Shown here: positions 1 to 40,459 of the stretch, in pieces
Layout: every line of letters begins with the position of its first letter
Numbering within the stretch: the first letter of the stretch is position 1
Source of the DNA: Hyphomicrobiales bacterium
GTDB lineage: Bacteria > Pseudomonadota > Alphaproteobacteria > Rhizobiales > Rhizobiaceae
Length of the DNA: 40,459 nt
Reading direction: 5' to 3'
Assembly (NCBI GenBank): GCA_900467685.1
Contig: UBQX01000037.1
Span: 1-40,459 of the forward strand
The notes under the pieces: generated by a model
Database searches by the model: none
Told to the model about the DNA's origin: nothing
What the model saw: the letters and a program-made list of their open reading frames with translations, nothing else
Program-made: the position numbers and the translations under genes

Positions 1-152
1 CGCGCCGCGATCTCGTCGATGCGTGCGCCGGAAAGCCCGTTCTGCGAAAACTCCTCCAGCGCCACCGTGAGGATATCGCGACGCACACCTTCGGGGTCGC
101 GGACAGCGGTCTTCGCGTCTCTCGACTTTGCCGTGTCGGCAGCCTTTTTCAT
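1..152 (-). CDS. TetR-family regulator, N-terminal fragment (runs off window)
   Basis: Only the first ~50 codons are present, reading leftward from ATG at 152 with a G-rich Shine-Dalgarno (GGGGGG) just upstream. The translation begins MKKAADTAKS, has a basic low-complexity lead, and then GVRRDILTVALEEFSQNGLSGARIDEIAAR shortened here to its pattern: helix 1 of a TetR HTH (ILTVALEEFSQNG) followed by the conserved 'G...A.I.EIA.R' start of helix 2. It is divergent from quiC with an ~80-bp shared promoter region, so it probably regulates quiC. The ligand-binding domain lies outside the window, so the inducer cannot be inferred from sequence; dehydroshikimate, quinate or protocatechuate would be expected from context. 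Confidence 0.75.
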   Translation of the reverse strand, partial: MKKAADTAKSRDAKTAVRDPEGVRRDILTVALEEFSQNGLSGARIDEIAA

Positions 153-193
153 CGATTCCCCCCGAAAAGCCATGCAAATGCCGGCTTCGGCCT

Positions 194-210
194 CCAATTA
201 ACCAATTAGT
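194..210. promoter_or_regulatory. Candidate TetR operator between tetR and quiC
   Basis: The short divergent intergenic region contains a direct repeat CCAATTA (194-200 and 202-208). The right copy sits in a near-palindrome ACCAATTAGT (201-210; one symmetric mismatch pair). It lies ~26 bp upstream of the quiC start and ~42 bp upstream of the tetR start. Assignment as an operator is inferred from position and symmetry only. Confidence 0.35.
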
Positions 211-235
211 ACATAACGCAGGAAAGGATGGCAAT

Positions 236-2167
236 ATGGCATATCGCGATACCCGCCGGCAGCCGGTCCCCATGCAGACCTCGATTGCCACCGTGTCTAT
301 CAGTGGCGAATTTCCCGAAAAGCTGGCGGCCATCGCCAAGGCCGGCTTCACCGGTGTCGAGATTTTCGAAAACGACTTCCTGACCTATGACGCCTCGCCA
401 CGCGAAGTGGCGCAGATGGTCAAGGATCACGGGCTTTCGATCACGCTGTTCCAACCCTTCCGCGATTTCGAAGGCATGCCGGAACCGCAGCGCAAACGTA
501 CATTCGAACGGGCGGAACGCAAGTTCGAAATCATGGGCGAGCTTGGCACGGATCTCATGCTGATCTGCTCGAATGTCTCGCCGATCTCGCTCGGCGGCAT
601 CGATCGCGCAGCCGGCGACTTCCACGAACTCGGCGAGCTTGCCGCCCGGCACGGCGTGCGCGTCGGCTATGAGGCGCTGGCCTGGGGCCGGCATGTCAAC
701 GACCATCGCGACGCATGGGAGATCGTCCGCCGCACCGATCATCCGAATATCGGCCTCATCCTCGACAGTTTCCACACGCTGTCGCGCAAGATCGACCCGA
801 ACTCCATCCGCTCCATTCCCGGCGACAAGATCTTCATCGTGCAGCTTGCCGATGCGCCGCTCTTCGACATGGACCTGCTCTACTGGAGCCGTCACTTCCG
901 CAACATGCCGGGTGAAGGTGACCTGCCGGTGGTCGATTTCATGCGCGCGGTCGCGGCAACGGGCTATAGCGGTCCGCTGTCGCTCGAAATCTTCAACGAC
1001 CAGTTCCGTGGCGGCTCGGCCAAGGCCTTGGCCGAAGACGGACACCGCTCGCTGGTCAACCTCATGGATCGCGTGCGCCGGCTGGAGCCGGACATCGCCA
1101 TCGATGTTCCCGTCATGCCCGACCGCGTGGTCGCGAAAGGCGTCGAGTTCGTGGAATTTGCCACCTCGGAAGAGGAGAAGGACAATCTGGCAGCCCTGCT
1201 GACGACGCTCGGCTTCGCCAGGTCGGCCCGGCATCGGAACCGCGCTGTCGAGCTTTATACGCAAGGCGATATCCGCATCGTCATCAATACCGACAAGACC
1301 GGCGACACATTTGCCGATGCCTCCTATGCCGTCCACGGCACCAATGCCTATGCGTTCGGCCTGAAGGTGGACAATGCTCGGGATGCGCTTTCTCGTGCCA
1401 CGGCCCTCGGCGCTCCCGCTTTTTCCGAGGAGCGCAAGTCCGGCGAAGTGACCGTCCCGGCGGTGCAGGGCGTCGGCAACGGGGTCATCTATTTCCTCGA
1501 CGACACGCCGGAGCTTTCCGGCATCTGGGAACGGGAGTTCTCGTCGCTTCCCGTTGATGCTGCAGGCGCACATCTGACGCGCATCGACCATCTGGCGCAG
1601 ACGACGCAATATCAGGAAATGCTGACCTGGCTGCTCTTCTACCATGCGATCTTCGCGGTGCACCGAACGCCCATGGTGGACGTGGTCGATCCGGGCGGGC
1701 TGGTGCGCAGCCAGGCGATCGAAGGCGATCCGGAACCGGCCTTCCGCGTCACGATGAACGGGGCGGACAATCGAAAGACCTTTGCCGGCAAGTTCCTTGC
1801 CGAAGGCTTCGGCACGAGCATCCAGCACATCGCCTTTGCGACCGACGATATCTTCGCCACCGCCGCGCGGCTCAACGAGCTTGGTTTCCAGGCGCTGCCG
1901 ATTTCGCGCAACTATTATGACGATCTCGAAGCCCGCTTCGGTCTCGAGCCGGAATTCTCCGATGCGCTGCGCGCCGCCAGCATCCTCTACGATCGCGACG
2001 AAAAGGGCGAATATTTCCAGATCTACAGCCGCACCTTCGGCGAAGGCTTCTTCTTCGAAATCATAGAGCGGCGCGGCGGCTATGCCGGCTATGGCGCGAT
2101 GAACGCCCCTTTCCGGATCGCCGCTCAACGCCGCCTGGCAAGACCGGCGGGCATGCCCAAGCGCTGA
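236..2167 (+). CDS. quiC: 3-dehydroshikimate dehydratase (QuiC1-type, sugar isomerase/HPPD-like fusion)
   Basis: The 643-residue protein should convert 3-dehydroshikimate to protocatechuate in quinate/shikimate catabolism. Residues ~13-280 form an AP-endonuclease-2-like TIM barrel. The expected metal ligands are visible as E146 (GYEALAW), D177 (ILDSFH), Q203 (VQLAD) and E251 (SLEIFND). They keep exactly the spacing I recall for Pseudomonas QuiC1 (E134, D165, Q191, E239) with a constant offset of 12. Residues ~300-640 form a VOC/4-hydroxyphenylpyruvate dioxygenase-like half with a potential iron triad H452, H531, E608. I chose ATG 236 because AGGAAAGG lies 8 bp upstream. Family members start at the equivalent of Met13 (position 272, MQTSIATVS), which lacks a good ribosome site. 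The gene is monocistronic and divergent from a TetR gene. The role of the C-terminal half is not settled for the family, to my knowledge. Confidence 0.9.
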   Translation: MAYRDTRRQPVPMQTSIATVSISGEFPEKLAAIAKAGFTGVEIFENDFLTYDASPREVAQMVKDHGLSITLFQPFRDFEGMPEPQRKRTFERAERKFEIMGELGTDLMLICSNVSPISLGGIDRAAGDFHELGELAARHGVRVGYEALAWGRHVNDHRDAWEIVRRTDHPNIGLILDSFHTLSRKIDPNSIRSIPGDKIFIVQLADAPLFDMDLLYWSRHFRNMPGEGDLPVVDFMRAVAATGYSGPLSLEIFNDQFRGGSAKALAEDGHRSLVNLMDRVRRLEPDIAIDVPVMPDRVVAKGVEFVEFATSEEEKDNLAALLTTLGFARSARHRNRAVELYTQGDIRIVINTDKTGDTFADASYAVHGTNAYAFGLKVDNARDALSRATALGAPAFSEERKSGEVTVPAVQGVGNGVIYFLDDTPELSGIWEREFSSLPVDAAGAHLTRIDHLAQTTQYQEMLTWLLFYHAIFAVHRTPMVDVVDPGGLVRSQAIEGDPEPAFRVTMNGADNRKTFAGKFLAEGFGTSIQHIAFATDDIFATAARLNELGFQALPISRNYYDDLEARFGLEPEFSDALRAASILYDRDEKGEYFQIYSRTFGEGFFFEIIERRGGYAGYGAMNAPFRIAAQRRLARPAGMPKR

Positions 2168-2182
2168 TCTTTCGAGGAATTT

Positions 2183-2211
2183 CGTGCCGGGGCCATGACG
2201 CCGCCGGCACG
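2183..2211. terminator. Hairpin between convergent quiC and metF-like gene
   Basis: A perfect 8-bp inverted repeat (CGTGCCGG at 2183-2190, CCGGCACG at 2204-2211) with a 13-nt loop lies between the two convergent stop codons. No T-tract follows on either strand, so it is at best a weak or Rho-assisted terminator or an mRNA 3'-end stabiliser. Confidence 0.35.
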
Positions 2212-2231
2212 CGCACTGTGGATATCAGAGA

Positions 2232-3170
2232 TCAGGCGGACGCGATCGCCGCCTGCGGCGCGGCCGGCACCTGTCGGTTCATCCAGTCGGCGGCAGTGCG
2301 GATGCCACCGAGGGGGAAGACATGGACCTGTGAGATCAGGCTGTCCGGGTGGCGTGCCTTGTATTGCGCAAGGCCGCTGACGACTTCGGTCGGTTCATAG
2401 GGCGCGAGCAGCCGCGTTACGTCCATCGCGCGCTTCTGCAAGACCTTCAGCGAGGGGCCGACGCCGCAAGCCAGCGCAAACTGGATCAGCGTTTGAAGTT
2501 TTGCAGGTCCGGCAATGCCGACATGGATGGGCAGGCTGACGCCGAGATCGGCAATGCGTTCGGCCCAAGCGGTAACGGCGGCAGCATCAAAGGCGAACTG
2601 GGTGACGATGGCCATTTTGGCGTCCGTTCGCGCGGAAAAGTCCTGCTTCCACATAAGGCTCGCATCGACCCCGGCGGTCGTCCCATCCGTGTCGATGTCG
2701 CGATTGCCCTCCGGGTGGCCGGCGACATGCAAGCGCTTGAAGCCATGGCGGTCGAAAATGCCCGTTTCGATGAGTTGGATGGCGCTGTCCAGCGTGCCTT
2801 CGGGCTTTGTTACCCCGCCGCCCAGCAGCAGTGCTTGCGTAACGCCCGCCTCCTCGCGATAGCGCCGCACCCATGTTTCAAGCGTTGCCACATCCGGGAT
2901 GATCCGCGCCGGAAAATGCGGCATGACCGGGAAGCCTTCATCCGTCAGACGACGCGCGGTTGCCAGCATGTCCTCGAAGGGAGTCCCGGCGATATGGGCG
3001 ATATAGACACGCGTTCCGGCGGGTAGCAGCGCGCGGAAGCTTTCCACCTTTGCCGCCGTGCGCGGCATGACTTCGATCGACCAGTTATCGATGAAGGACG
3101 CGGCCTCCGGATCGAGATCGGGGGGTGATGCCTTGGCGTCGGTGCGACTTCCGAAATTCAAAAAAGCCAT
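2232..3170 (-). CDS. metF: Methylenetetrahydrofolate reductase family protein (MetF-like)
   Basis: The 312-residue protein is a TIM-barrel MTHFR-family flavoprotein (5,10-methylene-THF / 5-methyl-THF interconversion). Visible family features are SIEVMPRTAAKV near residue 31 (where canonical MetF has an E-x-x-P segment), HFPARI, LLGGG, HPEGNRD (flavin/folate region), KQDFSARTDAKMAIVTQFAFD (here only as a pattern: T-Q-F-x-F-D) and a P-I-H-V-G-I-A-G-P loop. It is divergent from purU and near ligM, and its promoter carries a TGTATACA operator. A LigM-type demethylase yields 5-methyl-THF, so the inferred job is to oxidise that product to methylene-THF. It is probably a paralogue of the housekeeping MetF used for methionine synthesis. 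The start at 3170 is an ATG preceded by GGAGGAG-type ribosome site (CTCCTCCTC on the plus strand at 3176-3184). Confidence 0.82.
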   Translation of the reverse strand: MAFLNFGSRTDAKASPPDLDPEAASFIDNWSIEVMPRTAAKVESFRALLPAGTRVYIAHIAGTPFEDMLATARRLTDEGFPVMPHFPARIIPDVATLETWVRRYREEAGVTQALLLGGGVTKPEGTLDSAIQLIETGIFDRHGFKRLHVAGHPEGNRDIDTDGTTAGVDASLMWKQDFSARTDAKMAIVTQFAFDAAAVTAWAERIADLGVSLPIHVGIAGPAKLQTLIQFALACGVGPSLKVLQKRAMDVTRLLAPYEPTEVVSGLAQYKARHPDSLISQVHVFPLGGIRTAADWMNRQVPAAPQAAIASA

Positions 3171-3196
3171 CTTGCTCCTCCTCGATGTCTGTTGTT

Positions 3197-3227
3197 ATGT
3201 ATACATCAAGATTGTCACAACAATCAA
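3197..3227 (-). promoter_or_regulatory. ATGTATACAT operator overlapping the metF promoter
   Basis: A perfect 10-bp palindrome ATGTATACAT lies at 3197-3206, 27 bp upstream of the metF-like start and within the metF/purU divergent region. Read on the minus strand, its TATACA core fits a -10 box with TTGATT (3222-3227) as -35 at an 18-bp spacer, so a bound regulator would block polymerase. The same sequence recurs upstream of gntR, ligM and the liv-type binding protein gene. A degenerate copy (ATGTGTACG, 3282-3290) lies closer to purU. Confidence 0.7.
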
Positions 3228-3364
3228 TATGCCGGTTAAAATGGCCATAAAGGCCAGAATTGAGCGATAAGTCCTTTTGGAATGTGTACGCTGGCCGGTG
3301 AGGCATGCAGGGGCTGACGGGGGCGTGGGAGCGCAACCCTGGTCTGTCACGAGGGAGGAAAGAC

Positions 3365-4213
3365 ATGACCGACTATATTCTGACGCTACGCTGCGCCAAT
3401 CGCAGCGGCATCGTGGCCGCTGTTGCGGTTCGGATCGCGACCCATGGCGGCGACATTTTCGAGGCGCATCAGTTCGACGATCCGGAAACCGGCATGTTCT
3501 TCATGCGGGTAGCCTTCTCGATGGCGGAGCCGGAAGCGGCCTTCCGTGCCGGCATCGCGCAAGAGGTGGAGCGCTTTGGTCTCGACCTGACGCTGCGGGT
3601 TGCCGGAAAGCGGCGCAAGGTTCTGCTCATGGTTTCCCGCTTCGACCATTGCCTCGGCGATCTGCTTTACCGGATGCGGATCGGCGAACTGAATATGGAG
3701 GCCGTCGGCATTATCGGCAATCATCCGCGCGAGGCGCTGAACCTGACGCTGATGGAAGGCATTCCCTACCATCATCTGCCGGTCACGAAGGAGACCAAGG
3801 CGGCGCAGGAGGCGGAGGTGCGGCGGATCGTTGAGGAAAGCGGGGCCGAGCTTGTCGTTCTGGCGCGCTACATGCAGGTGCTGTCCGACGAGCTTTCGGC
3901 CTTTCTTTCCGGTCGCTGCATCAACATCCACCACTCCTTCTTGCCGGGCTTCAAGGGCGCCAAGCCCTACCATCAGGCGCACGCGCGCGGTGTGAAAATG
4001 ATCGGCGCGACGGCCCATTACGTCACCGGCGATCTCGATGAGGGGCCGATCATCTGTCAGGATGTCGAGCCGGTCAGCCATGCCGACACGCCGGAAGAGC
4101 TGGTGGGCAAGGGGCGCGACATCGAGCGCCGGGTTCTGGCCCGCGCCGTGACCTGGCATCTGGAGGATCGCGTTTTGCTGAACAAGCACAAGACGGTCGT
4201 TTTCGCCAAATAG
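3365..4213 (+). CDS. purU: Formyltetrahydrofolate deformylase
   Basis: PurU hydrolyses 10-formyl-THF to THF plus formate. The 282-residue protein has the expected N-terminal ACT-like regulatory domain (residues 1-80, YILTLRCANRSGIVAAV) and a C-terminal formyltransferase fold (~85-282). The catalytic Asn-His-Asp set is visible as N187 and H189 (INIHHSFLP) and D225 (GDLDEGP), and the KGAKPYHQA loop is intact. The start is ATG 3365 with GGGAGGA five bases upstream; an earlier in-frame ATG at 3305 has no ribosome site. Its position between metF and gntR/ligM suggests it regenerates free THF for the demethylase and releases the methyl carbon as formate, rather than serving only purine balance. That role is inferred from context. 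Confidence 0.92.
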   Translation: MTDYILTLRCANRSGIVAAVAVRIATHGGDIFEAHQFDDPETGMFFMRVAFSMAEPEAAFRAGIAQEVERFGLDLTLRVAGKRRKVLLMVSRFDHCLGDLLYRMRIGELNMEAVGIIGNHPREALNLTLMEGIPYHHLPVTKETKAAQEAEVRRIVEESGAELVVLARYMQVLSDELSAFLSGRCINIHHSFLPGFKGAKPYHQAHARGVKMIGATAHYVTGDLDEGPIICQDVEPVSHADTPEELVGKGRDIERRVLARAVTWHLEDRVLLNKHKTVVFAK

Positions 4214-4229
4214 GCGACGCATCGCGCCA

Positions 4230-4239
4230 ATGTATACAA
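4230..4239 (+). promoter_or_regulatory. TGTATACA operator upstream of gntR
   Basis: The 8-bp palindrome TGTATACA (4231-4238, flanked A/A) lies in the purU-gntR gap, 71 bp before the gntR start. It shares the core of the 10-bp sites at 3197, 5160 and 11579 and would give autoregulation. The conserved GT...AC arrangement is typical of operators bound by FadR-subfamily GntR proteins. Confidence 0.65.
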
Positions 4240-4309
4240 GTTGCCCCCGAGGCGCTTCGCAGCCGCCTCTGCGAATGCTATAGCAATGGCGTGAATGGGG
4301 GATCCAAGC

Positions 4310-5041
4310 ATGAAAGTCAGCGAAGCTGCCACCCATGGCCGCAGGGCCGTGATCGAATTGCGCGAGAAGATCGTCAGCGGCGAATTGCCGGGCGGGATGC
4401 GCCTTTTCGAGGTGTCGCTGGCCGAAAAGCTCGAGATTTCGCGCACTCCCGTGCGCGAGGCGCTGTCGCGGCTGGCGGAGGAGGGGCTTCTCGACCGTTT
4501 GCCGAATGGCGGCTTCGTCGTCCGCCGCTTCGGCTATGAGGACGTGATCGATTCCATCGAGCTGCGTGGTGTCATGGAAGGCACGGCCGCGCGCCTTGCC
4601 GCCGAGCGGGGCGCTTCGCCGGAAGGCCTGGCGCGGCTTCATGAGATCGTCGAGAAGATCGATGTCTGTTTTGGGGAGGGCGATGAGGTGGATTTCGACG
4701 CCTATTCCGACCTCAATGAGGATTTTCACCGCGAGCTGGCCGGGCTCTGCGGCAGCGAGATGATCCGCCGCGAGGTGGAGCGCGCGTCGGCGCTGCCATT
4801 CGCCTCGCCGTCGGCTTTTCTCCCCAACCGAATGGAAATCGCCGCCTTTCGCCGCTCGCTGCGCTCGGCGCAGGAGCAGCACAAGGCAATCGTCAACGCC
4901 ATTGTCGGGCGCGAAGGCGCGCGGGCGGAATTCGTGGCGCGTGAACATGCGCGTACGGCCCGGCACAACATTGAATACATTTTCAACAAGGACCCGGATC
5001 TCCTGGCCAAGATCCCCGGACTAGCCCTCATTCACCGCTAG
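4310..5041 (+). CDS. GntR-family regulator (FadR/FCD subfamily), VanR-like by context
   Basis: The 243-residue protein has an N-terminal winged helix (residues ~10-75: IVSGELPGGMRL, LAEKLEISRTPVREALSRLAEEGLL, NGGFVV). This is followed by an all-helical FCD effector domain (~80-215) whose metal/ligand residues are visible in LNEDFHREL, AQEQHKAIVNAI and EHARTARHNI. ATG 4310 is preferred because GGGGGA lies 7 bp upstream; the ATG at 4295 has no ribosome site. It sits between purU and ligM, and four TGTATACA sites flank it and its neighbours. I infer it represses the O-demethylation and transport genes and is released by a (methoxy)aromatic acid. The effector itself cannot be read from the sequence. 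Confidence 0.88.
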   Translation: MKVSEAATHGRRAVIELREKIVSGELPGGMRLFEVSLAEKLEISRTPVREALSRLAEEGLLDRLPNGGFVVRRFGYEDVIDSIELRGVMEGTAARLAAERGASPEGLARLHEIVEKIDVCFGEGDEVDFDAYSDLNEDFHRELAGLCGSEMIRREVERASALPFASPSAFLPNRMEIAAFRRSLRSAQEQHKAIVNAIVGREGARAEFVAREHARTARHNIEYIFNKDPDLLAKIPGLALIHR

Positions 5042-5159
5042 AGCCCGTAAAACAGCGGGCTTGCGTGGCCTGGTGCGCTGAATACGTCATCCTTTTGTCG
5101 CCATGTCGCGCCACTCTCCCTGAAAAAGAGGCTTGCATTCTGCGCGTCAATCGGCATGA

Positions 5160-5169
5160 ATGTATACAT
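5160..5169 (+). promoter_or_regulatory. ATGTATACAT operator upstream of ligM
   Basis: A perfect ATGTATACAT palindrome lies 28 bp before the ligM ATG (5198). A spurious upstream ATG at 5156 would place the operator inside the coding region; the strong GGGAGG site at 5185-5190 shows translation starts at 5198, leaving the palindrome in the untranslated leader or promoter. It is identical to the sites at 3197 and 11579. Confidence 0.7.
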
Positions 5170-5197
5170 AACAGCTTTGCTAATGGGAGGAACCACG

Positions 5198-6610
5198 ATG
5201 GCTGCATCCAGTCTGTCCGATATCATGAAAGAGAATCCCGACATTGTCGGGCGCCTGCGCAATTCCAAGATCGGCATGTATGTATACCCGGTCGTGGCTC
5301 CCGAGTTCGCCAACTGGCGGACCGAACAGGCCGCCTGGCGCCATTCGGCCGTGCTCTTCGACCAGTCGCACCACATGGACGAACTGATTGTCGAAGGTCC
5401 GGATGCGGAAGCATTCCTTGCCTATCACGGCATCAACGCGTTTTCGAATTTCGGCCTCAACCGCGCCAAGCATTTCGTGCCGGTCACGCCGAACGGCCAT
5501 GTCATCGGCGACCACATCATCTTCCGCGAGCGCCAGGACAAGTTCATCCTCGTCGGCCGCGCGCCGACGTCCAACTGGCTGATGTTCTGCGCTGCCTATG
5601 GCAAGTGGAATGTCCGCATCAAGCACGATCCCCGCTCGCCGTCGCGCCCTGAAGGCGAACGCGTCTTCCGCACGCATTACCGCTACCAGATCCAGGGACC
5701 TGAGGCGAACAAGATCTTCGAAAAGCTGAACCGCGGTCCGATCCCGGACATCAAGTTCTTCCATGTCGATCACATCAATATCGGTTCCAAGAAGGTCCAG
5801 GCGCTGCGTCACGGCATGTCCGGCGCACCGGGTCTCGAAATCTGGGGTCCTTATGACGACAAGAACTATATCCTGAGCTGCATTCTCGAAGCCGCCAAGG
5901 AAGCCAATGTCGATCTCGTGCGCTGCGGCAGCCGCGCCTATTCGACCAACACGCTGGAATCCGGCTGGATCCCGTCCCCGCTGCCGGGGATCTATACCGG
6001 CGACGGCATGCTGGCGGCCTATCGCGAGTGGCTGGGCGCAGACTCCTACGAAGCCACCGGCGCGATCGGCGGCAGCTATGTCTCGGACAATATCGAGGAC
6101 TATTACGTCAACCCGTTCGAGCTCGGCTATGACTTCTACATCGGCTGGAAGAAGGACGACTTTATCGGCAAGCAGGCTCTGCTGAAGATGAAGGAGCAGA
6201 AGAACCGCAAGAAGGTGACCTTCGAGTGGAACGCTGAAGACGTCGTCGAAGTCATCGCGTCTGCCTTCAAGCCGGGTGAAGACCACTACAAGTGGATCGA
6301 CTTCCCGCAGCCGAACTATGCCTCGACCAGCGCCGACCTGATCCTCGACCAGAGCGGCAAGCGCGTCGGCATGTCGATGTTCAACGGCTATTCCTACAAC
6401 GAACGCTGCCTGCTTTCGCTGGGCATCGTCGATCAGGATATCAACGAAGGCGACGTGCTGACGCTGGTATGGGGCGAGCCGGATGGCGGTTCGGGCAAGA
6501 CCTCGACCGAGCGCCACAAGCAGGCCAAGATCCGCGTCCGCGTCTCGCCGACGCCCTACGCTCGCGAAGCCCGCGAGAACTATGCCGACAGCTGGCGCAC
6601 CAAGCGCTGA
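5198..6610 (+). CDS. ligM: Tetrahydrofolate-dependent aryl O-demethylase (LigM-like, GcvT family)
   Basis: The 470-residue protein matches the Sphingobium LigM family (vanillate / 3-O-methylgallate O-demethylase) along its full length, which is ~471 residues. It should transfer the methoxyl methyl group to THF, giving a catechol (protocatechuate or gallate) and 5-methyl-THF. Segments shared with LigM as I recall it include YVYPVVAPEF, NWRTEQ, VPVTPNGHVIGD, GAPGLEIWGPY, NTLESGWIPSPLP, YTGD and EDYYVNP. Active-site positions I recall for LigM are retained: Y28, Y30, R121, E214 and Y248. ATG 5198 has GGGAGG 7 bp upstream. The neighbouring metF-like and purU genes handle the methyl product, and a strong terminator follows at 6675. 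The exact substrate (vanillate, syringate, 3MGA or another methoxybenzoate) is not determined. Confidence 0.88.
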   Translation: MAASSLSDIMKENPDIVGRLRNSKIGMYVYPVVAPEFANWRTEQAAWRHSAVLFDQSHHMDELIVEGPDAEAFLAYHGINAFSNFGLNRAKHFVPVTPNGHVIGDHIIFRERQDKFILVGRAPTSNWLMFCAAYGKWNVRIKHDPRSPSRPEGERVFRTHYRYQIQGPEANKIFEKLNRGPIPDIKFFHVDHINIGSKKVQALRHGMSGAPGLEIWGPYDDKNYILSCILEAAKEANVDLVRCGSRAYSTNTLESGWIPSPLPGIYTGDGMLAAYREWLGADSYEATGAIGGSYVSDNIEDYYVNPFELGYDFYIGWKKDDFIGKQALLKMKEQKNRKKVTFEWNAEDVVEVIASAFKPGEDHYKWIDFPQPNYASTSADLILDQSGKRVGMSMFNGYSYNERCLLSLGIVDQDINEGDVLTLVWGEPDGGSGKTSTERHKQAKIRVRVSPTPYAREARENYADSWRTKR

Positions 6611-6674
6611 TAACAAGGAGCCGGCGTGGCGCGCGAGCGTTGCGCCGGACTTTCTGTTGGATGAAGAGACACGG

Positions 6675-6709
6675 ACACCGAAGGCGCAAGACGCTTTCGG
6701 TGTTTTTTT
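6675..6709 (+). terminator. Rho-independent terminator of ligM
   Basis: A 12-bp stem with one G-U pair (6675-6686 with 6692-6703), a 5-nt CAAGA loop and a run of seven T starts ~65 bp past the ligM stop. It is the clearest intrinsic terminator in the window. Confidence 0.88.
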
Positions 6710-6748
6710 GTGTTTGTTCGAGCTGCTTTCGCGGCGGATCCCCCTATT

Positions 6749-6893
6749 CTCCGCCATCCCGGACTAGATCCTGGATCTAGCCAGTTCGCGTCTGCTGGCT
6801 GAAAGGGCTCATTCCCTGAATGCTCTGCAAGAAGAGTATCCCGCGCGATGGACATCGCGCACTGGATGCCGGATCAAGTCCGGCATGACGGAG
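6749..6893. repeat. RIME/MITE-like mosaic palindromic element
   Basis: The two ends of this 145-bp segment are imperfect inverted repeats of each other: CTCCGCCATCCCGGACTAGA... at the left matches CTCCGTCATGCCGGACTTGA... read inward from the right end. Internally it holds three local hairpins: CTAGATCC/GGATCTAG (6764-6780), GCGCGATG/CATCGCGC (6843-6860) and ATGCCGGA/TCCGGCAT (6866-6886). It lies between the convergent ligM and livF genes and contains no credible ORF. The architecture recalls the rhizobial intergenic mosaic elements (RIME) and short non-autonomous transposon relics. With ligM's terminator it accounts for the 315-bp gene-free stretch 6611-6925. Confidence 0.65.
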
Positions 6894-6925
6894 TTGAGGC
6901 GGACGCCGGTTTCAAAAAGAAGCCC

Positions 6926-7627
6926 TCACGCCACGCTGAGCAACCCCTCCAGCCTTTCCGGATCGTCCAGGAGCGCCTGCGAGGTCCCCCGGTAGCTCAC
7001 CGCACCGCGATCCAGAACCACGGCCTCGTCGGTCAGCGGCAGGATCTTGCGTGCCTTCTGCTCGATGATGATTGCCGACATGCCCTCGTCTCTCACGATA
7101 CGACGCAGCGCTGACAGCAATTCATCGACAATGATCGGAGCTAGGCCTTCCAGAGGCTCGTCGAGCAGAAGCAGCTTCGGGTTCAGCATCAGCGCTCGGG
7201 CGACGGCGAGCATCTGCTGTTCACCGCCGGAGAGCTGGTTGCCCATGTTGCGCCGGCGTTCCTTCAGGCGTGGGAACATCTGGTAGGCGCGCTCCAGCGA
7301 CCAGGGGCCGGGGCGGGCGGTGGCGGTGAGGTTTTCCTCGACCGTCAGGGAGGCGAAGATGTTGCGCTCCTGCGGCACCCATCCGATGCCAAGCGGCGCA
7401 CGCTGTTCGGGCCGCAGGCGGCTGATGTCGCGACCATCGAAATGGATGGCGCCGGCATGGTGCGTCGTCACGCCGGCAATTGTGTCCACCAGCGTCGTCT
7501 TGCCCGCGCCGTTGCGTCCGAGCAGCGCCAGGGACCGACCGGCCTCAACGGCAAGATCGACATGGGAGAGCACCCGCGCCTCTCCATAGCCAGCGACCAG
7601 CTTCTCGATGCGGAGCAGGGCGGTCAT
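6926..7627 (-). CDS. livF: Branched-chain-type ABC transporter ATPase (LivF)
   Basis: The 233-residue ATPase has Walker A GRNGAGKTT, Q-loop region WVPQERNIF, signature LSGGEQQ, Walker B LLLLDEP and the LivF-typical EGLAP sequence after it; the switch position reads IIEQK, as usual for LivF. ATG 7627 overlaps the livG stop by one base (TGATG), with GGAGG 7 bp upstream; a GTG at 7630 is an alternative. It is the last gene of the unit binding protein-livH-livM-livG-livF. As one of two nucleotide-binding subunits it would power uptake of the solute captured by the binding protein at 10296-11465. The TGTATACA-controlled promoter suggests an aromatic acid rather than leucine. Confidence 0.93.
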   Translation of the reverse strand: MTALLRIEKLVAGYGEARVLSHVDLAVEAGRSLALLGRNGAGKTTLVDTIAGVTTHHAGAIHFDGRDISRLRPEQRAPLGIGWVPQERNIFASLTVEENLTATARPGPWSLERAYQMFPRLKERRRNMGNQLSGGEQQMLAVARALMLNPKLLLLDEPLEGLAPIIVDELLSALRRIVRDEGMSAIIIEQKARKILPLTDEAVVLDRGAVSYRGTSQALLDDPERLEGLLSVA

Positions 7628-8370
7628 CACGCATCCTCCCCGAGATAGATGGCCTTGACCTGCGGGTCGCGGGAGATTTCTTCAACAGAGCCTTCAGCAA
7701 AGAGGGCGCCGGCAGCGAGCACCGAGATGCGGTCGGCGAAGGAGAAGACGAGGTCCATGTCGTGCTCGATGAGCACCACGGTGACGTCTTCGGGCAGCGC
7801 GCGGACAATGCCCAGAACCTCCTCGCGTTCCTCCTCGGGAACGCCCGCCGCCGGTTCGTCCAGCAGGAGCACTTTCGGTCGCGCGGCGATGGCGAGGGCA
7901 ATTTCCAGCAGTCTTTGCTTGCCATATGGCAGCAATCTTGTCTCTTCCGACATTACGTCAGCCAGACGGAAGCGTTCCAGTGTCGTAACGGCCTCTTCCG
8001 CCACCTCGCGGTCGGCAGCGAGCGGTTGCCAGAACCGGCGGCCGTGGCCCTTGCGTTCGCCGATGGCCAGCATCATGGAATCGAGCGGCGTGAAATCGGC
8101 GAAGAGCTGGTTGATCTGGAAGGTGCGTGACAGACCGCGCGCTACACGCGCGTGAGCGGGCAGCGCCGTGATGTCCTCGCCGTCGAGGAAGATCTGTCCG
8201 CTGGTCGGCGCGAAGACCCCGGTGAAGAGGTTGATCAGCGTCGTCTTGCCCGCCCCGTTCGGTCCGATCAGGGCGTGGCGCGCACCCTGTCTAATAGAAA
8301 GGGAAACGTCATGCGTAGCGGTGAAGCCGCCGAAACGCTTGACCAGGTTTCGAGTTTCGAGCGCCATCAT
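7627..8370 (-). CDS. livG: Branched-chain-type ABC transporter ATPase (LivG)
   Basis: The 247-residue protein is the second ATPase of the transporter. Walker A is GPNGAGKTT, Walker B LLLDEPAAG and the switch histidine lies in LIEHDMDLVF. FGGFTATHDVSL and GLSRTFQ are LivG hallmarks. The ABC signature is unusual: where LSGGQ or LSYGQ is expected the sequence reads LPYGKQRLLEIA, a variant found in LivG proteins (L-x-Y-G). The start ATG at 8370 (ATGATG) overlaps the livM stop by four bases (ATGA), indicating translational coupling. Confidence 0.92.
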   Translation of the reverse strand: MMALETRNLVKRFGGFTATHDVSLSIRQGARHALIGPNGAGKTTLINLFTGVFAPTSGQIFLDGEDITALPAHARVARGLSRTFQINQLFADFTPLDSMMLAIGERKGHGRRFWQPLAADREVAEEAVTTLERFRLADVMSEETRLLPYGKQRLLEIALAIAARPKVLLLDEPAAGVPEEEREEVLGIVRALPEDVTVVLIEHDMDLVFSFADRISVLAAGALFAEGSVEEISRDPQVKAIYLGEDA

Positions 8371-9368
8371 CGCGCGGCCTCCCCCGTCCTGCTCTTGAGC
8401 CGGGCCGCCAGCAAGGCAGGCCAGCCCGTCAGCCTTTCGCGGCCGATCATGACGATCGCGACCAGGATGAGGCCGATCCAGAACATCCAGTATTGCGGAG
8501 TGGCCACTGAGAGCCAGTCGCGGAGCATGGTGAAGATGATCGCACCGAAAATGCCGCCATAGAGATAGCCGGCGCCACCGATGACGAGAACGAGGAGCAC
8601 GTCGGCCGAGCGATGGAACGCGAGAACGTCCGGCGACACAAAATTGGTCGTCTGCGCGAGCAGCGCCCCTGCCATGCCGGCATAGGCGGCGGAGACGGCA
8701 TAGACGGTGACAATGCGACGTTTCGGCGAGATGCCAAGCATTGCGGCGCGGCGCGGGTTGCGCTTGATCGCCATCAGCGACAGGCCGAAGGGCGAGTTGG
8801 TGATGTGGCGCGCGACGAATGTCAGGACAATCAACACGACAAGGCAATAGATGTAGCCGTTGCGGCCCCAGAGATCGAATTCGAAGAGGCCCAGAATAGG
8901 CGTCATCGAAATCCCCGAAAGGCCGTCTGCCCCGCCGGTAAGCCAGGCGGCCTGATTGCCGAGTTCGGCAAGCAGCATGGCGACGCCGAATGTGGTCATG
9001 AGGCGGGTAAGGTCCGAGCCACGCAGTACAAGGAAACTCGTGGCGAGCCCGAAGAGGCCGCTGACCAGGCCGGCGAATACAAGCCCCGTGACGGGCTCGG
9101 CCACATAGTCGCGTGCGAGGATGCCGGCTGCATAGGCCCCAAGCCCGAAAAATGCGGTGTGGCCGAGTGACACGATGCCGGCATAGCCGAGGATCAGATC
9201 GAGCGACACCGCGAACAGTGCGAGGATGACGATCTCTGTCAGGATCAGCAATTGCGAGGGAAGCAGGAAGATCGCAGCGATGGCGGCGAGCCAGAGAGCG
9301 ATTTCCCATACGCGCCAGCGGTGTTTGGCAGTCAGCAGCCTGAGAGCATGAGCCTGATGATCGGTCAT
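8367..9368 (-). CDS. livM: Branched-chain-type ABC transporter permease (LivM)
   Basis: The 333-residue inner-membrane permease has the LivM core sequence DLILGYAGIVSLGHTAFFGLGAY (quoted here in two parts: DLILGYAGIVS, LGHTAFFGLGAY) and about nine hydrophobic segments. The cytoplasmic coupling region contains AIKRNPRRAAMLGI, the expected ATPase-contact motif. The start ATG 9368 has GGGAGGG 6 bp upstream and overlaps the livH stop by four bases. LivM pairs with LivH to form the channel. Confidence 0.93.
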   Translation of the reverse strand: MTDHQAHALRLLTAKHRWRVWEIALWLAAIAAIFLLPSQLLILTEIVILALFAVSLDLILGYAGIVSLGHTAFFGLGAYAAGILARDYVAEPVTGLVFAGLVSGLFGLATSFLVLRGSDLTRLMTTFGVAMLLAELGNQAAWLTGGADGLSGISMTPILGLFEFDLWGRNGYIYCLVVLIVLTFVARHITNSPFGLSLMAIKRNPRRAAMLGISPKRRIVTVYAVSAAYAGMAGALLAQTTNFVSPDVLAFHRSADVLLVLVIGGAGYLYGGIFGAIIFTMLRDWLSVATPQYWMFWIGLILVAIVMIGRERLTGWPALLAARLKSRTGEAAR

Positions 9369-10225
9369 CGCCCACCCTCCCGCGTGAAGAGGCCGTTGGG
9401 GCGCAGGATCAGAACCAGGATCATTACCGCATAGATGATGAAGGCGCCGGCCTGTGGCAGGTAATATTTACCCGCGACATCGGCAATGCCGAGAAGGAGT
9501 GCGGCGATGAAGGGGCCGGTGATCGAGGACGTGCCGCCGACGGTGACGACGATCATGAAATAGATCAGGAACTTCAGCGGAAAGTTCGGGTCGAGGCCCA
9601 GCATGTCCGCACCCAGCGCGCCACCCAGCCCGGCAAGCCCGGAGCCGAGCGCAAAGGTCAGCACGAAAATGGTCGAGACATTGATGCCGAGCCCGCGCGC
9701 CACGCGGCCGTCATCGACAGCGGCGCGAAGCTGGCTGCCGAAGCGCGTGCGGGTCAGCGCGAGCTGAAGTGCCACGGCGAGTATGGCGCAGATAACGATG
9801 ATGAAAAGCCGGCTTCGGCCGATGCCGATCCCGAAGACATCCAGCCTGCCGCGCAGTTCGGGGGGCAGATTGATAAGCTGCTGCTGGCCACCCATGAAAT
9901 AGTCTGCCGCAGCAATCGCCATGAAGACGAGACCGATGGAGAAGAGAACCTGATCCAGATGGGAGGCGCGGTAAAGCCGGCGATAGAGCGTGACTTCAAG
10001 AGCCGCGCCGATCACGGCCGTGGCGATAAAGGCCGCCGGAAGGCACAGGTAAAACGGGATGCCATAACGGTTCATCAGCACCACGGTGACGTAGCCGCCC
10101 GCCATGGCGAAGGCACCATGGGCGAGATTGACGAAGTTCATCAGCCCGAGCGTGATCGACAGGCCGCAGGCCAGAATAAAAAGCAGCATTCCATAGGCAA
10201 TGCCGTCGAACAGGATCGTCAGCAT
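9365..10225 (-). CDS. livH: Branched-chain-type ABC transporter permease (LivH)
   Basis: The 286-residue permease has the LivH signature near its N-terminus (GLSITLGLMNFVNLAHGAF) and again VGGTSSITGPFIAA before the last membrane spans, plus the coupling motif RAAVDDGRVARGLGIN. It ends LRPNGLF, the usual end of LivH/LivM permeases. A GGGAGAG ribosome site lies five bases before ATG 10225. It follows the binding-protein gene by 70 bp, a gap that contains a strong hairpin (10244-10265). Confidence 0.93.
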   Translation of the reverse strand: MLTILFDGIAYGMLLFILACGLSITLGLMNFVNLAHGAFAMAGGYVTVVLMNRYGIPFYLCLPAAFIATAVIGAALEVTLYRRLYRASHLDQVLFSIGLVFMAIAAADYFMGGQQQLINLPPELRGRLDVFGIGIGRSRLFIIVICAILAVALQLALTRTRFGSQLRAAVDDGRVARGLGINVSTIFVLTFALGSGLAGLGGALGADMLGLDPNFPLKFLIYFMIVVTVGGTSSITGPFIAALLLGIADVAGKYYLPQAGAFIIYAVMILVLILRPNGLFTREGGR

Positions 10226-10243
10226 GGTCTCTCCCGGTTACAC

Positions 10244-10265
10244 GGCGGGGCGCGAGTGCCCCGCC
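10244..10265 (-). terminator. Hairpin between binding-protein gene and livH
   Basis: A perfect 8-bp GC stem (GGCGGGGC at 10244-10251, GCCCCGCC at 10258-10265) with a 6-nt loop sits just after the binding-protein stop. There is no T-tract, so it likely protects the upstream mRNA from 3' decay or attenuates transcription. Either would leave more binding protein than permease, a common arrangement in ABC operons. Confidence 0.5.
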
Positions 10266-10295
10266 GCCGGCTTCGGAAAGATCGGCGATCTCAAA

Positions 10296-11465
10296 TCACT
10301 TGGCGACGAAGGGATCGTGGATCTTCTTGAAGGTCGAGAACTCGACATTGTAGAGTTCGCCGTCCTTCTTCTCGACCTTGCGGATGTAGATATCCTGCAC
10401 GATGTCGCGCGTGGCGGGGTCGATGGAGATGGGGCCGCGCGGGCTTGTCCATTCCATGCCCTTCATGGCGGTGATCAGCTTCGTGCCGTCCGTGTCGCCA
10501 TTCGTCTTCGCAAGCGCTGCGTAGGCAAGATGCATCGCGTCAAAGCCGCCGACGGCCATGAAGTTGGGGCGCATCTTGGCGGCGTCCTTCACCTGCTTCA
10601 CGAAAGCCTTGTTCTCCGGGCTGTCATGGTCTGCCGAATAGAAATGTCCGGTGATGACGCCAAGCGCAGGATCGCCAATGGCGCCCAGCAGGTCGTCATC
10701 GGTCACGTCGCCCGTTGCGATCAGCTTGATGCCGGCATCTGCCAGACCCCGATCAACGAACTGCTTCATGAACAGCGAGCCAACGCCGGCCGGCACGAAG
10801 ACGAAGACTGCATCCGGCTTGGCATCGCGCACGCGCTGAAGGAAGGGCGCGAAATCGGGGTTTTGCAGAGGCACGCGCACAGCCTCGACGATCTCGCCAC
10901 CATCCTTCTTGAACTGGTCGGTGAAGCCCTTCTCGATGTCATGTCCCGGCCCATAATCGGTGACCAGCGTCACGACGCGCTTCAGGCCGTTCTGCGCTGC
11001 CCACGTGGCGACGGGCACGGCAGATTGCGGCCCGGCCATGGAGGTGCGTACATAATAGTCGGATTTCGACATGATGGCCGAGGTCGTGGCTGACGTGATG
11101 ATTGCGGGTACCTTCGCCTGGCTGATGACAGGGGCGACCGCCATGGCCAGCGGGGTAAGCCCGAAGCCCATGAGCATCGAGACCTTGTCGTTGACGATCA
11201 GTTCCTGCGCGATACGGCGCGTCTGGTCTGCCGTACCCGCGTCGTCACGCAGGACGATCTCGACCTTCTTTCCGCCCGCGGTGTCGCCGTTCAGTGCCAT
11301 GTATGCACGAACGCCGGCTTCAACCTGCCGGCCGGTCGAGGCAAAAGGTCCGGTCATGGGCAGGATGAGGCCGATTTTGACCGTATCGGCGGCCATTGAC
11401 GGCACTGCCGTGGACAGCATGGCAATGGCTGCGGCGCTAGCAATAAGATGACGTCTGGTGATCAT
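10296..11465 (-). CDS. Periplasmic ABC substrate-binding protein (Leu/Ile/Val-type family, probable aromatic-acid ligand)
   Basis: The 389-residue protein is a type I periplasmic binding protein (peripla_BP_6). It opens with a signal MITRRHLIASAAAIAML...SMA-ADT, whose RR-x-L-I pattern could use Tat, and the mature part begins VKIGLILPMTGPFASTGRQ. ATG 11465 is preferred over ATG 11471 because GGGAGG lies 8 bp before it but only 2 bp before the other. It heads the livHMGF operon. HAAT-family binding proteins include many that take aromatic acids such as benzoate, vanillate or ferulate. Because its promoter carries the same ATGTATACAT site as ligM, I infer a methoxylated aromatic acid ligand. 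Leucine-type amino acids cannot be excluded. Confidence 0.88.
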   Translation of the reverse strand: MITRRHLIASAAAIAMLSTAVPSMAADTVKIGLILPMTGPFASTGRQVEAGVRAYMALNGDTAGGKKVEIVLRDDAGTADQTRRIAQELIVNDKVSMLMGFGLTPLAMAVAPVISQAKVPAIITSATTSAIMSKSDYYVRTSMAGPQSAVPVATWAAQNGLKRVVTLVTDYGPGHDIEKGFTDQFKKDGGEIVEAVRVPLQNPDFAPFLQRVRDAKPDAVFVFVPAGVGSLFMKQFVDRGLADAGIKLIATGDVTDDDLLGAIGDPALGVITGHFYSADHDSPENKAFVKQVKDAAKMRPNFMAVGGFDAMHLAYAALAKTNGDTDGTKLITAMKGMEWTSPRGPISIDPATRDIVQDIYIRKVEKKDGELYNVEFSTFKKIHDPFVAK

Positions 11466-11578
11466 GTGCATTTCCTCCCGTTTGTCGTTGCGACAAGCAG
11501 ATCGCCGACGGCAGGGCCGTGACGGAAAGGCGCTCCTCCAAGCACTTTCCTCCAGCGATCACTCCATGATGGCTGGCA

Positions 11579-11607
11579 ATGTATACATACATATCAGGGG
11601 TGCACAA
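11579..11607 (-). promoter_or_regulatory. ATGTATACAT operator/promoter of the liv-type operon
   Basis: A perfect ATGTATACAT lies at 11579-11588, 114 bp upstream of the binding-protein start. On the minus strand the TATACA inside it is a plausible -10, with TTGTGC (plus-strand GCACAA, 11602-11607) as -35 at a 16-bp spacer. It is the same palindrome as at metF and ligM, linking this transporter to the GntR regulator at 4310-5041. Confidence 0.68.
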
Positions 11608-11739
11608 GATACGATCTTGGATCTGCGGACTTTCGTAGCCGTCGGCGGGCGCTGGGGCGGTTGCTGACATCAGAAGAGCGCGGACGGGTGGGAACTGCGT
11701 AGCCGGATCCTGGTCTTGTGCCTTATGGGTGGGCCCGGT

Positions 11740-12426
11740 TCATGCCTCGGCAGCTTCAGGGCTGTCGGAGGTCGCGGGGGCGACCAGCTTTTCCAGCATG
11801 CCGCCGAACAGCCAGCCAACCTGCCGGAACAGCATGTCCTGAGAGACACGGTCCTCCTCGAGTGCCAGTTCGTCGATGATATAGGCAAATTCAACAATAA
11901 TGCGGACGCGCATCCACAATGTGTCCGGCGGCACGTCAGGCGCCAGTTGCTTCACGGCTTCAAAGATCTGGTCGGAATAGATCCGCTGCCATTTGAGCCT
12001 CAGATGCGCCAGATTCGGCAGCGCGCGCAGAGCCCGGATCGTCCACATGCCGCTCGGTTCCTGCGCTGCAATCTGCGCGGCCGCCTCGAACAGCTTTTCC
12101 ATCGCATGGTGTGACGGAAGCCTGCTGCCGTTTTCGGAAAATTCCTTGAACCAGGCTAGAAAGTTGTCATGCTGCTTGCGCATCAGCCGGTCGGCGAGTT
12201 CTTCCAGAACTTCGTATTTGTTGTTGAAATAGTGGTAGAAGGCCGGTGGTGTAAGGCCCGCGCGTGCGCAGATTTCGTTGGATGTCAGCTTCTCGAAGCC
12301 GGTATCTGCCAAAACATCCGCCGCGGCCTGTAACAGCTTCTCGAAATTGGCCGTTGCGCGTGCATGCGTCGGACGTCGTGTCCGCGCGCTGCGCTTTGGC
12401 TTCTTCGTATTTGCATCTTTGGTCAT
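11740..12426 (-). CDS. TetR-family transcriptional regulator
   Basis: The 228-residue protein starts with a highly basic, disordered lead (MTKDANTKKPKRSARTRR). A TetR HTH follows (FEKLLQAAADVLADTGFEKLTSNEICARAG split here for length: helix 1 LLQAAADVLADTGFE, HTH LTSNEICARAGLTPPAFYHYF, then NKYEVLEEL). The rest is a helical ligand domain I cannot assign. I chose ATG 12426; the frame stays open to 12630, but that extension (68 residues, starting right after the TonB-receptor stop) looks unlike coding sequence for this family. It sits between the haem receptor and the liv operon on the same strand. Its target could be either neighbour or itself. The 212-bp gap to the receptor stop shows no other gene. 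Confidence 0.75.
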   Translation of the reverse strand: MTKDANTKKPKRSARTRRPTHARATANFEKLLQAAADVLADTGFEKLTSNEICARAGLTPPAFYHYFNNKYEVLEELADRLMRKQHDNFLAWFKEFSENGSRLPSHHAMEKLFEAAAQIAAQEPSGMWTIRALRALPNLAHLRLKWQRIYSDQIFEAVKQLAPDVPPDTLWMRVRIIVEFAYIIDELALEEDRVSQDMLFRQVGWLFGGMLEKLVAPATSDSPEAAEA

Positions 12427-12638
12427 GAACGGATCTCGAGATCGAGGCAAGGCATCCCGAACGTGGGCGCTCGCATCAGGCCCGGTCCGGGCGTCGAGGT
12501 TCAGGTGATCCGCGAAGGCATATAGCGTCAGGTCTGGGAGGTCAAAGGGGATGCTGTCTGCCCATCCGACCTCGGCGCTGAAGGCGGCGGATACCAGGGG
12601 TGAGTTCCCCCTGATATCCATGTCAATCACGTCGGCTC

Positions 12639-14765
12639 TTACCAGCCGCTGAGCTTGGCCAGCGAGACCTTGAAGGTTCGCCCCTTGCCGGCGTCGCCGG
12701 ACAGGTTGTTCTGGTAGGGCTGGTTGAACAGGTTGTCGATACCTGCGCGCAGTTCCAGTCCCTTCAGCGTGCCTTCGTCCGGCTTCCAGGCGACGAACAC
12801 CCCGTGCAACTGGTAAGCCTGGAACGGCCCGGTCGTCGCACCTGTGATGATCGGGGCGGCGAAGAAGGCGTTCCAGCCGAACTCGAGGTTCTTTTCCGGC
12901 ATCCGGCCGCCGAGCGTGGCGCTTACGCTATTGGCGGGAATGGTCGTGAGCGCCTTGTGGTTGACCAGGTCGGTGCCGAGCATCATGCTCCATGCGGCGT
13001 TGGCGAAGACGTAATCGGAATCATATGCCGCCTCGACTTCGATCCCGCGGATGAGCGCCTTGCCGATATTCACATAATAGGGAACGGCGGACCTGCTGGT
13101 TGTCAGCGGGTTGGTGCTGATCATGTTGGTGAGATTGTTGTGGAAAGCGGTGAACTTCAGCCGCGCGCTATCGCCGCTCTGCACCAGATCGTCGCCCGAG
13201 AGCGCGAAGCCGAGTTCGTAATTGTTCGACTTTTCCTTCTGCAGCGTCAGGCTCGGAGCGCGACCGCCCGGATAGGAGCCAGCACCTGTGCCCGCTGACC
13301 AGGAATAGAGCTCATCCAGCGTCGGCATGCGCTCGGTATGCGCGGCAGAACCGAAGACGGAAACGGCCTCATTGATCTGATAGTGCGCCGCGAGCTTTGG
13401 CGAGAGGGCGATGTCGTTGACATCGCGCGCGCCGGCGATGCGCTTGTCGGGCGACTGCCAGACGAAATCGGAGCGGATGCCGGGGATGATCGTCAGCTTG
13501 TCGGCCCAGACGAATTCGTCCTGAACGTAAAGCCCCATGCGGGCATCGGTCCCTTGCGGGTGGAAGGAGATGGCGCTGCCATTCGTCGTCGTTTCACCCA
13601 CGCGGCTCTGGTGCGAGAGCTGGATGCCGGTTGTCAGATGATTCTCGAAGCCTTCGCCGGAGGTCTCGATCGTGTTTTCGAGACGTGTGCTGAAGGTCTG
13701 GTAGGCATATTTGGAGGGAAGGAAGAGCGCATTGTTTGCGAGGGCCGCCATGCTTGCAGGCAGCTTGGCGTCCTTCTGCTCGACCGACGTGTCCGAATAG
13801 GCGACGGAGAATTTCAGGTCGAGCCATGGATTGTCGCTAGCCGGATTTTCATAGGAGAAGTTGAAGGTCTTGTCCGACGTGTCGCGGTCGATCGTGCCGA
13901 AGGTCAGCGAGCCGGTCTGCGAATAGTCGGTGTCGTTCAGGTTGCTCTGCCATTGCTGGTAGGAGAGGCGGATCACCTCTTCGTTGTTGTCAGCGAAATG
14001 ATGCGTGACCTTGGCAAGACCGGACCAGGAATTGAAATCGGACCCCGAAATGCTCTGGCCCTTCGCCGTCTGGATCTTGCCTGATTGGCGATAGTTGCCC
14101 GAGAACAGGAACTCGGTGTTCTCGCCCATGCGCTGCGCCCAGGTCAGCGAGCCGAGGAGGCCGTTGCCGTTGGAATCGTAGCTCGTCTTGGTGCGGATGG
14201 CGGTCGTCTGGCCCGGCTCCAGGAAGTCGGATGCATCCTTCGTGGTGAAGTTGACGGTGCCACCCAGCGCGCCGGAGCCATAAAGCGTCGAGGAAGCGGG
14301 GCCGCGCAGGACTTCCACCTGTTTGTACAGCTCCGGCTCTGTGAAGAGCGAGCCCATGCGGTACTGTTCGTAGAATTTGTTGACGCCGTCGATATTGATG
14401 AGGATTTTCGACTCGTCTGCGGCTTCCAGTGCGCCAATGCCGCGTATGTTGAAGGCCTGACCGGCAACCCGATCCGAACCGACGATCGTGACACCCGGTA
14501 CGCTCTTGAAGAAGTCGCCGATCGTGCCGGCCTGTTCCCGGTCGAGATCGTCCTGATCAAGAACTGTGACCGCCTGCGGCGTGTCGATCGCAACCTTTTC
14601 CTTGCCTGCGCCGACCACCAGCCGCTCAAGCAGCGTCACCCGGCCCTTCTTCTTGTCGGCTGCGGTGCCTGAGTCGGTCGCCGCGTCCTGGGCGGCGGCG
14701 CCCTGTGCGACGAGAATTGCTGCGCAAGCCAAAAGCCATGTCCTGCGGGCGTGAAGCGTCCCCAT
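12639..14765 (-). CDS. hmuR: TonB-dependent haem/haemoglobin outer-membrane receptor
   Basis: The 708-residue outer-membrane protein imports haem using TonB energy. After a signal peptide (MGTLHARRTWLLACAAILVAQGAAAQ, cleaved after AAA) comes a TonB box (TLLERLVV). The plug follows (roughly 60-190: VTVLDQDDLD, GDFFKSVPGV, NIRGIG, VEVLRGPASSTLYGSGALGGTVNF), then a long beta-barrel ending ...TFKVSLAKLSGW with a terminal aromatic residue. The haem-receptor FRAP-type loop appears as HTERMPTLDELYS, with RMP in place of RAP. ATG 14765 has AGGAG 6-7 bp upstream; the in-frame ATG at 14828 does not. It is divergent from hemP-hmuSTUV, with RirA-type boxes between, as in rhizobial shmR/hmuR loci. Confidence 0.9.
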   Translation of the reverse strand: MGTLHARRTWLLACAAILVAQGAAAQDAATDSGTAADKKKGRVTLLERLVVGAGKEKVAIDTPQAVTVLDQDDLDREQAGTIGDFFKSVPGVTIVGSDRVAGQAFNIRGIGALEAADESKILINIDGVNKFYEQYRMGSLFTEPELYKQVEVLRGPASSTLYGSGALGGTVNFTTKDASDFLEPGQTTAIRTKTSYDSNGNGLLGSLTWAQRMGENTEFLFSGNYRQSGKIQTAKGQSISGSDFNSWSGLAKVTHHFADNNEEVIRLSYQQWQSNLNDTDYSQTGSLTFGTIDRDTSDKTFNFSYENPASDNPWLDLKFSVAYSDTSVEQKDAKLPASMAALANNALFLPSKYAYQTFSTRLENTIETSGEGFENHLTTGIQLSHQSRVGETTTNGSAISFHPQGTDARMGLYVQDEFVWADKLTIIPGIRSDFVWQSPDKRIAGARDVNDIALSPKLAAHYQINEAVSVFGSAAHTERMPTLDELYSWSAGTGAGSYPGGRAPSLTLQKEKSNNYELGFALSGDDLVQSGDSARLKFTAFHNNLTNMISTNPLTTSRSAVPYYVNIGKALIRGIEVEAAYDSDYVFANAAWSMMLGTDLVNHKALTTIPANSVSATLGGRMPEKNLEFGWNAFFAAPIITGATTGPFQAYQLHGVFVAWKPDEGTLKGLELRAGIDNLFNQPYQNNLSGDAGKGRTFKVSLAKLSGW

Positions 14766-14831
14766 GAAAACTCTCCTACAAGTGTGGGCGCTGGCTTGCG
14801 AAGGAGGCTGGCTGGCGGGATAAAACAAACA

Positions 14832-14846
14832 TGATTTTTCAACTCA
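14832..14846 (-). promoter_or_regulatory. Iron-responsive (RirA/IRO-type) box, receptor side
   Basis: TGA (14832-14834), nine bases, TCA (14844-14846) matches the TGA-N9-TCA IRO consensus described for RirA in Rhizobiales. The arms extend to CATGA/TCATG (14830-14848). It is ~67 bp upstream of the haem receptor start, so probably represses the receptor when iron is replete. Confidence 0.62.
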
Positions 14847-14869
14847 TGTATTGCGCCGTGTAATTAATA

Positions 14870-14884
14870 TGACTATACGAGTCA
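14870..14884 (+). promoter_or_regulatory. Iron-responsive (RirA/IRO-type) box, hemP side
   Basis: A second TGA-N9-TCA (14870-14884), with arms TGACT/AGTCA, lies 47 bp upstream of the hemP start. Two boxes in one 165-bp divergent intergenic region, one close to each gene, fit iron control of both transcripts. Confidence 0.62.
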
Positions 14885-14930
14885 AGTATTCAAGAAAGGA
14901 TGCCCAGCCAGCTCGAAGCCAGCCAGGCGC

Positions 14931-15131
14931 ATGGAAAAGCAAGCCCAGGCAATGCACAGAGCTGACAAAATTCTCCCCGCACGCGACGACCGCAGCGTGG
15001 CCCCGCAGCGAACGACGGCCTATTCGACGGCCGAACTGTTCGGCGGAGCGCGCGAGATCGAGATCGAGCATAACGGCGAGATCTACAGGCTCCGCATCAC
15101 GCGTCAGGGCAAGCTTATCCTCAACAAATGA
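14931..15131 (+). CDS. hemP: Haem uptake protein HemP/HmuP
   Basis: The 66-residue protein ends in the HemP core: [34 protein letters not shown]. In Sinorhizobium and Bradyrhizobium the homologue HmuP is a co-activator needed for expression of the haem receptor, acting with Irr. The same role is likely here because the receptor is divergent. The start is uncertain: ATG 14931 and ATG 14952 are both in frame and neither has a strong ribosome site. The stop overlaps an in-frame ATG of hmuS (ATGA at 15128). Confidence 0.9.
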
Positions 15132-15142
15132 GAGAGGCTTTG

Positions 15143-16192
15143 ATGACTGGGGCAAAACCGAACGCAGCCACAATCCGGCAGGCGAAGAGCGACAATCCGA
15201 AAATGCGCGAACGCGATATCGCGGCGAAGCTGGGCATTTCCGAAGCGGATTATGTGGATGCCTGGACGGGACACGGCGTGTTCCGCATTACGACGGATTT
15301 CGACCGCATCTTTCCGCGCATCGAAGAACTTGGGCCGGTCACGGCTCTGACGCGCAACGAAAATGCCGTGCACGAGAAGATCGGCGTCTACGACAATTTC
15401 CGCACCGGCAAGCACGCGGCCATGATGCTGGGTGCCGAGATCGACATGCGCATGTTCCCGCGCCACTGGGCCTACGGCTTCGCTGTCGAGAACGATACGG
15501 GCGAAACGGTGAAGCGCAGCTTCCAGTTCTTCGACGCTCATGGCGAGGCACTGCACAAGATCCACCTGCGCGCTGACAGCAATGTGGCGGCCTGGAAGAA
15601 GCTCGCTGCGGAGCTTGCGCTCGAAGCGTCTGAGCCGCTTGCCGTCGTTCCGCCCAGTGTCGAAATCTTCGAGAACGACAATGCGGTGCCGATGGAGGAA
15701 CTGAAGACGCGCTGGTCCGCCATGACCGACACACACCAGTTTCCGGGCCTTCTGAACAAGCTCAAGCTCTCGCGCCACAAGGCCGTGTCCAGCATCGGCT
15801 CCGATTATGCCTGGAAACTCGAGCGTACGGCAATCCAGCCGCTGCTCGAAGGCGCTGCATCGATCGCGCTTCCGATCATGTGCTTTGTCGGCAATCGCGG
15901 CTGCATCCAGATCCATTCCGGGCCGGTCCAGAAGGTCGCGACGATGGGGCCGTGGCTGAATATCATGGACGAGACCTTCCATCTGCATCTGCGGGCCGAC
16001 CGCATTGCCGAGGTCTGGGCCGTACGCAAGCCGGTTGATGGCGGTCATGTCACCTCGGTCGAAGCCTTCGACGCGCAGGGTGAACTGGTCATCCAGTTCT
16101 TCGGCAAGCGGATCGAAGGGCAGGACGAGCGAGGCCCCTGGCGTGCGCTGGTCGAGAGCCTTCCCGTCAGCAATGCGTCGCAGGCGGCGTGA
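15143..16192 (+). CDS. hmuS: Haemin-degrading/transfer factor HmuS
   Basis: The 349-residue cytoplasmic protein has the duplicated HemS/ChuS-like fold: an N-terminal half (RQAKSDNPKMRERDIAAKLGISEADYV, here in shortened form NPKMRERDIAAKLGIS) and a C-terminal half containing VGNRGCIQIHSGPVQ and WLNIMDETFHLHLR. The histidine in that last region is the likely haem ligand. It accepts haem from the HmuUV importer for breakdown and iron release. ATG 15143 has AGAGAGG 5 bp upstream; ATG 15128 (overlapping the hemP stop) is the alternative. The next gene, hmuT, begins at its stop codon. Confidence 0.92.
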   Translation: MTGAKPNAATIRQAKSDNPKMRERDIAAKLGISEADYVDAWTGHGVFRITTDFDRIFPRIEELGPVTALTRNENAVHEKIGVYDNFRTGKHAAMMLGAEIDMRMFPRHWAYGFAVENDTGETVKRSFQFFDAHGEALHKIHLRADSNVAAWKKLAAELALEASEPLAVVPPSVEIFENDNAVPMEELKTRWSAMTDTHQFPGLLNKLKLSRHKAVSSIGSDYAWKLERTAIQPLLEGAASIALPIMCFVGNRGCIQIHSGPVQKVATMGPWLNIMDETFHLHLRADRIAEVWAVRKPVDGGHVTSVEAFDAQGELVIQFFGKRIEGQDERGPWRALVESLPVSNASQAA

Positions 16193-17079
16193 TGGCTATG
16201 CGGAAGATACAATTTGTCGCCTTGGCTCGTGCCGCGGCGTTCGCCGCTTCCCTGCTGTTGCCCGCAATTGGGGTTGCGGCGGACGCAAAGCCGTCGCGTA
16301 TCGTGGCCATCGGCGGGTCGGTGACGGAAATCGTCTATGCGCTGGGCGAGGAAGCGCGTCTTGTCGGGCGCGACTCCACCAGTGTCTACCCGCCGGAAGC
16401 TCTGAAGCTTCCAGATACGGGCTATATCCGTGCCTTGTCGCCGGAAGGGGTTCTGTCGTTGAACCCCGACCTGATCCTGACACTTGATGGAGCCGGTCCG
16501 CCCCCCGCGCTTGAAGCGCTGAAGGCAGCGGGTGTCCGCACCGTGACAATCCCCGAAGGCTTCGACCGCAACGCGATTATCTATAAAATCACGGCGGTGG
16601 GCGCTGCGCTTGGCGCCGAAGACAAGGCAGAGGCGCTGGCGGGCAAGGTGCAGGCGGCCCTCGACAAGGCGGTCGCCTTGTCGGCAGAGCAGGGCAGGAA
16701 GGCACGCGTTCTGTTTGTGCTGTCCGCGCGCGAGGGCCGGCTGATGGCATCAGGCAGCAAGACGCAAGCCGATGGCATCATCCGCATGGCTGGGGCCGAA
16801 AACGTTCTTGCCGATATCGAAGGCTTCAAGCCCGTGAGTGACGAGGCAGTCATCGCTGCTGCCCCCGATGTCATCCTCATGATGACGGGGACGGGTGACC
16901 ACGCGGCCAGCAATGAGACGGTGTTGGCGCTGCCGGCCATCGCCGAAACGCCGGCCGGCAAGGCGAAGCGGATCGTGCGGATGGACGGCATGTATCTCCT
17001 CGGCTTCGGCCCTCGCACGGCCGACGCCATCGTCTCGCTGCACGAGGCGCTCTACGGCAATCGCAAGCCGGGAGAGTGA
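16192..17079 (+). CDS. hmuT: Haem ABC transporter, periplasmic haem-binding protein HmuT
   Basis: The 295-residue class III periplasmic binding protein carries haem from the receptor to HmuU. A signal peptide (MRKIQFVALARAAAFAASLLL split for length: RKIQFVALARAAAF, ASLLLPAIGVAA) precedes SRIVAIGGSVTEIVYALG, the usual start of this family. The conserved haem-ligand tyrosine is visible in TSVYPPEA, and the second lobe includes DVILMMTG and MDGMYLLGFGPRTADA. The start at ATG 16192 overlaps the hmuS stop by one base (TGATG); ATG 16198 is possible. Confidence 0.92.
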   Translation: MAMRKIQFVALARAAAFAASLLLPAIGVAADAKPSRIVAIGGSVTEIVYALGEEARLVGRDSTSVYPPEALKLPDTGYIRALSPEGVLSLNPDLILTLDGAGPPPALEALKAAGVRTVTIPEGFDRNAIIYKITAVGAALGAEDKAEALAGKVQAALDKAVALSAEQGRKARVLFVLSAREGRLMASGSKTQADGIIRMAGAENVLADIEGFKPVSDEAVIAAAPDVILMMTGTGDHAASNETVLALPAIAETPAGKAKRIVRMDGMYLLGFGPRTADAIVSLHEALYGNRKPGE

Positions 17080-17081
17080 CG

Positions 17082-18173
17082 ATGGCCGAGATGGCGTTCG
17101 CTGCGGAAGACCAGACACGGCGTAGCAGAGTGACGCGGCCTGCGTTGCCGCAGGTGGTGATCGCGCTGCTTGTTCTCGGGGTCGTGGTTGCCTCCGGCAT
17201 ATCGTTGACCGCCGGGGCGTCCGATGCCTCCGCACTCGCGGTGGCCGGCCATTGGCTGGGCCTCGGCGAGGTGAATGCGATTGCGCCTCGGGATCTCCTG
17301 ATCGTGGAGCAGATCCGTCTCCCGCGCGTCGTCATGGGCCTGCTCGTCGGGGCAGCGCTGGCGGTTTCAGGGGTGGTGATGCAGGGCATCTTTCGCAACC
17401 CGCTTGCCGATCCCGGTCTCGCGGGCGTTTCCGCCGGGGCCGGCCTTGGCGCTGCCGGCATGATCGTTCTGGGAGGTAGTCTTGCGCTCCCGGCCATCCG
17501 GATTTTCAGCTATGCCACCCTGCCGGCGGCCGCATTTCTGGGTGGCCTCCTCACGACCGTGATCCTTTACGGGATTTCCACGCGGCTGGGACGCACTTCT
17601 ATCGCCACCATGCTGCTGGCCGGAATTGCGCTCGGCGCGCTTTCGGGTGCCGCGACCGGCGTTCTCGTCTACATGGCCGACGACAAGCAGCTTCGTGACC
17701 TGACCTTCTGGAGCATGGGATCTCTCGGCGGCGCAACCTGGCCGAAAATAGCGACCATGGCCCTTGTCCTTGCCGCATCGCTCGCAGCACTTCCCTTCAT
17801 GGCACGCGGCTTGAATGCGCTCGCCCTCGGCGAAGCGGCCGCATGGCACATGGGCATCCCGGTCGAGCGGCTGAAGCGGACGGCGATCGTCATCGTCGCG
17901 GCGATGACGGGAGCGTCGGTGGCAGTCAGCGGCGGGATTGGCTTCGTCGGTATCGTGGTCCCACACATCCTGAGGCTGGCGATTGGCCCGGACCATCGCT
18001 TCCTGCTGCCGGCCTCGGCGCTCTTGGGTGGCGCGCTGCTTGTCCTGGCCGATTCCGTAGCCAGAACCGTCGTGGCACCTGCCGAGCTGCCAATTGGCAT
18101 CATAACGGCAATTGCCGGCGCTCCATTCTTCCTTTGGCTGCTCCTGCGCCGCCGCAACGTTCTCGATCTTTAG
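17082..18173 (+). CDS. hmuU: Haem ABC transporter permease HmuU
   Basis: The 363-residue FecCD-family permease has about ten membrane segments. Family motifs are visible: RLPRVVMGLLVGAALAVSG, QGIFRNPLADPGLAGVSAGAGLG (given as RNPLADPGLAG), the coupling region GEAAAWHMGIPVERLKR, GFVGIVVPHILRL and the C-terminal ELPIGIITAIAGAPFFLWLL. ATG 17082 has GGGAGAG 5 bp upstream. An overlapping GTG at 17076 is less likely. It is part of a tight hemP-hmuSTUV operon. Confidence 0.93.
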   Translation: MAEMAFAAEDQTRRSRVTRPALPQVVIALLVLGVVVASGISLTAGASDASALAVAGHWLGLGEVNAIAPRDLLIVEQIRLPRVVMGLLVGAALAVSGVVMQGIFRNPLADPGLAGVSAGAGLGAAGMIVLGGSLALPAIRIFSYATLPAAAFLGGLLTTVILYGISTRLGRTSIATMLLAGIALGALSGAATGVLVYMADDKQLRDLTFWSMGSLGGATWPKIATMALVLAASLAALPFMARGLNALALGEAAAWHMGIPVERLKRTAIVIVAAMTGASVAVSGGIGFVGIVVPHILRLAIGPDHRFLLPASALLGGALLVLADSVARTVVAPAELPIGIITAIAGAPFFLWLLLRRRNVLDL

Positions 18174-18182
18174 AGGGAGCCC

Positions 18183-18998
18183 ATGAGCACGATCTCGACA
18201 GATAATCTTGTCGTTCGCTATGGCGCGATGGCTGTCCTGGATGGCGTCAATTTCCTCGCCCGCGCTGGCGAAGTGACCGTCATTGCCGGTCCGAACGGAT
18301 CGGGCAAGTCGACCCTGGTGAAGGCCATTTCAGGCGAGGTCGCCGCATCTGGTGCGATCATCATCAACAGCCGCGCCCTCTCCGCCTACAAGGGCTGGCA
18401 GCTGGCGGCCCAGCGCGCGGTCCTGGCGCAGGAAACGACTGTGGCGTTTCCTTTCACCGTTGCAGAAATCGTGTCTCTCGGCATCACCGCGGGTGCCATG
18501 CGGGTTGAAAGGCCGGCGTCGATGATCGAACTCGCCCTGCAGCGCGTCGGTCTTTCCGGTTTCGGTTCACGCCGTGTCCAAACCCTGTCGGGCGGCGAAC
18601 GACAGCGGGTCCAGCTTGCCCGCGTGCTTTGCCAGATCTGGGAGCCCGTGAGCGCCGAGGGCCCGCGCTGGCTGATCATGGACGAGCCGGTGGCAAGCCT
18701 CGATATTCGCCACCAGATCGCCCTGATGGACCTGGCGCGGGACTATGCGAAGGCGGGCGGCGGTGTCATCGCCGTGATGCACGACCTCAATCTCAGCGCG
18801 ATGTATGGCGATCACGTGGTGCTGATGAAATCGGGCCGCGTTGCCGCTGCCGGCGGGCCTGCCGAGGTGCTGCGGCCCGAGACGCTGGCGGATGTTTTTG
18901 CCTGCCCGCTTCATCCGAATGTCGCCCCGAGCCACGGGGTTTTCGTGCTGCCGCAATCGACGCTGGTTTCACCGGCGCTCGCATACGCGGCCGAGTGA
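18183..18998 (+). CDS. hmuV: Haem ABC transporter ATPase HmuV
   Basis: The 271-residue ATPase has Walker A GPNGSGKST, Q-loop LAQETTVAFPFTV (the VAFPFTV stretch is typical of HmuV), signature LSGGERQRVQLARVL, Walker B WLIMDEP and switch histidine VMHDLNL. An insertion between signature and Walker B (CQIWEPVSAEGPRW) is also characteristic of rhizobial and Yersinia HmuV. GGGAG lies four bases before ATG 18183, nine bases after hmuU. Confidence 0.93.
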   Translation: MSTISTDNLVVRYGAMAVLDGVNFLARAGEVTVIAGPNGSGKSTLVKAISGEVAASGAIIINSRALSAYKGWQLAAQRAVLAQETTVAFPFTVAEIVSLGITAGAMRVERPASMIELALQRVGLSGFGSRRVQTLSGGERQRVQLARVLCQIWEPVSAEGPRWLIMDEPVASLDIRHQIALMDLARDYAKAGGGVIAVMHDLNLSAMYGDHVVLMKSGRVAAAGGPAEVLRPETLADVFACPLHPNVAPSHGVFVLPQSTLVSPALAYAAE

Positions 18999-19011
18999 AA
19001 GGAGTTTCCCT

Positions 19012-19440
19012 TTGATCAGTCCGTCAAGGCGCCTTTGCGCCGCATTCGCCCTCGCGACTTTCGTGGCCTTTCCAGCGCACGCGCAGGACAGACCCAGTCT
19101 GAAGATTGAATTGAACGCCTTGTCTGACGCCAAGGACAGCTGCCGGGCTACCTTTCTGCTGACCAACGGCATGCCCGAAGAGATATCCAAAGCGTCCTTC
19201 GAATTCGCCTTCTTCAACAAGTCCGGCTCCGTCGAGCGACTCACCGCATTCAATTTCGGTCGGCTGCAGAAGGGGCGCACGGTGGTGCGCCAGTTCGATA
19301 TTCCCGGTGGGCCCTGCGGCTCGTATTCGCGGTTGCTCGTCAATGCGGTCAAAAGCTGTGACGGTGTTACCGGCGAAGTGGACGCCTGCGAGGCGGCGCT
19401 GACGACCGCCAACAAGGCCGGGATCGACTTCGGGCTCTAA
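19012..19440 (+). CDS. Small exported four-cysteine protein of unknown function (TTG start)
   Basis: The 142-residue protein is not a family I can name. It starts at TTG 19012, 13 bases after hmuV, with AAAGGAG 7 bp upstream; there is no ATG in the right place. Residues 1-24 (MISPSRRLCAAFALATFVAFPAHA) form a signal peptide shown here by its core FALATFVAFPAHA. The mature ~118 residues contain four cysteines (C44, C102, C116, C126), compatible with two disulfides, and look beta-rich (TFLLTNGMPEEIS, FEFAFFNKSGSV). It lies between hmuV and tonB on the same strand and is probably co-transcribed, so a periplasmic role in haem handling or TonB function is conceivable but unproven. Confidence 0.8.
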   Translation: MISPSRRLCAAFALATFVAFPAHAQDRPSLKIELNALSDAKDSCRATFLLTNGMPEEISKASFEFAFFNKSGSVERLTAFNFGRLQKGRTVVRQFDIPGGPCGSYSRLLVNAVKSCDGVTGEVDACEAALTTANKAGIDFGL

Positions 19441-19456
19441 CCAGCGGTGCGGGGAC

Positions 19457-20842
19457 ATGAAGGATCTGCTGATCGATAGGCAATCGCGCCGCACCGGCAT
19501 CCTGCCGGGAGCTGGAGAGCTTCAGCGGCGCAAGGAGTTGCGCGCCGGACGACGCACCTTCCGTGCATGGCCTTTGCTGCCCGTCCCCGCGCCGCGCCCG
19601 GCAGGCGCGCCTCAGGATGGACCAGCTGTCGATTGGCCCAACGGCCATGGCGTATTCAGGGGAGACGACTGGCAAGACAAACCGGATCAGCGGGAGCTCG
19701 ACAAGAATTTCGCGCCGACCCCTGACGCTTCCCTTTGGCGCGAAGCCAATCGGAACGCTGCCCGCTCGTGGGAATTCAATCTTCGTCTTCTTGCCGCCAT
19801 CGCGCTGCATGCCTGCTGCGCGATTTTTCTCATCGCCAGGCCTGCCCCTGAGACCGTTGAAATTGCCGGTGGCGGTGCCATCTCCGTCATGATGGTGGGC
19901 GAACAGGCCTTCGACAGTCTCGCCGCCGGCAAGACGGAGGGAGAAAGTGCGAAGCCGCTCGAGGAGGTCGACGCGGTTGAGACGGCGGAGCAGCCTGTCG
20001 AAGCGACCACGACGCAAGATCTGGTCGAGCCCGCAGAAATCCAAAGGGCGACATCCGAACCTGTCAGCCCGGCTACGCAGCCGGCGCCGCAAGTTGACCC
20101 GACCCCGGTGGCCGTAGAGACACCAGCGGAGCAGGTGCCGGAAACGGTGAGCGAAACACAGGAAGCTGCGCCGGCTACCAGCGCATCCGCCGCCCAAAAC
20201 CTCGCAATCGATCCCAAGGCAGTCTCTGAGGCGGGCGAGTTGGTGCCGGCGACCGAGAACGCTGCTGTCGAACCTCAGCCTCAACAGCAGATCGAGCCCG
20301 CCGAAGCTGCGAAACCGCCAGAGCCCGCGAAGCTGGCCGAGAAGCGACCCGCCGAGAAGAAGCCATCGACGGTCAGGAAGCCCGAAAAGACAAAGACGCA
20401 AGACAAGATCGCGGCCCGCCGGAAGGCCGAGGCTGAAAGAGACGCCAAGCGTGCGGCCGCAACGAGCAGCAAGGGGGAGGCCGGCGAGGCGGATGCAAAT
20501 GCGCAGCGTGGCGCATCTTCCAGCAACAACAGCCGCGCGCCCAGCGATGCCGGCAATGCCGCGGTGTCCAACTATCCCGGCAAGGTGGCTGCAAAATTGC
20601 GGCGGGCGTTGAAATATCCCAAGAGTGCGGTGTCCGGCAGCCGCGGCGAAACCCGGGTCGCCTTTACCATCCTTGCCGATGGCAGCGCCGCGGGTGTCCG
20701 CATTGTCTCAAGTTCAGGTTCACCTGTTCTGGACCAGGCGGCGGTCGAAGCAGTCAGGAGAGCGTCGCCATTCCCGCCTATACCCCCGGAGGCTGGCAAA
20801 GGACAATGGCCGTTTGCGGTCCCTGTCCTGTTCCAGCGGTGA
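19457..20842 (+). CDS. tonB: TonB energy transducer with long cytoplasmic N-terminal extension
   Basis: The 461-residue protein energises outer-membrane receptors. The single membrane anchor (~109-127, LRLLAAIALHACCAIFLIA) contains the conserved TonB transmembrane histidine (H118). A ~230-residue Pro/Ala/Glu-rich periplasmic spacer follows, including a KRPAEKKP-type basic stretch near 305-345. The C-terminal TonB domain covers ~370-461 (NYPGKVAAKLRRALKYP, GETRVAFTILADGSAAGVRIVSSSGSP in part, ASPFPPIP, FAVPVLF). The odd feature is ~108 residues before the anchor, rich in Arg and Pro, where most TonBs have 10-30. No in-frame internal start with a ribosome site removes it. Its place after hmuV indicates service to the haem receptor. 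No exbB/exbD is in the window. Confidence 0.9.
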   Translation: MKDLLIDRQSRRTGILPGAGELQRRKELRAGRRTFRAWPLLPVPAPRPAGAPQDGPAVDWPNGHGVFRGDDWQDKPDQRELDKNFAPTPDASLWREANRNAARSWEFNLRLLAAIALHACCAIFLIARPAPETVEIAGGGAISVMMVGEQAFDSLAAGKTEGESAKPLEEVDAVETAEQPVEATTTQDLVEPAEIQRATSEPVSPATQPAPQVDPTPVAVETPAEQVPETVSETQEAAPATSASAAQNLAIDPKAVSEAGELVPATENAAVEPQPQQQIEPAEAAKPPEPAKLAEKRPAEKKPSTVRKPEKTKTQDKIAARRKAEAERDAKRAAATSSKGEAGEADANAQRGASSSNNSRAPSDAGNAAVSNYPGKVAAKLRRALKYPKSAVSGSRGETRVAFTILADGSAAGVRIVSSSGSPVLDQAAVEAVRRASPFPPIPPEAGKGQWPFAVPVLFQR

Positions 20843-20908
20843 AACCATTCTGCATGAGGGCTGAATGGCGTTCGGCGCTAAACTTGCCGCTTCCGGCGCA
20901 AGAAGTAA

Positions 20909-20920
20909 TGCCATATGGCA
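20909..20920. repeat. 12-bp palindrome between convergent tonB and nagA
   Basis: TGCCATATGGCA is a perfect 12-bp palindrome in the 97-bp gap between the convergent tonB and nagA stops. It could be part of a weak bidirectional terminator; there is no clear T-tract. Confidence 0.3.
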
Positions 20921-20939
20921 GTAAATCATGGGTTTAGGA

Positions 20940-22100
20940 CTATCTTGAGGTCGTTGGCAGGCCATCAATCCACGTAGCGATATGTTCAAGCGAGGGCGAC
21001 AAGGCGACGAAGTCGGCGACGAAGCCCTTCTCGATGCGGCCATGTGACTCTCCAAGCCGGACAGCCTCTGCGGGATAGAGCGAGGCCATCCGCAGGGCTT
21101 CCTCGACGGAAAGGCCCAGAAGGCGCACGGCTTTTTGAACGCAGCCGAGCATATCGATGTCTGCCCCCGCGAGGGTCCCGTCAGCGAGGAGGAGCCGGCC
21201 GTCGCGGCGAAATATCTGACGCCCGTTGAGCTTGAGCCCTGTCATGTCCGTGCCGATTGGCGACATGGCGTCCGTCACGAGGAAGATCTTTGCAGGTCCG
21301 ACTTTTCCCCGCAGGGCAATGCCCATCGCGATCGGATCGACGTGATACCCGTCCGCAATCAACCCCGCAAAGACCTGCGGCGTGGCGAGCGCTGCCCCCA
21401 CCAGCCCCGGTTCCCTGTGGGTGAGCGGGCTCATGGCGTTGAAGAGATGCGTCACCATGGTGGCGCCCGCGGCGAAGTAGGCTTGAGCGGTTTCGGCATC
21501 CGTATCTGTGTGTCCGATGCTGACGAGGACGCCGGCGTCGGTCAACGCCTTGACCTGTTCAAGCGTGACATTCTCCGGCGCGAGCGTCGTCAACAGCACT
21601 CCGACGCCGTCGCGAAACCGCAACAGCCGCTCGAGATCAGTTTTCTCCATGGGACGGATCAGCGCGGGGTCATGTGCGCCCTTGCGGGCGATCGACAGGT
21701 GCGGTCCTTCGAGATGCAGACCGAGATAACCGGGCACGCGGGCGGCCCGCGCCGCACGCCCCGCTTCGAGCGCGAGCGCCGTCGTTTCCGGCGTGTCGGT
21801 GATCAGCGTTGGCAGGAGTTTCGTGGTGCCGAAGCGCGCATGGGCGGAGGTGATCGTGCGGATCGCCTCTAGTGAGGTCACGTCGCCGAACTGCGCGCCG
21901 CCGCCGCCATTCACCTGCAAATCGATGAAGCCGGGAACGATCCATTGGCCGTCATAATCGACGTTCTGCGCATCCGTCGGGACCTCTTCGGGCGCAACAA
22001 TGCAGGCAAAACGATCGCCCTCGACAAGCAGCGCCTTGCCGTCATGCCAGGTGCTGCCGTCGAAAATGCGGGCGCCTCGGATCGCGGTCATCGATGTCAT
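20940..22100 (-). CDS. nagA: N-acetylglucosamine-6-phosphate deacetylase
   Basis: The 386-residue amidohydrolase deacetylates GlcNAc-6-P to glucosamine-6-P. Expected motifs are present: PGFIDLQVNG, GLHLEGPHLS (metal-binding Glu), SIGHTDTDAE and THLFNAMSPL (metal His pair), GLIADGYHVDP (substrate His) and LVTDAMSP (catalytic Asp). The ATG at 22100 overlaps the stop of the upstream nagB-II gene by four bases (ATGA); ATG 22091 is a close alternative. It is the last gene of the nagK-gntR-nagB-nagA unit. Confidence 0.95.
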   Translation of the reverse strand: MTSMTAIRGARIFDGSTWHDGKALLVEGDRFACIVAPEEVPTDAQNVDYDGQWIVPGFIDLQVNGGGGAQFGDVTSLEAIRTITSAHARFGTTKLLPTLITDTPETTALALEAGRAARAARVPGYLGLHLEGPHLSIARKGAHDPALIRPMEKTDLERLLRFRDGVGVLLTTLAPENVTLEQVKALTDAGVLVSIGHTDTDAETAQAYFAAGATMVTHLFNAMSPLTHREPGLVGAALATPQVFAGLIADGYHVDPIAMGIALRGKVGPAKIFLVTDAMSPIGTDMTGLKLNGRQIFRRDGRLLLADGTLAGADIDMLGCVQKAVRLLGLSVEEALRMASLYPAEAVRLGESHGRIEKGFVADFVALSPSLEHIATWIDGLPTTSR

Positions 22101-23122
22101 TGCGTTTCCGTCACTTTCTTGAGCGCCACGGGCTGGTCCGGATTGAAGCCGCGGCGGCGCGACAGCGCTTCCGCGAAACCATAGAAGGGAACGATGAGAG
22201 CCAGCGCGTCGGTCAGGGGATGACCCGTCTCGATGAAGGGCAGGCGGTGGGCGCGTTGCGCCAGCCTGGACGTCACGTAGACTTCGGCGCCCTTGGCGGC
22301 CAGCGCGTCTGCGGCCTCGACGACGGAATGTTCGGCGGCATCGCGCGCGGCGAGAACCAGAACCGGGAAACCGGGGCTGACCAGAGCGACCGGCCCGTGC
22401 ATCACTTCGGCGGTCGAATAGGCCTCTGCGTGCATGTCCGACGTCTCCTTGAACTTCAACGCAGCTTCGGAGGCAATGGCGAGCGATGGGCCGCGTCCGA
22501 GCACGTAAAGCGAGCCGGCCTCCTCCAGAATTGGGGTCATGGCGCTCCAGTCAAGCGCGAGCGCCTTGCGCAAATAGTCAGGAAGCGCCTCGATGGCGGC
22601 AAGAAGGGGCTTGTCTCCCGTCCAGTGGGCCAGAACAGCGAGCCCGGCGACGGCCGAACTGAGATAGGATTTCGTGGCGGCGACTGCGAGTTCCGGGCCG
22701 GCGGCGATGTCGATTCTGATGTCCGCGGCGTCCCAGAGCGGCGAGCCTGCAGCATTCGTCAGCGTCAGCGTCAGCGCTCCGCCCTGGGCAGCCGTTTCCA
22801 GCATCGAAACAATGTCCGGGCTGCGGCCCGACTGCGACACAGCAAGGACAGCGGCGCGGTCGAGCTTGAGACGAGTGCCATATATCGACGCAAGCGAAGG
22901 GCCAAGCGAGGCCACCGCGCGACCAGCCACAAGCTCCGTGGCATATTTCAGAAACAGCGAAGCGTGATCGGAGGAGCCGCGGGCGATTGTTGCAACGAAG
23001 GCGGGGTCGGCTTTGGCGAGTGCCTGTCCTGCCTCAGCGAGAACGGACCCCGAGCCTCCCAGCAGCCGTGCCACGGCATCCGGAATTTCGTTGATTTCGT
23101 TCCGCATATGCGTGCCGGTCAT
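22097..23122 (-). CDS. Glucosamine-6-phosphate deaminase, SIS type (NagB-II)
   Basis: The 341-residue protein has two SIS domains and resembles the isomerase half of GlmS without the glutaminase half. This is the arrangement of NagB-II deaminases that replace classical NagB in many proteobacteria. Visible are IARGSSDHASLFLKY, SQSGRSPDIV (phosphosugar-binding Ser), ELAVAATKSYL, LGRGPSLAIASEAALKFKE and AEVMHGPVALV. It should yield fructose-6-P and ammonia from glucosamine-6-P. ATG 23122 has GAGGGA 7 bp upstream. It lies 25 bp after gntR and is translationally coupled to nagA. Confidence 0.9.
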   Translation of the reverse strand: MTGTHMRNEINEIPDAVARLLGGSGSVLAEAGQALAKADPAFVATIARGSSDHASLFLKYATELVAGRAVASLGPSLASIYGTRLKLDRAAVLAVSQSGRSPDIVSMLETAAQGGALTLTLTNAAGSPLWDAADIRIDIAAGPELAVAATKSYLSSAVAGLAVLAHWTGDKPLLAAIEALPDYLRKALALDWSAMTPILEEAGSLYVLGRGPSLAIASEAALKFKETSDMHAEAYSTAEVMHGPVALVSPGFPVLVLAARDAAEHSVVEAADALAAKGAEVYVTSRLAQRAHRLPFIETGHPLTDALALIVPFYGFAEALSRRRGFNPDQPVALKKVTETQ

Positions 23123-23147
23123 GCAGTCGTCCCTCTCGTTTTGTCTT

Positions 23148-23903
23148 TTATCCAAGCGTCAACTCGGCGACGAAGTCATAGGCGTCGCCGCGATAGAGCG
23201 AGCGGGTCAGCTCCACCACCTTGCCGGATGGCAGATAGGAAATGCGCTGGATGGAAAGTCCTGCCGAGCCTTCCGAGACCCCCAGAAGCTCGGCATCGTG
23301 GCTCTTTATGTTGCAGGCCGAGATGCGCTGAATGGCACGCACGGGGCGCGCATTGCGCTTCTCCAGCGCTGAATAAAGCGACGTCGTCACGACATTGGGG
23401 TCAGGTACATATTCGGCAAGGACACTGGCGCGCTCGATTGCCAGGGGGTTATCGTCACCAAGACGCAGGCGGGCGAAGCGGGCGACGAGTGCGCCAGGTC
23501 CCAGGCCCAGCATCATCATCTCGTCGGGAGAGGGCGCGAAGAGACCGCGCTCCAGCCATTCCGATCGGGTGGTCAGACCGCGCCGCGCCATATCCTCGGT
23601 AAAAGAAGTAAGCCGCGACAAGGGCTGTTCGACTTTCGAAACCGGCTTCGCGACGAATGTCCCCGAGCCGTGGCGGCGCACGAGCAGGCCATCCTGCACG
23701 AGTTCGTCCACGGCTTTGCGCACGGTTACCCGGCTGATGCTGGCATAGTCGGCGATGTCGCGTTCTGCCGGAAGCGCCTCGCCCTGTTGCAGCGCCCCGC
23801 TGCGAATGGCCTTCTCGAGAGACTGCCGAAGCTTCACATAAAGGGGCCCCGTTCCATGGGCCTGCAGAGCATCGAGCGGAAGAATGGTGGAAAGGGCTGC
23901 CAT
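23148..23903 (-). CDS. GntR-family regulator (HutC/UTRA subfamily), NagQ/NagR-like
   Basis: The 251-residue protein has a winged helix (~20-90: PLYVKLRQSLEKAI, LPAERDIADYASISRVTVRKAVDELV in part, GSGTFVA) and a UTRA ligand domain (~100-245: SFTEDMARRGL, RFARLRLGDDNPLAIERA in part, YLPSGKVVELTRSLYRGDAYDF in part). UTRA regulators commonly sense phosphosugars such as GlcNAc-6-P or GlcN-6-P. ATG 23903 shares its first base with the nagK stop and has AGGAGG 7 bp upstream. It most likely controls both divergent amino-sugar units through the GGTATT/AATACC sites at 24795-24964. Confidence 0.9.
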   Translation of the reverse strand: MAALSTILPLDALQAHGTGPLYVKLRQSLEKAIRSGALQQGEALPAERDIADYASISRVTVRKAVDELVQDGLLVRRHGSGTFVAKPVSKVEQPLSRLTSFTEDMARRGLTTRSEWLERGLFAPSPDEMMMLGLGPGALVARFARLRLGDDNPLAIERASVLAEYVPDPNVVTTSLYSALEKRNARPVRAIQRISACNIKSHDAELLGVSEGSAGLSIQRISYLPSGKVVELTRSLYRGDAYDFVAELTLG

Positions 23904-24775
23904 CAATGCGCCTCCTTGCCAAAGTGCGAAATCGCCAGAGACACGGCTCCGCCTAAAGCATCATCTTTCGGCTGAATGAGCCTCAAGCGGTGCCGTTCGG
24001 CAATCCAACTCGGATAAAGGGCCGAAAGGCCGCCCAGAAGACATACTCCGCAGCGGCTTTCGCCCGCAGCCGACTCCAGCGCCTCGTCAACTGCCCTGAC
24101 TGCGCCTTTGACGAGGGCGAGGCCAGCAACATCGTTTTCGTTGGCAGCCTCAAACACTGAAGGCGCGAAACGGCCGAAGTCTCGGGGGCTCGCTTCGTGG
24201 GCAAATGTGACGAGGCGAATGGGTTCGTTGCCGAAGCCCTTCATCGTGGCTTCGATTAGCGGCGAGTTCTTCCGCACGCCATCGTGCACGAGAAGGCATT
24301 CCTGCAGGAGCGCGCGGCCGATGCGAGCGCCGCCGCCGAGATCGCCGAGCATGAAGCCCCAGCCACCTGTGTAGGAAACCTTGCCGCCATGTCGGGTAAT
24401 GTAAACCGAGCCGGTGCCGAGGATCGCGACCACGCCGTCAGCGTTACCGAATGCGCCTTGCAAGGCGATCAATCCATCGGTGTCGATCTGTGCGGCTTTG
24501 AACGGCAGGCGCGCGGTCAACTCACGGACCTGTTCTGCAACATTGGCCCCCGCGAGGCCCAGGAAGGCGGGAATGTCCCTGAGATCGAGGTCAAGACCCG
24601 CCGCGTGAACGGCTTCCCTCGCCGTCGTGGTGATGTTGGCGAGCGCGCCATCGAGACTGGTCAGAATATTGGCGGCGCCTCCGCGGGCACGCCCGAGAAT
24701 CCGCCCGGAAGCGTCCGCGACAGCAGCGCGGCAGCTCGTTCCTCCTCCGTCTATCCCGATGAAGTAATCCGGCAT
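23903..24775 (-). CDS. nagK: N-acetylglucosamine kinase (BadF/BadG/BcrA ATPase family)
   Basis: The 290-residue ASKHA kinase starts YFIGIDGGGTSCRAAVAD (phosphate-1 loop) and has LGLAGANV, the catalytic-region Asp in QIDTDGLIALQGAF, VAILGTGSVY (phosphate 2), GGWGFMLGDLGGGARIG (adenosine/sugar region) and CLLGGLSALY. It should make GlcNAc-6-P from cytosolic GlcNAc imported by the divergent ABC transporter. Related MurK enzymes phosphorylate both GlcNAc and MurNAc. With murQ next door and no anmK or amgK visible, dual specificity is a reasonable possibility. ATG 24775 has AGGAGAC 6 bp upstream and is the first gene of the unit. Confidence 0.87.
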   Translation of the reverse strand: MPDYFIGIDGGGTSCRAAVADASGRILGRARGGAANILTSLDGALANITTTAREAVHAAGLDLDLRDIPAFLGLAGANVAEQVRELTARLPFKAAQIDTDGLIALQGAFGNADGVVAILGTGSVYITRHGGKVSYTGGWGFMLGDLGGGARIGRALLQECLLVHDGVRKNSPLIEATMKGFGNEPIRLVTFAHEASPRDFGRFAPSVFEAANENDVAGLALVKGAVRAVDEALESAAGESRCGVCLLGGLSALYPSWIAERHRLRLIQPKDDALGGAVSLAISHFGKEAH

Positions 24776-24794
24776 CTTGGTCTCCTGCCAATAC

Positions 24795-24820
24795 AATACC
24801 AAAAAAATACCATTTACCAA
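24795..24820 (-). promoter_or_regulatory. AATACCA repeat, candidate GntR(NagQ) operator at nagK
   Basis: AATACCA occurs at 24795-24801 and again at 24806-24812, an 11-bp (one helical turn) phase, followed by a degenerate TTTACCA (24813-24819). These are the reverse complement of the GGTATT element near murQ. They lie 20-45 bp upstream of the nagK start. Confidence 0.45.
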
Positions 24821-24941
24821 GGCCAATTTCGATTAATGGTCGAACAAATCACTAATCCACTGACATTAATAGGAAATCTGGCGCGTTCGTGCCGACTTTG
24901 GCCTGGCGGCTCGCCAAAAGGTAAATTTCTTCTGGACAATT

Positions 24942-24964
24942 GGTATTTTAATGGCATTAATACC
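24942..24964 (+). promoter_or_regulatory. GGTATT...AATACC inverted repeat, candidate operator at murQ
   Basis: GGTATT (24942-24947) and AATACC (24959-24964) form an inverted repeat around a second perfect one, TTAATG-G-CATTAA (24948-24960). It ends 21 bp before the murQ ATG. Similar half-sites near nagK suggest one regulator, the locus GntR, controls both directions. Confidence 0.5.
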
Positions 24965-24985
24965 TCAAAACAAGGGGAGCACGGC

Positions 24986-25885
24986 ATGCCGGGCGCAACG
25001 GAAGCAAGGCACGGACACGCGGAGGGTCTCGACGGTCTGCCGTCGGAGGCGATTCTGGGCGTGATTCAGGACACGCAGCTGAAGGCTGCCGAGGCCGTGC
25101 GCGCCGCTATCCCCACGATTTCCCGCGCCGGCGAATTGGCTGCGGAAAAGCTGAAGGCTGGTGGAAGGCTGATCTATGCCGGGGCTGGCAGTTCCGGGCT
25201 CATGGCGCTCGCAGATGGGCTGGAATTGCCCGGGACGTTTGGTCTCGGACAGGCAGACGTCAAGATCCTGCTCGCCGGTGGCGTTGCCAGCCTTTCAGAC
25301 CTCGCGGGCGGCTATGAGGATGATGAGGCTCTGGCGCTTTCTGATCTTGATGCAGCGGGCGTCGCCGAAGGCGATTGTGTCGTCTGCGTCACCGCCAGCG
25401 GCTCCACGCCCTATACGTTGGCCATAGCGCGTGCGGCGCGTGCTCGCGGTGCTGCTGTCATTGGAATTGCCAATAACAATGACGCGACGCTTCATGCATT
25501 GAGCGACGTCGCCGTGCTTCTTGAGACGCCCCCGGAAGTTGTCGCTGGTTCGACCCGTATGGGGGCGGGAACAGCGCAGAAGATCGCCCTGAATATGCTT
25601 TCGACGCTGATGGCGATCCGCCTGGGGCATGTTCACGATGGCTATATGGTCAATCTGAAGGCAGATAATGCCAAACTGCAGCAAAGAGCGCGAGGAATTG
25701 TCGCTGAAATAGCACGAGTGGATGCTGAGAGCGCGGCGGGGTGTCTGCAGCGTGCCGGAGGGTCGGTCAAGATCGCGGCGCTGCTTGCGTCCGGCGTCGA
25801 GACACCGGAAGGCGCGATCCGCCTGCTTGCGAACTGCAATCAGAATTTCCGGCAGGCGCTCGAAATGGCGCGTGCCGGTCAGTGA
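24986..25885 (+). CDS. murQ: N-acetylmuramic acid 6-phosphate etherase
   Basis: The 299-residue SIS-domain lyase cleaves the D-lactyl ether of MurNAc-6-P, giving GlcNAc-6-P and D-lactate. Motifs seen are IYAGAGSSGLMALADGLE (with the Glu typical of the active site, given as IYAGAGSSG and DGLE), ILLAGG, YEDDEALA, VTASGSTPYTL, IGIANN and GSTRMGAGTAQKIALNM (given as AGSTRMGAGTAQK). The family's usual R-x-G-T-R-L version reads S-T-R-M-G-A-G-T. ATG 24986 has GGGGAG upstream. It heads the transporter unit, implying the imported sugar or a recycled one includes MurNAc. Confidence 0.92.
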   Translation: MPGATEARHGHAEGLDGLPSEAILGVIQDTQLKAAEAVRAAIPTISRAGELAAEKLKAGGRLIYAGAGSSGLMALADGLELPGTFGLGQADVKILLAGGVASLSDLAGGYEDDEALALSDLDAAGVAEGDCVVCVTASGSTPYTLAIARAARARGAAVIGIANNNDATLHALSDVAVLLETPPEVVAGSTRMGAGTAQKIALNMLSTLMAIRLGHVHDGYMVNLKADNAKLQQRARGIVAEIARVDAESAAGCLQRAGGSVKIAALLASGVETPEGAIRLLANCNQNFRQALEMARAGQ

Positions 25886-25937
25886 GACTGCAACAATCCG
25901 ATGCCGTAGGGGCATCTGGCAAAGAGGGAGAACGAGA

Positions 25938-27197
25938 ATGAACCGTCTCATCAAAACAAGTCTTCTCGCGGCGACGGTGCTTTCGGGCCTTGCGTCCGTC
26001 GTACATGCGGAAGATGCGACGCTGACGATCGAAAGCTGGCGTAACGACGACCTTGCCATCTGGAAGGACAAGATCATCCCCGCCTTCGAGGCCAAGCATC
26101 CGGGCATCAAGATCAACTTCACGCCCATGGCGCCGACGGAATACAACGCCGCGCTCAATGCGAAGCTCGCTTCCGGCACGGCCGGCGACCTGATTTCCTG
26201 CCGCCCGTTCGACGCCTCGCTCGAACTCTACAACAAGGGTTTCCTGACGGATCTCTCGAGCCTTGACGGCATGGGTAACTTCTCGCCCGTCGCCAAATCC
26301 GCCTGGCAGACCGATGATGGCAAGGCTACGTTCTGCGTGCCGATGGCCTCGGTTATCCATGGCTTCATCTATAACAAGGACGCCTTCGACAAGCTGGGCC
26401 TGAAGGCCCCGAAGACGCAGGAAGAGTTCTACAAGGTTCTCGACGCGATCAAGAAGGATGGCAATTACATCCCGATGGCCATGGGCACGAAGGACCTCTG
26501 GGAAGCCGCCACCATGGGCTACCAGAATATCGGCCCGAACTACTGGAAGGGCGAGGACGGCCGCAAGGCTCTGATCGCGGGCAAGGAAAAGCTGACGGAT
26601 CCGCAGTGGGTTGCGCCGTTCACGGAACTTGCCAAGTGGAAGCCCTATCTGGGTGACGGTTTCGAAGCGCAGTCCTATCCGGACAGCCAGAACCTCTTCA
26701 CGCTCGGCCGCGCAGCGATCTATCCGGCAGGTTCGTGGGAAATCTCGGGCTTCAACACGCAGGCCCAGTTCAAGATGGGCGCGTTCCCGCCGCCGGTCGC
26801 CAAGGAAGGCGATGCCTGCTACATTTCCGACCATACCGATATCGGCATGGGCATGAATGCCAAGACCAAGCATCCGGAAGCCGCCAAGGCGTTCCTCGCC
26901 TGGGTTGCTTCGCCGGAATTCGCGACGATCTACGCAAATGCACTGCCCGGCTTCTTCAGCCTGAATTCGACGGCTGTCGAGATGAAGGATCCGCTGGCCC
27001 AGGAATTCGTCTCCTGGCGCAAGGACTGCAAGTCGACGATCCGCTCGACCTACCAGATCCTGTCGCGCGGCACGCCGAACCTCGAAAACGAGACCTGGAC
27101 GGAATCGGCCAACGTGATCAACGGGACCGATACGCCTGAAAAGGCAGCCGAAAAGCTGCAGAAGGGCCTCGACGGCTGGTACAAGCCCGCGAAGTAA
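25938..27197 (+). CDS. CUT1-type sugar ABC transporter substrate-binding protein
   Basis: The 419-residue family-1 extracellular solute-binding protein has a signal peptide (MNRLIKTSLLAATVLSGLA...VHA, cleaved before EDATLTIESW). The mature part shows the typical pattern: IIPAFEAKHPGIKINF, YNAALNAKLASGTAGDL, GFLTDLSSLDG, FIYNKDAFDKLGLKAPKT, GRAAIYPAGSWEI and AAKAFLAWVASPEF. ATG 25938 has GAGGGAG 7 bp upstream. From its neighbours (murQ, nagK, nagA) the likely ligand is GlcNAc, chitobiose or a muropeptide sugar. A strong terminator-like hairpin follows before the permease genes. Confidence 0.88.
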   Translation: MNRLIKTSLLAATVLSGLASVVHAEDATLTIESWRNDDLAIWKDKIIPAFEAKHPGIKINFTPMAPTEYNAALNAKLASGTAGDLISCRPFDASLELYNKGFLTDLSSLDGMGNFSPVAKSAWQTDDGKATFCVPMASVIHGFIYNKDAFDKLGLKAPKTQEEFYKVLDAIKKDGNYIPMAMGTKDLWEAATMGYQNIGPNYWKGEDGRKALIAGKEKLTDPQWVAPFTELAKWKPYLGDGFEAQSYPDSQNLFTLGRAAIYPAGSWEISGFNTQAQFKMGAFPPPVAKEGDACYISDHTDIGMGMNAKTKHPEAAKAFLAWVASPEFATIYANALPGFFSLNSTAVEMKDPLAQEFVSWRKDCKSTIRSTYQILSRGTPNLENETWTESANVINGTDTPEKAAEKLQKGLDGWYKPAK

Positions 27198-27204
27198 CGC
27201 GATC

Positions 27205-27236
27205 GGGCTCCGCTCCTTTGAGCGGGGCCCGTTTTC
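27205..27236 (+). terminator. Intercistronic terminator/attenuator after the sugar-binding protein gene
   Basis: A 12-bp stem (27205-27216 with 27221-27232, one G-U pair), CTTT loop and TTTT follow the binding-protein stop by a few bases. It lies 70 bp before the first permease start, so partial termination would raise binding-protein mRNA relative to permease mRNA. Confidence 0.75.
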
Positions 27237-27305
27237 TGATCTTCTTCATTATCCGGCGAAGCAGTTGCGCCGACCTATTTTCTGATCTTATCGGGCGAGG
27301 AAACC

Positions 27306-28256
27306 ATGCAGGGCGAGCAGATGGAGAGTGATGTCGCGATGCCGCGCCGCCAGCCGATCCGCTGGCACATCGCGGTATTTCTGGCGCCCGCCGTGCTGGT
27401 TTATACCGCCATCATGATCCTGCCGCTGGGCGGCACACTGTTCCTCTCCTTCTACAAGGAAGTGCAGGGCGTGGAGGTCTTCGTGGGTCTCGACAATTTC
27501 CGCACGCTCTTTGGCAACGAGCGCTGGGCCGCCGATTTCTGGAATGCGCTGAAGAACAACGTCATCTTCTTCATCATCCATATGCTGGTGCAGAACCCGA
27601 TCGGCGTGGCCCTGGCGGCACTCCTGTCGATCCCGAAGCTGCGCTTTGCCGGCTTCTATAGAACGGCGATCTTCCTGCCGACGCTGCTGTCCTTCGTCAT
27701 TGTCGGCTTCATCTGGAAGCTGATCCTGTCGCCGATCTGGGGCGTGACGCCCTATCTGCTGAGCCTTGTGGAACTCAAGTTTCTCTTCGCGCCGTGGCTT
27801 GGCAAGCCGGGCAGCGCGTTGATTGCCGTCTCGCTGATCTCTGTCTGGCAATATGTCGGCATTCCGATGATGTTGATCTATGCGGCGCTTCTGAACATTC
27901 CGGACGAAGTGCTGGAGGCTGCCGAATGCGATGGCATTACGGGCTGGAGCCAGTTCTGGAAGATCAAGCTGCCGCTGATCCTGCCATCCATCGGCATCAT
28001 CTCGATCCTTACCTTCGTCGGCAATTTTAATGCGTTCGACCTGATCTACACCGTCCAGGGTGCACTGGCCGGACCAGACGGCTCGACGGACATTCTTGGC
28101 ACATTGCTCTATCGCACTTTCTTCGGCTTCCAACTGCAGCTTGGCGATCGAACCATGGGTGCGACGATCGCGACAGTGATGTTCCTGATCATTCTCGCCG
28201 GCGTTTCGCTCTATCTCTTCGGCATCCAGCGGCGGATGCGCCGCTATCAGTTCTGA
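27306..28256 (+). CDS. CUT1-type sugar ABC transporter permease 1 (MalF-like)
   Basis: The 316-residue inner-membrane permease has six predicted hydrophobic segments. It starts cytoplasmic and basic, then HIAVFLAPAVLVYTAIMILP. The EAA coupling loop is seen as EVLEAAECDGITGWSQFWKIKLPLILP (core EAAECDGITGWSQFWKIKLP). AGGAAA lies a few bases before ATG 27306. The partner permease begins nine bases after its stop. Confidence 0.9.
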   Translation: MQGEQMESDVAMPRRQPIRWHIAVFLAPAVLVYTAIMILPLGGTLFLSFYKEVQGVEVFVGLDNFRTLFGNERWAADFWNALKNNVIFFIIHMLVQNPIGVALAALLSIPKLRFAGFYRTAIFLPTLLSFVIVGFIWKLILSPIWGVTPYLLSLVELKFLFAPWLGKPGSALIAVSLISVWQYVGIPMMLIYAALLNIPDEVLEAAECDGITGWSQFWKIKLPLILPSIGIISILTFVGNFNAFDLIYTVQGALAGPDGSTDILGTLLYRTFFGFQLQLGDRTMGATIATVMFLIILAGVSLYLFGIQRRMRRYQF

Positions 28257-28265
28257 GGTGCCATC

Positions 28266-29105
28266 ATGGCCAATGCCCGCATCTCCCGGACCCGCCTCAC
28301 TTTCGTTCATGTCGCGCTGATCATCTACACGATCATCGCGCTGTTCCCGGTCGTGCTGACGATCATGAACTCGTTCAAGACGCGCAACGATATCTTCCGC
28401 TCGCCGCTCACGCCGCCGCTGCCATCGACGTTTTCGCTGACCGGCTATAATACCGTCCTGGGGCAGGGCGACTTCATCGGCTATTTCCAGAACTCGCTGA
28501 TCGTGACGGTCGCCTCAATCTTCTGCGTGCTACTCTTTGGCGCCATGGCCGCATTTGCCCTCTCGGAGTATCGTTTTCGCGGCAATCTCCTGATGGGCCT
28601 CTATCTGGCGCTTGGCATCATGATCCCGATCCGCCTGGGCACGATCGGAATCCTGCAGGAAATGGTCGCGCTGAACCTCGTCAATACGCTGGTTTCTCTC
28701 GTTCTAGTCTATACTGCGCAAGGACTGCCGCTCGCCGTCTTCATCCTGTCGGAGTTCATGCGCACGGTTTCCGATGATCTTAAAAGCGCCGGGCGCATCG
28801 ATGGATTGTCCGAATATGCAATCTTCTTCCGCCTCGTCCTGCCGCTTGTGCGCCCTGCCATGGCGACGGTCGCAGTCTTCACGATGATCCCGATCTGGAA
28901 CGATCTGTGGTTCCCGTTGATCCTGGCGCCGGGTGAAAAGACGAAGACGGTGACGCTAGGCGCGCAGACTTTCATCGGGCAGTTCGTGACCGACTGGAAC
29001 GCGGTGCTCTCCGCTCTTTCGCTCGCCATCTTCCCAGTTCTCGTTCTCTATGTCCTCTTTTCGCGCCAGCTGATCAGGGGCATCACTGCAGGAGCCGTGA
29101 AATGA
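28266..29105 (+). CDS. CUT1-type sugar ABC transporter permease 2 (MalG-like)
   Basis: The 279-residue permease has six membrane segments, the MalG-type N-terminus (YTIIALFPVVLTIMNSFKT) and an EAA loop variant, LKSAGRIDGLSEYAIFFRLVLPL (core SAGRIDGLSEYAIFFRLVLP). It ends in ...LIRGITAGAVK, the usual CUT1 C-terminus that contacts the ATPase. The stop overlaps the start of the following dehydrogenase gene (ATGA at 29102). Confidence 0.92.
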   Translation: MANARISRTRLTFVHVALIIYTIIALFPVVLTIMNSFKTRNDIFRSPLTPPLPSTFSLTGYNTVLGQGDFIGYFQNSLIVTVASIFCVLLFGAMAAFALSEYRFRGNLLMGLYLALGIMIPIRLGTIGILQEMVALNLVNTLVSLVLVYTAQGLPLAVFILSEFMRTVSDDLKSAGRIDGLSEYAIFFRLVLPLVRPAMATVAVFTMIPIWNDLWFPLILAPGEKTKTVTLGAQTFIGQFVTDWNAVLSALSLAIFPVLVLYVLFSRQLIRGITAGAVK

Positions 29106-30160
29106 TCGACGCACCGATCCGCGTTCTTGTTGCCGGCCTCGGCAATATGGGCCTCTCCCATGCGCTCGCCTATGCTGGCAACCCAGGCTTCGAAATTGCC
29201 GGTCTGGTCAACCGATCGGCTGCCAAATTGCCGGATGAGTTAATACGTCATGTCATTCGGCCGTCCTTCCCGGACGCTTTGGCGGAATTGAAGCCGGATC
29301 TGTGCTCCATCAACACCTACTCAGACAGCCATGCCGACTTCGCTGTGATGGCTATGGAGGCGGGGGCTCATGTCTTTGTCGAGAAGCCGCTTGCCACCAC
29401 GGTGGCCGATGCAGAACGCGTTGTCGCCTGTGCCCGGGCCAATGGCCGCAAGCTGATCGTAGGCTATATCCTGCGGCATCATCCGAGCTGGCAGAAGCTG
29501 ATCGCGCTGTCGCGTGACCTCGGTGGCCCTTACGTCTTCCGCATGAACCTCAATCAGCAATCTTCCGGCAAGACCTGGGAGACCCACAAGGCGCTGATGA
29601 ACACCACTCCGCCGATCGTCGACTGCGGCGTGCATTATGTCGATGTCATGTGCCAGATCACCGACGCAAAGCCGGTTTCCGTCCGTGGCATGGGCTTGCG
29701 CCTCTCGGACGAAATCGCCCCGGACATGTATAATTACGGCCACCTTCAGGTCACGTTCGATGATGGCTCGGTCGGCTGGTACGAGGCCGGCTGGGGGCCG
29801 ATGATGTCGGAGACGGCCTTCTTCGTGAAAGATGTCATCTCGCCCAAGGGCTGTGTTTCAATCGTCATGGACCCGAATGCCAAATCCGACGACATCGACA
29901 CCCATACCAAGACCTCCGTCATTCGCCTGCACAGGGCCGCGACGGGAAAAGATGGTGCCTTTGCCTCGCCCGATGAATTGCTGCGGATGGATGACGAGCC
30001 CGGCCATCAGCAGCTCTGCGACCTCGAACAGGCCTTTGTGCTGAAAGCCGTCCGCGAGGATCTCGACCTCAATCGCCATATGGACGATGCCGTCCAGTCA
30101 CTTCGCATCTGCCTGGCCGCCGACGAGAGCGTGCGTACCGGCAGAATGATCCATCTTTGA
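29102..30160 (+). CDS. Gfo/Idh/MocA-family NAD(P)-dependent oxidoreductase
   Basis: The 352-residue protein has an N-terminal Rossmann fold (VLVAGLGNMGLSHALAY), the family's EKPL motif (VFVEKPLATT) and the conserved substrate-site histidine in VDCGVHYVDVM. It is translationally coupled to the second permease and precedes the ATPase, so it probably acts on the transported sugar, for example oxidising or reducing a hydroxyl of an amino sugar or glycoside. None of the classical GlcNAc or MurNAc routes needs such an enzyme, which leaves its reaction open. Confidence 0.87.
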   Translation: MIDAPIRVLVAGLGNMGLSHALAYAGNPGFEIAGLVNRSAAKLPDELIRHVIRPSFPDALAELKPDLCSINTYSDSHADFAVMAMEAGAHVFVEKPLATTVADAERVVACARANGRKLIVGYILRHHPSWQKLIALSRDLGGPYVFRMNLNQQSSGKTWETHKALMNTTPPIVDCGVHYVDVMCQITDAKPVSVRGMGLRLSDEIAPDMYNYGHLQVTFDDGSVGWYEAGWGPMMSETAFFVKDVISPKGCVSIVMDPNAKSDDIDTHTKTSVIRLHRAATGKDGAFASPDELLRMDDEPGHQQLCDLEQAFVLKAVREDLDLNRHMDDAVQSLRICLAADESVRTGRMIHL

Positions 30161-30175
30161 CGCCCGGAGAACGCC

Positions 30176-31186
30176 GTGGGAAATCTCCAACTGAAATCGA
30201 TCCGCAAGGCCTACGGCACCCATGAAGTGCTGAAGGGAATAGACCTCGACGTGAAGGACGGCGAGTTCGTCATCTTCGTCGGTCCGTCCGGCTGCGGGAA
30301 GTCGACCCTGCTGCGCACGATTGCCGGCCTTGAGGACATTACGGCCGGTGCCATCGTCATCGATGGGCAGGATGTGTCTGTGACGCCCCCGGCCAAGCGC
30401 GGCATCGCGATGGTCTTTCAGTCCTATGCGCTCTATCCGCACCTGACGGTGCGCGACAACATGGGCCTTGGTCTCAAACAGGCGGGAAGCCCTAAGGCGG
30501 TGATTGAAGAGCGGGTGAAGGCTGCCTCCGGCATGCTCTCGCTCGAGCCCTATCTCGAGCGTCGCCCGGCCGAGCTTTCCGGTGGGCAGCGCCAGCGCGT
30601 AGCGATCGGGCGCGCCATCGTGCGAGAGCCCAAGCTCTTCCTGTTCGACGAGCCGCTCTCCAATCTCGATGCGGCGCTACGCGTCCAGACACGTCTGGAG
30701 ATCGCCGCGCTTCATCGCCGGCTTAAAGCCACGATGATCTATGTGACGCACGATCAGGTCGAGGCCATGACCCTCGCCGACAAGATCGTCGTGCTGAATG
30801 CCGGCGAGATCGAACAGATCGGATCGCCGATGGAGCTATACAACAAGCCCGCCAATCTTTTCGTGGCAGGCTTCATCGGCTCGCCGCAAATGAATTTCAT
30901 CGATGCCGCGCGGCTGGGGCTTGCCGATGCCAAGACGATCGGCATCCGTCCGGAACATATGGCCTTGTCACGCAGCGAGGGTGACTGGCGTGGCACCATT
31001 ACCCATGTCGAGCATCTCGGCGCAGACACGATTGTCTATCTGGAGACCGAAAAGGCGGGGCTTGTTACCGTTCGCCTGTTCGGCGAGCATGACTACATGC
31101 CGGAGGAAACCGTTTTCGTGACCCCGGATCGGAGCCGCCAGCATCGGTTTTCTGCGGACGGGAAAGCCCTGGCTGCAACGGTCTGA
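30176..31186 (+). CDS. ugpC: Sugar ABC transporter ATPase (MalK/UgpC family)
   Basis: The 336-residue ATPase starts at GTG 30176 with CGGAGA upstream. Walker A is [10 protein letters not shown]-loop [14 protein letters not shown], signature [16 protein letters not shown], Walker [12 protein letters not shown] and switch histidine VTHDQ. The C-terminal ~100 residues form the MalK-type TOBE regulatory region ([19 protein letters not shown]). It completes the transporter begun at 25938. The symbol follows the usual family name; glycerol-phosphate specificity is not implied. Confidence 0.92.
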
Positions 31187-31208
31187 TCCCGTCCGGACGA
31201 GACAGCCG

Positions 31209-32138
31209 TCAGACGCTCAACACCACGCGGTCGCGGCCTTCGGCCTTCGCCTGATAGAGCGCCTTGTCGGCCCTCAACAGGGCCTTGGAGATATCAGGCT
31301 CGCCCGCTTGCACCCCCGCGACGCCGAAGCTTGACGTAATCTGCACGGTTGAATTGTCAAACTGGAACGAGAGTTGTGCGATGGCCTGTCTCAGGCTTTC
31401 CGAAATCGCCACGCTCTGCTGCGCCGTTTTCTGCAAGGCTATTGCGAACTCTTCGCCGCCGAGGCGCCCGATCAGGTGGAAATCCTTAAGATGCGCCTTG
31501 CACGCGACGATCAGGGCTCGCAGAACCTCATCACCGGCGGCGTGGCCATAACGGTCATTGACCGTCTTGAAGTGATCGACATCTATCATGATCACCGACA
31601 CTTCGAGATTCTCTTGTGCCGCGATGTCGCAGAGATGGTTGCACTCCGTCAGGAAGTGCCGCCGTGACAGCGCGCCGGTCAGGGCGTCGCGTGAGGCGAA
31701 TTCACGCAGTTCGAACTCGCTTGCCGCCATCTGCGCAAGGTTTTCCAGAACGCGGATTTCCCTGTCCGAAAAGCCGCGCGGTTTTCTGTCGATGGCACAG
31801 ATCGTGCCGATGGGTTGGCCCTCTGATGTCCGCAGCACGACCCCGGCATAGAAGCGGAGCGACGGAAACTGCGTGACCAGCGCGTGATTGCAGAATTCAC
31901 GGCTTTCTGCCGTGTCTTCGAAAACGACCGGTTTGCCTTCGCGCCACGTGGCTCTGCAAAAGCTTGCCTCAAGAGGGATTTCTGTCAGATCGAGTCCCTG
32001 GATCGACCGAAAGCTCTGCCGGTCTCCCTCGATCAATGAAACGGCTGCGACATCGACGTCGAAGATGTCACGAACCAGGCTGGTAATCCGGTCGAACGCT
32101 TCGTTGTCGCTGCGAACGCTGCCAAGCGGCTTTACCAT
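31209..32138 (-). CDS. GAF-GGDEF diguanylate cyclase
   Basis: The 309-residue cytoplasmic protein has a GAF sensor (~10-140: IFDVDVAAVSLIEGDRQSF, EASFCRATW, FYAGVVLRTSEGQPIGTIC in part) and a GGDEF domain (~145-309). The active site is intact: MIDVDHFKTVNDRYGH and GGEEF at 227-231, so it should make c-di-GMP. The inhibitory I-site (R-x-x-D five residues before GGEEF) is missing; that position reads K-D-F-H, so product feedback is unlikely. ATG 32138 has AAAGG 6-7 bp upstream; TTG 32141 is adjacent. It lies downstream of an HWE kinase on the same strand, with a 224-bp gap showing no gene. Confidence 0.9.
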   Translation of the reverse strand: MVKPLGSVRSDNEAFDRITSLVRDIFDVDVAAVSLIEGDRQSFRSIQGLDLTEIPLEASFCRATWREGKPVVFEDTAESREFCNHALVTQFPSLRFYAGVVLRTSEGQPIGTICAIDRKPRGFSDREIRVLENLAQMAASEFELREFASRDALTGALSRRHFLTECNHLCDIAAQENLEVSVIMIDVDHFKTVNDRYGHAAGDEVLRALIVACKAHLKDFHLIGRLGGEEFAIALQKTAQQSVAISESLRQAIAQLSFQFDNSTVQITSSFGVAGVQAGEPDISKALLRADKALYQAKAEGRDRVVLSV

Positions 32139-32362
32139 CAAAGACCTTTCATCGAAAGCAAATGTTCAGGAACCGCAGTCATCCCGTTGCCGGCCCGCCC
32201 CATGCTCCGAGTTTAGAACCGGAAATACATCTTTGCCCCGACGAAACCTTATTGTTCCGATTGCGGATAATTCGTTAAGGCAGGGCTTCGGTTCTGACTA
32301 TATTTACGTTTGCTGGCTCTCCCGCACAGGAGACGCTGCGACGAACCGGGCGGAACGCCATG

Positions 32363-34006
32363 TCAGGCGGCGGACAACGAGGCCGGCGGAACAGGTGCGC
32401 GCAGCCACGCGATGAAGCCGTCCTCCGCGAAGTGCATCTCGGCCTTGCCCTCGATCTGCGTAGCGAGAATCCGCTGGATCATCAGGCTGCCGAATCCGCT
32501 CTTTTCCGGCTGGCTCACAGGGGGACCACCGACTTCCTGCCAGCAGAGATCAAGGATCGGATGATCGGCCGTCGTCTCGAGATGCCATGTGATGCGGACT
32601 GTGCCCGTTTCGGAACTGAGCGAGCCATATTTGACCGCATTGGTGCAAAGCTCGTGCAGGGCCATGCCCAGCGCCAGCGCGGCGCGTGAATTCAGCACGA
32701 GATCCGGGCCGCTTACCGCGAAGCGTGAGGGCTTCTCCACGTCGAAGGGTTTGATGGAGACGGCGACCAGTTCCGACAGGGACGCCGATTGCTCGACGCC
32801 CCGCATCAGGAGCGCATGCGCCTCGGCGATGGCTGAAAGCCGGCGGTTGAACATTTCGATGACTGCCGGGTCGGTGCCAGCAGAGCGGAAGGTCTGTCGG
32901 GCCACCGACTGGACAGTCGCCAGAAGGTTCTTCACCCGATGGTCCAGTTCACCCATCAGCAGCCGCTGCCGTTCCTCGTCACGCCGGCGCTGGCCTCTGG
33001 CCGCCACCAGTTCGTCCATATAGGCGTCGATGGCTTCCCCCAGTTGTCCGAATTCACCGTCCTCCGCCCTCATCCCGGTGCGGGCGTTCTCGTCCTTCTG
33101 CCGCCAGGACTGCACCGTGTCCAGAAGGCGGTTGACCGGCATCTGGATTGATCGGCGCGCCGTCAGTGCGGCTGCGAGAAACACGGAAAGGCAGGTGAAC
33201 AGGATGACGCCGATGCCGATATAGGTGGCCCGGTTGACGGCGCGAAATTCTTCGTCCGTCGAAAGACCTGAGCTGACATAGAGTTCCTGTCCCTTGTCGC
33301 CGGGAGGAAAGAAGGCAAGGATGCGGCGCGTGCCGTCCTGGCTGGTAAGTTCCAGCGTGCCCGGCCTGTCGGCATGGACAAGATGCTGATACTCTTCCGG
33401 AATGCGCGTGCCGACGAACCTGCCGGGATCGGGATGGCGTGCGAGGATCACACCGTTGCGGTCGGCAATCGTCACATTCCCACCGGGTGCGAAATTGCGG
33501 TCGCTCAGTTTGCCTTGCAGCCATTCCAGATTGAGCGAACCCGCAACCACGCCCTGAACGGCGCCTGCCGAATTGATGATCGGCACAGCCATGGGCAGGA
33601 TCTTCGCGTCGCTGAGGCGGCCGACAAGGTAGGTGCCCACCGCGCGGCGCCCAGCCAGCGCCTCCCGGACATAGTGCCGGTCGCCCAGCGACATGCCTTC
33701 CCCACCCGGCTTCTGCCGGCAGCGAACGACGCCCTGCATATCCAGAACGGCGATGCCGGCAAATTGCGGCATCTGGCGACCGACGCGGGCGAGATAGTCG
33801 CCGCACATCGTCGTGTTGTCGCCATCCAGCGCCGCTGCGGCCGAAATGGCGGCGAGGGTGTCCTCCAGACCAATCATCAGGCGGTTGATTTCCAGCGCTG
33901 CGAGTTCACCCGTCCGAAATGCCTCGCCGTGGATCTGCTGAATCCGCGCGGTCTTCATGGAAATGGGAACGACAATGAGAGCGCCCGCGAGCGGTATGAC
34001 CGCCAC
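32363..34006 (-). CDS. HWE-family sensor histidine kinase with periplasmic Cache-like domain
   Basis: As given the protein is 547 residues. Residues ~20-255 form a periplasmic double-Cache-like sensor (FAGIAVLDMQGVVRC, GDRHYVREAL, GVVAGSLNLEWL, VTIADRNGVILARHPDP). A membrane span (~262-283) and HAMP-like linker follow. The kinase region has the HWE phosphoacceptor H356 in GELDHRVKNLLATVQS, an N-box ALHELCTNAVKYGSLS and the W-x-E motif CWQEVGG. HWE kinases work in general-stress and two-component pathways of Rhizobiales. GTG 34006 cuts into the first membrane helix; the frame continues upstream as SSLKFRLFLLLL to a stop at 34057-34055 without an ATG, so the true start is uncertain (see findings). 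Confidence 0.85.
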   Translation of the reverse strand: MAVIPLAGALIVVPISMKTARIQQIHGEAFRTGELAALEINRLMIGLEDTLAAISAAAALDGDNTTMCGDYLARVGRQMPQFAGIAVLDMQGVVRCRQKPGGEGMSLGDRHYVREALAGRRAVGTYLVGRLSDAKILPMAVPIINSAGAVQGVVAGSLNLEWLQGKLSDRNFAPGGNVTIADRNGVILARHPDPGRFVGTRIPEEYQHLVHADRPGTLELTSQDGTRRILAFFPPGDKGQELYVSSGLSTDEEFRAVNRATYIGIGVILFTCLSVFLAAALTARRSIQMPVNRLLDTVQSWRQKDENARTGMRAEDGEFGQLGEAIDAYMDELVAARGQRRRDEERQRLLMGELDHRVKNLLATVQSVARQTFRSAGTDPAVIEMFNRRLSAIAEAHALLMRGVEQSASLSELVAVSIKPFDVEKPSRFAVSGPDLVLNSRAALALGMALHELCTNAVKYGSLSSETGTVRITWHLETTADHPILDLCWQEVGGPPVSQPEKSGFGSLMIQRILATQIEGKAEMHFAEDGFIAWLRAPVPPASLSAA

Positions 34007-34194
34007 GAGCAGAAGCAGGAAAAGACGAAACTTGAGAGAAGACCTTGAGATGATTCATACCCCCCGCCTGCGGCGGAGAGTGTAACGTAATTCTCTAAAA
34101 TACAAGAACCATCAACCCCGATAGAGATGCCGCAGCGACATTGTCACCGTTGTCGCGCGGGCAGGCCTATCCGCGTTCTTTTTCAAACGCCTGA

Positions 34195-34500
34195 TCAGAT
34201 TCCGGAACCGTCCAGCTCATCCATGTCGTCGCCCTCCCAGGGCGCGGGCGCCAGGCTGCGGTCGAGGCTCGCCGATGGCATGGGCATCCAGCATTTCAGT
34301 TCGGACTCGGCATATTCGACCACGCGGCCAGGGACTGAATCGGATGCGCGCCAGCCCTCAATCCCGAAGCGGTCTCCGGGAGACCAGAAGGCGACGTCCA
34401 CCTCCGCCTGTCCCTGTTCGGATTGGCGGATGGTCACAAGTATGCGGCTTCCGTCTTTCGGCGCGCTGTTCATATGCCGCCAGGTGTTGGGATTTTCCAT
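34195..34500 (-). CDS. Small hypothetical protein (DUF551-like)
   Basis: The 101-residue protein starts MENPNTWRHMNSAPKDGSRI, with GGAGG five bases before ATG 34500. The pattern 'W...NSAPKDGSRILV ... W ... WMPMP' matches the short DUF551-type family common in proteobacteria and phages (S-A-P-K-D-G near the start, W-M-P-L-P near the end). The function is unknown. The C-terminus is acidic (EGDDMDELD). It sits alone between the kinase and the GlxA regulator. Confidence 0.72.
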   Translation of the reverse strand: MENPNTWRHMNSAPKDGSRILVTIRQSEQGQAEVDVAFWSPGDRFGIEGWRASDSVPGRVVEYAESELKCWMPMPSASLDRSLAPAPWEGDDMDELDGSGI

Positions 34501-34584
34501 CGCGTCCTCCCTCTGCGAAAGCCGGCCTATGCGGCCCTCCGTCTTCTTGTGAGTCCAGGGGACTCAAGATATGCGCCGCAAAGC

Positions 34585-35604
34585 TTACCGCAAGTCGGTC
34601 GGTCCGACCACGCGTTTGGTGCGCAGCGCGCCCGGCGACTGGCCAAAGATTTTCTTGAAGGTCTTGGCGAAATAGGAGGCGTCGGTGAAGCCGACTTCGA
34701 CGGCGATATCGACCAGCGGGGTTTTGGTTTTCAGGACCAGCTGCCGCGCGCGCTCCATCCGCACCTTCTGGTAGACCGCAGCCGGCGTGCTGCCGGTGTT
34801 GTCGATGAAGATGCGCTCCAGTTGCCGCCGGGAGAGCCCGACGATCTTCGCAATTTCCGGAATGGAAATCTTCTTCTCGACGTGGCTCTCCATCAGGATG
34901 AGCGCCGCCCGCAGGCGATCATCGCCGCTTTCGATCTCGAGCGGTCGGCGCGGCTGGATGTCGAACGCCGTCCGCGCCTTGTCGATTTGCAGCACTTCGA
35001 GAGCGTTGCGCTCGGCCGCGCGCCCCACATGTCGGCGAACGATGGATGCCGCGAGATCCGCCGCGCTGCTGCCGCCCGCGCAGGAGCCGCGCACGTGATC
35101 GAGATTGTAGAGCCTGTCCGCGCGGACGGGGTGATCGGGAAACCGCTCGCGAAACGTCTGGTAGTGCAGCCAGCTGACGCAGGTCTCGTGTTCACGCATC
35201 AGTCCTGCTTCCGCCAGGATGAAGGTGCCGGTGCAAATCCCGATCAGCGGAACATTCTTCGTCGCGGTCATCCTGAGAAAACCGAGGGTCTCGTTGTCCA
35301 CGGCCAGATCGTTGCGCAACAGTCCGCCAACGACCGCGACATAGTCGAATTCCGCCGGATCGACGAAATCGGAGGTCGGCGCGACCTGCACGCCGCAGCT
35401 GGACGTGATGAGATGGCGGGTGCTGCCCAAGACCTTCCAGTCCGCGAGGATGCGGCCGGACTTGTCCGCCTCGTCGCTCGCCAGTCTCAGCGTGTCGACG
35501 AAGAGTGCGAAGGCAGACAGCGTGAATGAACGCGCCAGCACGAAGCCTACCTGCAGGCGTTTTCCGGCGGCTCCCTGGCGCCCGTCTTTGCGCGGCAGTT
35601 TCAA
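34585..35604 (-). CDS. GlxA-family regulator (DJ-1/PfpI domain + AraC HTH)
   Basis: The protein of ~339 residues has a DJ-1/PfpI-like domain (VGFVLARSFTLSAFALFVD, VVGGLL, IGICTGTFILAEAGLM with the nucleophile-position Cys, VRGSCAGGSSAADL). A C-terminal pair of AraC helix-turn-helices follows (ISIPEIAKIVGLSRRQLERIF and DIAVEVGFTDASYFAKTFKKIFGQSP, each read in shorter pieces: EIAKIVGLSRRQLERIF, VGFTDASYFAKTFKK). Relatives control arginine, choline/betaine and related amino-acid catabolism. TTG 35604 is preferred because GGAG lies 8 bp upstream; a second TTG at 35661 would add 19 residues but lacks a ribosome site. It is divergent from the amino-acid transporter at 35915-38217, its likely target. 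Confidence 0.87.
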   Translation of the reverse strand: MKLPRKDGRQGAAGKRLQVGFVLARSFTLSAFALFVDTLRLASDEADKSGRILADWKVLGSTRHLITSSCGVQVAPTSDFVDPAEFDYVAVVGGLLRNDLAVDNETLGFLRMTATKNVPLIGICTGTFILAEAGLMREHETCVSWLHYQTFRERFPDHPVRADRLYNLDHVRGSCAGGSSAADLAASIVRRHVGRAAERNALEVLQIDKARTAFDIQPRRPLEIESGDDRLRAALILMESHVEKKISIPEIAKIVGLSRRQLERIFIDNTGSTPAAVYQKVRMERARQLVLKTKTPLVDIAVEVGFTDASYFAKTFKKIFGQSPGALRTKRVVGPTDLR

Positions 35605-35747
35605 GATGAAATCTCCATCACGATCACGACAGTGGGACGCCCCATATTCGAAGTCAATCAAGGTCTATCGAAGGTTTCATTGCAACGCTGTTTCCAGACC
35701 GACCAATCTCCGGCATGGACCGACGTGCTCCTGCAGTTGAAAAGACC

Positions 35748-35770
35748 ATTTGCCCAAATCAAAGGCAAAT
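35748..35770. promoter_or_regulatory. ATTTGCC-N9-GGCAAAT inverted repeat, candidate regulator site
   Basis: A perfect 7-bp inverted repeat with a 9-bp spacer (arms 35748-35754 and 35764-35770) lies midway in the 310-bp divergent region between the GlxA regulator and the amino-acid binding-protein gene. Arm centres are ~16 bp apart, suiting a dimer on one DNA face. I see no gene and no other clear signal in this 310-bp region. Confidence 0.5.
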
Positions 35771-35914
35771 ATTCCACATCTTTCAGGGAACCACGAAAAA
35801 CCTTCGCCGTTAGTGCTGGAAATTGAAGTCCTGTACGCAGCTTCGCCCAGTCGCCCATGCGATAGTCGGCCATATCGGGGCAATGATCCCGCAATAACAA
35901 GTTTGGACACGCTC

Positions 35915-36691
35915 ATGAAACTGATCCACACCCTTCTCGCCGCTGCAACCTTTGCCCAGATTGCCCTTGCGGGCGCCGCCTATGCCGGCTCGAACCTCGA
36001 TGAGGTGAAGAAGGCAAACACGCTAAAGATCGGCACCGAAGGCACCTACGCGCCGTTCACCTACCATGACGCGTCCGGCAAGCTGGTCGGCTTCGACGTC
36101 GAAATCGGCGAGGCGATTGCCAAGAAGATCGGCGTGAAGCCAGAGTTCGTGGAAGGCAAGTGGGATGGTCTGATCGCCGGTCTCGATGCCAAGCGCTACG
36201 ACGCCGTGATCAATCAGGTCGGCATAACCGAGGCGCGCAAGAAGAAGTACGACTTCTCCGAACCCTATATCGCCTCCAAGGCGGTCCTGATCGTCAAGCA
36301 AAACAATGATGCCATCAAGTCCTTTGCAGACCTGAAGGGCAAGAAGTCTGCGCAGTCGCTGACCAGCAATTTCGGCAAGATCGCCGAGGCGAACGGCGCC
36401 GAACTGGTGGGTACGGACGGGTTCGACCAGTCGATCCAGCTCGTGCTGACCGGCCGCGCCGATGCAACGATCAACGACAGCCTGTCCTTCCTTGATTTCA
36501 AGAAGCACAAGCCGGATGCGCCGGTGAAGGTGGTTGCCACCGAAGCCAACGCGGATTTTTCGGGCATCATCATCCGCAAGGGTGAACCGGAACTTCTTGA
36601 GGCCATCAACAAGGCGCTGGCGGATATCAAGGCTGATGGCACCTATGACGCCATCTCCAAGAAGTATTTCGGCGAAGACGTCTCGAAGTAA
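35915..36691 (+). CDS. Polar amino-acid (cystine-type) ABC transporter binding protein
   Basis: The 258-residue family-3 solute-binding protein has a signal peptide (MKLIHTLLAAATFAQIALAG... cleaved near AYA-GSN). The mature part runs LKIGTEGTYAPFTYHD, LVGFDVEIGEAIAKKIGVKPEF (in part), KWDGLIAGLDAKRYDAVINQV and KKKYDFSEPY. That pattern is close to E. coli FliY/TcyJ, the L-cystine binding protein ('GTYPPF', 'KWDGM', 'VINQVTI', 'RKKKYDFS'). Cystine or a related sulfur or polar amino acid is the probable ligand. ATG 35915 has only a weak GGA upstream, but it begins the clear signal peptide. It is the first gene of a three-gene transporter divergent from a GlxA regulator. Confidence 0.88.
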   Translation: MKLIHTLLAAATFAQIALAGAAYAGSNLDEVKKANTLKIGTEGTYAPFTYHDASGKLVGFDVEIGEAIAKKIGVKPEFVEGKWDGLIAGLDAKRYDAVINQVGITEARKKKYDFSEPYIASKAVLIVKQNNDAIKSFADLKGKKSAQSLTSNFGKIAEANGAELVGTDGFDQSIQLVLTGRADATINDSLSFLDFKKHKPDAPVKVVATEANADFSGIIIRKGEPELLEAINKALADIKADGTYDAISKKYFGEDVSK

Positions 36692-36778
36692 GGCGGCCGG
36701 TTTCGCCATTGCCATCATAACGCTATAGTTCGATCCGCTCCGGCCCGCCGGGGCGGATCGTGTTTCAGGGGATGTGCC

Positions 36779-37459
36779 TTGCCTCCATGGCTTCAACTCA
36801 TGCTGGACTCGCTCCAGCCTCTTCTCTGGGCGGGGCTCATCTTCACGGTGCCGCTGACGCTTCTCTCCTTCGTGCTGGGCCTGTCGCTCGGGCTCCTGAC
36901 GGCGATCGCGCGGCTATTCGGGCCGAAGCCGGTTGCCGATATTGCGCGCTTATATGTCTGGGTGATCCGCGGCACGCCGCTTCTGGTGCAGCTTTTCGTG
37001 ATCTTCTACGGTCTGCCGAGCGTCGGCATCCTGCTCGATGCCTTCCCGGCGGCTCTGATCGGCTTCACGCTCAATGTCGGCGCCTATACGTCGGAAATCA
37101 TCCGCGCCGCCATCTCGTCGGTGGCGCGCGGGCAGTGGGAGGCGGCTTATTCTATCGGCATGAACTGGAGCCAGGCGATGCGCCGGACCATCCTGCCGCA
37201 GGCCATGCGTGTTGCTGTTCCGCCGCTGTCCAACACGTTCATCTCGCTGGTCAAGGATACGTCGCTTGCCGCCGCCATCACGGTGCCGGAACTGTTCCAG
37301 ACCGCGCAGCGGATCGTTGCGACCACCTATGAACCGCTGATCCTCTACATCGAGGCAGCGCTTCTCTATCTGGCTCTGAGCTCGGTGCTCTCCTGGCTGC
37401 AGACCCGGCTGGAACGGCGCTTCGCCCGCTATGGCGGCTTCCTGGAGGCGCGCACATGA
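36779..37459 (+). CDS. Polar amino-acid (cystine-type) ABC transporter permease
   Basis: The 226-residue His/Glu/Gln/Arg/opine-family permease starts at TTG 36779 with GGGGA 6 bp upstream. It has about five membrane segments: GLIFTVPLTLLSFVLGLSLGL, YVWVIRGTPLLVQLFVIFYGLP (core RGTPLLVQLF) and the EAA-like loop GQWEAAYSIGMNWSQAMRRTILPQA (core QWEAAYSIGMNWSQAMRR), followed by SLVKDTSLAAAITVPEL. Its stop overlaps the ATPase start (ATGA, 37456). A single permease gene implies a homodimer. Confidence 0.92.
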   Translation: MPPWLQLMLDSLQPLLWAGLIFTVPLTLLSFVLGLSLGLLTAIARLFGPKPVADIARLYVWVIRGTPLLVQLFVIFYGLPSVGILLDAFPAALIGFTLNVGAYTSEIIRAAISSVARGQWEAAYSIGMNWSQAMRRTILPQAMRVAVPPLSNTFISLVKDTSLAAAITVPELFQTAQRIVATTYEPLILYIEAALLYLALSSVLSWLQTRLERRFARYGGFLEART

Positions 37460-38217
37460 TCGAAGTTTCCCACATCGAGAAACGCTTCGGCGACAACGTC
37501 GTGCTGAGGGATGTCAGCGTGACGCTTGCCGAAGGCACGGTGACGGCGCTGGTGGGACCGTCAGGCGGCGGCAAGAGCACGCTGCTTCGCTGCATCAACC
37601 TGCTTGAAATCCCGACAGCCGGCACGATCCGCATCGGCGACAAATCGCTTCAACTGCAGCCGGGCAAGAAGGTCGGCTGGGACGCCATCCAGCCGCTGCG
37701 CCGGCAGACCGGCATGGTATTCCAGAACTTCCAGCTGTTTCCGCACCAGACGGTCATCCAGAACGTCATGGAAGGCCTTGTTACGGTGCTGAAATGGCCC
37801 AGGGAAAAGGCGCATGCCCACGCCCTGTCACTTCTTGAAAAGGTCGGCATGGCGCATAAGGCAGACGCCTGGCCGGCGACACTTTCAGGCGGCCAGCAGC
37901 AGCGCGTGGCCATTGCGCGGGCGCTTGCCCCGGCACCGCGCGTGCTCCTCTGCGACGAGCCCACATCGGCGCTCGATCCGGAACTTGCCGAGGAAGTGGT
38001 CGAGGTCCTCAGCCGGCTGGCGCGTGAGGGCACGACCATGATCATGGCGACGCATGACCTGCGGCTTGCCTCGCGGGTTGCGGACCAGGTGCTCTTTCTC
38101 GATGGCGGTGTGATCGTGGAGCAGGGCGCGCCGAACGCCATCTTCCAGGCGCCGGAACGCGAGCGGACGAAGAAGTTCATCGCCTCGCTCAACGCAGGGC
38201 ACAGCTACGACATCTGA
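37456..38217 (+). CDS. Polar amino-acid (cystine-type) ABC transporter ATPase
   Basis: The 253-residue ATPase has Walker A GPSGGGKST, Q-loop MVFQNFQLFPHQTV, signature LSGGQQQRVAIARAL, Walker B VLLCDEPTSALDPEL and switch histidine ATHDLRLA. The FNLFPH-like loop and 'GAPNAIFQAPERERTKKFI' (core IFQAPERERTKKFI) end are standard for polar amino-acid transporters. It completes the unit of binding protein, permease and ATPase; the convergent FAH gene begins six bases past its stop. Confidence 0.93.
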   Translation: MIEVSHIEKRFGDNVVLRDVSVTLAEGTVTALVGPSGGGKSTLLRCINLLEIPTAGTIRIGDKSLQLQPGKKVGWDAIQPLRRQTGMVFQNFQLFPHQTVIQNVMEGLVTVLKWPREKAHAHALSLLEKVGMAHKADAWPATLSGGQQQRVAIARALAPAPRVLLCDEPTSALDPELAEEVVEVLSRLAREGTTMIMATHDLRLASRVADQVLFLDGGVIVEQGAPNAIFQAPERERTKKFIASLNAGHSYDI

Positions 38218-38223
38218 TCCGGA

Positions 38224-38919
38224 TCAGGCCTTGGGGCCGATCGACGTGGAGATTTCGCCAAGGCCCGCGATCGTGACGACACAGGTGTCGCCTGCCACGA
38301 GTGGGCCGACGCCTGCGGGCGTTCCAGTCATGATCAGGTCGCCCGGTGCCAGCGCGATGGAATGCGACAGGTAGGAGATGACCTCCGGGGTCGACCAGAT
38401 CATTTCGGCGAGGTCCGCATCCTGCTTGGTCACGCCGTTGACGGTAAGGCGGATTGAACCCTTCTCGGGATGGCCAGCCTCCGCGACCGGATGCACCGGA
38501 CCGATAACTGCGGAACGGTCGAACCCTTTCGAGAAATCCCAGGGGCGCCCCATATCCTTGGCGACCTGCTGCAGATCCCGCCGTGTCAGATCATTGCCGA
38601 CTGCATAGCCCCAGACATGCTTGAGCGCATCTTCTTCCTTGATATCGCTGCCGCCGGTGCCGATGGCGACCACCAGCTCGGCCTCATAGTGAAAGTTTTC
38701 CGTCTGCGGCGGATAGGAAATGGTCTCGCCTGAATCCACGACGGCATCGGCGGGCTTGGTGAAGAAGAACGGCGGTTCGCGATCCGGATCCTTGCCCATT
38801 TCCCGCGCATGGGCGGCATAATTGCGCCCGACGCAGAAGATGCGACGAACCGGAAAACGGGCATCCGAACCATGGACGGCGACCGTCGGCGTGGCCGGAG
38901 CGGGGAGAACGAGCTTCAT
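38224..38919 (-). CDS. Fumarylacetoacetate hydrolase family protein (fumarylpyruvate-hydrolase-like)
   Basis: The 231-residue protein has the FAH C-terminal fold. Visible are IFCVGRNYAAHAREMG, FFTKPADAVVDSG, HYEAELVVAIG (metal-binding E-x-E), GYAVGNDLTRRDLQ, KGFDRSAVIGP and GDLIMTGTPAGVGP. The compact length and the 'GRNYAAH...KP' start resemble fumarylpyruvate hydrolases (gentisate pathway) and related acylpyruvases. ATG 38919 has AGAAGGA 7 bp upstream; the open frame before it (to 39081) looks non-coding. No gentisate-pathway partner is nearby, so the substrate is open. Confidence 0.87.
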   Translation of the reverse strand: MKLVLPAPATPTVAVHGSDARFPVRRIFCVGRNYAAHAREMGKDPDREPPFFFTKPADAVVDSGETISYPPQTENFHYEAELVVAIGTGGSDIKEEDALKHVWGYAVGNDLTRRDLQQVAKDMGRPWDFSKGFDRSAVIGPVHPVAEAGHPEKGSIRLTVNGVTKQDADLAEMIWSTPEVISYLSHSIALAPGDLIMTGTPAGVGPLVAGDTCVVTIAGLGEISTSIGPKA

Positions 38920-39136
38920 CAGTGCATCCTTCTGGCGAGGCTTTATTGCGGCTTGCAAGCCACGGCCTTGTATGTCGGTGGAGTATATCGGTGGAAAAAT
39001 GGGCTCCGTATTGCGCCGGTTTGATGGCAGCCCTCGGAAGGCCGTGTCAAGCTCGGGCGCGGGAGAAGGTTCTGCAATCAAGGGCGAAATCGGTGATCAA
39101 GATGATCACATGCGTTCCGGGCGGATTGCGTGCCGG

Positions 39137-39856
39137 CTAGCCGGCGAGCTTCACGTCCGTATTGTCACGCATGACCGGCTTGGTCGTGTAGGGCAGAATG
39201 CGGCGGAGGACTTCCAGCCCTAGCGCCTGCGCGTTCTCCTGAGCCTTGTCCAGATTCGAAATGCGCTCCGGGTCGGCCGTGTAGAGCGTTTCGCCAGAGG
39301 TGAAGACGTCGCGATAGGCCGCGCGCTCGATGATGGGTGTGGCAAAGACGTGCACGCGGCGCTTGGAAAGCAGGTCTTTCACCGTCTGCAGCGAACGCGT
39401 TGTGACCATCGGGTTGATGCGCGTCAGCACGACCGAATGCGGAATGCGCATATTGGCGCGGTCGGCCAGATACTGGATGAGTTCGATGACATTCGCGCCA
39501 CCCTCGGCGTCCATGGCCGAACCCTGGATCGGAATGATCACATATTGCGACTGGCCGATCGCCTGTGCCAGGAGCGGACTGCGTGCGCCGGGCAGGTCAA
39601 GCAGGACGAAATCGGCCTCTTCCTTCGCTTGCTCGATATGGCCGTTGAGGCTGGCGGCGGTGACATAGGATACCACGGAAAGGCGCTTCGGCGCGTTCGT
39701 GCGCATCTTCTCATGCCACTTGCTGAACCAGAGCTGGGGATCCGCGTCGAGCACCTTCACGGAGAAGCCCATGCGGATCAACTCGCAGGCAACGATGGCG
39801 ACCGCGGTCGTCTTGCCGGCTCCGCCCTTGGTATTCGCGAACGTGATGATGGCCAT
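39137..39856 (-). CDS. ParA-family ATPase (VirC1-like)
   Basis: The 239-residue P-loop ATPase has a deviant Walker A near the N-terminus (MAIITFANTKGGAGKTT; signature lysine K10 and K15), Walker A' VLDADPQ and Walker B FVLLDLPG. It lacks the N-terminal DNA-binding domain of plasmid RepA-type ParA proteins, and in size and start resembles VirC1 and other orphan ParA/MinD-like proteins. ATG 39856 has GGGGGC 6 bp upstream; an in-frame ATG at 39928 lacks a ribosome site. No parB or repB is in the window. It may position a cellular or envelope component rather than segregate DNA. Confidence 0.85.
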   Translation of the reverse strand: MAIITFANTKGGAGKTTAVAIVACELIRMGFSVKVLDADPQLWFSKWHEKMRTNAPKRLSVVSYVTAASLNGHIEQAKEEADFVLLDLPGARSPLLAQAIGQSQYVIIPIQGSAMDAEGGANVIELIQYLADRANMRIPHSVVLTRINPMVTTRSLQTVKDLLSKRRVHVFATPIIERAAYRDVFTSGETLYTADPERISNLDKAQENAQALGLEVLRRILPYTTKPVMRDNTDVKLAG

Positions 39857-40026
39857 GAATTGCCCCCGATAGTCGGCTTTGAAACGCCCCGCCGGCCGAT
39901 AGAAGTCAGCCGCGTCGTGCATGTCCAAGTGTTGCGCAATTTATGGTTAACACCGCGTAAAACCGGTGTGCGAAACCTGTCCTTATCCGGGAATATCAGG
40001 CGAGGAATGCAAATTTGGGCGGTGTG

Positions 40027-40459
40027 TTATTCCACGAACACGCGAACGCTCGCGGCGCGCCCGGCAGCGTCGATAACCGTCAGCGTGGAATAGCCCGCTC
40101 CCTCCGGCACCCATTGCATGGTGCGGCGGCGGGAAAGTTCAGGCAAGGGCTTGCCGTTGGCCAGCCAATGGAAGGGTGCGCGACCGCCCTGCAGCTTGAG
40201 CGCCAATGCCTCGGGTTGTGCTGCGGCATCGCTGGCACCGAGATCGACGCGCGCGCCTTCCGGCGGATAGACGATCTGCGGGGCAGGCTCCCGGCCCGAC
40301 ATGGCGAGCAGGCCGGCAGACGTCAGGGAAAAGCGCTTCTGGCTCATCGGCAGGTCGGCGGCTGCGATGTGGCGCGCGCCTTGCGGGGCGGGCGGGAAGG
40401 GGGCGATTGCCACGCCCGATTTCACGAATGCATCGAAGAGAATGGGGGCGGCGGAGAGA
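40027..40459 (-). CDS. pbpC: Penicillin-binding protein 1C, C-terminal fragment (runs off window)
   Basis: About 144 codons of the C-terminus are present, open through the right edge. The visible start, AAPILFDAFVKSG, is the end of the transpeptidase domain. It is followed by a linker and the PBP1C-specific C-terminal beta domain (BiPBP_C: PPEGARVDLG, LKLQGGRAPFHWLANGKPLP, WVPEGAGYSTLTVIDAAGRAASV in part). PBP1C polymerises and may cross-link peptidoglycan. In many alphaproteobacteria it lies next to a large alpha-2-macroglobulin gene, which would be off the window to the right. Confidence 0.85.
   Translation of the reverse strand, partial: LSAAPILFDAFVKSGVAIAPFPPAPQGARHIAAADLPMSQKRFSLTSAGLLAMSGREPAPQIVYPPEGARVDLGASDAAAQPEALALKLQGGRAPFHWLANGKPLPELSRRRTMQWVPEGAGYSTLTVIDAAGRAASVRVFVE

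Follow-up and report, generated by a model that had tools for sequence, protein, structure and literature searches.

Sequence analysis of a 40,459-nucleotide stretch of DNA from a Hyphomicrobiales bacterium (the window) revealed one-carbon genes, a GntR-type regulator gene, ligM and the five genes of a liv-type ABC transporter side by side (Table 1). The ligM product exceeds the cut-off of the LigM equivalog model (NF047885, 646.8 bits against 580), and its start at 5198 aligns with that of known LigM and is preceded by the ribosome site GGGAGGA. Identity as the syringate O-demethylase DesA was rejected (NF047633, 555.1 bits against a cut-off of 800). The purU product likewise passes its equivalog cut-off (TIGR00655, 316.9 bits against 285.95). 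The metF-like product matches 7xg9, titled '5,10-methylenetetrahydrofolate reductase', with a phmmer E-value of 1.8e-43 and is probably of the SYK-6 type; it falls outside the standard MetF class (TIGR00676, 26.9 bits against a cut-off of 293.7).

Table 1. Genes and sequence elements of the locus, with positions in the window.
Feature	Position	Strand	Remarks
metF-like gene, methylene-THF reductase	2232..3170	-	counterpart of Atu1418; phmmer 7xg9
operator ATGTATACAT	3197..3206		between metF and purU; overlies -10-like TATACA of metF
purU, formyltetrahydrofolate deformylase	3365..4213	+	TIGR00655
operator variant ATGTATACAA	4230..4239		one mismatch; upstream of gntR
gntR, Atu1419-type (VanR group, FCD) repressor	4310..5041	+	176/239 aligned residues identical to Atu1419
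operator ATGTATACAT	5160..5169		upstream of ligM
ligM, tetrahydrofolate-dependent vanillate/3-O-methylgallate O-demethylase	5198..6610	+	NCBIfam NF047885; PDB 5x1i, E 4.2e-167
second, imperfect operator ATGTATACCC	5280..5289		within ligM; codons TAT GTA TAC; 110 bp past the first
livF-type ATPase	6926..7630	-	resembles ABC ATPases in general; UrtE 217.9 and LivF 175.6 bits, neither reaching its cut-off
livG-type ATPase	7627..8376	-	PF00005, PF12399
livM-type permease	8367..9368	-	PF02653
livH-type permease	9365..10225	-	PF02653
periplasmic binding protein, aromatic-acid (benzoate-derivative) type	10296..11471	-	relatives 4ey3/4eyg/4eyk
candidate auxiliary operator GTGCATACAT (gene direction)	11299..11308		within binding-protein gene; a lead only
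operator ATGTATACAT	11579..11588		binding-protein promoter; overlies -10 TATACA (11585-11580)
-35-like box TTGTGC	11602..11607	-	binding-protein promoter; 16 bp from TATACA

All four positions originally predicted (3198-3205, 4231-4238, 5161-5168 and 11580-11587) carry the palindrome TGTATACA, which has no further copy in the window. At three of them it extends to ATGTATACAT as described, and the fourth (4230) reads ATGTATACAA. All four are intergenic provided that ligM starts at 5198; an alternative mechanical reading frame from 5156 would take in the site at 5160. The overlap with a -10 box that had been noted for two promoters is present in that of the binding-protein gene (TTGTGC-N16-TATACA, 11607 to 11580, minus strand), where TTG at spacer 16 recurs in 12 of 16 aligned promoters, and the metF sequence also fits (TTGATT-N18-TATACA). 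That TATACA fits a -10 box and that the sites lie in promoters would suit a reading of the four palindromes as plain -10 boxes or as chance products of AT-rich promoters. The probability of such a coincidence is nevertheless negligible in our estimate. The earlier chance expectation of 0.2 copies per 40 kb was too high: dinucleotide shuffles gave a mean of 0.04 and at most 1 in 100 shuffles, against 4 observed, and the entire genome (5,054,318 bases) holds only six copies, four of them in the window. The frequent genome-wide occurrence that would have spoken against a regulon is thus not seen; the two further copies (C30:44556 and C33:41917) lie within open frames in AT-rich sequence. In addition, 11 control palindromes built from these letters hardly ever precede the genes concerned among relatives (at most one in any gene class), the site persists where the flanks have diverged (CTTGT and the palindrome are conserved in the 12 perfect-site promoters of binding-protein genes), and a copy within a gene constrains codons, as described below.

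The window GntR protein contains the winged helix-turn-helix and FCD domains (PF00392, 59.6 bits; PF07729, 65.8 bits; each exceeding its gathering threshold) and shares 73.6% identity with Atu1419 of Agrobacterium fabrum (PDB 6z74 and others). The DNA-contacting residues E34, R45, T46 and R49 are retained, and the position of the wing residue Gly66 is occupied by Asn. The crystallised operator of Atu1419 is exactly ATGTATACAT (PMC7797058). Since the protein is an ortholog of Atu1419 and the published operator is identical, it is the likely regulator of the window sites, on which it presumably behaves like Atu1419. The locus resembles the Atu1419 regulon of SpG8-1b (atu1418, atu1419, atu1420; PMC7797058) in the regulator, the 10-bp operator and the site at the regulator's own gene (here the one-mismatch copy), in the targets (a metF-type gene and a THF-dependent O-demethylase gene, each with ATGTATACAT here) and in an imperfect second operator about 110 bp downstream in the demethylase gene. 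For A. fabrum, three target genes, second-site binding and electron-microscopy loops at the metF-gntR region were published (PMC7797058), and the core regulator-operator system is therefore already known and not new. Unlike in that regulon, purU separates metF from gntR here, and the operator is also borne by an ABC transporter of aromatic-acid type with five genes; the wording 'ABC transporter' is absent from the main text of PMC7797058. This liv-type transporter appears, from its promoter site, to belong to an Atu1419-type regulon, which is the new element.

The survey of sites covered the window plus 80 stretches drawn from 61 genomes that have a GntR ortholog, and looked for the exact 8-mer at most 300 bp upstream of each gene; stretches were picked around the regulator, around the binding protein or, for L150, L151, L160 and L161, at or next to a known site. 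The 8-mer precedes 62 of 64 ligM genes (one of them contributed by L151, which was picked by its site), 28 of 37 metF, 44 of 65 gntR and 5 of 19 purU genes, leaving 9, 21 and 14 of the latter three without it. Close homologs of the binding-protein gene carry it in 16 of 22 cases (absent in 6) and distant ones, about 45% identical, in 16 of 19, or in 19 of 25 (absent in 6) with six more added. Of 64 mapped ligM homologs, 61 have the strict site upstream, in 27 of 27 genera; it is absent upstream of 9/22 close and 8/19 distant binding-protein genes. In the same survey the operon-internal livF, livG, livM and livH genes have no upstream 8-mer (0/38, 0/38, 0/37 and 0/38). Where metF, ligM and the binding-protein gene are unlinked (L086/L142 and L091/L144), each retains its own site, as do unlinked metF and ligM (L133/L151). 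The survey counts are not independent events, because the family genomes are related. Absence of the motif from orthologous loci, which would also have contradicted the original prediction, was not observed; the site recurs across genera, and the proposed joint control of demethylation and uptake appears to be borne out by an operator common to both. Uptake is not an obligatory part of the regulon: the A. salinitolerans stretch (L028) has metF-gntR-ligM with sites, and its 20.7 kb contain no transporter of this kind.

The binding protein (identity of at least 64%) occurs in 21 of 394 family genomes, and 20 of these 21 also belong to the 65 genomes in which GntR was matched at E 1e-75 (Fisher p 2.6e-16, kinship ignored). 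ATGTATACAT is found in 57 of 61 genomes with a GntR ortholog versus 29 of 80 without a match at E 1e-75. This co-occurrence of the site with the Atu1419-type regulator bears on whether the transporter site is used by another regulator, either a second FCD-GntR protein or the TetR protein encoded at 11740-12630. Other GntR proteins bind related palindromes, and the TetR gene lies upstream of the binding-protein gene on the minus strand. We nevertheless consider control by such a protein very improbable, as the TetR gene is found in none of the 80 other mapped stretches (same queries, 40% identity, half coverage).

Two sites absent from the original prediction lie within genes, namely the imperfect ATGTATACCC in ligM and the candidate GTGCATACAT in the binding-protein gene. 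The former is the counterpart of the degenerate palindrome in atu1420, which has a spacing of 109 bp and was bound in EMSA (PMC7797058). The codon of Val29 in this element is GTA in 49 of 63 ligM sequences; in 23 other conserved Val columns GTA occurs in at most 8 of 64. The alignments indicate that synonymous codon choice preserves the in-ligM operator across Rhizobiales, which is new here and provides evolutionary evidence that the in-gene site reported from A. fabrum in vitro is of consequence in vivo. It presumably acts by looping inside the cell, and the proposed loop would be addressable by synonymous mutation.

Among proteins of solved structure, the closest relative of the binding protein is the R. 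palustris protein of 4ey3, 4eyg and 4eyk (216 of 363 aligned residues identical, 60%); Foldseek also gave 4eyg and 4ey3 as best matches (TMq 0.88-0.89). The R. palustris aromatic-acid binding proteins as a group (these entries, 4evs, which is RPA0985, and 4f06) share its fold at 43-60% identity, and in the accessible portion of the literature on them we noticed no tie to a one-carbon-sensing repressor. The scores for the branched-chain amino-acid binding protein LivK (NF011933, 68.2 bits, cut-off 477) and the urea binding protein UrtA (TIGR03407, 88.4 bits, cut-off 492.75) are far lower than required. Of the aromatic methoxy-acid ligand originally proposed, the aromatic part probably stands, given 60% identity to proteins with bound aromatic acids, and a (hydroxy)benzoate-type acid is supported as the ligand by this homology. 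The methoxy part is not established: it derives mainly from the company of LigM, since crystals of that solved protein were also obtained with p-hydroxybenzoic acid (4ey3), which has no methyl group to sense and counts against our preferred explanation. The natural substrates may accordingly be broad hydroxybenzoates (4-hydroxybenzoate, protocatechuate, vanillate), with the repressor one of several inputs and 'methoxy-acid transporter' too narrow a name; we give this reading, which is compatible with the preferred one, even odds. The partial PDB titles '4-hydroxybenzo...' (4evs) and 'v...' (4eyg) agree with it, as do the strong stabilisation of RPA0985 by 4-hydroxybenzoate in a thermal-shift screen (PMC3223731, as far as the part consulted reports) and a QuiC-like 3-dehydroshikimate dehydratase gene (below the model cut-off) that adjoins metF and would also yield protocatechuate. 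On the other side, its site and the co-occurrence in 20/21 genomes link the transporter gene to the regulator of ligM, and therefore a methyl-carrying substrate is predicted; we infer that vanillate-like acids are imported.

It had also been assumed that the repressor responds to an aromatic methoxy acid such as vanillate, and effectors of GntR proteins are indeed often pathway substrates or intermediates (PMC7797058). The effector of Atu1419, however, is N5,N10-methylene-tetrahydrofolate and not an aromatic acid: none of the pathway intermediates freed the protein from DNA, and methylene-THF did (EMSA, DSC, ITC; PMC7797058). The Zn and effector residues, with the contacts to the ligand mimic citrate, are retained in the window protein (R86, Y133, N137, H141, H192, H214, N221, S169, R183; K175 replaced by R), and a core set is invariant in an alignment of 31 relatives (window numbering E34, R45, T46, R49, R86, Y132, N136, H140, H191, H213). 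An aromatic effector is thus unlikely, and vanillate, syringate, ferulate or protocatechuate would probably not release the window protein in vitro, because the intermediates left Atu1419 bound to DNA.

We consider the locus best explained as an Atu1419-type regulon to which an importer has been added (probability about 0.85). Atu1419 was studied as a tetramer with DNA looping and release by methylene-THF (PMC7797058). A tetrameric GntR repressor on the ATGTATACAT palindromes, over or abutting the -10 regions, would keep metF(/purU), gntR, ligM and the binding-protein gene low; at ligM it would also occupy the operator that lies some 110 bp downstream, within the first 30 codons, and would probably form a DNA loop. 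A methoxylated aromatic acid, for example vanillate, would leak in, and residual LigM would pass its methyl group to tetrahydrofolate. MetF would convert methyl-THF to methylene-THF, which would loosen the repressor, so that importer, demethylase, the C1-oxidation step, deformylase and regulator rise jointly. The cell would then read methyl-group flux, not the aromatic compound itself, and open the gate to match. LigM-type vanillate demethylation is shared with the DesR/LigM/MetF system of Sphingobium SYK-6, where, according to the portion of PMC6888825 consulted, the regulator is of the MarR type, unlike the GntR/FCD protein here.

The enlarged regulon would assign a substrate class to a transporter that sequence annotation would otherwise take for an importer of branched-chain amino acids or urea, would do so simultaneously for two lineages of binding protein, and shows a possible coupling of methylated-substrate uptake to methyl-disposal capacity. 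For lignin-derived aromatic acids, the same switch of this soil bacterium would apparently govern both demethylation and import. Somewhat short of an even chance is the wider proposal that throughout the Rhizobiales one repressor sensing methylene-THF (one-carbon load), not aromatics, gates uptake and demethylation of methoxylated lignin acids via operator pairs whose second member lies in codons (clearly in ligM, possibly in the binding-protein gene), with the importer recruited more than once (two binding-protein lineages about 45% identical) and with folD, pcaD, an aldehyde dehydrogenase and a methionine-synthase-like gene added in some lineages. Candidates for additional membership of the regulon, suggested by sites in relatives, are folD, pcaD and methionine synthase.

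A 9-kb stretch of the window carries metF (-), purU (+), gntR (+) and ligM (+), followed by livF-livG-livM-livH and the binding-protein gene (-) of a liv-type ABC transporter. The GntR protein matches Atu1419 from A. fabrum (PDB 6z74) with 176 of 239 aligned positions identical, and the residues contacting DNA and effector are kept; among the named contacts only K175 (Arg) and the wing residue Gly66 (Asn) differ. The published work on Atu1419 (PMC7797058) gives ATGTATACAT, the palindrome found here, as the crystallised operator. It locates two copies in the atu1418-atu1419 interval and a third ahead of atu1420, and reports that a degenerate operator 109 bp further downstream, within atu1420, is bound as well. 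According to the same work (PMC7797058), Atu1419 is a tetramer, DNA loops are seen by electron microscopy, and the effector is N5,N10-methylene-THF, with THF, methyl-THF and pathway intermediates being inactive. LigM scores above its NCBIfam equivalog cut-off and below that of DesA, PurU scores above its own equivalog cut-off, and the metF product is far from the standard MetF model and matches the solved 5,10-methylenetetrahydrofolate reductase 7xg9. Already known are the regulator, its operator, its effector and the core targets; new are the importer and purU as putative members, the in-gene operator conserved at codon level, and the regulon's breadth.

The 8-mer core of the palindrome, TGTATACA, occurs at the four places in the window named by the original prediction and nowhere else in it, against 0.04 copies per window expected from shuffled sequences. 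It is not frequent genome-wide, which would have spoken against a dedicated operator: the assembly containing the window (5.05 Mb, 43 contigs, 99.99% complete) holds six copies, of which the two beyond the window lie in AT-rich sequence, within open frames. If up to one mismatch is allowed, ATGTATACAT is found 24 times in this genome, versus 11 for the reversed control. A pair of near-sites 211 bp apart on contig C17 (210293 and 210504, stretch L022), lying in the gap that precedes a response-regulator/chemotaxis gene set, is probably due to chance; follow-up of the near-sites in this genome found no support for the pair beyond its position. The gene adjoining metF encodes a QuiC-like 3-dehydroshikimate dehydratase with an HPPD-like part (646.6 bits, under the cut-off of 1200), an enzyme that would supply protocatechuate too; no TGTATACA is found near it.

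Positions of operator sites and selected genes in the window
Feature	Position	Strand	Remark
QuiC-like gene	128-2167		
TGTATACA	3198		
TGTATACA	4231		
gntR	4310-5041	+	
TGTATACA	5161		
In-gene operator ATGTATACCC	5280-5289		110 bp past first ligM site
Binding-protein gene	10296-11471	-	
TGTATACA	11580		

At the order level, 23 of 397 genomes have a regulator match (E 1e-70), and at the family level 65 of 394 do (E 1e-75), counts that include the window's own genome. The mapping of genes and sites covered the window plus 80 stretches; these come from 61 regulator-bearing genomes, out of the 84 (64 + 20, own genome excluded) that have an ortholog match, weaker matches being omitted. A strict site was defined as the 10-mer with an intact core and no more than one outer mismatch, positioned at most 300 bp upstream of the gene, with gene starts in the relatives estimated from tblastn alignments; genes with less than 120 bp of upstream sequence, such as the L097 binding-protein gene, were omitted from the upstream counts, and the genomes compared are related. 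Far from being absent in orthologous loci, which would count against the original prediction, a strict site precedes ligM in 61 of 64 cases, at least once in each of 27 genera, and its distance varies little (25-49 bp, mostly 34-40). Strict sites are also present upstream of metF (27/37), gntR (40/65), close binding-protein genes (at least 60% identity; 13/22, 6/8 genera), distant ones (43-48%; 11/19, 8/11 genera) and purU (5/19), and none was found upstream of the operon-internal liv genes in the window and the 80 stretches. Among 29 control palindromes of the same composition, at most one site was obtained in the target classes and two in LivH.

The exact 8-mer lies upstream of 62/64 ligM, 28/37 metF, 44/65 gntR, 16/22 close and 16/19 distant binding-protein and 5/19 purU genes, with at most one for 11 control palindromes. 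The distant class was found at 23 places; the first count took 17 of these plus two by tblastn, and the other six, added later, comprise three with the 8-mer and three without, the latter in two g5 genomes, which makes 19/25. At scattered loci (L086/L142, L087/L143, L091/L144 and L133/L151) the metF, ligM and binding-protein genes present each retain their own site; no site is found at purU in L144 and L133, nor at gntR in L133. Chance or generic -10 boxes as the source of the sites are ruled out by the control palindromes and the whole-genome count.

Of 64 ligM homologs, 48 carry an exact copy of the in-gene operator ATGTATACCC; each of these 48 also has a strict upstream site, as 61 homologs do, and the 3 that lack one have no exact copy. 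The Val29 codon is GTA in 49/63, the best of 23 other conserved Val columns reaching 8/64, and the preceding Tyr is TAT in 62/64. Because GTC or GTG would give an unchanged protein, selection appears to act on the ligM DNA itself, a codon constraint that would extend the in-vitro finding for A. fabrum. A motif-blind codon scan gave the YVY codons (z about 4.9) as the strongest listed window beyond the first ten codons; higher scores come from two windows near the start. A mismatch count by itself is not a specific measure of in-gene near-sites: LigM gives 53/64 for one control palindrome versus 48 for the operator, presumably since the amino acids force it, while the operator is level with the best control in MetF (7) and GntR (14) and gives 4 versus 6 in distant and 11 versus 9 in close binding proteins. 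Only the codon test is decisive.

Comparison of gene content and promoters points to the transporter as a member of the regulon. Of 394 family genomes, 21 encode the binding protein (E no higher than 1e-160, identity at least 64%), and 20 of these 21 belong to the 65 that have the regulator (Fisher p 2.6e-16, relatedness ignored). The lone exception, G469, has a distant GntR protein (47%) beside the binding protein and no core; G764 too has a distant regulator (54-55%), with no core found next to its binding-protein gene. Among binding-protein promoters, the 12 that have a perfect site retain CTTGT and the palindrome and have diverged in the flanks. The proposal that the TATACA core doubles as a -10 box agrees with a TTG located 16 bp ahead of TATACA in 12 of 16 aligned binding-protein promoters, so that the operator covers the predicted -10 box. 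TTG occurs at a spacer of 18 in 14/28 metF promoters and of 14-15 in at most 13/16 of the distant binding-protein class; for ligM it is 24-26 bp away in at most 42/62, and the operator would therefore fall just downstream of the -10 box. Among the open-licence papers listed, none was found to tie a transporter to this regulator, a weak negative since subscription papers are mostly outside that literature.

Within the binding-protein gene, 11 of the 13 close members with a strict site contain GTGCATACAT and none of the 10 others does, and the column of this motif has the GCA codon in 11/16, with at most 6/16 for 32 other conserved Ala columns. Since the motif-blind scan did not place this position among the six top windows listed, and the spacing to the promoter site (259-287 bp, start to start) is not constant in phase, GTGCATACAT stays a candidate in-gene operator and a lead from sequence comparison.

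The binding-protein model, built from a 41-member alignment, has a mean pLDDT of 89.9. Its best solved matches are 4eyg and 4ey3 (p-hydroxybenzoic acid), both at 60%, followed by 4evs/RPA0985 and 4f06 at 43-44%; the ligand of 4eyg, whose name begins with 'v' in the entry title, is presumably vanillic acid. For RPA0985, a thermal-shift screen (PMC3223731) reports strong stabilisation by 4-hydroxybenzoate. One member of the distant class is likewise closest to 4ey3, and the binding protein falls far below the cut-offs of the LivK and UrtA models. An aromatic acid is well supported as substrate of the importer, and vanillate, which bears a methyl group, is the putative substrate that makes sense with the regulator.

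Genomes with an ortholog contain 2.6 perfect sites each (156 in 61; reversed control 15), versus about 0.44 in those without (35 in 80). For perfect sites that the five gene classes leave unexplained, 20 stretches among the places listed were inspected, a part of those that exist. In genus g92, perfect ATGTATACAT copies precede folD (L193), pcaD/pcaQ (L187) and, in the two genomes of L189 and L194, an aldehyde-dehydrogenase gene that seems to be identical in both; outside g92, L196 has a site at or just ahead of the start of a methionine-synthase-like gene. These sites fit the theme and, if true members, would bring C1 oxidation and ring cleavage into the regulon. Any one extra site is uncertain, because most are single cases and the background is about 0.44 per genome. 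Further sited genes (a polysaccharide gene, GMC oxidoreductase, EamA, MFS and SDR genes, ferredoxin) are unproven members; three inspected sites lie inside long frames or unclassified genes, and some sites must be background.

Two perfect sites 14 bp apart (L203:1999 and 2013) precede a TRAP-transporter binding-protein gene, and sites in L197, L204 and L205 lie near ferredoxin-like genes, with Fer2 in L197 only and no Pfam family in L204 and L205. These suggest that other uptake or demethylation systems have been drawn into the regulon. Sister modules (L149, L181-L183) encode paralogs of GntR (47-55%) and the binding protein (64-70%), in L149 also a LigM paralog (59%) with purU; no operator was found at the genes examined there, and they are perhaps a parallel system with a different operator. 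In L121 and L124 two ligM copies flank gntR with a perfect site at each, and a split substrate range of the copies, vanillate versus 3-O-methylgallate or syringate, is possible.
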